DNA of 36,402 nt from the IMG/VR virus record IMGVR_UViG_3300030388_000999, positions 1 to 36,402 of that record; one strand, written 5' to 3'. The notes beneath the pieces were generated by a model, which searched no databases, had not been told where the DNA came from, and worked only from the letters and a program-made list of their open reading frames with translations. The first letter of the stretch is position 1. Each line of letters starts with the position of its first letter. A program made the position numbers and the translations under genes. Source of the stretch: a virus. This document shows, one piece after another, positions 1 through 36,402 of the stretch.

Positions 1-352
1 GTTCCGTCGAGAACACGCAGACATCCCGAATGTGGGTCAGGTTATTCGCGTTAAGGAGCTTCAGGACTCCGATTACAAAGTAGAGGTCAGGGGCAGGTCA
101 GGTCGGACGATAGTTCTAGATAGCTTCCACGGGAGTGGTGGCATGATCTGGCCTAATTATACTCACGCCGATACGTACATCGAGGGCGGGTGGAAGGCTC
201 TTTGCGAAAAAAAGCTCGTAGACACGTACTATTTCGATGCGGTCAAGGCACGAACTGAGGACGAAAAAAAGCGAGAAAATCGTAAGAAATCAATGTTTAA
301 GGAGGATCATAATGCAGAAAATGAACCTCTGCATATCAGAAAAATATTATGA
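1..352 (+). CDS. Unrecognised small protein, probably cut by the left window edge
   Basis: The frame is open from base 2 (reading FRREHADIPN) into a GTG at 32, so this is either the C-terminal part of a longer gene or a 106-residue protein starting at the GTG. The readable part has an aromatic middle (about residues 25-60, with IWPNYTHADTYIEGGWKAL) and a very basic/acidic tail (TEDEKKRENRKKS). I do not recognise the family. Its TGA overlaps the ATG of the primase-helicase (ATGA at 349-352), so the two are translationally coupled and it belongs to the replication operon. No function is assigned; an early accessory role is inferred only from position. Confidence 0.7.
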   Translation, partial: FRREHADIPNVGQVIRVKELQDSDYKVEVRGRSGRTIVLDSFHGSGGMIWPNYTHADTYIEGGWKALCEKKLVDTYYFDAVKARTEDEKKRENRKKSMFKEDHNAENEPLHIRKIL

Positions 353-2184
353 GCACACCACAAGAAATCAACCTAGCGTTATCACTTCAAATCGACACCG
401 TTATGAATAAATATTTCCCTGAAGCCAAAAAGCGTGGGAATAACTACGAGATGGGTGATCTCGATGGGAACAAGGGCAAATCCTGCGGAGTTTTCCGAGC
501 CAAAGGAGGCGTCTACCTCGCAAAAGACTCAGCCACAGGCGAGTGCATACCGATACTGTCCCTGATAGCCAGAAAACACTCAAACTGGAAGGAGGCGTTT
601 GTCGAGGCTAGGCGTATCTGCGGTCTGCATGATCTAAAACCAGCAGTAGCCGTAGAACGTCCAGCTGTGGTTAAAGACAGCAGCACTGCTCTAGGGCCGA
701 TGCGTGGAACGGAGGCGATGAAATACCTATCCCATGATAGAGGACTCTCCGAGGCTGTACTACAAAAGTACGGCATCCGATCACATAAACGGTACAGTAC
801 AGTGAACGAGGATTTCTGGGCTGCTAGGTTCCACGATGCCGATGGGAACTACGTGATGCTGAAAAGCACAGGTGTTCTGCGGAACAACGGGAAAAAGGAC
901 ATCTGGAGCACAAAAGCATGGCATACTCTCTGGGGGTGGGACAACGTGCAGGACAACGATAGGAGCATATTGATCGCTGAGGGGGAGATAGACGCAATGT
1001 CCTGGGATCAGATGGATGTCGGGATGCCGTGCTTGTCTGTGCCGAGTGGCGTGTCTAATCTGGGATGGATTGATAACGATTACGAAGCACTGTCCCGTTT
1101 CGAGAACATATACATCTCGATGGATAATGACGAAGCTGGTCAGAAAGCTGCAAAGGAGATAGCTAAACGCCTCGGTTTGCAGCGGTGTAGAACCGTGCAG
1201 TACCCAGGCGATGTGAACGATGCTAATGATTTACTGCGTAAACGTCCTACCGATGCTCCTGCTCTAGTACAGTCTGCTGAGTCCAACGATCCTCCTACTT
1301 TACGTACAGCAGCAAGCCTGGGAGCGGACGTTGCGGATGAAATACACCGATACGAGTCCGAAAAAGCACACAATCCGTTCATGTGGCCTGAACTACCGTT
1401 CAGATTGCGTGAGGGCGAACTAGTCACGCTAGGTGGGTACGCAGGACACGGCAAGAGCCAGTTGATGTACCAGATGCTTTTGCACGAAATGGCAGCCAAC
1501 GGTCGCAGGGGATGTATTGCGTCCTTCGAAATTCCCAGTTCAAGTATGCTGATGCAGATGCTGTGGATGCAGAACGGGAAATGCCCAGATCCTGACAAAA
1601 TTGAAGATGAGGTCAGTATATTAGCCGACAAACTGTGGTTCGTGGAATCCGAGGAGGGCGTAGATAACTCCTGGGAGAGCATAAAAGATGATTTTTTGTA
1701 CGCTAATCGCAGGTACGGGTGCGATATATTTGTGATCGACGCATTGATGCACCTCACTGCTAAGGACGATTGGAACGGTCAGGCGAGGATCGCCAAGCAA
1801 GCTGCTAAATTCGCCTTAGATAACCGAGTCACGGTTATTTTGATTGCGCACTGCGATGCTAAGAAGGCTTCATCCTCGATGATGCCAGAAAACGAGCACG
1901 TTCTGGGAGGGCAGGAAATCGTTGCCTCATCTCACACCGTTGTGCTGGTATGGCGGAATGTAGACAAGGAGAAGAGGCTAGAGGCTGGAGAACAGGTAGA
2001 TGGGCCTGACGGTAAGTTCTACGTGTCCAAGCAGCGGAACTCTGGTGTCCTCGTTTATAGGGATCTTTGGTATCAAAAGAGCCGAAGGATGTTTCACACT
2101 GAGATCCAAAATCTAGAAAAATTAGAAAAAGATGAAAAAATGTCAGATTGGGACTTGACAGAGCCTGAATCTATGGCTTTCTAG
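349..2184 (+). CDS. T7 gp4-like DNA primase-helicase
   Basis: 611 residues with the primase-plus-hexameric-helicase layout of T7 gp4. The TOPRIM part shows an IAEGEIDAMS motif (E211) and YISMDNDEAG (D259, D261). The RecA-like DnaB-type helicase has Walker A GYAGHGKS (363-370), Walker B IFVIDAL (D464) and a LIAHCDA motif with H501. The protein would prime the lagging strand and unwind DNA at the phage fork. Oddity: the N-terminal 100 residues look like the usual zinc-binding primase module (VYLAKDSATGE region) but have no CxxC pairs, so metal binding may be lost. It overlaps the upstream gene by 4 bp (ATGA) and is 5 bp from the SSB-like gene. The call is secure; the sequence specificity of priming cannot be read. 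Confidence 0.95.
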   Translation: MSTPQEINLALSLQIDTVMNKYFPEAKKRGNNYEMGDLDGNKGKSCGVFRAKGGVYLAKDSATGECIPILSLIARKHSNWKEAFVEARRICGLHDLKPAVAVERPAVVKDSSTALGPMRGTEAMKYLSHDRGLSEAVLQKYGIRSHKRYSTVNEDFWAARFHDADGNYVMLKSTGVLRNNGKKDIWSTKAWHTLWGWDNVQDNDRSILIAEGEIDAMSWDQMDVGMPCLSVPSGVSNLGWIDNDYEALSRFENIYISMDNDEAGQKAAKEIAKRLGLQRCRTVQYPGDVNDANDLLRKRPTDAPALVQSAESNDPPTLRTAASLGADVADEIHRYESEKAHNPFMWPELPFRLREGELVTLGGYAGHGKSQLMYQMLLHEMAANGRRGCIASFEIPSSSMLMQMLWMQNGKCPDPDKIEDEVSILADKLWFVESEEGVDNSWESIKDDFLYANRRYGCDIFVIDALMHLTAKDDWNGQARIAKQAAKFALDNRVTVILIAHCDAKKASSSMMPENEHVLGGQEIVASSHTVVLVWRNVDKEKRLEAGEQVDGPDGKFYVSKQRNSGVLVYRDLWYQKSRRMFHTEIQNLEKLEKDEKMSDWDLTEPESMAF

Positions 2185-2189
2185 TAGGT

Positions 2190-2633
2190 ATGGACACCAT
2201 AAAATCATTTGAACGATTCTCAGATCCATGGGAATCCAAGTACGGGACGATGTACCCGTTCGCAGTTGTATTAGAAGGTTCGCCAGATACCGTTTTTGCT
2301 AACGGTACTTCCGAATCACCTTGGTGGGCTACTGTTGGCTCTATCGTGGAGACCGTAGATAAGGGGCAGACCAAGACGGGGAAGCGTAAGGTCTCTTTCA
2401 CCAAGCCAGAGGGGGTGGAACAACCGCCCCGTGCTGCACCACACCTCAAAGTCAAGAAATCTGCTAGAGATGAGATTATCTCGTTAGCTATGATTTTTAA
2501 GATTGCTGCTGAACGCGGCGGTGACGCAACCGCCTCCTTGATACTGGCTAGAGAACTCTGGGATTCGTTTCAAGAATTCCAAGACTCTCCTACATCTGAC
2601 ACTTCCCCTTCTTTAGAAGAAGGGGCTTTCTAG
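2190..2633 (+). CDS. Probable single-stranded DNA-binding protein
   Basis: 147 residues. I infer an SSB role from three things: its place immediately after the primase-helicase, a first half compatible with an OB-type beta barrel (YPFAVVLEGSPDTVFAN, then a basic TKTGKRKVSFTKPEG stretch), and a C-terminus ending SLEEGAF. That acidic tip with terminal Phe is typical of bacterial and phage SSBs (E. coli SSB, T7 gp2.5), where it contacts partner enzymes. The start ATG follows the helicase stop by 5 bases with a weak AGGT just upstream. It is followed by a strong terminator. Alternative: another small DNA metabolism protein. No family-defining motif is visible beyond the tip. Confidence 0.6.
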   Translation: MDTIKSFERFSDPWESKYGTMYPFAVVLEGSPDTVFANGTSESPWWATVGSIVETVDKGQTKTGKRKVSFTKPEGVEQPPRAAPHLKVKKSARDEIISLAMIFKIAAERGGDATASLILARELWDSFQEFQDSPTSDTSPSLEEGAF

Positions 2634-2655
2634 TATTGGTTATATATTGCGGTTG

Positions 2656-2699
2656 AAGGGGGTCTGGGTTTTCATATTCCCCTGGCCCCCTTTTTTTTT
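2656..2699 (+). terminator. Strong Rho-independent terminator ending the primase-helicase/SSB unit
   Basis: GGGGG at 2658-2662 pairs with CCCCC at 2686-2690. The stem is extended by AA/TT outside and GGG/CCC (2666-2668 with 2680-2682) inside around an AU-rich loop. A run of nine T (2691-2699) follows directly. The next gene's ATG begins at the first base after the T-run. Confidence 0.9.
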
Positions 2700-3008
2700 A
2701 TGAGTAGAAAAAAAATTGAAAGCGACTTTTTACCTACCGTCTACCTGTGTCAAGTAGGCGGTTCTTTTGATTCTTACAGTAAATGGGTTCATTCTGAGGG
2801 AGTAAACATTGACCTGGAGTTCGGGGACGAACGAGGAGCTTGCTGGAAAGATGGAGCGTACATTTTAATTTACGTTCAGGAAAAATGCAAAGCCGTTATC
2901 TCTCACGAAATCTTTCACGCTGTAAATTTCACTCAGGAACACACTAGTTGTCCTGACGAAGAGTTCGGGGGGATGTGTACAGAATTCTTAGCCTCCAAAT
3001 TGTTATGA
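2700..3008 (+). CDS. Small HExxH metallopeptidase-like phage protein
   Basis: 102 residues with a VISHEIFHAVNF segment. H69-E70-x-x-H73 is the zincin signature and an acidic PDEEFGGMCTEF stretch (E87/E88, E95) follows, where a third metal ligand would lie. Small phage proteins with an HExxH followed by an acidic xEE motif are common, with no established substrate. The ATG at 2700 abuts the T-run of the preceding terminator and has no Shine-Dalgarno sequence, so it can be translated only from readthrough RNA or as a nearly leaderless message. Its TGA (3006-3008) overlaps the first of three tandem ATG units that lead into the phosphoesterase gene. Peptidase activity is inferred from the motif only. 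Confidence 0.75.
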   Translation: MSRKKIESDFLPTVYLCQVGGSFDSYSKWVHSEGVNIDLEFGDERGACWKDGAYILIYVQEKCKAVISHEIFHAVNFTQEHTSCPDEEFGGMCTEFLASKLL

Positions 3009-3037
3009 ATAGATAATGAATAGATAATGAATAGATT
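3005..3037 (+). repeat. 11-bp direct triplication of a start codon region
   Basis: ATGAATAGATA occurs at 3005-3015 and 3016-3026 and, with the last base changed to T, at 3027-3037. Because 11 is not a multiple of three, copies 1 and 2 each encode only Met-Asn-Arg-stop. Each TAA overlaps the next ATG (TAATG) and the third copy opens the phosphoesterase. The first ATG overlaps the TGA of the upstream gene (ATGA). Confidence 0.9.
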
Positions 3038-3689
3038 ACTGATAATAGGAGACCTCCACGAACCCTTTTGTTTAGACAAATATTTGTCATTTTGCAAAAA
3101 GCTGTACAGAAAAAAGAATTGCAACAGGGTTTTGTTCATCGGAGACATCATTGACTCTCACTATTCTTCATTCCATGAGCAAGATCCAGATGGTATGTCT
3201 GCTGGCGATGAGCTAGACCTATCCATCAAGAAGGTTAAACGCTGGTATAGGGCATTCCCGAAGGCTGATGTGGTAATAGGAAACCATGATCGCATCGTAT
3301 CCCGTAAGGCTTTTAGTGCAGGGGTCAGTAAGCGTTGGATTCGTAGTTGTCCAGAAGTTTTAGGAACTCCCAATTGGAAGTTCCACGAAAGCATCCACGT
3401 AGATGGCGTTAAATACTGTCACGGAGAGGCCAAGAAGGGCATCCAGCGAGCGAAGGCTGATATGGTTAGCAATGCTCAAGGGCATTATCACACGGAGTGC
3501 TACGTGCAATGGGCGGTTGGTGACTCCTTTCGGGTGTTCGGTATGCAATCTGGCTGCGGGATTGACCACGAAAGTTACGCAATGGCGTACGGGAAGCACG
3601 GGCCTAAGCCAGCAATAGCTTGTGGGTTTGTCGAAAACGGAGGTCGAAATGATCTCGATGAAGTTAGTGTTTACCCAATGGCATTATGA
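3027..3689 (+). CDS. Calcineurin-like metallophosphoesterase
   Basis: 220 residues carrying the full dimetal phosphoesterase signature: GDLH (D9, H11), GDIIDSH (D40), GNHD (N86, H87), CHGE (H132) and GHYH (H153, H155). It would hydrolyse a phosphomonoester or phosphodiester using two metal ions. Phage members include DNA exonucleases and RNA or nucleotide phosphatases, and the substrate cannot be told from sequence. The start at 3027 is the third copy of the duplicated ATGAATAGAT block; the first two copies end after three codons. The gene overlaps the next one by ATGA at 3686-3689. It lies within the replication and recombination arm, which favours a nucleic-acid or nucleotide substrate. Confidence 0.9.
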   Translation: MNRLLIIGDLHEPFCLDKYLSFCKKLYRKKNCNRVLFIGDIIDSHYSSFHEQDPDGMSAGDELDLSIKKVKRWYRAFPKADVVIGNHDRIVSRKAFSAGVSKRWIRSCPEVLGTPNWKFHESIHVDGVKYCHGEAKKGIQRAKADMVSNAQGHYHTECYVQWAVGDSFRVFGMQSGCGIDHESYAMAYGKHGPKPAIACGFVENGGRNDLDEVSVYPMAL

Positions 3690-4240
3690 TTGAAAAAACC
3701 CTAAAAGAAAGAAAGAGCCGTTACGGTGACTTTAAGGAAAACGCAGAGTGCTCACAGGCTCTTAAAGAAGTAATGCGGGCCTTTCCTGGCTGGGAGAGAC
3801 TATCTGATTCACAAAAGGAATCCCTAGAGCTAAATGCCACCAAGGACTCAAGGATAATCACTGGAGATTGCGATTGGAAAGACAATTGGGTTGACAAAGA
3901 GGGCTATTGCCGATTGATTGTTAAAGAGTTAGAAGGAAATGAAGCACTTGATGAACTCGGTCACGATCAAAGCGGATACTCTTCATTTGAAGATCATATG
4001 ATTAGCTATGAGCACAACGAACCTAACGAAGACGATTTGCCTACAATCCCCCTCTCACTTGAAGAGTACGCAAAAAGCAAGGGGTTCTGGAGATCAGAAA
4101 AGCTTCCAGATAATGAATGGTGGCACTCTACAGGGCCACCCCTTGGATTCCGTCAAATGCAACAAATGCATAAAGAATACCTCAATTCCAACAAATACCC
4201 GAACGGCATACAGCGACCTCCCTCCGATGAACCACAATAG
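3686..4240 (+). CDS. DUF6378-like phage protein
   Basis: 184 residues. The first 90 match the pattern of a common phage domain of unknown function that I believe is DUF6378: an initial TLKERKSRYGDF, then a helical stretch with LSDSQKESLELNATKDSRIITGD, then DWKDNWVDKEGYCRLI. The charged, alpha-helical layout with spaced acidic residues recalls MazG-type nucleotide hydrolases, but I would not assign that activity. The second half is low-conservation and acidic, ending in a proline-rich tail. It starts inside the phosphoesterase stop (ATGA), so the two are coupled. It is followed by 137 bp without a gene. Confidence 0.75.
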   Translation: MIEKTLKERKSRYGDFKENAECSQALKEVMRAFPGWERLSDSQKESLELNATKDSRIITGDCDWKDNWVDKEGYCRLIVKELEGNEALDELGHDQSGYSSFEDHMISYEHNEPNEDDLPTIPLSLEEYAKSKGFWRSEKLPDNEWWHSTGPPLGFRQMQQMHKEYLNSNKYPNGIQRPPSDEPQ

Positions 4241-4283
4241 TTTCGTTTGGCCTCAGATAATACACGGAGAATGCATGAGTTAT

Positions 4284-4307
4284 GATCGCCGCTAAGATCG
4301 CCGCTTT
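4284..4307 (+). repeat. Tandem 12-bp direct repeat in an intergenic gap
   Basis: GATCGCCGCTAA is followed at once by GATCGCCGCTTT in the 137-bp gap between two plus-strand genes (4241-4377). The rest of the gap is AT-rich with no clear promoter hexamers, although it ends in the A-rich leader of the next gene. Function unknown. Confidence 0.6.
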
Positions 4308-4377
4308 TAGAGAAATTGAACAATAAAACGTAACGCTATGATAGTTAAAGAACATTAATCTAAAGACTAGTATACAA

Positions 4378-4587
4378 ATGCCACGAGTAACAATAGAATT
4401 TAATTTACCAGAGGAGCAAGAGGATTTCAAACTGTTGGTTAATGTAGGGCATCTATCGTCTTCGATTTGTGAAGTAGACAGCAGGATGAGGAGCGAGCTT
4501 AAGCATGGGTTGACTTTTGAATCCGTTGAGGAGGTCTGCGAGTACGTTAGAAGTGAACTCCGTGATGCCCTAGAGTACATTTATTGA
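4378..4587 (+). CDS. Small conserved-looking phage protein, function unknown
   Basis: 69 residues, acidic. It opens with a beta-strand-like PRVTIEFNLPEEQEDFKLL followed by helices (SICEVDSRMRSELKHG, EEVCEYVRSELRDALEYIY). The opening phrase VTIEFNLPEEQEDF is one I have seen at the start of small proteins in many unrelated phages, which supports it being real. The start follows an A-rich leader (GTATACAA) without Shine-Dalgarno. It stands alone between two short gaps in the early arm. No enzymatic motif is visible. Confidence 0.7.
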   Translation: MPRVTIEFNLPEEQEDFKLLVNVGHLSSSICEVDSRMRSELKHGLTFESVEEVCEYVRSELRDALEYIY

Positions 4588-4658
4588 CTTCAGAAAGATT
4601 GTGAGATGCAGTAAAAAAAAAGCTTGCATCATAGAAATCCAAAAGCATCTTTAGTTCT

Positions 4659-4910
4659 ATGTCTAAAGATCTAAAAGTAGAAAACATATCAGATGAACAA
4701 GTTAAGGATCACATGATCACTGACGCGTTCAACAATCAGTCAGTTCTTGATATTCTTCAGGGAATGACTCTTAGTGCTATTGTGAACTTCGGTCACGATC
4801 TTGCTAAGAAGAACGTGAATCGGTCTTGGGAGAATATTACAGGGGCCGAGGTAGAGGATATCAAGCAGGAGATGGTGAACCAAGCAGCCATCCAATCAAA
4901 ATCTAATTAG
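4659..4910 (+). CDS. Hypothetical small early protein
   Basis: 83 residues, predicted mostly helical, with no Cys, no membrane segment and no recognised motif. It sits in the plus-strand early arm, 71 bp after the preceding gene and 10 bp before the PD-(D/E)XK nuclease gene, and probably shares their transcript. The segment upstream contains AAAAAAAAGCTTGCATC and offers no Shine-Dalgarno. Coding is supported by the uninterrupted frame, the tight fit between neighbours and the absence of a competing ORF. Function not assigned. Confidence 0.65.
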   Translation: MSKDLKVENISDEQVKDHMITDAFNNQSVLDILQGMTLSAIVNFGHDLAKKNVNRSWENITGAEVEDIKQEMVNQAAIQSKSN

Positions 4911-4920
4911 ATATTGAGGG

Positions 4921-5688
4921 ATGCACTTCTATAAAAAAAGCAGTACAGGGAAAGTATCCCTGGTTAATTCTGTAAACAGTATTCCGAAGGCCAAAAAGCA
5001 CGGGGGTGTATCTCCCTCAGTCACTGGGATTCTCTCTATCATGCCGAAGGGCTTGTCGGGGTTCGACATGAACATCTGGAGAGAGAACAAGCTTATTGAG
5101 TTCACTAAGAAGTACCCAGATGATCCTCCAGCGAAGCTCAAAGAGCGTCTATGGGGGTACAGGACAGACGAGGACGGAACTGAGGTAACGTCATCAGAGT
5201 TCGGTACAAAGGCTCACGCTGGCCTAGAGGAGGCTCTGACGCAATACCAAGACGGATCTGATTACTGCGGCCCGTACAAGAAGTACGCAGCTAGGTTCAT
5301 AGAGCACATATCTAGCACTTCTTCAGCTCCAGTTCACATGGAGTTCTCTGTTCTAGATGATGATCTGAACGTCGCGGGGATGCTTGATCTCATTTGCATG
5401 AACGGGAAAGGGAAGTACGAGTTGTACGACTTCAAATTCAGGAACGATAAGAACAAGAGTTATGACACGGACTGCTGCCAGCTTGCGATAGAAGCTAATA
5501 TTATTTCTAAGCAGTGGGAACTGGATTACATTCCAGATGTGTTCAGCGTTGTGTTCGACTGCGAGTCAGCGGACATGAAGGTGAAGCAATGGTCAGAATC
5601 TAAGGTAAAATGGGGCATTACTGCCTTCGAGAAGCTGAATGATAACTACCAGTTCTTTTCTGGACTTAATTATGGCGAGGAAGCTTAA
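4921..5688 (+). CDS. PD-(D/E)XK nuclease, RecB/Cas4-like exonuclease
   Basis: 255 residues with the ordered motifs of the RecB/Cas4-like nuclease superfamily: FGTKAH (H99), an EFSVL strand (E141), GMLDLI (D156), YDFKF (D170, K172) and QLAIEA (Q187). Such phage enzymes are exonucleases used in recombination or in breaking down host DNA. A GAGGG directly precedes the ATG at 4921, too close for an ideal Shine-Dalgarno. The next gene starts 17 bp inside this one. Together with the endonuclease VII-like gene it forms a recombination/DNA-processing pair at the end of the early arm. The fold is a confident call; the polarity and the substrate are not visible. Confidence 0.87.
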   Translation: MHFYKKSSTGKVSLVNSVNSIPKAKKHGGVSPSVTGILSIMPKGLSGFDMNIWRENKLIEFTKKYPDDPPAKLKERLWGYRTDEDGTEVTSSEFGTKAHAGLEEALTQYQDGSDYCGPYKKYAARFIEHISSTSSAPVHMEFSVLDDDLNVAGMLDLICMNGKGKYELYDFKFRNDKNKSYDTDCCQLAIEANIISKQWELDYIPDVFSVVFDCESADMKVKQWSESKVKWGITAFEKLNDNYQFFSGLNYGEEA

Positions 5689-6079
5689 ATACAAGGAGCT
5701 TAAACCGTACAGGGAAGCAGCCCTTAATGAACAAAAAGGGATAGACCCTATATCCCACCTGCCTATAACTGACCCCGTGCTAGACCACGATCACGTTACG
5801 GGTCACATTCGGCAAGTTCTTCAACGGGAGACTAACGCATTCGAGGGTAAGGCAATAAATGCTTTCAACCGTTATTGTAGACACTTAGGGATATCCGCTG
5901 AAGATGCGCTTATTGGTCTAATTGAGTACTGGATTCTAGATTACTCTGAGAATCCTATTCATCCCAAGCACCTCACGGACAAGGATAAGCTTCTAAGGAA
6001 GTACAAGAGGCTTCTGAGGCGCTCAAAGCGGGAGTGCACTAAAGAGAAGTACCGTAAGCTTATTCTGGGCCTAAAATAG
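5672..6079 (+). CDS. Endonuclease VII-like HNH (beta-beta-alpha-metal) nuclease lacking zinc cysteines
   Basis: 135 residues from the ATG at 5672. An upstream in-frame ATG at 5639 would overlap the nuclease gene further and adds a non-conserved stretch, so I reject it. Catalytic motif LDHDHVTGHIRQVL (D38-H39-D40-H41, H45) followed by RETNAFEGK (N55) matches the recombination endonuclease VII family, which resolves branched DNA. In T4 gp49 four cysteines bind a structural zinc; here both CxxC sites are gone (SHLPITDP and QRETNAFEG instead). I recall a similar cysteine-free form from cyanophages. The gene ends by overlapping, tail to tail, the last gene of the opposing structural arm. Role: debranching replicated DNA before packaging. 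Confidence 0.85.
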   Translation: MARKLKYKELKPYREAALNEQKGIDPISHLPITDPVLDHDHVTGHIRQVLQRETNAFEGKAINAFNRYCRHLGISAEDALIGLIEYWILDYSENPIHPKHLTDKDKLLRKYKRLLRRSKRECTKEKYRKLILGLK

Positions 6080-9071
6080 CTTCAGGACTTTTACTTCTTT
6101 GATCTGCGATTATGGTACTCGAATAGATTGAAATATCGTTGCGTAAGCCAGCAGCAATTGGATCATCCTGGGCAAACAATAAACTAATAGCATCATCGGT
6201 AGCCAAGGTTCTTGACATTACTTTTCCTACAAGTATTTCATCAACAAGGTAATCGGGGTTCATTGCCAAAACGTCTAACTTTAATGAAGATTCAGCTCCT
6301 TGTCCAATAGACTGAAGATGAAGTCCTAATATTTTTGCTGCCTTTTGGGGATTAGCACTTAATCCAGCAAGCCATCTATAGTAAAACCGAACTTTACTCC
6401 CATCCATTGTTGCAGCCACCCTGCTGTTACCGAATTCTGTTGCTTTTGCGCTAAGACTAGCATCCGCTTTAGGAATCCTAGCTACTACATCAGCGTACTT
6501 TTTTATAACAGATAATTTTTTAGCCCCAAACAAGGTTTTGTACTTTTTGTCGTCCTTATTAAGAATTTCTATTACTTTTTTGCCATCGAAAAGGTATCCT
6601 GATTTTTGATTATTAGCGAACAACTCTTCTATAACTCTTGCTTTAAAAGCGTCTCTTTGAATATCTGAGCCAAATTTTGATAAAAAGTCATTAATGGAAG
6701 CACTACTTATTTTTGCTGCCGTCACGAACTCCGCCAACATTCCTTGGCTTCTAAGTAAAGTTACCTGATCGGGGGAATTAAATAAAATCTCTCCCAGATC
6801 CTTCTTTCTTTGTATTTTCTCTTTTGAAAGAACTCTAAGTTGGTCATAAAGCAATTCAGCGCGTTTGTTGTCTAATTTAGAAACATTATCTAAAAGATAG
6901 CGTCCCGCATCAGGGCTGAGGCTTCCTCCAAGTCCTTTTAATTCCCTTAGAAGTCCAAACATACCTTCGTACTGATTTCCAAATAACTTTTTTTGGAGCA
7001 GAGCATCTGCTACAGTAGGTTTAATAATTTGACCCGAAGGATTTCCAGTAAATGCACCATTTTTAAGCAAGTAACCACCTCTTAAAGACTTAATGTATTG
7101 TTGTTTTCCAGCCTCATCTTTTGCCTCATCGAATAGTCTAATCGCTAAATCAAACTTTTCTACAGCAGCTCCTGATTTATTTTTTAGTACGTTGTCTACT
7201 CCCACTAAGCCTTCGCGTTCTTTTACTCCCCGCTTTCCCATTTTATCGGTAAAGCTATCAAAAGCTGGTTTCAATATTCTTCCCTTCATTGGGCTTACTG
7301 AATCTCTGTAGTAACCATCAGCATTTTTAAGAAGTTTTTTACCCTGATAGTCCAAAGTACTGAATCGTTCTTCCTTTAATGCTTTTTCAAAGTTAAATTT
7401 TTCGACTTCTTTTCCTTCTTTAAAACCAATATTTGACCTAAGTCGATATAGTTTATCAACAGAATCAAAACGTAGAATAGACCTGTCAAAACCACTTGAT
7501 GATTTTAAATTTTTGTACGCATCTTCACCTTTTATACCTAACGTAGGTGTAGTTTTGATTTCTATAGCGTAAATTTCTGCTAACTGATTCAGTTCATCTT
7601 TGCTAAGTTTTTTCTCCATCCTCTTAAAGAAATCCTGAACTTTAATAGGATTTTTTGAAGGATTAGACCTAGAATATTTTTTTACCGCATCGTAGTTATC
7701 GTCAGATATTTTATATATTCTATCTTTTAGCCCCATTAAGGCTTCGTTAAAAGGATTGTGTGTAGCAGATAAATCATCTTGTGAAAAAAGGTGCTCCCCT
7801 TTACTAGCTTTTAAGTTTTGGGTTTCTTGAATTCGTTTCTTAAGAGAATCACCCATAGCGGTAGCAGCATTTACGTCTATAGCACGTAATTCTGCGTCCA
7901 TATACCTTGCATATTCGACTTGATCTAATGCAATTCTCTCAAGATCCGCTTCAAAGAGTTTTTTGTTTTTAATAAGATATTCTGGGTCGTATATGTTCTT
8001 ACCAAAATCATCTAATCTTTTTATCATATCTTGAAGAAACATTTTCCCAGGATCAGTGGTGTTTGCTATTCTCATCGTTGCATCGCCAAAAGGAATATCT
8101 GGAAGCCTTAGGTCTATACCTTTTTTTGTTGCTTCTTTTTGCAAATCAGACATTGCCTTAGCGGTTTCTTTAGCAATGTCACTTGGATTAACAATATCCA
8201 TTACTCCATTTTTTATGAAAACCCTGCCCCCTATAACACCTAAAGCATTTCCTCCTAATCCCCACGCTAGTGTCACTGCACCTCTTGCAAGTGAACCTTC
8301 GTACAGATTTACCGCACCTTGTTTTTCTTCTTTAAGAGCAGGATTTAAAGCCCTATTTCTGAATCTAGCATTACTTCTCTCTTGGAGAGTCGCCTCTACG
8401 AGAGGACCAGCAACAAATGCAACAGGGGCCCCAGGAGCACCGAAGGCAACTACTGTTGCAATTTCTGTCGCTATCCCCGCAACCTCTGGTAAATAATCTA
8501 AAAGCTCCACAAAGTCAGCACGGCTTAACCCTTCTTCGTCTATTGGATTAAGCGTACCATCTGGGTTCAAAACAAATCTGTGATTAGCCCCATCTATATT
8601 TATCTTTTTAAGCTCACCACCACTTGCTATTTCTAGATATTTTTCTTTTTCCTCTGGCACAGCAGAAAGAGATGCCCAATATCTTGTAGCCGTAGGCAGA
8701 CCTGTGCTAAGATCTACATTTCCTTCTGGTATTCCTAAAGACGCAGATATTAAAACTTCCTTCGGTATTTTTTTGCCTGCGTAATCTCCAGTACTGGGCG
8801 TTCCTAGACCAATTTTCAGGGGGGAGTTTTGAACTTGGTCAACAGGATACATAGGCATTGAGCTAGAGTAGTAGCTAGGCGGAGTGGCTAATGTTTCAAC
8901 AGTATTGTACTGTTTTAGCACCTTGTTCGCTGCCCTAGATCGAAGTTCTTTTCCTAAATTATCGTGTTGTTCGGGACTTAAACTCTCAATTATTTCGTTG
9001 AACTCTTCGGGAGAGTGATTAACGTCAAGTTTTATTCCAAACTCTTCCCATGTAATAGAAGTCGTGCTCAT
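6060..9071 (-). CDS. Large internal virion / ejection protein (last gene of the structural arm)
   Basis: 1003 residues from the ATG at 9071, whose ATGA overlaps the stop of the preceding gene. A TTG five codons upstream is less likely. The protein is long, helical and lysine-rich. One Gly/Ala-rich hydrophobic zone near residues 185-275 (IATEIATVVAFGAPGAP... and ARGAVTLAWGLGGNALGVIGG) could enter a membrane. Its size, its place as the last of three long proteins at the end of the tail genes, and this zone are what one sees in podovirus ejection proteins that form a trans-envelope conduit. No lytic transglycosylase or peptidase motif is evident. The 3' end overlaps the early arm by 20 bp with no terminator between. 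Confidence 0.7.
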   Translation of the reverse strand: MSTTSITWEEFGIKLDVNHSPEEFNEIIESLSPEQHDNLGKELRSRAANKVLKQYNTVETLATPPSYYSSSMPMYPVDQVQNSPLKIGLGTPSTGDYAGKKIPKEVLISASLGIPEGNVDLSTGLPTATRYWASLSAVPEEKEKYLEIASGGELKKINIDGANHRFVLNPDGTLNPIDEEGLSRADFVELLDYLPEVAGIATEIATVVAFGAPGAPVAFVAGPLVEATLQERSNARFRNRALNPALKEEKQGAVNLYEGSLARGAVTLAWGLGGNALGVIGGRVFIKNGVMDIVNPSDIAKETAKAMSDLQKEATKKGIDLRLPDIPFGDATMRIANTTDPGKMFLQDMIKRLDDFGKNIYDPEYLIKNKKLFEADLERIALDQVEYARYMDAELRAIDVNAATAMGDSLKKRIQETQNLKASKGEHLFSQDDLSATHNPFNEALMGLKDRIYKISDDNYDAVKKYSRSNPSKNPIKVQDFFKRMEKKLSKDELNQLAEIYAIEIKTTPTLGIKGEDAYKNLKSSSGFDRSILRFDSVDKLYRLRSNIGFKEGKEVEKFNFEKALKEERFSTLDYQGKKLLKNADGYYRDSVSPMKGRILKPAFDSFTDKMGKRGVKEREGLVGVDNVLKNKSGAAVEKFDLAIRLFDEAKDEAGKQQYIKSLRGGYLLKNGAFTGNPSGQIIKPTVADALLQKKLFGNQYEGMFGLLRELKGLGGSLSPDAGRYLLDNVSKLDNKRAELLYDQLRVLSKEKIQRKKDLGEILFNSPDQVTLLRSQGMLAEFVTAAKISSASINDFLSKFGSDIQRDAFKARVIEELFANNQKSGYLFDGKKVIEILNKDDKKYKTLFGAKKLSVIKKYADVVARIPKADASLSAKATEFGNSRVAATMDGSKVRFYYRWLAGLSANPQKAAKILGLHLQSIGQGAESSLKLDVLAMNPDYLVDEILVGKVMSRTLATDDAISLLFAQDDPIAAGLRNDISIYSSTIIADQRSKSPEAILGPE

Positions 9072-10621
9072 TTCTTTGATCCCCAAAAGAATTCAAGTCC
9101 ATCTCCTGAGTCAACTACCGATAAACCTCGTCCAAGATCAACTGAATCTGGTGCATATTGCGGTACAGGGGGAATCATACTAGATGTTCCAGTAGAAGAA
9201 CTTGGGTATGGACGATAGATAGCATCGCCGCGAGGAGGATCAGAAAGAAGTCCATACCCACGTTTGGAAAATGAAGAAACAGTCGGTTCTGTTCGAAATA
9301 AACTAGATAAAGTGGAATTATTACCAGTAGTGGAAGCATTATTATTTTCTTTTTCTCCTGTTGAATGCTTTTCAATAAAAGATGTAATATCAAAAGCCTC
9401 ACCAGTTCCTAAGTCAAACAACGCGAAATTAGGAGACTTTCTCAAGTCTTCCAACATTTCGTTCTTTGCTTTCGTTGGGTTGTACCCCAAAGAATTTTTT
9501 GTACCGAATTCCTGGGAGGCATTTTCAAACCTTCTTGATGCCGCTTGAGGAATCTCTCTCATTATTCTTTCAAGAGTTTCTTGTATTACGCTGAAATTAG
9601 ACAAAGAACCTCCTTCGGTAACTAAAGCACCGTAGAAGTTCTTAAGTAATGTTAGCTCTGGCCCCGTCAACTGCCCGTACCCAGAAGATCCGTCCATAGA
9701 AGATTCTCTAGTGCCTTGAAGGACAGTGTTCGCTATTCTTCCAGCTAAAGCTGATAGTTTTTGTTGAAAAGCTGATGCTCCCGTTCCTTTAAAAAAGGAC
9801 TGAATAAAGGCATAACTTTCAGCTATAATTGCATCTGAGTTACCTGTTAGGCTAGCAACTGCACTCTTAAGATTAACCTTATCACCTTCACTTACACTCT
9901 GTAATATAAGATTCTTTTCTTTTTCTAACTCATCAGGCGTAATGGCCATTAGATCTACATAAACATCTTTAGCTGTATCAATTATGCTTTCTTGTGTTAT
10001 AAATTGAGAAACGGTGTTAGCCAATCCTTTTCTAATTGCCATTTGCTTGTCCTCAACTCCACTTGCAATAGTACCTGCTTTTGTGATGTTTTCGTAAGTT
10101 TTGTTTACAGCAAGAGACGAATTATAATTAGTAATACCGAACTCGTTGGCAATTTCAGCAACGTTATTTCTTATGTTGTTTATATCAACATCCAGTCCTT
10201 TTACCCCAAACCTTTGTTCTAATCTTTGAATTACAGCATCGGTATTTCGTGACACAGCCTGCTCATTCCCTTCATTGAGTTGTTCTAGAACATTAGCTTT
10301 TGCTGTACTCTGCACCGCAGAGGCTTGCATATATCTTGCTACTTCTTGTAAAGAATCTTTCCCGTGAAGAGCATAAAACTTGCCAGGATCAATATCTTTC
10401 AATGCAGGATTTCTTCTAGCTAAATCCTCTAAGAATGGAGTTATTGCAGCTATGCCTTGTTTTTTTTGTTTTTTATCTAGCTCCTTCTTCTCCTTGTCAG
10501 CAGCGAACTGCATGACGGTTCCAGCGATGTTTTGGAACGCCTGATCTTTCATCTGGCGAGCTTTAAGCAAAGGTGTAATATCAGGAATCATCTCCTGAAC
10601 TGATAGTTGTCCGAATCTCAT
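9068..10621 (-). CDS. Probable internal virion protein
   Basis: 517 residues. The N-terminus MRFGQLSVQEMIPDITPLLKARQMKDQAFQ leads into a strongly helical, charged region (KEKKELDKKQKKQG) and long coiled-coil-prone stretches, with a low-complexity Ser/Asn/Thr-rich C-terminus (ENNNASTTGNNSTLSS). It lies between two other long helical proteins in the position of T7-like internal core proteins. Coupled to the next gene by an ATGA overlap at 9068-9071. The start at 10621 lies 5 bp from the preceding stop in an AT-rich leader without Shine-Dalgarno. Role inferred from position and composition; no domain recognised. Confidence 0.65.
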   Translation of the reverse strand: MRFGQLSVQEMIPDITPLLKARQMKDQAFQNIAGTVMQFAADKEKKELDKKQKKQGIAAITPFLEDLARRNPALKDIDPGKFYALHGKDSLQEVARYMQASAVQSTAKANVLEQLNEGNEQAVSRNTDAVIQRLEQRFGVKGLDVDINNIRNNVAEIANEFGITNYNSSLAVNKTYENITKAGTIASGVEDKQMAIRKGLANTVSQFITQESIIDTAKDVYVDLMAITPDELEKEKNLILQSVSEGDKVNLKSAVASLTGNSDAIIAESYAFIQSFFKGTGASAFQQKLSALAGRIANTVLQGTRESSMDGSSGYGQLTGPELTLLKNFYGALVTEGGSLSNFSVIQETLERIMREIPQAASRRFENASQEFGTKNSLGYNPTKAKNEMLEDLRKSPNFALFDLGTGEAFDITSFIEKHSTGEKENNNASTTGNNSTLSSLFRTEPTVSSFSKRGYGLLSDPPRGDAIYRPYPSSSTGTSSMIPPVPQYAPDSVDLGRGLSVVDSGDGLEFFWGSKK

Positions 10622-10626
10622 AATAA

Positions 10627-12081
10627 TTAGTATTTAAAGTCTTCCAATTTAGAATTAAAGTAGGAGCCGTCGTTTTCTAAAAAACGAGACATCTCTTCTT
10701 CACCAGGAAAGCCATACTGTGATTGATACTCCGAATAATCAAAGTTGTTTTTAGACCCTGAGTTCCCTGGGAATAACCCTTTAAGAGTGTCGGATACTAA
10801 ATTTGCAGAAAACTTTGCGAAGGGATCTACAATATTGCTTTTAAGTCCAAAAAGGTCTTGTTGGTAAGCTCCTAAGAACGCATTAGCACCTTGAGCAAAC
10901 TTGTTTGAATCTCCAGCTTTCCTTTGTGCTTCAAGAAGATCTTGGTTGAACTGGTTTTGTTGCTGAGCGGTGTCGAACTTCACCTGGTCGGCAAAGGAAG
11001 GAAGGGTATCCATAACTGTAGCGTCTAGCCCTCCAGCGTACTGCATTCCTCTTCCTAGCGTTAGCTCTGGAAGCATACTTTGGATATAAGGAGTTTTTCT
11101 AGCCTGAAATAACTGATTTAAATCCATTGTTCCTTTCATAGCCGCAGGATCAAATGAACGACCAGAAGCCACTCCTACAGCCCTAGACTCATCCCTAAGT
11201 CTTTTTTCTTCTGTAGGATCGTTTTGAGTGAACGCCGAAAGTACTTCCTGGTAGCTGGCCCCTGTTTCTAACCCTGCGGTTCTTGCAAAACTATCCATCG
11301 CAGCAGTTCTATAATCTTCTGCTGCACCAAAAAGTTGCGGACCAAAAGTTCCCCTAGCTTGTTCTAGTGACTGAGATCGTGACTCAATACCTTTGCCAGA
11401 CATACGCTGTACCATCTCTAAATACGCGTTGTATTTTTTCTCTAGATCTGAGTTTCCTGCTGTTTGCGTACTTTCTGTAGATCCCGTATTAGTGTTGTAG
11501 TTAATTGTTTCGTCGTCTTCCATCAGCGTATTTGCACCTCCCAAAAAGGTTCCCTTTCCCGTTATATCATCTCTTAAAAACCCTCCTGCCGCAGCGCTTT
11601 TCATTACTGTTGCATCCTCAGCGTCTGCTATTTTCCCAGCCACATCTCCAAACATTTCTTTAGCAATGTCACTTGTCCCTAAATTCGTAAGTTTATTAAC
11701 CTTATTTGCCACATTCTTTGCGTCATCTAGTGCGGCTCTAGGTTTCCCTTTTACAATATTCTTACCAGCACTAAATGCTGCTTTACCAACATCGGCTACA
11801 TCTCCAACTTTATTCATTGCAAACTTCGAAATTAATGAACCTGCTTTTTGAAAGAAGTTTTGCTGAGAAGAACCTCCATTCAGCCCAAGGATTTCTGATA
11901 GATAATACTCTTCAATATCCATCCCAAGTTCAGCAGCTTTTTCAGCAGCTTGAGGGTTGGTTCTTTTGAACGTGTTTATCTGAGAATCCAGGCTGTCTCC
12001 TGTACCCCATGTATTTGCAAGTTCGCTAGAAGCCGAAATTGGCTCCATGTCAGGTGTTACTAATGTTATTAGATCGCTCAT
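10627..12081 (-). CDS. Probable internal virion or tail protein
   Basis: 484 residues, first of the three consecutive long proteins after the fiber cassette. Helical segments (AEKAAELGMDIEEYYLSEIL) and an Ala/Gly/Lys-rich stretch with alternating hydrophobics (VGKAAFSAGKNIVKG) precede a Gln-rich middle, QQQNQFNQDLLEAQRKAG. The N-terminus MSDLITLVTPDMEPISAS has no signal peptide. It is one of the few genes with a convincing Shine-Dalgarno (AGAGGGATAAC before the ATG), which suggests high expression. I infer an internal/ejection protein from the neighbourhood. A tail-tip or head-interior scaffold role is equally possible. Confidence 0.6.
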   Translation of the reverse strand: MSDLITLVTPDMEPISASSELANTWGTGDSLDSQINTFKRTNPQAAEKAAELGMDIEEYYLSEILGLNGGSSQQNFFQKAGSLISKFAMNKVGDVADVGKAAFSAGKNIVKGKPRAALDDAKNVANKVNKLTNLGTSDIAKEMFGDVAGKIADAEDATVMKSAAAGGFLRDDITGKGTFLGGANTLMEDDETINYNTNTGSTESTQTAGNSDLEKKYNAYLEMVQRMSGKGIESRSQSLEQARGTFGPQLFGAAEDYRTAAMDSFARTAGLETGASYQEVLSAFTQNDPTEEKRLRDESRAVGVASGRSFDPAAMKGTMDLNQLFQARKTPYIQSMLPELTLGRGMQYAGGLDATVMDTLPSFADQVKFDTAQQQNQFNQDLLEAQRKAGDSNKFAQGANAFLGAYQQDLFGLKSNIVDPFAKFSANLVSDTLKGLFPGNSGSKNNFDYSEYQSQYGFPGEEEMSRFLENDGSYFNSKLEDFKY

Positions 12082-12119
12082 GTTATCCCTCTAATGTTTG
12101 CCGACAGTTCTAGAACCTT

Positions 12120-12389
12120 CTACTCGGATGGTTCTAGTCCTTCTGTTTGTGATGCAAGTTGAGCCGCGTAAGCAGATTTAATATCCGCAGTATGAAACAA
12201 GTCAGCGATGGCCTTGACCTCCGTGCTTTCATTCGTCGCATCATCCCCTGGACTAACTACGTGTCTGCTAAATGAACGGCTAATCTCAGCGCCATCACGC
12301 TCGATGATAAGTGCCGTTCGCACCTGAATGTTGCGAAATATACCAACAATCTCGATCTTGTCTTGTTCTGTTCTTTCTGTAATTGCCAT
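12120..12389 (-). CDS. Small fiber-associated protein, copy 1 of a paralogous pair
   Basis: 89 residues. It shares the pattern MA-TE-T--DKIE-VG-FR--Q-RTA-II-RDG-EISRSF-R-V--P with the 85-residue product at 17744-18001, well over half identical in the first 60 residues by eye. Both copies lie just downstream of a tail-fiber gene, so the pair behaves as a duplicated fiber-plus-small-protein cassette. Beta-rich with no membrane segment. Similar small proteins next to fibers are common in marine phages, but I know of no proven function. A fiber chaperone or a small tail-attachment subunit are the two readings I would consider. The leader is A-rich (AACACCAAAACAAC) with no Shine-Dalgarno. Confidence 0.8.
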   Translation of the reverse strand: MAITERTEQDKIEIVGIFRNIQVRTALIIERDGAEISRSFSRHVVSPGDDATNESTEVKAIADLFHTADIKSAYAAQLASQTEGLEPSE

Positions 12390-12407
12390 GTTGTTTTGGT
12401 GTTTAAA

Positions 12408-14144
12408 TTAAACTCGGTATGCTACGGACATCATGATTTGTGATGTGTTAGCAAAGTTAGAATTAGTTAAGTTCGTAACTGTTCCAGCATTGGTTGATTC
12501 CTGTAGCGTTATGGTAGCAGTATTTGACAGGTTATAGCCCATAGGAATATCAGCAAAAGAGATGTTCGAAACCCTCAGAGTAGCTGCCGACAAATTACCC
12601 GTCAAATTTCTTGAGGTGAACGGCAATCCAGCCAGCACCGCATCACCAGTTGATGACCCCTTGGCTGATAGATCACACCAACACGCAGCGGTAACTAAAT
12701 CCCCAATCTTAGTGTATGTTCCCACTTGCAAATCGTATGTTAAGCTCGTGCTTCCTCCTCCAAATGTTATGGTTGGTGTCCAAGTCCCCTCTTCGTAATC
12801 GTCTAATAACTCACTGGACATCCCTGGAGCATGAGCGTTAGCAGCAAAACTGATTCCATGATTTGCCGCTACTGCTAAATCACCGTCCGTAAGGGTGAGG
12901 CCGTTAGCTATGATTGTATGACCTCCTGGTTCCATTCTCATTACCTCAGCTCCGCCTACAATGTGCCTAAGATCATCCTCGTATGCATCAATCCCCCACG
13001 TAGCATATGTACCATCATAATCGTCGGCAGTGTGTAGGGTTAACTGTCCGCCTTCTTTATTACCCGTGCCTGTTACAGAATGTATATCTATTGACCCAGT
13101 TGCACCCATCGCACCAGTTGTTACAATAGGGCCAGATGTAGAAATGGCGTTTGCTTGGAAGTCCCACGTGGAAGCCGAGTCATCATAGTGAGCCTCAACA
13201 CCCGTGGTTGCCCTAATCTCAATGTCTTTTGCCTTAGAAGCGTGGGTATTTCCATACAATAGGATGTTGCCACCTAAGTCTTTTGTGGTACTAGGCGCAA
13301 TATACATCACCCCATCGGCATCTCCACCTAGTATTTCGGGATTAGCATTAGTAAACGACACATCTCCCGATACAGTTATTCCAACACTTGTTGTAGCTAT
13401 CTTGGCTGAGTTGTCATAGAAAAGAGTTACTGCTCCATTTGCTACAGCATTAAGCATGGTTTCGCTATTGTTGTTAAAGGTAAGGTCTATCTCAACACCG
13501 TTTGTATCTAGATAAAGATTTCCAGTACCAGTATCGTGTATATGAGAATGGCTACCACTATGATAAATCTCCAAGTCTGAAGAAGCACCAAACAGGGCTT
13601 TACCGCCATCAACTAAAGTTATGTTCTTGTTAAAATTAGCTGTACCCAAATCCGACATATCAAGTGTAAGAGCTGTAATTGCACTACCACCATCATTGCC
13701 TTGAAACAAAATGTCCTTATCTGAAACAGAAGAAGCAACAACCAAATCACTGCTGCTATTTGTAAGTCTACCAAACTGAGTTCCGTCATCCTTCAGTAGG
13801 ATGTCTGCACCGCCAGCATCAAGAATAATGTCTACAGCAGCATCAATAGTAACATCTGTACTATCTGATTTGACAGTCGCTACGTCAATGGAAGCAACAT
13901 CGGTAATATTGTTCTCGTTAAAAGATGTAGCACCAAGGCTAATAGCACCAGTTGCCGTCAGCGCATTTGTGCCAATATCTATATTGCCACCTACTTTGAG
14001 TTGTCCACTTCCGTTGAGCTGTACCCCGCCACCCGATTCGACTGCCGCAGCCACGAACGTCGCACTATCAACCAGTGCATTTAGGTTCGTTGATGTTATT
14101 TGAGCGCCGTCGGCGTAAGTTGTTCCTTTGCTTAATATAGCCAT
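12408..14144 (-). CDS. Tail fiber / receptor-binding protein, long form
   Basis: 578 residues. The N-terminus (MAILSKGTTYADGAQITSTNLNAL) is the type seen where phage fibers attach to the tail. A long repetitive beta region rich in Gly, Ser, Asp and Thr follows (TGAISLGATSF, LEIYHSGSHSHIHDTGTG, DIEIRATTG), typical of trimeric fiber shafts. The C-terminal 130 residues begin ELLDDYEEGTWTPTITFGG, contain YTKIGDLVTA and end in AYRV. The same module closes the shorter fiber at 18054-18668. The start overlaps the nozzle stop as TAATG. It should bind the host surface, with the variable shaft deciding host range. Assignment by composition and motif pattern is strong. Confidence 0.88.
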   Translation of the reverse strand: MAILSKGTTYADGAQITSTNLNALVDSATFVAAAVESGGGVQLNGSGQLKVGGNIDIGTNALTATGAISLGATSFNENNITDVASIDVATVKSDSTDVTIDAAVDIILDAGGADILLKDDGTQFGRLTNSSSDLVVASSVSDKDILFQGNDGGSAITALTLDMSDLGTANFNKNITLVDGGKALFGASSDLEIYHSGSHSHIHDTGTGNLYLDTNGVEIDLTFNNNSETMLNAVANGAVTLFYDNSAKIATTSVGITVSGDVSFTNANPEILGGDADGVMYIAPSTTKDLGGNILLYGNTHASKAKDIEIRATTGVEAHYDDSASTWDFQANAISTSGPIVTTGAMGATGSIDIHSVTGTGNKEGGQLTLHTADDYDGTYATWGIDAYEDDLRHIVGGAEVMRMEPGGHTIIANGLTLTDGDLAVAANHGISFAANAHAPGMSSELLDDYEEGTWTPTITFGGGSTSLTYDLQVGTYTKIGDLVTAACWCDLSAKGSSTGDAVLAGLPFTSRNLTGNLSAATLRVSNISFADIPMGYNLSNTATITLQESTNAGTVTNLTNSNFANTSQIMMSVAYRV

Positions 14145-16732
14145 TATTCTGCTGTTGATGTGTTTCTAAATGTTTGAGCACCTGCCACTTTTAGTGATCT
14201 AAACTTTGGTCTTCCGAAAGTAGTATCTAGTGTAAATTGCAATCCGTACGCTCTTCTGTTTCCAATTCTTCCTCTGATTGAGTAGTCTTCTCCTGCTGTT
14301 AATTGAGTTCCGTTATTAAAACTTGCTAGTGTTCCTAAATTAATTCTGCTATCTTCGCCTTCTACCTTACTGTCTAGATTTTCTGTTTCTATAAATAGGT
14401 TTCCATTGCTCTCTAGTCCTACTTCAGATTCAATATGCAAATCAAAATTGTTCCACTTTTTTCTATCTATAGATTTAAGCGTGTACATCCTAGTTGTCGC
14501 TGAAGAAACGACTGCATTTGACTGAGAAGCAGATCCTACCTGAATAGTATATACGTCATTGCCTCCAGTTCCTCCTTCAATCTTGTGTACGCCTCCAGTT
14601 CTGTTTGTTGCGTACACTCCTCGGTCTTGGCCCTTTCCAGCTATCGTTAAGTGAGTAAATTCCCAAGCGGGATTGTTTATAGAATCTATGGATTCCCAGC
14701 CTTTGTTTATAAAATTGTAAATTAGAAGTGTATTGTTTGTTTTCGCATTAGGCCCAATTGGAAGAGCTATGAAATATCTGTTATCAAAATATACAGCTAC
14801 AGCGTTTTCTGCATAATCTTTATTTATGTTTTGAATGGTAGCTTCGATGGTTGCTGATAATGGAAGATCCCTGCCACGTAAGTTATACAAGTCTTGGAAG
14901 TCTACACCGTAAATACCATTGTCGGACAAGAATATAAGATTGTTAGATACTTGAACTATACTTTTCCTGGCCAAGCATCCTACTTCATTCGTTACTAGCG
15001 TACTTCTAGCATCTTCTACAATAAAACTATTGCTAATTAAATGTATGCTGCCTCTGTTGAAAACAACTAGTTTGTCCTCTGAAAAAGAATGAATTCCAAC
15101 TATGAAGTCTGAAGTTCCTGCATTTAGCCTAAATTGACCAAATATAATATCGTACTCATCGCTAAGTAGAAACTGGGAAAATAGAAGCTCATCATGTATG
15201 TTCCTATCGGTGATTGTTGTCCCGCTTGCATTTTCGTCCATTGAGTACCTAAAAGGAACTACTATTCTTCTTTGGTGATATTCTCCAAAAGGAGGAGCTG
15301 GCATATGGGTAAATCCAGAACCTTCGGAGGCTTTTTCTAAAAATGTTGGAGTAGCTATCAGTGTATCTTTTGACGTTTTGATTCCATCAGTACATTCAGC
15401 AGGTACTGAGAACGTAAAACCTTTTTTAAGTCCTACGGTGGGAGATCCACTTGCACTTTGGCTACTCAATGTTCCAGATATATAAATTGAAAATGTTGTT
15501 GTGCTTCCTACTTCAGCGACAACCCTATTTCCATTAACGGATGAATGGTAGTTCGCTATACTAATAGGATCACCCACTTTTAGCTCATGTCCTGCTGATG
15601 TAGTAAAAGTTGCTTTATTGTACCCAGTAAACGATCCAGTTCCAGATGTCGTGCTAAGACTGGTTGTAGAAATAGCTGTAGGACTACTATCTGTAACAAA
15701 AACTTCTTTTACAAAGAACTCAAAGTGAAAACCGCCGCCGTCCTTAGGAACAACTTGTCTTAGTCCAGACCCACTAATGTCGTATTCCGCGTCATCTGGG
15801 TCTGTAATATTTGAATTTACACCATTTTTTATAAATATAGATGTTCCTTGGCTCAGTGATCCAGTCTCTGAAACCACTGTTCCTATTTGATTAACAACTT
15901 GGAAGCTTCCAGCAGGAACTATAATGTCTGAGGGTTCTGTAAAAGATCCGTTTGCTACCCTAGTAAAATCAGGAGTTCCAGTTAGTACACCATCCCATTC
16001 TAAGGCAATCTTACCGTCCCTGAAAATAAATACCTTGTTAAATGCTTGTAGTGCCTGCCCTCCAACTGCATTCAACCCGCTTGGGTAAATTATGTCTACG
16101 GTTGAACTATCTGATGTTTTTACAACAGATGCTTTATTGGTTCCGACGCACAATACATAGCTTTCTGAATTGTTATTTGGATCGCTGTATTCTATTGCGT
16201 CTTCAATTTCATTAATAGCGGTGTCATCTAAATGTGGACCCCTAGCCGTACCCACTGTGGATATGCTGGTAAGGCCAGTTATGACCACTGTTATTCTGTT
16301 ATTGGCTGGGGCAGATGCTATAAGATAGTTCCCGTCTATTGGAACATTTCCAGCAAATCCAGTAAGGTTGACTACTTTGCCAACCCAACTTGCAGCCGCT
16401 TGTCCTGCGTAAGGAAATGCGTCCGAACCAAAAGATATTGTCACCGTTCCACTGCTAATGGAAGGCGTTCCAGAAATAGATGGCCAAGCGTTGTTATGCA
16501 ACCTAACAGAACCTACTTTGAGTGGAGCGGGTTGAAATGGTGATGCCAAGAAATCAATAGTCTTTCGCGTTTGCCACTCTCCGTTTAGTCCTAATCGACC
16601 ATTGTTTGATTCTGTTAATACGCCCGTTGGTAGCTGATCTGGACGCAAGCGGTTGTTGAACCCGATAAATCCAGTATCAAATTCTTCAGCTATTCGGTCA
16701 TCTTGTTTACCGTATCTATCGTACCTAGCCAT
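14144..16732 (-). CDS. Tail nozzle / tail tubular protein B-like
   Basis: 862 residues, large and beta-rich. The N-terminus reads FIGFNNRLRPDQLPTGVLTESNNGRL and continues to GEWQTRKTIDFL, the kind of opening seen in T7 gp12-like nozzle proteins. These form the hexameric distal tail tube and carry a beta-propeller. Internally there are strand repeats and a stretch DKLVVFNRGSIHLISN then NNLIFLSDNGIYGVDF that fits propeller blades. Length compares with about 800 for T7 gp12. It lies between the small basic protein gene and the long fiber gene, as expected for the distal tail. Alternative: another large tail-needle or hub protein. Confidence 0.7.
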   Translation of the reverse strand: MARYDRYGKQDDRIAEEFDTGFIGFNNRLRPDQLPTGVLTESNNGRLGLNGEWQTRKTIDFLASPFQPAPLKVGSVRLHNNAWPSISGTPSISSGTVTISFGSDAFPYAGQAAASWVGKVVNLTGFAGNVPIDGNYLIASAPANNRITVVITGLTSISTVGTARGPHLDDTAINEIEDAIEYSDPNNNSESYVLCVGTNKASVVKTSDSSTVDIIYPSGLNAVGGQALQAFNKVFIFRDGKIALEWDGVLTGTPDFTRVANGSFTEPSDIIVPAGSFQVVNQIGTVVSETGSLSQGTSIFIKNGVNSNITDPDDAEYDISGSGLRQVVPKDGGGFHFEFFVKEVFVTDSSPTAISTTSLSTTSGTGSFTGYNKATFTTSAGHELKVGDPISIANYHSSVNGNRVVAEVGSTTTFSIYISGTLSSQSASGSPTVGLKKGFTFSVPAECTDGIKTSKDTLIATPTFLEKASEGSGFTHMPAPPFGEYHQRRIVVPFRYSMDENASGTTITDRNIHDELLFSQFLLSDEYDIIFGQFRLNAGTSDFIVGIHSFSEDKLVVFNRGSIHLISNSFIVEDARSTLVTNEVGCLARKSIVQVSNNLIFLSDNGIYGVDFQDLYNLRGRDLPLSATIEATIQNINKDYAENAVAVYFDNRYFIALPIGPNAKTNNTLLIYNFINKGWESIDSINNPAWEFTHLTIAGKGQDRGVYATNRTGGVHKIEGGTGGNDVYTIQVGSASQSNAVVSSATTRMYTLKSIDRKKWNNFDLHIESEVGLESNGNLFIETENLDSKVEGEDSRINLGTLASFNNGTQLTAGEDYSIRGRIGNRRAYGLQFTLDTTFGRPKFRSLKVAGAQTFRNTSTAE

Positions 16733-16981
16733 TTAACAACTCCAAGCTTTCCTGCTCCAGTAATTAGCAGACAGTTTATTGCTTTTACCCTTAATGCCAC
16801 CCGACCTAGCACAGTAACTTTTCTTACGTGCTGGGTTACTTTTTTTGATGCTCATGTTAGAATCCCCGAAGCGTACTATCTTTTCTTTTCCACCCTGACA
16901 GGCTTTCACAACAGATTTCTTCCCGCCAGACACTTGCCTTTTCGGAACGTTACACTTCATGGTTTTCTTATTTATAGCCAC
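16733..16981 (-). CDS. Small basic cysteine-containing phage protein
   Basis: 82 residues, very basic, with four Cys at regular distances (MKCNVPKRQ, VKACQGG, SYCARSGG, and the terminal RKAWSC). The core SVVKACQGGKEKIVRFGDSN and the ending GKSNKLSANYWSRKAWSC match a family I have seen in many marine phages, always near tail genes, without known function. The net charge suggests nucleic-acid or membrane binding, and the cysteines could bind zinc. It starts at the stop of the membrane protein (overlap at 16981) and ends one base before the nozzle start. A virion or assembly role is inferred from position only. Confidence 0.75.
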   Translation of the reverse strand: MAINKKTMKCNVPKRQVSGGKKSVVKACQGGKEKIVRFGDSNMSIKKSNPARKKSYCARSGGIKGKSNKLSANYWSRKAWSC

Positions 16982-17184
16982 TATTTCTTTTTACGAAGAG
17001 TTATGTAAACATGAAATGCTAATGCGGTAAGGGGGATTAATATACCCCCAACCAACGCAGCCCAAGCCCTGATCTCTCCTTCGAACTGACCGAGGCTAAT
17101 GCTAAATCCCGTAGCCGTTCCAAGCCATGAGGTAAGTGTAGTTTTAATCCACATTGGTGATTCTTTTACTGCTGCTAGTATCAT
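16981..17184 (-). CDS. Small membrane protein next to the holin (second lysis protein?)
   Basis: 67 residues. One clear transmembrane segment (AALVGGILIPLTALAFHVYI) is followed by a basic end (TLRKKK), and a weaker hydrophobic stretch (TTLTSWLGTATGFSISLG) precedes it. The start overlaps the holin stop as ATGA, so it is translationally coupled to it. This coupling and topology are what one expects of an antiholin, a second holin or an inner-membrane spanin partner, but no spanin lipobox partner is seen. An internal Met 11 codons in (17154) is an alternative start. Confidence 0.7.
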   Translation of the reverse strand: MILAAVKESPMWIKTTLTSWLGTATGFSISLGQFEGEIRAWAALVGGILIPLTALAFHVYITLRKKK

Positions 17185-17594
17185 GAGCTTCGGGAAACCC
17201 CTTTTAGCTTTTCGTAAGACCTAGCTCCTACCAAACCGAGCATCCCCATCAGTATTGTCGTTAGTTCGCTGGTGTCCAATCGTGGAGCGCCTGAGAGGTC
17301 GTAACCAGCAAGGAAACCAACCCAAGCTGCGATGGGCTGAATGATGTAGTTCCACGCAAGAGCAAACCCACAAACCCAACCGCACCACGGACGCCAACCA
17401 GAAACAAAAACACTCTTATGCTGTGCCTCTACTTCGTTTATGCTGGTCTGAGCCGCTGCCGCTGCGAGTATTCCTTCAGCAAAGGATGCCTCGACTGATT
17501 CACGCGCGCGTTCCCGCTCATTCTTGTTCGGGATGAGATCAAGAACCTTGTTTACTGCTGGGCCAACGAGCGGAGCTAAGAATGCTGGGATCAT
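17181..17594 (-). CDS. Holin of the three-transmembrane GTA type
   Basis: 137 residues. An N-terminal helix MIPAFLAPLVGPAVNKVLDLI is followed by an acidic/basic helical linker and the hallmark VFVSGWRPWCGWVCGFALAWNY, then more hydrophobic segments (PIAAWVGFLAGY and LTTILMGMLGLVGARSYEK). The WRP-W-GWVCG pattern is that of the GTA_holin_3TM family, first described from gene transfer agents and widespread in phages. It would permeabilise the inner membrane to release the lysozyme. It is tightly packed: 3 bp after the 33-residue Lys-rich protein and overlapping the next membrane protein by ATGA. Confidence 0.88.
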   Translation of the reverse strand: MIPAFLAPLVGPAVNKVLDLIPNKNERERARESVEASFAEGILAAAAAQTSINEVEAQHKSVFVSGWRPWCGWVCGFALAWNYIIQPIAAWVGFLAGYDLSGAPRLDTSELTTILMGMLGLVGARSYEKLKGVSRSS

Positions 17595-17597
17595 GGA

Positions 17598-17699
17598 TTA
17601 CTTCTTTTTTTTCTTAGCCAGTTTTTTCTTCCCCTTAGCTTTTACAGCCGTAGATGGGCGTCCGACTTTGCTTCCGTATGTTCCTGGTCCGTGTGGCAT
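17598..17699 (-). CDS. 33-residue Lys-rich miniprotein
   Basis: The sequence starts MPHGPGTYGSKVGRPSTAVK and ends in eleven positions with nine lysines. An MPxGxGTYGSKxGRP opening followed by a poly-Lys tail is one I recall from tiny proteins in marine phage tail regions, which argues for a real gene despite its size. It fits exactly between two genes (45 bp after one, 3 bp before the holin) in the same direction, starting from AATATG. The tail suggests electrostatic binding to DNA or membrane; there is no other basis for a function. Confidence 0.65.
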   Translation of the reverse strand: MPHGPGTYGSKVGRPSTAVKAKGKKKLAKKKKK

Positions 17700-17743
17700 A
17701 TTATTTTTTAGTTGGTATAACTTTGTGGGATTAGCCAGTATTA

Positions 17744-18001
17744 TTATACTCGCGCGTTATCCTCTGCTTGTGACGCAATGTAATCCTTTTTAATTGCTTT
17801 AGTCCACGCCGATTTCGTAATGCCTTTTATCTCTGTGTTTTCCTCCGAAACATCAGCATCTGGAGCCAGTACCCTGCGGTGGAAAGAGCGACTGATTTCC
17901 TCGCCGTCGCGCTTGATTATGGTTGCTGTGCGGATCTGGACGTGGCGGAACTCGCCTACCAGCTCAATCTTATCGTCGAATGTTTCTTCTGTTAGTGCCA
18001 T
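17744..18001 (-). CDS. Small fiber-associated protein, copy 2 of the paralogous pair
   Basis: 85 residues, paralogous to the product at 12120-12389: shared DKIE-VG-FR--Q-RTA-II-RDG-EISRSF-R. The C-terminal thirds differ (SAWTKAIKKDYIASQAE here). It lies directly downstream of the short fiber gene, exactly as its paralogue lies downstream of the long fiber, so fiber and small protein appear to have been duplicated together. The leader ACAACAAAATACATCATC has no Shine-Dalgarno. A 53-bp gap with an 18-bp stem-loop separates it from the fiber. Function unknown; a partner of the adjacent fiber is inferred from the repeated linkage. Confidence 0.8.
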   Translation of the reverse strand: MALTEETFDDKIELVGEFRHVQIRTATIIKRDGEEISRSFHRRVLAPDADVSEENTEIKGITKSAWTKAIKKDYIASQAEDNARV

Positions 18002-18023
18002 GATGATGTATTTTGTTGTCAGT

Positions 18024-18041
18024 GCCTAGAATCCACTAGGC
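18024..18041 (-). promoter_or_regulatory. Short stem-loop between fiber and partner gene
   Basis: GCCTAG (18024-18029), a 6-nt loop AATCCA and CTAGGC (18036-18041) form a perfect 6-bp stem in the 53-bp gap of the fiber cassette. There is no long T-run, so it is more likely an mRNA stabiliser or attenuator than a terminator. Confidence 0.45.
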
Positions 18042-18053
18042 GTATTGTTAAAA

Positions 18054-18668
18054 TTAAACCTCGTATGATATTGTGAACACGAAAATGTCATAAGCAGCGA
18101 GGTTAGCAATAGGGAGGTCAACTCCACCCCCATTATCAAGAGTCTCGGTCAGATAGAGGTTTGAACTTGCATTGTGAGTATCAAATTCCACCGTTATAAA
18201 TGACCCTGCATAATCAACGCCCTTTGTTGCACAAATAGCATTTGGAGCAGTGTTAGCAACTTTTGCAAAAGGCGCGCCAGTAATTTTTGTGTAACCCGAA
18301 CCTCCTGCCGTTATCGAACTAGCGAGGGTAATTTTACAGCTTAAAGTAACCAGTCTGCCCACTTTAGTGTACGAGCTGTACTGTTGTCCTATTTCGTAGG
18401 TTCCTGCCGTACTGGAGCCTCTGACAACAGCCGTCCAGGTTCCCTCCTCGTAGTCATCCAACGTGTTAGCCGCCGCCGTGTCGGAGCCGAAGAGGACGCC
18501 CGTGGAGGCTGTTAGGGTTGTGACTTTCGCGGTTGTAGTGGATGAAGCCCCTAGCGTACCGTTATACGGACCAGCAGTTGACGCTGCTCCTATTGCTGAT
18601 CGAATTGCCGCATTGTTCGCGGCTTGTAGCATTGTGTCTACGTTTGCTGATACTGTTAAGTCTGCCAT
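18054..18668 (-). CDS. Short tail fiber protein sharing the C-terminal module of the long fiber
   Basis: 204 residues. The N-terminal 70 are Ala/Thr/Ser-rich (VSANVDTMLQAANNAAIRSA then GPYNGTLGASSTTTAKVTTL), a fiber-like connector. From NTLDDYEEGTWTAVV to the end (TISYEV) it parallels the last 130 residues of the long fiber (LDDYEEGTWTPTI ... SVAYRV), with a matching YTKVGRLVTLSC against YTKIGDLVTAAC. This module probably forms a beta-sandwich tip or trimerisation domain. The short form lacks the long shaft, so the phage may carry two receptor-binding tips of different reach. The leader is TTAATAGATT without Shine-Dalgarno. Confidence 0.82.
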   Translation of the reverse strand: MADLTVSANVDTMLQAANNAAIRSAIGAASTAGPYNGTLGASSTTTAKVTTLTASTGVLFGSDTAAANTLDDYEEGTWTAVVRGSSTAGTYEIGQQYSSYTKVGRLVTLSCKITLASSITAGGSGYTKITGAPFAKVANTAPNAICATKGVDYAGSFITVEFDTHNASSNLYLTETLDNGGGVDLPIANLAAYDIFVFTISYEV

Positions 18669-18674
18669 AATCTA

Positions 18675-18839
18675 TTAAGGTCTAAGGTAATAGTCTGTTC
18701 CGCCTGGTTTCTTGTAATAGCTAGTTCCACCAGGACGCAGGTACGAACTTCCATATGCTGGTCCAACAGAAATAAATTTAAACCCAGCCTGAGCAAGTCT
18801 CAGACCTTCGTTTATAATATTGAAAGCAATGTTTCTCAT
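18675..18839 (-). CDS. 54-residue protein with a C-terminal PGGT-x-YY repeat
   Basis: The start overlaps the upstream stop as TAATG and the stop lies 6 bp before the short fiber's ATG. The first 30 residues are helical/hydrophobic (MRNIAFNIINEGLRLAQAG). The last 22 are an internal repeat: YLRPGGTSYY then KKPGGTDYY then LRP. Such tyrosine/PGG repeats suggest a beta-turn-rich linker or adhesive tip. The exact fit between two tail genes, coupled start and repeat periodicity support coding. I do not know a named family. Confidence 0.65.
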   Translation of the reverse strand: MRNIAFNIINEGLRLAQAGFKFISVGPAYGSSYLRPGGTSYYKKPGGTDYYLRP

Positions 18840-19147
18840 TAATCAACAAACTGAGTTGCGTGAACAACTGATCCTCCGCTAACTTGAATAAACTTAGCAG
18901 CCTTAGCTGCATTAGCACTAACGACAAGTAGCCCTTGTGCTCTAGGCAAAATATGCCCATTAGTTGCGCTTGGAGTTGTACCGTCAAAGGTAACATAAAC
19001 ATCGTTATCCTGTACATCTATAATAACGTAATCAGTATCTATGTTAAGTGCAGCAAAACTAACAGCAGAACCAGCAACAACAAGGTTCTGGTTAGTTGCG
19101 TTTGGATTTGGATTGCCTAAGTATAAGTTGGATGTTCTTGAGTTCAT
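18839..19147 (-). CDS. Small beta-rich virion protein
   Basis: 102 residues, with no Cys and no membrane segment. The first part is Asn/Thr/Ala-rich (LYLGNPNPNATNQNLVVAGSA). Alternating beta strands follow (DYVIIDVQDNDVYVTFDGTTP and AKAAKFIQVSGGSVVHA). The VYVTFDG motif and the overall pattern resemble small phage proteins that sit between the tail adaptor and fibers. The start abuts the stop of the adaptor gene, and its stop overlaps the next start. A minor tail or head-tail completion role is inferred from location only. Confidence 0.65.
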   Translation of the reverse strand: MNSRTSNLYLGNPNPNATNQNLVVAGSAVSFAALNIDTDYVIIDVQDNDVYVTFDGTTPSATNGHILPRAQGLLVVSANAAKAAKFIQVSGGSVVHATQFVD

Positions 19148-20200
19148 TTATCTTGATTGTTGGGATACGTGCGTTCTAAAACGCTTTCCTATAGTATTGT
19201 TGTTTGCTACTTGCTGTGGATTGTCCATTTCTTCGCCTAAATAGTTCTCAGCAATCTGTTCCTCAAAGGAAGCTTTATTGTGTTGCCCATCCATTCGAAG
19301 GAAGTCAGCGTATGTAGCGTGTGCCATGTAGTAAAAAAATTCTTGTGGTACTTGCGTCAAAGATGCAGCCCCATCAATGTCTAGGCTTGTCAACAAGGTA
19401 ATTGGTTTTTTGTAAGTGACCCAAACTTGGCTTTCCTTTGCATTTACAGCATTCAGAATATGAGCGCCGTCGGACTGAACGCCGAACTCGTATTCGACAG
19501 AAGACATATTAAGGAACGCTTGGTTCCGATGAATTCTAACGAACTCCCCAATTTCGCTTAGATCCCTAACCCGTGGGGCGTTTGCCTTAGCTGACGGAGA
19601 GGTTCCAATGCTCCAGCCTGTTTCCGTTATGCTAGTTGAGCTTAAAGAGTAGTACGCAGTTTCGGTAGCGTTAGGAAATCCTTCTATAATTATCCAGGCG
19701 TTGTTTCCGCTATTCCTAATTAGGCTGAATGCGGCAGTTTTGACCTTACCTGTTCCTGTAGTGGATGCTGATGCCGTAAAAATGGTTCCAGCGTTATTGT
19801 TTGCCGCACCAACCGAAGTAAAGTTGGAGGAGCCAGCGTACTCGATTTGGTACACTGTCCCGTTCTCTATAGCCGTGGCAGATATATCGGTAGTCTCGTA
19901 GTGCGTGTACGCCGATTGACCGTTCTCTGCTCCGTTGAGTTTGTACAGCCCATTAACTCCATCAGTTCCTGCACCAAACAGGTAGTACCCGTCTTGAGTG
20001 AATGGACATATTTGGTTCTGTATAGTACGTGGTTCAGCGGATATTAAGTACCTAGCCCAGTACGGAGTGCGGTTGTACGCTTCGTACATCCGCCTGTTCG
20101 CTAAAGCTAATAGATGAGCATTTTCAGCAGTGGTAAAATCAGATGTACCCGCCAGGGCGGATATCAGATCATACAAATCTTTATTAGCTTTATCCTGCAT
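19148..20200 (-). CDS. Tail adaptor / tail tubular protein A-like, with an inserted beta domain
   Basis: 350 residues. The N-terminal helical part (KDLYDLISALAGTSDFTTAENAHLLALANRRMYEAY then TPYWARYLIS) and C-terminal helices (QEFFYYMAHATYADFLRM then EEQIAENYL) fit the gp11-like adaptor that joins portal and nozzle. Between them lies about 45 residues starting GTVYQIEYAGSSNFTSVGAA and passing through AGTIFTASAS to TGTGKVK. I recognise this as a small GT-x-Y-x-I/DFT-x-x-GA beta module that is inserted in many unrelated phage tail proteins. Its start overlaps the stop of the preceding gene. Function as adaptor is inferred from order (after capsid genes, before the tail tube) and helical pattern. 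Confidence 0.68.
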   Translation of the reverse strand: MQDKANKDLYDLISALAGTSDFTTAENAHLLALANRRMYEAYNRTPYWARYLISAEPRTIQNQICPFTQDGYYLFGAGTDGVNGLYKLNGAENGQSAYTHYETTDISATAIENGTVYQIEYAGSSNFTSVGAANNNAGTIFTASASTTGTGKVKTAAFSLIRNSGNNAWIIIEGFPNATETAYYSLSSTSITETGWSIGTSPSAKANAPRVRDLSEIGEFVRIHRNQAFLNMSSVEYEFGVQSDGAHILNAVNAKESQVWVTYKKPITLLTSLDIDGAASLTQVPQEFFYYMAHATYADFLRMDGQHNKASFEEQIAENYLGEEMDNPQQVANNNTIGKRFRTHVSQQSR

Positions 20201-20505
20201 TACGCGTTATTGGGTGAGAGATCCTTGAACCTCTTGTTATAATCTTGTATAAATTCTTTAGAATGCACGGTGTCGTTCCCGTACTTCTTTGTTAGCCTAA
20301 AAAACTCTCTTGGTGGCATTACTGCCACTGGCCTTCCCAGAACAGGATGCTCCTTGCCCTTAAGTTCTGCGGACTCTTTTCTAGCAATGTCTGTTCGAGC
20401 TTTTTCGGTTTCTTTTTCGAGCTTCAGTCCAGTCCTAATCTCACGCATGAACGCTCGATTTATTTCTCCGTCGCTGTATCGTGGAAAAGATGTAATGATA
20501 TTCAT
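20200..20505 (-). CDS. Hypothetical head-tail region protein
   Basis: 101 residues from the ATG at 20505. A TTG at 20511 lies within the terminator's U-tract and is rejected. Highly charged and helical (INRAFMREIRTGLKLEKETEKARTDIARK) with a basic C-terminal half (FFRLTKKYGND). Its position between the decoration protein and the adaptor is where head-completion or scaffold-like proteins occur. Notable: the ATG is only a few bases beyond a strong terminator, as for the gene at 2700, so expression depends on readthrough or processing. Confidence 0.65.
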   Translation of the reverse strand: MNIITSFPRYSDGEINRAFMREIRTGLKLEKETEKARTDIARKESAELKGKEHPVLGRPVAVMPPREFFRLTKKYGNDTVHSKEFIQDYNKRFKDLSPNNA

Positions 20506-20509
20506 AAAC

Positions 20510-20546
20510 AAAAAGGGGGAGGCCAGTTAAAGCCGACCTCCCCCTT
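20510..20546 (-). terminator. Strong terminator after the capsid genes (minus strand)
   Basis: Read on the minus strand, AAGGGGGAGG (20546-20537) pairs over 10 bp with CCTCCCCCTT (20522-20513), loop 14 nt, followed by a T-run (20514-20510). It separates the head genes, needed in hundreds of copies, from the tail genes. It probably acts as a partial terminator that lowers downstream expression. Confidence 0.88.
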
Positions 20547-20565
20547 CAAATAATTAATTAATTAA

Positions 20566-21027
20566 TTATGATGCGTAAGCCAAACCAGCGGTTGGGAAGT
20601 ATGAAACCAACAAGCGAATCTTACCAGAAGTAGCTACATTTGGAGCCGCTCCCGTGAAGTTGTAGGTAAGATCAACAGCGCTAACGAGGTGATTTCCAAC
20701 TTGGGAAACCGCTCCATTGTTGCGGAAGATTTTGCCTAGATTATTGCTATCGCTGAAGACATCGGCTTCAACAACGAATCCGTTAGGGTCTCCATTATCA
20801 CCAAAGGCGATGGTTGCGTCGGATATGCTGGGACCAACAACCAATTCATCCACAATAATTGCAGAATCTGTGATTGTTCCAGCCATAGCAGCCGAGGCTA
20901 CTTCGACATCAACAGCCGTGGCAGAACCTGCGGTAGAGCCAAGATCTGCGAGATCGATTGATGCTTCGTAATTGAAACCCAAAGCAAGGGTTGCCAGATT
21001 ACGGACATTTTTTAATTGAATTGCCAT
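20566..21027 (-). CDS. Probable head decoration protein
   Basis: 153 residues, directly downstream (11 bp) of the major capsid gene and before the strong terminator, the usual place for a decoration or head-stabilising protein made in equal number. Composition is Ala/Gly/Val/Asp-rich and beta-prone (SATAVDVEVASAAMAG, DSAIIVDELVVGPSI, GKIRLLVSYFPTAG), with no Cys and no signal peptide. The leader CTAAATACT has no Shine-Dalgarno. An (AATT)n microsatellite-like run follows at the stop. No named family recognised; the role is inferred from location and composition. Confidence 0.65.
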   Translation of the reverse strand: MAIQLKNVRNLATLALGFNYEASIDLADLGSTAGSATAVDVEVASAAMAGTITDSAIIVDELVVGPSISDATIAFGDNGDPNGFVVEADVFSDSNNLGKIFRNNGAVSQVGNHLVSAVDLTYNFTGAAPNVATSGKIRLLVSYFPTAGLAYAS

Positions 21028-21038
21028 AGTATTTAGGT

Positions 21039-22031
21039 TTATGCGATTGCGGTGATTTTACCATGAGCACCAGGATGGTAAACTGCGAGCGTAAGCGCGC
21101 AATCAACGTATCCACGTTCTCCGCCACCTTGATTAGGTAGACGAGAACTGCCCATTGGGATTAGCTCTGCGATGCCAGCGTACTCAGGATTGACAAAATA
21201 GCCAGTATCCTTAGCAGAAGTATCAGGAGCGCAATCTGGGTTCATGTTGACAACAGAAACGATACCGTGGTCAGACTGATAAAGCTCAACAGAGAGCTTA
21301 ATCTTAGCAGAATCACCGTTGTAGTTTACGTCTCGGATAGAAGTTCCAGCAGCATCACCATCTGGATCAAGGCGAGCAAAGTCGCTGATGATACGGCGAA
21401 GAGCCGTATCAGCAACCAACGTCAAAGAGTTGGTCGTGCCGCTTACGCGATAGATGGAGGTGATGATGTTGTTCATCGCAGTTTCCGTAAACGCACCAGT
21501 ACCATGAATGCTAGCGGCAGGCGTACGGTAATCTGCGGGAACCGCAGTCGGGCCGTTGGAATCAATCCAGTCGCCGAGGCCACGTAGCTTGTAAACAGAA
21601 CCAGCTCCGTCTTCGGTGTCTAGATCATTGTTTGAAAGCAAAGTAGCTTCAATATCACGTTTTAGTTCGCGAACTGCCTTAGCTTCAGCTTGAGCAACTT
21701 TAGCAGGGCCAACAGAATCAACAGCCTCTTGGAGGTCGCTAACCATGTAGTCCCGACGGAACTTTTGGGTGTTATTTGTAAGACGCGCGCGGCCACTGAA
21801 CTGGTCAGTGAAAGTGGTAACGTCAGCTCCTTCAGCTATCCCAGTAGTTCTGGGAGAAGAGAGAGAGTCTACAGTCCATTCGTGAACAGTGCCAGAGGCA
21901 CGAGTTTTTGATAGTGAGGACAGGACGGGAGTTTCTTCAGGAGCCAAGATAGTTAGCACATCGCTAAGATCTTCTCTATTGGAAGCAGCCGAACCTGGAC
22001 TAGTTGTGTCGTATGTATTTGATAGTGACAT
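21039..22031 (-). CDS. Major capsid protein, SU10/DUF5309 type (HK97 fold)
   Basis: 330 residues. The N-terminal phrase NTYDTTS then REDLSDVLTILAPEETPVLSSL and then VHEWTVDSLSSP matches the SU10-like (DUF5309) major capsid family. So do GRARLTNNTQKFRRDYMVSDLQEAV and the ELKRDIEATLLSNND helix. It would form the icosahedral shell with the HK97 fold. Genes around it support this: scaffold upstream, decoration protein downstream. The leader GAATACATAAA is A-rich with no Shine-Dalgarno although this must be the most highly translated gene, a good sign that the host does not need SD pairing. Confidence 0.9.
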   Translation of the reverse strand: MSLSNTYDTTSPGSAASNREDLSDVLTILAPEETPVLSSLSKTRASGTVHEWTVDSLSSPRTTGIAEGADVTTFTDQFSGRARLTNNTQKFRRDYMVSDLQEAVDSVGPAKVAQAEAKAVRELKRDIEATLLSNNDLDTEDGAGSVYKLRGLGDWIDSNGPTAVPADYRTPAASIHGTGAFTETAMNNIITSIYRVSGTTNSLTLVADTALRRIISDFARLDPDGDAAGTSIRDVNYNGDSAKIKLSVELYQSDHGIVSVVNMNPDCAPDTSAKDTGYFVNPEYAGIAELIPMGSSRLPNQGGGERGYVDCALTLAVYHPGAHGKITAIA

Positions 22032-22045
22032 TTTATGTATTCAGG

Positions 22046-23116
22046 TTAGGCGAGATTGCGCGACCATCGCGCTTCTCGCAGTTTTTCGAAGTCATCTTTA
22101 TTTCCAGACTCTTTGAACCTAGACGAAAGATCCTTTAGGGCTTTTGAAGAGTTGTTTTCTGACTTATCGGACTTAGCACCGCCCAATGAAGGGCTTTTAG
22201 GTGGAGACGGCTTAAACGCTTGGCCAGCACCTTTAGGTGATTTTTTAGCGCCTCCCCCGAACATACTATCAACTGAATGAGCTAATAGATATGGGAGTTG
22301 CCAACTAAGGTCAGGGCTTTGTTCGTAGGCTTTTCGCAGAGCAGGCTGACCAGCTAGTTGCATAAACTGTTTAGTCTGCTCACTATCTTTGTCGCCTAAC
22401 CACTTAAATTCCCTTAAAGCTTTTTGACCATACTCTTGGCGTAACGCTACAGCGTTTTCCGTTTTCTTCACCTTCTGAAATTGGTCAGGAAGAAACTTGT
22501 CTTTAGATTTCCTTGCTTGCTTTAGAGCTTCACGCACCTCGGCTTTAGTCATGGATTTCCCATCAGCCTCTGTAACCATGTCGTGTGGACTGTAGTCATC
22601 AGAGTCGAACAATATTTCCTCTGCCCAATCAATAATATCATTGATTTCCTTAGCCTTGCCCTGAATATCCTTCATGGAATTCAAGTCAGAGTACGGGTTA
22701 TCAACAATTTCAGATTTAGAAGATAGAACTTCCTCCTGTTGAGCCTTTAAACTTTCCTCAAGTGTTTGAGCCTTCTCCTCGGCAGCTTTAGCCCTAGCTG
22801 TTAGTTTGCCAAAACGGCCAACAGCTCGGCTAGAAAGAGCCTCAGAAAGGTGTTTAATCTGCTCCTCAGAAAGATTTTCTAAGTCGATATTTGAAAGAAC
22901 ATCTTCATTACCCTCGGAAACCTCTTCTTCATTAGATTGGGACTCAGTCTCAATATCTTCTGAAATAGACGCATCTTTGGCCTCTGGTTCAGACTCCGAA
23001 GGAACTAAATCCTCCATATGTCTGGCACGTCTAAGCTCGAACTCAGACGCGGTTATATTAGTATTTTCCGCTGTATCTTGAGAGGCATCAGCGACCGCCT
23101 CGATAACTTCACTCAT
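22046..23116 (-). CDS. Capsid scaffolding protein
   Basis: 356 residues, extremely charged and helical. The N-terminal 90 residues are acidic (SESEPEAKDASISEDIETES), then a coiled-coil-prone centre (AKAAEEKAQTLEESLKAQQEEV), then a Lys/Ser/Pro-rich segment (KKSPKGAGQAFKPSPPKSPS) and a basic helical C-terminus (DDFEKLREARWSRNLA). This pattern, and the location immediately before the capsid gene (14 bp), is standard for phage scaffolds, whose basic C-terminus contacts the capsid inner surface. No protease motif is visible, so removal is probably by exit rather than cleavage. Leader without Shine-Dalgarno. Confidence 0.85.
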   Translation of the reverse strand: MSEVIEAVADASQDTAENTNITASEFELRRARHMEDLVPSESEPEAKDASISEDIETESQSNEEEVSEGNEDVLSNIDLENLSEEQIKHLSEALSSRAVGRFGKLTARAKAAEEKAQTLEESLKAQQEEVLSSKSEIVDNPYSDLNSMKDIQGKAKEINDIIDWAEEILFDSDDYSPHDMVTEADGKSMTKAEVREALKQARKSKDKFLPDQFQKVKKTENAVALRQEYGQKALREFKWLGDKDSEQTKQFMQLAGQPALRKAYEQSPDLSWQLPYLLAHSVDSMFGGGAKKSPKGAGQAFKPSPPKSPSLGGAKSDKSENNSSKALKDLSSRFKESGNKDDFEKLREARWSRNLA

Positions 23117-23186
23117 GTGTATATGCTGTTTCCGCTATTACGCCTAGCGATGGCGAGGGCGTAATTATAGCACGGAAACTTACATA

Positions 23187-23405
23187 TTAGACATGATCAG
23201 ACCATTTTTTTAATAAATTATCTGAATCCGAGTCCTGAAGTACATCATCGTACGCAGAAATCTCTCCAGAGATCTGCATTACTTCTTCTTGTGAAGCGGA
23301 TCTTAGTCTAGATATACTAGACTCTCTTCGATCCTTTATATCTTTTATAAAACGAGCAAAGTGCTCGTACTTCGACAAAAAAACAACATCGTTATCGTTG
23401 GGCAT
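23187..23405 (-). CDS. Small helical protein between lysozyme and scaffold
   Basis: 72 residues: a hydrophobic start (VVFLSKYEHFARFIKDIKDRRES) then an acidic helical end (EISAYDDVLQDSDSDNLLKKW). It overlaps the lysozyme gene's 3' end by 14 bp and is followed by a 70-bp gap before the scaffold. Similar short two-helix proteins starting with VVFLSKY occur in other podovirus-like genomes in the same area, to my recollection, with no known role. A head-assembly or chaperone role is a guess from position. Confidence 0.65.
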   Translation of the reverse strand: MPNDNDVVFLSKYEHFARFIKDIKDRRESSISRLRSASQEEVMQISGEISAYDDVLQDSDSDNLLKKWSDHV

Positions 23406-23901
23406 TTGAAAATTTAATTAGTTCCCTAGAAACTCTTTCCATTCTAGGACGAATACCAGGTATTCCGTCAGCTTCAGCAGTTCTGTACTGATCGTTGTCC
23501 AAGAACTCATCACCAGCTTCTCCGTATTTTCCTTCGTTTATCAAGCGTCTTGTCTCAGGACTTTGCATAATAGACCCCCTGTAATGCTCACTAAAAACAG
23601 CATCTTGCAAAGACTCCGAAAAAGTTGAAAAATCAGGAAGAGCTTTTCTTATACTTTTAATCCTAGTTCTTACATCCTTATCCAAAAGACGTTCAGCAGC
23701 ATCTTTATCAATAGACATACCTGGCTTTACGTCAGGGCCATAATGACCGTACCCTATTGTAAAATATTCTTCTTTAGGATTAGGTTTATAAGGCTTAGGT
23801 TTAAAACCTTCATCTTTTCTTAAAGTGTTTTTGAACAATTTAACTAGTCTTTCTTCCGCAAGAAATAGACCGTAGTCTGTTGTGCTTTTATTGTCTGCCA
23901 T
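23392..23901 (-). CDS. T4-lysozyme-like (GH24-type) muramidase
   Basis: 169 residues from the ATG at 23901. The motif series LRKDEGF (catalytic Glu), then Y-KPNPKEEYFTIGYGH, recalls the glycoside hydrolase 24 core (T4: DEG, a catalytic Asp, then YTIGIGH with Thr). Here the Asp position is not clear; E residues of PKEEY may stand in. The C-terminal half (TRLINEGKYGEAGDEFLDNDQY then GIPGIRPRMERVSREL) fits the helical GH24 lobe including the R-R-x-x-E region. It lies among head genes, not next to the holin, so it could be virion-borne. The frame stays open upstream to an ATG at 24000, which would add a hydrophobic N-terminus (see findings). Coupled to the upstream gene (TAATATG). Confidence 0.82.
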   Translation of the reverse strand: MADNKSTTDYGLFLAEERLVKLFKNTLRKDEGFKPKPYKPNPKEEYFTIGYGHYGPDVKPGMSIDKDAAERLLDKDVRTRIKSIRKALPDFSTFSESLQDAVFSEHYRGSIMQSPETRRLINEGKYGEAGDEFLDNDQYRTAEADGIPGIRPRMERVSRELIKFSNAQR

Positions 23902-23902
23902 A

Positions 23903-24268
23903 TTAAAAATTTTGTTTTGCAAGCTCGTAGGAGAATGTTCCATCCTCAAGAACGCCGCCGTGCATAAGCTTACTAACAGCACTAGCAATTTTAGGATCAT
24001 TAAATGCAGGATAATTCTTTAAACCCTTTTTTCTGGCTACATTTATAAACTCGTCACCCTCTATCAAGTTTTCACCTCCAACCATAGATGGAAGAATAAA
24101 ATGTTGTCCATCAAAAGAAACAGTAGTTGTAACTACGTTTGATTCTCCAACCATAGGATGCTTTGTTGGGAAAACCTGTTTCCCATCCATAGATTTCAAA
24201 ATAGAATCTAATCGGGCATTTAAGGCTCGTTCGTCAGCGAACTCTGATGTACTTTGATTATCAGGCAT
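23903..24268 (-). CDS. Small virion-associated protein of unknown function
   Basis: 121 residues. The centre VSFDGQHFILPSMVGGENLI followed by DEFINVARKKGLKNYPAFNDP resembles a motif I have met in many phage structural and internal proteins (ILPSMV..G, A...GL..YP.F), function not known. The N-terminus MPDNQSTSEFADERAL closely resembles the start of the following lysozyme (MADNKSTTDYGLFLAEERLV). The start overlaps the portal stop (ATG/TGA at 24268). Since it sits between portal and lysozyme it may be packaged with them. No catalytic motif seen. Confidence 0.7.
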   Translation of the reverse strand: MPDNQSTSEFADERALNARLDSILKSMDGKQVFPTKHPMVGESNVVTTTVSFDGQHFILPSMVGGENLIEGDEFINVARKKGLKNYPAFNDPKIASAVSKLMHGGVLEDGTFSYELAKQNF

Positions 24269-26361
24269 TACTGCTGCATACCTTGAGTTTGTACCTCGCC
24301 CATTTGAGCTGGTGCAGTACCTACTCGTCCTATTTGCGCGTTTTCAGCTTGTTGTATAACGAACTGATACTGTGCATTGTACTTTTGTAGACGCTGGGCA
24401 AAAGCTTCATCTTCTTGAAGCCGTTTTCCAATATCTGGCTGTTGCACATAGCTTTGAATAATTTGCAAAGCAGCTTGAGCACCGTTAGGACGCGCTGGTA
24501 CTTCGATTCCCGCATAAATTTTTGATAAGTCATCTGTAATATCTTTTAACATCTGGTCCTGCGCTTCTTGAGCGGGACGCAGAATCCCGCTAGCCAGAAC
24601 TGGGTCAATGCTTCCAGCGACTGCCGTAAGTAGTTTATCTACGTCAATTAATCCGTTTCTGTCCATCTGGACTAGCGAAACCAACTGATTTAATTTAGCT
24701 TCTTGTTTTTCTGAACTAGCGTTCAGGACATCAAAACTAATAGTAACGTCGTAGTTCTCATTTGGATCACCCTTATCAAACATCTGGGGATCGGGAACTC
24801 CCGTTACGTTAAAAAATATTTCGTTAGGACCAAAGCGTTGAAAATTCTTGTAACAAGTAGTAATAACTTGAGCGATGTGCTGCAAGTATTTGTCAACTAG
24901 GAATTGCCTGCGCACTCCACTAAGCGGAGATTCTTCATCTAGTCCAACTATACGGTCAGCTTGTGCCTGAAGATTGTTCTCCATTTCTATAGATCCAGGG
25001 TTAAATCCTGGTCCTTTCATGAAGCTAATTTCGCCAGGACGAACCTCTGGGATAAAGCGACCTGGGCCAATCTCCTCTGGCTTTCTTCCTTTTGGATGCG
25101 TTACGGCTGGCAGAGTAGATAGCGAGTTGCTGTCTATTCGAGAATCACGCTCTACCTTAACCTGGTTCTGTATGCCCCTCAGGAGCGATGGAACAGTCAT
25201 TGCGTCATATAGACGCTTTGTGTCCTCGCTGAACCGAGTAACAACTACAGGGTAGTCCTCGTACCCATTTAGAAGATCGAACTTAGCGTACGATTGTATG
25301 CCCAGCCCTTTGCCCCCTGAAAAAGATTCGTGAAACACGGTCTCGTAGATACCCTCGGACTTATCGTCCTCGTCTATCAATCTCTGGTAACCATGTATGA
25401 TCTCAATCAGTTCCTCAGCCTCATAAGCACTATCAGTTGATGATATGCTTCGCCTTCCCTCCTGCTCCCTCTCCAAGGAATTTATGTTTACACCAGAGAA
25501 GTTTTCGATCACGTGCTCCACGAAATTTTCATCCCAGCTATCCGTTCTTACCTTATTCTGCAACTCTTGTGCAGTGTAATACGTGCGCCAAAAGCAATAC
25601 GGCGCTCGTTGTGGGTCTGTTACATAAGCGGGAAAAATAAAATCGCCGTCAGGTCCAAGGGTCTTCACCTCTGGAGCATTTACCTGTCTGCGAACGGTAG
25701 GAACTTCTGCTACCCCTGTTTCACGCAGTTCTTCTAGCGCTTTTCTTGCGTTAGCTTCAGATACCTGAACAGCGGATTGCATCTGCTGAATTACCATTTC
25801 GTCATTCTGACCGCTAGCTATCATTTCAGCTAGCTCAGGACTAACGGCAGCAATTCTTCTTAGGTCTATCTTTTGCTTAAACGTGCGATCTTCCATGATC
25901 CAACCGCAGTACGTAACCATTATACCGCGCTCAAGCAAGTAGTTCGCCGCAAGCTCCATTTCTTGTTTAAATCTAGGGATGTACCCAGAGGTTGTCATCC
26001 ACTTCAAGAAGTTCGATACTACCTTAGATCTAGGGACATCTGTAGCTTCTACGGGGAACGCCTGTATATTAGCCCTATTCAGGGCAGACATGAACAGCGA
26101 AACTAAACGAGTTACGCGCTCGTCAATAACATGACTCTCTAGGTCAGAAGCTCCTTCCCAGGGAAAGGCATCTGCTCCGTGCTTGCGAAGATCACGGCTC
26201 TTCCCTGGCCACCAGTTGCGTCGATCATCGTACGAGGTACGGCAAAGGTCGTAGTAAGCCGAAAGCTCGTTTGTTGTCCTCTGGTACGCCTTTATAAGAA
26301 CATCTATATCTGGCTTTTTGCCAACGTATGTTATTGCTTTTGAGTAATCGTTGTTCTGCAT
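24268..26361 (-). CDS. Portal (head-tail connector) protein
   Basis: 697 residues. Early motifs YYDLCRTSYDDRRNWWPGKSRDLRK (given as pieces), FPWEGASDLESHVIDERV and later FWRTYYTAQELQNKVRTDS are typical of large podovirus portals. The PWEGASD-xx-x-x-DERV phrase recurs in portals from environmental phages. The C-terminal third is Gln/Ala-rich and helical (barrel), ending in MGEVQTQGMQQ. It forms the dodecameric ring for DNA entry, contacting terminase and adaptor. Located two genes after terminase with overlapping starts and stops on both sides (26361 and 24268). Length fits P22-like rather than T7-like (536) portals. Confidence 0.92.
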   Translation of the reverse strand: MQNNDYSKAITYVGKKPDIDVLIKAYQRTTNELSAYYDLCRTSYDDRRNWWPGKSRDLRKHGADAFPWEGASDLESHVIDERVTRLVSLFMSALNRANIQAFPVEATDVPRSKVVSNFLKWMTTSGYIPRFKQEMELAANYLLERGIMVTYCGWIMEDRTFKQKIDLRRIAAVSPELAEMIASGQNDEMVIQQMQSAVQVSEANARKALEELRETGVAEVPTVRRQVNAPEVKTLGPDGDFIFPAYVTDPQRAPYCFWRTYYTAQELQNKVRTDSWDENFVEHVIENFSGVNINSLEREQEGRRSISSTDSAYEAEELIEIIHGYQRLIDEDDKSEGIYETVFHESFSGGKGLGIQSYAKFDLLNGYEDYPVVVTRFSEDTKRLYDAMTVPSLLRGIQNQVKVERDSRIDSNSLSTLPAVTHPKGRKPEEIGPGRFIPEVRPGEISFMKGPGFNPGSIEMENNLQAQADRIVGLDEESPLSGVRRQFLVDKYLQHIAQVITTCYKNFQRFGPNEIFFNVTGVPDPQMFDKGDPNENYDVTISFDVLNASSEKQEAKLNQLVSLVQMDRNGLIDVDKLLTAVAGSIDPVLASGILRPAQEAQDQMLKDITDDLSKIYAGIEVPARPNGAQAALQIIQSYVQQPDIGKRLQEDEAFAQRLQKYNAQYQFVIQQAENAQIGRVGTAPAQMGEVQTQGMQQ

Positions 26362-26633
26362 TACCTCTCTAGGTTTTTTAAAAATTGTTGAACCTTATTT
26401 TGTACCTTGTACAGAACCCTGTATGAGTACCAGTAGTTTACGCCTATCTTATCACGGAATTCGCTATTTTGCATCAATCTGTCTGAGTTATATAATGAAA
26501 TTAGCCTAAGAAGCTCCCATCCCAGCAAGCGATCTATCTCCTGGGACAAGAACTTTTTATTCTGAACTAAGGTATTAAGCCGCTCCTCTTCTGTATCTGT
26601 AAGAAATTCCATTAACGTCTTCAATGATTTCAA
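26361..26633 (-). CDS. Small helical protein between terminase and portal
   Basis: 90 residues, helical with many Leu and Arg (FLTDTEEERLNTLVQNKKFL, WELLRLISLYNSDRL) and an aromatic patch NYWYSYRVLYKV. It overlaps the upstream gene by 59 bp if it starts at 26633, or by 38 bp from the in-frame Met at 26612 (MEFLTDTEEER), which I find somewhat more likely. The stop overlaps the portal start. No family recognised. Conserved-looking length and tight packing support it. Confidence 0.62.
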   Translation of the reverse strand: MKSLKTLMEFLTDTEEERLNTLVQNKKFLSQEIDRLLGWELLRLISLYNSDRLMQNSEFRDKIGVNYWYSYRVLYKVQNKVQQFLKNLER

Positions 26634-26952
26634 CTGTAATTAACTTCCCGACTAATCGTTCCGCAATTTTTTTAGGAACAAGCACAGGGATCTTAGTTCC
26701 GCTTTCATGGACGTACGCATAAACGTACTTCTTGTTAGGAGCTACCTTTATAACCTTAGCACTTACGTGCTTTGCAGTAGCCTCTGGAGCCTCTATAGCT
26801 TCAAGCATTATTTCCTGCCCCTCATCAGAGATCCATGTATTTCTACCTGATCCAGTAACCATACCAGGACTTAGCTTTTCAGCACAAAGGCCAATTAAGT
26901 CCTTGAATTGTACATCGTTTTCTTCAGCAATTTTAATTAATCTCTTTTTCAT
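26575..26952 (-). CDS. IF2-N-like helix plus beta-domain protein, function unknown
   Basis: 125 residues. The first 50 (KKRLIKIAEENDVQFKDLIG then LCAEKLSPGMVTGSG) look like the small helical domain found at the N-terminus of initiation factor IF-2. The rest is beta-rich (VSAKVIKVAPNKKYVYAYV then SGTKIPVLVPKKIAERLVGK then ISYRYRRG) and could be an OB or SH3-like barrel. I recall similar proteins between terminase and portal genes of marine phages; no function is known to me. The start overlaps the terminase stop (TAATG at 26950-26954). Possibly nucleic-acid binding in packaging. Confidence 0.65.
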   Translation of the reverse strand: MKKRLIKIAEENDVQFKDLIGLCAEKLSPGMVTGSGRNTWISDEGQEIMLEAIEAPEATAKHVSAKVIKVAPNKKYVYAYVHESGTKIPVLVPKKIAERLVGKLITVEIIEDVNGISYRYRRGAA

Positions 26953-28607
26953 TAGTATCCTCCTATAGACCTGCGAGTTACTGCTAAATCGCGAGCCGTT
27001 ACGTGGACTGGGCCTTCTCCAGAGTTCGCCATTCGCAAGTACCGAATAACGTCAAAGAAGTCCTTTAAGGGTTCGTCCATTTTCCCTTTTGAGTTGTAGT
27101 TTATGAGACTGTCAATTAAATTGCGACAGCTCTCGTGAATGTAACATCTGGGCCGATTAGCAGAATCAATCGGCTCATTAGGGTTATAATTGAACCACTC
27201 ATCTAGTGCAGACAAGCCTACTTCTTCCATACGCCCGTCAGAAGGCACAAACATCATATTGTGCTCCTCGAAGGACATAAATAAATCTTCGTTGTTCTCG
27301 TTCTCTTTAGCGAAAAATCGCGAATCACCTATACGCTCGAATACCTCGATGCCTATCTCATCTTCAATCTCTTTAAATAAATCGACGTACCCCTTTACTC
27401 CTAGTCCCACTTTCTTTGAAGCGGGGCCAAATTTCCATTTAGGGTCCCCGAACTCCGCCCACTCCCCATAAGTATCCCAGTCTGGCCACTCACGGCAGAT
27501 GTACACATTATCGTTATCGTCTACAGCAGCCCATATAGATACGTAGTTCTTTGCTCCAGCGGGGTCCACTACCTGGTATACTGTGTACCTGGACTTATCA
27601 GACACATCAGGGAACTGCATTCCGTACTTATTAGGCTCTTTATCCTTTAGCACGTTCACCTCAGTGTTAAAAAGAGGGAGTAAAGAAGTCATGCTCTTTA
27701 CGGGTACTCCGTAAGCGCGTACTAATATCTCTTCCTCTGGTCTTCCCCGAAGGTCTTTTGCTATACGCTCGTACCCACCAAACGGGTTCTCATCAGAGTG
27801 CAAGTACACCACAGACGCATCCCTCGATGGACTGTACTGCCGTACTGGAACCTCTCTGCCTTTTAACAACTTAGCCTTTTTAGTCTCTAGAGTTTGTGCG
27901 CTCTTAAGATAATCCGATATAAATGGAGTATAACCGTCAATGGGAGTGAATCCTATTCCCAAAACAGAATCTCTGGTTGCTAATCGGAATCTAATCGTGT
28001 TCACTAACTTAGAATCCCCCAGGTACTCATCTAGCCACGCGCCTATGTTTAGGCCCACTGGGTTCGGGAACCCGAACTCAAAGCCCTCTAAGATGGTCTG
28101 GTTGTTGCTGTACTGCGTGTACGTCTTAAAATCTACTCTAGTACGGGTATCGGGAAAGATGAAGCTCTTAGCCGTGAACCCGTTCTGCATACTGTAATTG
28201 ATGTACCCCTCGATGCTCTTGGTCTTCTTCTTGAACTCCTTAGGCATCATCTCCCATATGGCTGCTTGCTGCACCTTGATGGAGGTGTCCTCGTTCTGTG
28301 AAAAGCATACTACGTGACCGTCATTGCTTTCAGTCACCGCTTTCATAACAATCTTAGCAAAGCCAGTAGTTTTACCCGATCTGTTACCTCCTAAAGCCAG
28401 GCACTCGTTGTGATGCTCTAACCCTTGCTCAATACGCTCCCATCCAGGGAGATCGAACCCATGCCTTACAGGGTCATCCTCAGAGGCCTTGATCCTACTT
28501 TCATGCACAGTATGAAGATCCTTAAGCAACGGGAGGTCGTTGTTGTACAGCCAAACGATGTCTTTAGCGGTAGGGGACTCTAAAAAAGGATGTTCCGTAA
28601 AATTCAT
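26952..28607 (-). CDS. Terminase large subunit (packaging ATPase-nuclease)
   Basis: 551 residues. ATPase: Walker A GGNRSGKT (73-80), Walker B IGAWLDE (D193-E194), coupling motif region GIGFTPIDG (217-225). RNase H-like nuclease: VVDPAG (D348), a GDSR motif (D428) and FFDVIRYLRMA (D519), all acidic metal ligands. It cuts concatemers and drives DNA through the portal. Length and motif spacing suit podovirus large terminases of the P22/T7-like kind. The gene stands 56 bp after the small membrane protein gene with an AT-rich leader. It overlaps the next gene by TAATG. Confident. Confidence 0.95.
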   Translation of the reverse strand: MNFTEHPFLESPTAKDIVWLYNNDLPLLKDLHTVHESRIKASEDDPVRHGFDLPGWERIEQGLEHHNECLALGGNRSGKTTGFAKIVMKAVTESNDGHVVCFSQNEDTSIKVQQAAIWEMMPKEFKKKTKSIEGYINYSMQNGFTAKSFIFPDTRTRVDFKTYTQYSNNQTILEGFEFGFPNPVGLNIGAWLDEYLGDSKLVNTIRFRLATRDSVLGIGFTPIDGYTPFISDYLKSAQTLETKKAKLLKGREVPVRQYSPSRDASVVYLHSDENPFGGYERIAKDLRGRPEEEILVRAYGVPVKSMTSLLPLFNTEVNVLKDKEPNKYGMQFPDVSDKSRYTVYQVVDPAGAKNYVSIWAAVDDNDNVYICREWPDWDTYGEWAEFGDPKWKFGPASKKVGLGVKGYVDLFKEIEDEIGIEVFERIGDSRFFAKENENNEDLFMSFEEHNMMFVPSDGRMEEVGLSALDEWFNYNPNEPIDSANRPRCYIHESCRNLIDSLINYNSKGKMDEPLKDFFDVIRYLRMANSGEGPVHVTARDLAVTRRSIGGY

Positions 28608-28663
28608 TTTAACTTAATATCCCTATTGTCTTTAGTACAACTTTATTTCCAATTTTCATTTCT

Positions 28664-28849
28664 TTACTCATCTATTAATCTACATACCCCCCAAGAGAAA
28701 ACAAGAGATCCAATCATTAGCCCAAGGGTTAAAACCGTTGCTAGTGGGCTAGCAATCAATCCAGCCGTCACCAACCCACCAGCCGAAACAACAATCATTA
28801 AAATGCTTATTAGTTTAGATTTCCTTATTGTCATACGTCTATATATCAC
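28664..28849 (-). CDS. Two-helix small membrane protein
   Basis: 61 residues from the GTG at 28849, which overlaps the preceding stop as GTGA; an internal ATG at 28834 gives 56 residues. Two transmembrane helices (KLISILMIVVSAGGLVTAGLIAS and TVLTLGLMIGSLVFSWGVC) are separated by a short loop, with a basic N-terminus. It stands immediately before the terminase gene. A two-helix phage protein could be a holin-like or superinfection-exclusion protein, but nothing decides that. Confidence 0.6.
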   Translation of the reverse strand: MIYRRMTIRKSKLISILMIVVSAGGLVTAGLIASPLATVLTLGLMIGSLVFSWGVCRLIDE

Positions 28850-29118
28850 TCTATAATTTTACGTATACCGTGACGGATCGGAGGAGCCTTAAATGCAGCA
28901 CTGTCAATGGTGGAGGAAGTGGGATTTGCACCCACGTCCTCAGAAGTTTCCTCCTGAGTCGAATCTAAGTTTCCCCCAAAAAAAGCTTTAACAGCTCTTC
29001 GTATTTTGTACTTCTTGATGTCTTTGTAAAATGGTTTCTTAGGTCTAAAGATGTTGTTGTACCCGTTGTGGTACGCATCCCAGTCAGATACCCTGTTCCT
29101 GTCTCCCTTACCGCTCAT
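28846..29118 (-). CDS. Small phage protein with a tRNA-derived C-terminal stretch
   Basis: 90 residues. The N-terminus MSGKGDRNRVSDWDAYHNGY then NNIF is of a type I recognise from many phages (GKGDxxR, aromatic y..gy..IF), function unknown, then a basic helix (KDIKKYKIRRAVKAFFGG). Residues about 50-70 read EDVGANPTSSTI, the characteristic translation of a tRNA T-arm/acceptor end, and the DNA beneath is indeed tRNA-like (28908-28969). So the gene's 3' third may have been replaced by tRNA-derived sequence, possibly when an attachment site formed there. The stop overlaps the next gene's GTG. Confidence 0.65.
   Translation of the reverse strand: MSGKGDRNRVSDWDAYHNGYNNIFRPKKPFYKDIKKYKIRRAVKAFFGGNLDSTQEETSEDVGANPTSSTIDSAAFKAPPIRHGIRKIIE
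28908..28969 (-). other. tRNA 3'-half-like element, candidate attP core
   Basis: On the minus strand: an anticodon-loop-like CTTAGAT (28969-28963), then a long variable-arm-like stem CTCAG/CTGAG (28958-28954 with 28943-28939). A T-arm GTGGG-TGCAAAT-CCCAC (28935-28919) and an acceptor 3' strand with discriminator and CCA, TTCCTCCACCA (28918-28908), follow. A GGAGGAA able to pair with TTCCTCC is present in the variable-arm loop, but no D-arm or real 5' half exists. The T-loop has G at its second position rather than T. A long variable arm points to Leu, Ser or Tyr, and the A discriminator disfavours Ser. It is not a functional tRNA. Temperate phages that integrate in tRNA genes carry just such 3' ends, but no integrase is in the window. 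Confidence 0.55.
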
Positions 29119-29198
29119 GTCTATTCATGTATATATACGTTATTTACTATTAAATATAATGTACAGGATCGCGTACATATCAAGCCCTTTATGTACTC

Positions 29199-29245
29199 TA
29201 ATTCAATCAAACTTAACGTGAAAAGCATATAATTCAATTAAACTT
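29199..29245 (-). repeat. 16-bp direct repeat pair upstream of the small-gene block
   Basis: TAATTCAATCAAACTT at 29199-29214 and TAATTCAATTAAACTT at 29230-29245 (15 of 16 identical, 31 bp apart, about three helical turns), with a partial TTCAATTA at 29257. They fill the 165-bp gap between two minus-strand genes and may be operator or activator sites for the structural arm. No -10/-35 pair is convincing. Confidence 0.6.
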
Positions 29246-29283
29246 TGCGAAATGGGTTCAATTAGGGATTATATCCTATAAAG

Positions 29284-29484
29284 CTAGTTCCTCTGTAAAT
29301 TAAAATCATCTTCGTCTTCTTTTAGGTCTTCGACTGCTATGTTAACAGAAACAAGCATAACAAGTTCTTCTCTAGAACTATCAGGGTCTAATTGCTTTAT
29401 GATTTTAAACAATTCTTCAATTACCCTATCCTTATATAGTTCATTGCTATTGTCATCGTCTTCAAATTTATTCGATATCAACAT
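29284..29484 (-). CDS. Small acidic protein downstream of the small terminase
   Basis: 66 residues, strongly acidic (FEDDDNSNELYKD then VEDLKEDEDDFNLQRN) around a helical hydrophobic middle (EELFKIIKQLD, REELVMLVSVNIAVEDL). Overlaps the small terminase gene's end by 17 bp, so co-translated with it. Acidic small proteins in this place may act as DNA mimics or packaging cofactors, but no evidence supports either. A 165-bp gap follows. Confidence 0.62.
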   Translation of the reverse strand: MLISNKFEDDDNSNELYKDRVIEELFKIIKQLDPDSSREELVMLVSVNIAVEDLKEDEDDFNLQRN

Positions 29485-30025
29485 CTATAACCTCCGCTTG
29501 TTTTATTTTGCTTTTAGCTCTTTCCATTAAGCTCTTGTAGTCATCATCCGTGTACACCTTTTCCTCTCTGGATATACTAGTAGCCTCTCCTCTTGCCAGC
29601 ATAGCTTCCCTGGATGAGTTAGACTTCGCTATACTAATATCTTTAATGTCCTTAAAGGTAGGCTTAAGCTCACCAGAGTGCATACGTGAACGCACATCGT
29701 TAATTATCTCTTCCTCCAGTGAGGTTATGTTTAAGTAAGAGTAAGCTGCAAGCTGCCCACCTAGATCACGCCATTTGCCCATGTGGTCAGCGTACGAAAC
29801 CAGTACACGCTGTACTGTTTCGTGTTTAAAACCGTATTTGGATACCATGTTGTTAATGCTTTTGCCCTGAGCAGAAAGAAATAGTATTGTGGCTACCTTC
29901 TTAGGGTTGTAGCGTTCTAAGCACTTGAGCTTTTTAACTTCATGCTCCTCCGCGTACTCTATAACAGCAGAATTAATGTCCTCAAATAACTGTTGTTTTA
30001 TAACATTAGGATCAGTAGAATTCAT
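29468..30025 (-). CDS. Probable terminase small subunit
   Basis: 185 residues from the Met at 30025 (MNSTDPNVIKQQLFEDI). The frame stays open to 30145, but that extension crosses the poly-G/poly-T tract and reads as low-complexity (MATRGGRGSGLFFKFK), so I reject it. A helix-turn-helix region (KKVATILFLSAQGKSINNMV then SKYGFKHETVQRVLVSYAD) is followed by long helices and an acidic C-terminus (KQAEVIDVDIE). HTH plus oligomerisation helices in the first gene of the packaging/structural arm, just upstream of the large terminase block, is the usual small terminase arrangement. It would bind the packaging start site, perhaps in the repeats upstream. Confidence 0.72.
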   Translation of the reverse strand: MNSTDPNVIKQQLFEDINSAVIEYAEEHEVKKLKCLERYNPKKVATILFLSAQGKSINNMVSKYGFKHETVQRVLVSYADHMGKWRDLGGQLAAYSYLNITSLEEEIINDVRSRMHSGELKPTFKDIKDISIAKSNSSREAMLARGEATSISREEKVYTDDDYKSLMERAKSKIKQAEVIDVDIE

Positions 30026-30108
30026 AATAGTACGCCATAAATCATAAATAAGCTTACGAGTCAAGTATTTTTTTCTAAGGCAGTACATAAATTGCAATTT
30101 AAATTTAA

Positions 30109-30137
30109 AAAAAAGCCCTGACCCCCTCCCCCCCCTG
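30109..30137 (-). other. G-rich tract with four potential G-runs, followed by T8
   Basis: The plus strand has A8 then CCC, CCCCC and CCCCCCCC separated by TGA and T. On the minus strand this is a run of eight G, A, five G, TCA, GGG, C and then T8, enough G-runs for a G-quadruplex. It lies about 85 bp upstream of the chosen small terminase start. Candidate packaging-site, fork-pausing or RNA regulatory structure; also a spot where homopolymer sequencing error is likely. Confidence 0.5.
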
Positions 30138-30183
30138 GTAGCCAAATAGTCGATACGAGCCTAAATAGTTGGAATCTGGATAC

Positions 30184-30286
30184 GATCTAGGACGACCTAG
30201 AACGTAGTTGTTCTAGGACTACTAGGACGGATCTAGTACGCTGTACCCAGAATCGTAATACAAGCAGCCTTGTCGTTCTAGGACGA
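30184..30286. repeat. Cluster of GTTCTAGGAC-type repeats (operator/iteron-like)
   Basis: Copies of a CTAG-centred motif: GATCTAGGACGA (30184), inverted ACCTAGAAC (30195-30203), GTTCTAGGACTA (30210), TACTAGGACGGA (30220), GATCTAGTACG (30230) and GTTCTAGGACGA (30275). CCTAGAAC and GTTCTAGG around 30196-30217 form a perfect 8-bp inverted repeat with a 6-nt spacer. The same motif recurs at 33984-34030, so it brackets the MoxR-VWA unit. Likely binding sites of a phage regulator or initiator. Confidence 0.7.
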
Positions 30287-30386
30287 GATTTGCTCTTGTA
30301 GTTGAAAAGCTTGGACAGCTTCAAAACATCGCAAAAACAGCCGTTTGTATTCAGATCTGGATACAATTCGACTGTTTGGGAAGTGA

Positions 30387-30426
30387 AATTGTATATTTAC
30401 GACAGAAAATTGTACTTTTACGACAG
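30387..30426 (+). repeat. Two tandem 19-bp operator-like repeats
   Basis: AATTGTATATTTACGACAG (30387-30405) and AATTGTACTTTTACGACAG (30408-30426) differ at 2 of 19 positions, start to start 21 bp, so both face the same side of the helix. They lie about 100 bp upstream of the promoter at 30523, suitable for an activator or repressor. Confidence 0.7.
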
Positions 30427-30522
30427 CATCAAAGCCCTTTTTCCTATTGCCTCCACCTATATATTTCAAACCGTATCCAGGGTTTGATTACGACCATTGA
30501 GTATCAACTACTTACGTTGGGT

Positions 30523-30552
30523 TTGACAGTCGATTGTCTTGCAAGCTATTAT
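30523..30552 (+). promoter_or_regulatory. Sigma70-like promoter of the MoxR-VWA unit
   Basis: TTGACA (30523-30528), 18-bp spacer, TATTAT (30547-30552). The -35 and spacer contain a near-perfect dyad, GACAGTCGATTGTC (30525-30538), a possible operator. The chosen MoxR start is 62 bp downstream of the -10. TATA-rich overlap (TTATAT) allows slightly shifted -10 use. Confidence 0.65.
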
Positions 30553-30594
30553 ATGGGCGAAATTTCGAATCATTCAGATTCGGCATTTCTAACC

Positions 30595-30618
30595 GTAACC
30601 AAAAAATAAATACAATGA
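30595..30618 (+). promoter_or_regulatory. A-rich translation leader, copy 1
   Basis: GTAACCAAAAAATAAATACA followed by ATGA at the MoxR start. The identical 24 bp recur at the VWA start (31959-31982). No Shine-Dalgarno is present; A at -1 and -3 and the A-rich -5 to -15 suit SD-independent initiation. It also decides the start at 30615 over an upstream in-frame ATG at 30534. Confidence 0.75.
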
Positions 30619-31958
30619 ATACAGTTCAAGAAATCAAAAACACAATTGCAACAATGACACAGGGGCGGATCTTTGTATCAACTACTGACTATCTCCGCTC
30701 TGCCATTGTTCCCGCTATGGTGCATCTAGGCTCGCTTCCAAGCAATGCCTCAAGTCACGTCAGGGGAAAGGGTCGTATCGATGCTTTGAGGACGATAGAG
30801 AGCATCCAGGGAATACAAGCTAGGGAAGTTTGCGAGTCCTTGATCTCTGGATACCTCCTTTGTAAGTCCAGCAAGGTTCCTGTCAGCAATTCGATTGCCT
30901 CCGATATCACGGCTCAGATTTCGGGAATCATTCAAACCGCTATGGCTAGCAGTTCGCCTACGGTATCCAGCGCTCAAATACAGGAAGAGATCGATGACAG
31001 GATAGCTCCCGTTCTAGATCGCGTCCAGGATCTAGAGAAAGAGTATCACGAATTCAAGGACAGCTTCAAGGCTAACCCTTCGAAAGTAGCAAGAGCAAAT
31101 GTACAACAAGCAAGTTCAGACAACTTGATATTGAAAAGAGTTCTACCGTTCTATCCGCCCCAAGGTGCTTGTCTCAAGACTTTGGTTACATCTCCGCCTA
31201 GTTATGGGAAGAGTTATTCTTTGAGGCAACTAGGGAAGGCTTACGATTTGTATCTAGAACATGGATGCTCGGACAGTATCGATGAGGAGACAACGTTAAT
31301 AGGAAAAACGATTCCTGATGGCAACGGAGGTTTCGCCGTTGTCGATGGTGTATTGACGCAAGCAGTACGTTCCGCATCAGACGGCAATCGCGTTCTGCTT
31401 TTTTTGGATGAGGTGCTACGTTGGCCAATCGTTTCGCAAGAGTTCTTACTTTCATTTCTAGAACCACACAAAGGATCGTCAGGAGATTCCGAATACGTGC
31501 TGAGAACTCTGAAGATGCAAAACGGTAATTCGGAGTTGATCCGTTGCAATGTTAAGAATCTCCACATCGTCGCCGCTGGTAACCGTAGTGCTAATTCAAT
31601 TACAGAAGCTTTCTGGTCCCGCTGGCATAAAGTGAACATCAAATTCGATGTTACGGAGTTCGCTAGTATCTGTAAGCAGATTGCGGATACGTACGACGTG
31701 GTTATCGATCCTGAACAATTTGCCGTGGCCGCTAGCCTATCGAGAGACCGTTTTAATGAGATGAGGTTGAAAGCTCCAATTGATTGCAGAACTTTAGTGA
31801 ATGCGATTGAATGGGCAGGATCATCCGATTGGGGTGTAGTCAAGTCCTGGATACTAGACGGCTTAGAGGATCAACTAATTGAGAGTGACGCGAGGACAGG
31901 CGATCCTTTGCAGGACAGTCTAGATGCCGTTCAAGAAGTAAAGAACTCACTGAACTAA
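30615..31958 (+). CDS. MoxR/CobS-like AAA+ ATPase
   Basis: 447 residues. The N-terminal third is helical with a coiled coil (about 118-155, IQEEIDDRIAPVLDRVQDLE then KEYHEFKDSFK), then an AAA+ core. Walker A is unusual, TSPPSYGKS (192-200, K199; Ser replaces the first Gly). Walker B is VLLFLDEV (D265, E266), sensor 1 lies in NLHIVAAGN (N323) and the arginine finger is in AFWSRWHKV (R336). MoxR-type ATPases form hexamers that remodel targets brought by a VWA-domain partner, and the next gene encodes exactly such a partner. The unit has its own promoter and terminator, like a moron. Cyanophages carry related 'CobS' proteins of unproven role. The client here is unknown. Confidence 0.88.
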   Translation: MNTVQEIKNTIATMTQGRIFVSTTDYLRSAIVPAMVHLGSLPSNASSHVRGKGRIDALRTIESIQGIQAREVCESLISGYLLCKSSKVPVSNSIASDITAQISGIIQTAMASSSPTVSSAQIQEEIDDRIAPVLDRVQDLEKEYHEFKDSFKANPSKVARANVQQASSDNLILKRVLPFYPPQGACLKTLVTSPPSYGKSYSLRQLGKAYDLYLEHGCSDSIDEETTLIGKTIPDGNGGFAVVDGVLTQAVRSASDGNRVLLFLDEVLRWPIVSQEFLLSFLEPHKGSSGDSEYVLRTLKMQNGNSELIRCNVKNLHIVAAGNRSANSITEAFWSRWHKVNIKFDVTEFASICKQIADTYDVVIDPEQFAVAASLSRDRFNEMRLKAPIDCRTLVNAIEWAGSSDWGVVKSWILDGLEDQLIESDARTGDPLQDSLDAVQEVKNSLN

Positions 31959-31982
31959 GTAACCAAAAAATAAATACAATGA
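31959..31982 (+). promoter_or_regulatory. A-rich translation leader, copy 2
   Basis: Identical over 24 bp to the leader of the MoxR gene (30595-30618); it starts right after that gene's TAA. Two identical leaders in one operon suggest matched initiation rates or a shared RNA-binding control. Confidence 0.75.
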
Positions 31983-33511
31983 TATCACATACAAAAATAA
32001 CAAAGGCAATCCGTTCCGAATGGCGAAACAAAACAGGGAAGCAAAAGATCGGCAAGCTCCGAGAGTTGCGTTCAGATTCTGGATACAGGGTCTACACGCA
32101 AGTATTGAAGGACTTCGAAACTGCAAGTTGGTCTTTCGATGGTTCGCATCAAATATCAGTCGGGCAAGAGTCCGACGGTATGATAAATTCGGATACAGTC
32201 CAGAAATCTCAGAAGTTGCATGGTTTTCTTAAAAGCTTGCTATGGCATGAGTGTGCACATGGTCGGTACTCGAAAGACGATGCGATGCCAATTTCGGTAT
32301 TAGGAAAAGAACTACAAGCGAATGGTTGTCCGTTTTATGTTTTCAATGCAACTGAGGATTGCTACATCGAGCGCATGGAACAAGAAAGAGTAGGCGAACG
32401 CTTCGGTTGGAAAAATTACCTTCGTAAGATTCCAATGGATACAATCGACCCTTGTCAGTACTTGTTGATATTGAAATTTAATGAGGCAAAAACTTGGAAG
32501 AGTTGGAAGCATCAAGCTCCGAAATGGAAAGGAGTCAAAGAAGTAACCTTCCGTAATTCAAAAATGGATACAGCTAAGGTGCTGAAATGGTTCTACGATT
32601 CTTTCACTTCTCAGAACGTGCACACTATTGACTTAAGAAATAGACTACAACTCACGATTGAGTTCTACGAGGTATTCAAGGATCAAATACGTAGAGATCA
32701 CACCGATATCGGTGATGTTGGCTGGTACTCTGATACAATCGGAGGATTTGCTGATCCCGATGCGCCAGCGCGACACAACTTGAACAACGGAAAGGGATGG
32801 TATTCAAAACCTGGTGACATGGATTGGGATATGTGGCCCTTCAAATACGACATAAAGACTTACGACCCTTGCACATCGCTCAGAGATCGTATTCACGGAT
32901 CAATGACAAGTATTGCTTGCAATAAAAGAATTGCAAGAGGTCGATCTGCATCGACTGGTTCTAGGATTCGTATTCAATCCGCAATGACAGGATCTGGAAA
33001 TCCTTTCTTGGGAACTGTGAAACGAAAAATGAAAAGAAAGCTTTTCGTTGTAGTTGATATGTCAGGATCAATGACAATTCCTCTGATTCAATTAGGCGGA
33101 ATTGATTTCGTATCCGCTTTACGGTTACTGGATGAGAAGGGCATAGCAGATGTTCAAATCGTTTTCACTTCTGAGGATATGATCGGCGACATGAGTTCTG
33201 TATCCAGTAAGGAAATACTGAGAGCGAAACCTTCTCCGAATCGGGAAGCGATGCAATCCTGCTTGCTTCGGTATCGCTCTTGTATGGAGGATGCGGATAC
33301 AGCAATCGTGTTCACTGATGCGGCAATCACCGACGACAAAACCGACTTCGGAAAATTTCGCGGTAAAGTTGATTTGATCGGATGTTGTTTGAGAGATGAG
33401 TCGAAGTCGATGGATTACGCTCAGAGCATGAAACGGTGGTTCAGTACCATCGTTGTAAGTGAGAACCCAATACAACTTGCGAGGTTGATCTGTGACAAAC
33501 TGATGGCGTAA
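31979..33511 (+). CDS. Metallopeptidase-like N-domain plus VWA domain protein (partner of the MoxR ATPase)
   Basis: 510 residues. The N-terminal half has SLLWHECAHGRYSKD (H90-E91-x-x-H94) and then FNATEDCYIER (E126, D127), a zincin-like HExxH with a downstream Glu. The C-terminal third is a von Willebrand A domain with a complete MIDAS start FVVVDMSGSMT (D360, S362, S364), a QIVFTSED strand and VFTDAAITDD (D446). This fusion matches the plan of the DUF2201/CobT-like VWA proteins, which pair with MoxR ATPases. The VWA would bind metal-dependently to the ATPase or client; the N-domain could cut a protein, though proteolysis is not shown for the family as far as I know. Sole neighbour is the ATPase, 20 bp away. 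Followed by a terminator. Confidence 0.88.
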   Translation: MISHTKITKAIRSEWRNKTGKQKIGKLRELRSDSGYRVYTQVLKDFETASWSFDGSHQISVGQESDGMINSDTVQKSQKLHGFLKSLLWHECAHGRYSKDDAMPISVLGKELQANGCPFYVFNATEDCYIERMEQERVGERFGWKNYLRKIPMDTIDPCQYLLILKFNEAKTWKSWKHQAPKWKGVKEVTFRNSKMDTAKVLKWFYDSFTSQNVHTIDLRNRLQLTIEFYEVFKDQIRRDHTDIGDVGWYSDTIGGFADPDAPARHNLNNGKGWYSKPGDMDWDMWPFKYDIKTYDPCTSLRDRIHGSMTSIACNKRIARGRSASTGSRIRIQSAMTGSGNPFLGTVKRKMKRKLFVVVDMSGSMTIPLIQLGGIDFVSALRLLDEKGIADVQIVFTSEDMIGDMSSVSSKEILRAKPSPNREAMQSCLLRYRSCMEDADTAIVFTDAAITDDKTDFGKFRGKVDLIGCCLRDESKSMDYAQSMKRWFSTIVVSENPIQLARLICDKLMA

Positions 33512-33531
33512 ATCATCCAGATTCTGAATAC

Positions 33532-33562
33532 AGCCCATCGGCTTCGGTCGATGGGCTTTTTT
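33532..33562 (+). terminator. Strong terminator of the MoxR-VWA unit
   Basis: AGCCCATCG (33532-33540) pairs perfectly over 9 bp with CGATGGGCT (33549-33557), loop GCTTCGGT, followed by six T (33557-33562). It lies 21 bp after the VWA stop and closes the unit. Confidence 0.93.
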
Positions 33563-33699
33563 GTGCGTACTCACCTTGTCTTGCGATTTCGAATACAGAG
33601 GCATTAAATGCTTTAGGATTCAATTTTGCAGAGAATGCATCATAGGATTCGGATTCGATTGAAACGCGCTGTGCACGATCTGATGGCCTTATGCCGTAC

Positions 33700-33719
33700 A
33701 TCTACCCTATAGGGGAGAT
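33700..33719. promoter_or_regulatory. 20-bp near-perfect palindrome
   Basis: ATCTACCCTATAGGGGAGAT: perfect 10-bp core CCCTATAGGG flanked by ATCT/AGAT arms, one mismatched pair. Suits a dimeric repressor. The right half resembles the core of T7-family promoters (CTATAGGG-AGA), but no second copy was found. Confidence 0.6.
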
Positions 33720-33730
33720 CAGGAATACCT

Positions 33731-33760
33731 CTGAGAGGCTGTGAGAGGCTCTGTGAGGCG
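33731..33760 (+). repeat. 10-bp unit repeated three times
   Basis: CTGAGAGGCT, GTGAGAGGCT, CTGTGAGGCG in tandem, spacing one helical turn; the first two units differ at one base. Confidence 0.7.
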
Positions 33761-33826
33761 TCTTTGAAAAAAGGGTCGTACAAGATGATCCAAGTACTAG
33801 ATCGCCACGTACAGAGGCTCTCGTAG

Positions 33827-33890
33827 TTAGAATGATTCTAAATGTAAAAAAAAATAGTTGAATTTAAACATCTTTTTTACAATTCTAATT
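33827..33890. repeat. AT-rich palindrome and hairpin
   Basis: TTAGAAT-G-ATTCTAA (33827-33841) is a perfect palindrome about one base. The following TGTAAAAAA pairs with TTTTTTACA just before a third ATTCTAA (33882-33888), giving a large AT-rich hairpin. A candidate DNA-unwinding element. Confidence 0.6.
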
Positions 33891-33983
33891 ACTACGGTTG
33901 TAGTCCAATGAAAACGGAGATTCTGTATCCAAAATGTGGATTTCTTACGACTTTCGGATCGGTTTTAATCCACCGTTTCAAAA

Positions 33984-34030
33984 ACTAGAACGTACTAGAA
34001 CATTGGATACATGGCCTGTTCTAGGACGTA
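33984..34030. repeat. Second cluster of CTAGAAC/GTTCTAGGAC motifs
   Basis: ACTAGAAC at 33984-33991 and 33994-34001 (inverted orientation, 10 bp apart) and GTTCTAGGACGTA at 34018-34030. Same motif family as 30184-30286, on the other side of the MoxR-VWA unit. Confidence 0.65.
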
Positions 34031-34190
34031 TTCAGAAAATGGAGGCAGGCCCAGGGTCGTGCCCGGTCGATCAGGAACTCTCCGACGAATTCTCCCCGTG
34101 GGAGCGCTACCAGGGCGGTCATCCCCAGGGATTGAACTCTGTACGTTAATAGGCAAAAAGCCTAATAAACAATAAGCCAAAAGCCTAAGC

Positions 34191-34334
34191 CTAAATCCCC
34201 ATCGCTATCTCGTACTCTTTGTACGAAACACCAGCGATGGATTTGTCTTCAAGGAACTGTACCGCGGTTTTAAATCCCATCCTGTATGATATTTTGCTTA
34301 CTCGGCTCTGTAGATCGTATTCATTTTGATTCAT
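34191..34334 (-). CDS. 47-residue hypothetical protein, divergent from the early genes
   Basis: Reads MNQNEYDLQSRVSKISYRMG to FKTAVQFLEDKSIAGVSYKE to YEIAMGI and stop. The start is preceded by TTTTAAATAAA, the same A-rich leader style as the capsid and MoxR genes. The composition is protein-like: an amphipathic helix and a SYKEYE motif. It is on the strand opposite to its neighbours, and a stem (AGGC-TTTTT-GCCT) lies downstream at 34151-34163. Could be a small regulator; no HTH visible. Too short for certainty. Confidence 0.5.
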   Translation of the reverse strand: MNQNEYDLQSRVSKISYRMGFKTAVQFLEDKSIAGVSYKEYEIAMGI

Positions 34335-34395
34335 TTTATTTAAAACAAGAATGCTCATTATGGGTATGTCAAGTGTTTAATAACAAAACTGGATC

Positions 34396-34443
34396 TTTTA
34401 AGGATCTTACTAAGTACGTTTAGTAAGAAGTTTTAAGGATCTT
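34396..34443 (+). promoter_or_regulatory. 22-bp perfect dyad flanked by 13-bp direct repeats
   Basis: CTTACTAA (34406-34413), spacer GTACGT, TTAGTAAG (34420-34427) is a perfect 8-bp inverted repeat. TTTTAAGGATCTT occurs on both sides (34396-34408 and 34431-34443), and a partial TTTTTAAGGA occurs near 34477. An operator between the divergent small gene and the early operon. Confidence 0.7.
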
Positions 34444-34469
34444 TGTAACTACCTATCCTTCAGGTAATT

Positions 34470-34604
34470 ATGTATATTTTTAAGGAGTATTTCCCCCAAG
34501 CAGTTTGTTCCGTCTTAAAAAAAGCAGATTTCAAGACGTTTGCTCGCGTTACTTGTGACTTTGTTATTGTGTTCTCAACAACTTTGTTATTGACAGCAGT
34601 ATAA
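34470..34604 (+). CDS. Possible 44-residue membrane miniprotein
   Basis: ATG at 34470 to TAA at 34602-34604: MYIFKEYFPQAVCSVLKKAD then FKTFARVTCDFVIVFSTTLLLTAV. A short cationic N-terminal part is followed by one hydrophobic helix, a typical phage membrane miniprotein plan. It lies in the leader of the winged-helix gene, and its end overlaps the TTGACAGCA element. No Shine-Dalgarno. Equally it may be a chance ORF. Confidence 0.33.
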   Translation: MYIFKEYFPQAVCSVLKKADFKTFARVTCDFVIVFSTTLLLTAV

Positions 34605-34624
34605 AATCTTGGTCAGGGATAGGA
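34590..34624 (+). promoter_or_regulatory. GTTATTGACAGCA element before the winged-helix gene
   Basis: TTGACA at 34590-34595 inside GTTATTGACAGCA, with a TATAAAAT (34600-34607) just behind it that is too close to be its own -10. The same 13-mer occurs at 36333-36345, and in both places the TTGACA starts exactly 35 bp before an ATG (34625 and 36372). AGGGATAGGA before the ATG is a usable Shine-Dalgarno. Confidence 0.5.
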
Positions 34625-34894
34625 ATGTCACCATCAAAAGGGATATGGATCTCATCCCGAATTCTAGGAGATCCGAAACTACGCCAGATCGACAAGATGA
34701 TTCTTGCCTACGTGCAGGGATTCAGTTCCGATGATGGCTGCTTTGCAAGCAACCGTTCTATAGCGGAACTTTTAGGTGTACAGCACCCTAACAGCGTCCA
34801 GAATAGAATCTCGTTCCTTGTCGAGAAAAAGTACCTCAGGAAAAGAGGTTCACACAATTACAGAAAATTATACCTAGGAGATAACGTAAAATAA
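34625..34894 (+). CDS. Winged-helix (HTH_36-like) DNA-binding protein
   Basis: 89 residues. WISSRILGDPKLRQIDKMIL then YVQGFSSDDGCFASNRSIAELLG then SVQNRISFLVEKKYLRKRG is the plan of HTH_36/RepA-N-like winged helices found in phage and plasmid replication initiators (helix, 'dG.cfaSn..iA..lgv', recognition helix, wing). It could bind the palindromes or iterons just upstream, either as initiator or repressor. It is 2 bp from the next gene, with which it may act as a two-part initiator. The start has a Shine-Dalgarno-like GGATAGGA. Confidence 0.78.
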   Translation: MSPSKGIWISSRILGDPKLRQIDKMILAYVQGFSSDDGCFASNRSIAELLGVQHPNSVQNRISFLVEKKYLRKRGSHNYRKLYLGDNVK

Positions 34895-34896
34895 TT

Positions 34897-35412
34897 ATGA
34901 TTTGGAAACACGGAGAGCCGACGAAGAAAGAAAAAGAGATTACAAAGGAAGCATTTCGGCAAGCGTATTTGCTCTGGGGAGTAGATAAAGATGTACTGAT
35001 GTCTAGGAGCCACGTGCCACTGGAGTGCATGATGAGGCAAATTGTTCAGGCGTCATTAATGGAAAGGGATTTGCGAGGTAAGTGCATAGCGGATTCCATG
35101 AAAGTAACATTGAACACTGTTAGCAACCGCAAAAAAAAGCACTTGGATGCACTAGAAGACGACGACGAATACAAAGAGAACTTTTTGGCGTTCAGGGCGA
35201 ATCTCTCTAGGGGGGTTTATGGAGGCGACACTCACCCTAAAACATCGAGCTTTTCTTCGAACCTTTCGGTGTTTGTCCCTATAGACAGGAAATCAACACC
35301 AAATGCTGGAGGATTCAGCGATCCAACGCCTGATTGCCTCGCCCCAATAAATGAAACTAAAATCAATAAAACTCAACATGAAAGCCAGAGAATTAACAAT
35401 AATTCCATGTGA
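34897..35412 (+). CDS. HTH protein, possible replication initiator/regulator
   Basis: 171 residues. Residues about 40-90 (PLECMMRQIVQASLMERDLRG then KCIADSMKVTLNTVSNRKKKH) form a helix-turn-helix reminiscent of the DnaA C-terminal or sigma-like DNA-binding fold (rxIa..l.vs.nTVsnrkkK). The C-terminal third is Ser/Pro/Asn-rich and probably disordered. With the preceding winged-helix gene it forms a pair like phage 'O/P' or helix-turn-helix regulators that recruit the primase-helicase. The function is inferred. It overlaps the Mom-like gene by 62 bp. Confidence 0.6.
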   Translation: MIWKHGEPTKKEKEITKEAFRQAYLLWGVDKDVLMSRSHVPLECMMRQIVQASLMERDLRGKCIADSMKVTLNTVSNRKKKHLDALEDDDEYKENFLAFRANLSRGVYGGDTHPKTSSFSSNLSVFVPIDRKSTPNAGGFSDPTPDCLAPINETKINKTQHESQRINNNSM

Positions 35413-35959
35413 AGCCAAAGAGGTAAGGGAGTTTATTGAAACCAACCACTACTCTAAAAGCATAAATGGTGTTAAGATAACACAATGCTTCAAGGTTGAG
35501 CACAATAGCTTGCTAGTTGGTGCGGTGTTATTCGGCCAACTCAGCACAACTGCTTGGAAGAAGTTTGGGAATAGTGAGGCAGAAGTTTTAGAACTTAGAC
35601 GTTTGGTTTTGCTAGATGACTGTGGCAAGAACTCAGAGAGCAGGGTTATTGGGTTTTGCCTAAGATGGATAAAGCTAAACGTTAAAAGCGTTAAGACAAT
35701 TGTTAGTTACGCTGATCCAATGTATGGGCATAGTGGAACCATCTACAAAGCTTCTAACTTCGAGATGATAGGTATGACCCCAGATGATAAAGGATTCTAT
35801 GACCCAGAGATCGGCAAAACCTATCACTCAAGAGCCATGAGAACTAAATACAAAGGAGATTATAAGCCATTTGTTAAGAGGTTGAGAGCAAAGGAAGAGG
35901 CAGGACTACTGGAAACCATAACTCTAAAGGGAAAGTTTTGCTACACCTACTCCCTATGA
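35351..35959 (+). CDS. Mom-like DNA hypermodification protein (GNAT-fold)
   Basis: 202 residues. The series NHYSKSINGVKI, LLVGAVLFGQ, VLELRRLVLLDDCGKNSESR, VIGFCLRWIK and IVSYADPMYGHSGTIYKASN then FEMIGMT is the signature of the Mom family of phage Mu, an acyltransferase-like fold that adds a group to adenine N6 to protect phage DNA from restriction. Key conserved parts visible: E81-L-R-R84, S119-Y-A-D122 and GHSGTIY (126-132). An in-frame Met at 35378 (MKARELTIIP) is an alternative start with less overlap with the preceding gene. A Mu-like com translational activator is not seen. Chemistry and sites of modification cannot be read from sequence. Confidence 0.85.
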   Translation: MKLKSIKLNMKARELTIIPCEAKEVREFIETNHYSKSINGVKITQCFKVEHNSLLVGAVLFGQLSTTAWKKFGNSEAEVLELRRLVLLDDCGKNSESRVIGFCLRWIKLNVKSVKTIVSYADPMYGHSGTIYKASNFEMIGMTPDDKGFYDPEIGKTYHSRAMRTKYKGDYKPFVKRLRAKEEAGLLETITLKGKFCYTYSL

Positions 35960-36023
35960 CTCAAATTAAACACCAGGAACCAGTTTAGGTGCTATTCCAT
36001 GAACATCAAATGGTGTACTCAAG

Positions 36024-36061
36024 TAAATCATATGGTTTAGTGTAGTAAATCATATGGTTTA
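36024..36061. repeat. Tandem near-palindromic operator pair
   Basis: TAAATCATATGGTTTA at 36024-36039 and again at 36046-36061, identical, 22 bp apart (two helical turns). Each is itself palindromic around CATATG with one mismatched pair. Very likely binding sites of a dimeric regulator. Confidence 0.8.
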
Positions 36062-36125
36062 CATATAACTAACCTATAAATAAAGTATAACTAAATAGTA
36101 CTAGGGTTACTGTAAATGTTTGTTC

Positions 36126-36153
36126 CTTCTTGAAATCACCCTTTTTCAAGAAG
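36126..36153 (+). terminator. Inverted repeat, possible weak terminator of the Mom gene unit
   Basis: CTTCTTGAAA (36126-36135) and TTTCAAGAAG (36144-36153), perfect 10-bp stem with an 8-nt loop, followed by TTAGTTTATTT. AU-rich stem and a broken T-run make termination uncertain. Confidence 0.5.
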
Positions 36154-36191
36154 TTAGTTTATTTCGTACAAAAGGTACAGTTTTTAGTTAA

Positions 36192-36217
36192 TTTAGTTAG
36201 TTGATTTAGTTAGTTGA
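36192..36217 (+). repeat. 13-bp perfect tandem duplication
   Basis: TTTAGTTAGTTGA at 36192-36204 and 36205-36217, with a shorter related TTTTAGTTA just before. Iteron-like or slippage-derived. Confidence 0.75.
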
Positions 36218-36371
36218 AGGTAAAGGTGAATCTAAGGTAAAAAGTTAAGTTCCCCCGCAGGGGACGTAAATCCGTAGCGATTTTCTTTAAGTTTCCCCGC
36301 TAACCAGTTAAATAACTGTAAAATTAAGTTAAGTTATTGACAGCATGGCGTAAGTACACAGGGTGCAGGTC

Positions 36372-36402
36372 ATGGATAAAAACATCAAAGAGCCAGTTGG
36401 CG
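36372..36402 (+). CDS. Probable gene start cut by the right window edge
   Basis: ATG at 36372 opens MDKNIKEPVG and is still open at the window end. Support: the GTTATTGACAGCA element lies at the same distance from this ATG as from the winged-helix gene's ATG, and GGGTGCAGGT upstream offers a weak Shine-Dalgarno. Too little sequence for a product. Confidence 0.45.
   Translation, partial: MDKNIKEPVG

Follow-up and report, generated by a model that had tools for sequence, protein, structure and literature searches.

Organization of the locus

The window, i.e., the whole 36,402-base virus record analyzed here, comprises a replication and early block reading left to right, with primase-helicase, metallophosphoesterase, and exonuclease genes, and a long block on the opposite strand that contains the terminase and virion genes. 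Between these two blocks lie an ATPase gene and, directly after it, a gene encoding a VWA protein. They are the only genes of their unit, both are located on the plus strand, which is the strand of the replication module, and they are divergent from the late genes and read away from the terminase side. The same pair is found in the same place and gene order in the IMG/VR relatives L002-L006. Judging from dataset numbers, the relatives are mostly marine, and the phage is probably marine as well. A 70-nt tmRNA-like element without an mRNA domain was also observed. The features of the locus are as follows.

30184..34589, no strand, exchangeable cassette (whole unit), delimited by homology breakpoints against the pair-less sister phages L020, L025, and L027
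30187..30284, no strand, cluster of seven CTAGRAC/GTYCTAG sites at the upstream edge, conserved in L003, L005, and L006
30523..30552, plus strand, sigma-70-like promoter TTGACA-18-TATTAT (TATTAT at 30547-30552), both hexamers kept in three relatives
30597..30614, plus strand, leader of the first gene, identical to that of the second
30615..31958, plus strand, MoxR/phage-CobS-like AAA+ ATPase, 447 aa (ATG 30615, stop 31958), by Pfam AAA_5, hhalign, and hmmsearch
31191..31214, plus strand, Walker A SPPSYGKS, with S in place of the first G and GKS kept, in all six sequences
31395..31412, plus strand, Walker B LLFLDE, invariant in full-length relatives
31961..31978, plus strand, leader of the second gene, an identical copy of the first
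31979..33511, plus strand, zincin-like and VWA (phage CobT-like) protein, 510 aa (ATG 31979, stop 33511), by hhalign
32246..32260, plus strand, HECAH (HExxH) motif, invariant in full-length relatives
32345..32371, plus strand, NATEDCYIE motif with a candidate third metal ligand, aligned with NiLEDqRIE of the family
33056..33070, plus strand, MIDAS motif DMSGS of the VWA domain, invariant in full-length relatives
33532..33562, plus strand, intrinsic terminator (stem 33532-33557 plus T-run; 11 pairs, 7 G-C)
33985..34027, no strand, cluster of four CTAGRAC/GTYCTAG sites at the downstream edge

Mean column identity of both proteins is 86-87% across relatives whose DNA diverges by as much as 30%, and therefore we consider the ATPase and VWA genes to be real genes under purifying selection. 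The ATPase start was taken at ATG 30615, as a longer open reading frame from TTG 30534 is a mechanical extension only.

A previous reading of this DNA from its sequence alone (hereafter, the sequence-only reading) had described the pair as a two-gene unit with its own promoter, identical leaders, and a strong terminator, and each of these signals held up. The promoter, in the form TTGAC[AG]-18-TATTAT, is retained in L003, L005, and L006 despite a diverged spacer; this conservation, and not the number of promoters in the window, supports the call, since a scan of the window by itself found 12 promoters against 17 expected, which is no better than chance. The leader sequence AACCAAAAAATAAATACAATG occurs in exactly two copies in the window, with none expected in 100 shuffles; in L005 and L006, the second copy differs from the first. 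The terminator stem shows paired changes among the relatives. The strand, promoter, and neighborhood of the pair suggest that it may be expressed early.

Family assignment of the ATPase and the VWA protein

MoxR couples, including RavA-ViaA, CbbQ-CbbO, NorQ-NorD, and CobS-CobT, combine an AAA+ ring with a VWA adaptor that chooses the target. Papers on MoxR work include PMC10585395, PMC5437159, and PMC7159879. The two proteins of the window are barely detected by single-sequence methods: tblastn against named phages gave nothing at 1e-5, a PDB sequence search gave nothing relevant, PADLOC and NCBIfam contained no family of note for either protein, and the VWA protein had no relative in a scan of bacterial and archaeal genomes. 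The ATPase matched Pfam AAA_5 with E=8.5e-4, which is under the curated cut-off, and phrog_16448 'ATPase' with 1.7e-6, and the VWA protein had no Pfam match. Two kinds of hits were set aside, namely weak ATPase matches in Listeria and Enterococcus, which fall in unannotated records and were left out of the evidence, and a VWA match in L037/L036 (E 2e-4), which is a chance match to an unrelated open reading frame on the opposite strand.

Because of this low detectability, we used profiles of named phages, with gp55/gp56 of Brevibacterium phage Cantare and their Gordonia and Bacteroides relatives as seeds. In these phages, an ATPase is followed by a VWA protein with the arrangement HExCH...LED.RIE...MIDAS, and the Cantare-type profile recovered 64 IMG/VR loci. 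By listed coordinates, the ATPase gene is located just before the VWA gene in 69 of the 69 other phage loci with a VWA match. All of the 59 deduplicated VWA proteins of the family contain HExxH, and 57 of them contain DxSxS at the position of the VWA domain. The PHROGs class of these relatives from other phages (phrog_249 and phrog_5298) is 'moron, auxiliary metabolic gene and host takeover'.

The ATPase alignment matched that of 62 phage CobS/MoxR proteins with hhalign P=4.8e-15 (best control, 4e-4) and the phage family by hmmsearch with 7.8e-13, its stretches PDGNGGF..VDGVLTQAVR and AAGNR aligning with the MoxR-type phage family. The VWA protein matched the 59 phage metallopeptidase-VWA proteins with P=1.2e-5 in local and 1e-7 in global mode, compared with 0.045 at best for controls (eleven families and a reversed alignment), and in this profile alignment HECAH/HELxH, NATEDCYIE/NiLEDqRIE, and the VWA motif are in register. 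Profile comparison with controls thus places the ATPase in the phage MoxR/CobS-type AAA+ family and its partner in the phage metallopeptidase-VWA (CobT-like) family. This supports the sequence-only reading in its naming of a MoxR-type ATPase and a metallopeptidase-like VWA partner, and we regard the pair as a compact and diverged representative of a kind that is already known.

The motifs noticed from the sequence alone are also confirmed in the relatives. The odd Walker A recurs in them, although in L004 a single base in the codon of its first S is ambiguous, and the residues N-x-T-E-D-C-Y-I-E are kept in every full-length relative, as are the catalytic and MIDAS motifs, so that no loss of these motifs was found. 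As the first Walker A glycine is missing, ATP hydrolysis is not certain. The ATPase has an N-terminal extension of ~170 aa, which is apparently helical in a low-confidence model; AlphaFold models of the two proteins, made with six close relatives, reached pLDDT of 40 and 47 and are too poor to use. A third gene is absent from the cassette in the window, and the survey for a conserved third partner proposed in the sequence-only reading found none that is universal among the loci of the phage family. The suggested likeness to DUF2201 and CobT could not be sustained at the family level: the DUF2201 families of Pfam had no match at E<=1, the resemblance being in motifs only, and the curated CobS/CobT families of Pfam and NCBIfam had no match for the pair.

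Comparison with known MoxR-VWA systems

According to Iyer et al. (2021; PMC7824862), jumbo phages of group 2.2 encode a MoxR AAA+ ATPase together with a metallopeptidase-vWA protein, and Liu et al. (2021; PMC8651126) describe related two-gene clusters, called 'cobST', from many tailed viruses. The earlier description of the locus as a candidate for an undescribed system is therefore no more than half right; what is new here is the place of the pair in an exchangeable cassette (30184-34589). The jumbo-phage pair resembles ours in that an ATPase is accompanied by a vWA co-chaperone with a metallopeptidase domain at its N terminus, the link to the jumbo-phage and cyanophage proteins being by description and architecture, not by sequence. 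Unlike jumbo phages, the phage group studied here has records of ~36-39 kb, and its pair is too diverged for BLAST and Pfam, occupies an exchangeable slot, and has no tie to a virion type. The cobST clusters (Cantare gp55/gp56, Gordonia phages, and Bacteroides phage BS162P1) share with our pair the gene order, HExxH, ED..IE, MIDAS, and matching profiles, but their VWA partner is mostly 575-700 aa compared with 510 aa here, where the long low-complexity linker is lacking, the Walker A is odd, and no B12-related gene was found nearby.

The cellular couples RavA-ViaA, CbbQ-CbbO, NorQ-NorD, and CobS-CobT are expected to share the working principle of an AAA+ ring with a VWA adaptor, although our pair differs from them in being phage-borne, in carrying a zincin-like half with an intact HExxH, and in having no detected family or PDB sequence match. 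Kaur et al. (2020; PMC7159879) further place MoxR-vWA couples at the core of conflict systems. Our pair has the core of these ternary systems in common with them, but neither a third component (VMAP, iSTAND, FtsH, or beta-propeller) nor an effector was found.

The pair occupies an exchangeable slot

The homology of the window to the pair-less phages L020, L025, and L027 stops at position 30183 in all three records; it begins again at 34590 in L020 and L025, and farther downstream in L027. The pair was rightly seen as a self-contained unit as to its two genes, promoter, and terminator, but the span 30523-33562 first given for it is too small, as the exchanged segment is 30184-34589. A terminase search retrieved 80 relatives at 73-99% identity, as well as the named phage C75C1; the pair was not seen in any of them, many of the records being too short to reach the slot, and those that do reach it contain other genes instead. 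In L020, L027, L094, and C75C1 (and partly in L019 and L080), the slot is occupied by an amidoligase gene followed by a GATase-II/gamma-glutamyl-cyclotransferase fusion, where the amidoligase call is based on Pfam Amidoligase_2 in L094 and C75C1 and on likeness in motifs and position in L020 and L027. A phrog_7247 gene is located at or near the slot in L023, L025, L050, L058, L059, and L062.

In a terminase tree of 31 records, chosen for slots that are readable or partly readable, the pair-bearing L003 groups as the sister of L019/L020 and L006 as the sister of L027, and the branches with good support require three or more changes of pair state. These genome comparisons show that phages almost identical to each other exchange the cassette as a whole, in agreement with its earlier description as a moron-like cassette. 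The pair cassette has a GC content like that of the genome (0.43), and the amidoligase cassettes differ (0.35-0.37). Palindrome avoidance was considered as a sign of recent import and dropped, as the differences were small and inconsistent.

The slot bears directly on the proposal that the pair is a virion assembly or maturation machine that remodels and cleaves structural proteins, as put forward for jumbo phages (Iyer et al. 2021). Besides this precedent (PMC7824862), p618/p892 of Acidianus two-tailed virus has been reported as such a case, and some virion protein outside the compared region could depend on the pair. However, the pair-bearing L003 and the amidoligase-bearing L020 share 93.7% DNA identity over the 5.9 kb ending at the slot on the terminase-portal side (87.7% beyond the slot, on the replication side), and the two genes of the pair are read away from the structural genes. 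Phages whose packaging and portal genes are nearly the same do without the pair, which is therefore unlikely to be needed to make virions, and we consider a virion assembly role quite unlikely; the suggestion that the pair matures a virion component thus loses ground, as the virion-side genes share 94% DNA identity between phages that have the pair and phages that lack it. Exchangeability itself is evidence of dispensability, not of function.

Proposed function of the pair

We consider it moderately probable, judging from the sequences, that the pair is an exchangeable accessory remodelling machine, probably early, that acts on a host-side target. Since sister phages fill the slot with unrelated genes, an optional early tool directed at the host is probable, and a part in virus assembly less so. 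By analogy with MoxR biochemistry, the ATPase would form a ring, on which the VWA protein would dock through its metal-dependent MIDAS site and to which it would bring a specific protein complex for remodelling. The zincin-like half might cut the target, or might merely recognize it, the intact HExxH making cleavage possible. The target would be a host or host-defense protein met early in infection rather than a virion protein.

A narrower form of the host-target reading is an anti-defense or superinfection-exclusion device that takes apart or cleaves an immune or incoming-phage protein. The swapped slot adjoins the early module, and MoxR-vWA couples form the conflict-system cores mentioned above (PMC7159879), but no PADLOC match of note, effector, or third component was found, and we regard this narrower form as doubtful. 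An auxiliary role in cobalamin metabolism, in which the pair would act as CobS-CobT and use the CobN of the host for cobalt insertion (Liu et al. 2021, PMC8651126), appears improbable. The family is widely annotated as CobS/CobT, and other phages of the family encode a class II (adenosylcobalamin) ribonucleotide reductase close to the pair in 19 of 70 loci. Against this, neither CobN nor ribonucleotide reductase was found in the window or in two relatives, three records that are possibly incomplete and whose phages could use the CobN of the host, and the curated CobS and CobT families fail to match. Furthermore, HExxH is kept in all 59 phage proteins, and we know of no HExxH in cellular CobT.

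Phage 'cobST' pairs are common, and we found no experimentally shown function for them in tailed phages, for which virion maturation and cobalamin synthesis are the two competing published guesses. In the small-genome phage group studied here, backbones that are nearly identical carry either the pair or unrelated cassettes in its place, which amounts to a natural knock-out series. For this lineage, the series weighs against both published guesses, and it opens the function to direct testing. A slot that also takes amidoligase/GATase-II/gamma-glutamyl-cyclotransferase modules is, moreover, a place to seek early host-takeover tools.

Conserved motif arrays in the cassette

The 4.4 kb cassette contains 28 GRATAC/GTATYC sites, compared with 26 in the other 32 kb of the window, and these sites occur in all frames, on both strands, and in genes and flanks. 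Synonymous-codon shuffles of the pair genes from four phages reached the observed number of sites in 0 of 200 trials each, and other genes of the window show no enrichment. Between the window and L006, GRATAC ranks first among degenerate hexamers in both number and conservation, with 71% of sites kept compared with 25% for the average hexamer, and it leads each of the four cassette comparisons, with p of roughly 1e-6 to 1e-9 in 732-797 tests, while controls with structural DNA, primase DNA, and nine other phage pairs reached 2e-4 at best. No similar conserved array was found in structural or primase DNA, and since none was present in the nine other phage MoxR-VWA comparisons, the array is not a feature of the family.

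The plainest guess is that a phage regulator uses the GRATAC sites as an array of operators. A bolder and very unlikely reading treats the cassette as a self-marked selfish module, in which a protein recognizing GRATAC and the CTAGRAC sites at the edges would silence, protect, or exchange the module, and the pair would act in this competition for the early slot, e.g., by removing a regulator, with no part in metabolism or virion assembly. Clusters of CTAGRAC are present at both edges of the pair cassette and absent upstream of the other slot occupants. The coding DNA of the sister cassettes in L020, L025, and L027 has no comparable GRATAC enrichment; GRATAC clusters upstream of the first gene are common to these cassettes.

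A tmRNA-like element in the phage family

An element matching the Rfam tmRNA model was found in 46 loci of the window's phage family, where it lies on the terminase side of the exchangeable cassette that carries the ATPase and metallopeptidase-VWA gene pair.

Window 28908-28977, - strand: tmRNA-like element, 70 nt

The match scores 47.8 bits and spans model positions 1-374, with the 306-nt middle of the model replaced by about 2 nt. The element consists of an acceptor stem with a G3-U pair, a mark of alanine identity, GAUUCGAC, a T arm and an encoded CCA, and it contains no mRNA-like or tag part. Forms of 73 and 97 nt are also present among the family loci. In the middle helix, two-sided changes occur at six of the eight pairs, and the covariation score was reached by none of 500 shuffles. 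The element looks like a conserved mini-tmRNA, possibly acting as a ribosome-rescue decoy or substitute.

Motifs, neighbour and alternative occupants of the cassette slot

A dense and conserved array of GRATAC motifs is concentrated within the cassette (window 30184-34589), and CTAGRAC clusters occur at both of its edges. Beside the cassette is encoded a protein whose sequence (NHYSKS...), on visual inspection, looks similar to that of Mom-like DNA-modification acyltransferases.

Window 35351-35959, + strand: 202-aa protein

In related phages, the slot is alternatively occupied by an amidoligase and GATase-II/gamma-glutamyl-cyclotransferase module.

L020:4216-6844: module
L027:5587-8189: module
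L094:1063-3886: module
L096:16110-18791: module

In L020 and L027, the module has a lower GC content (0.35-0.37) and is followed by arrays of GC-rich CGGGGCCC-type repeats.

Gene neighbourhoods in other phages

Among 70 other phage loci of the MoxR-VWA family, 19 (L107 and 18 similar loci) encode an adenosylcobalamin-dependent ribonucleotide reductase near the pair, which bears on the rival, CobS-CobT-like cobalamin reading of the pair for the phages of those 19 loci.

L107:7803-8828, - strand: adenosylcobalamin-dependent ribonucleotide reductase

In a Microbacterium phage (L100:3641-8153), rIIA- and rIIB-like genes take the place of a VWA partner downstream of the CobS-like ATPase gene.
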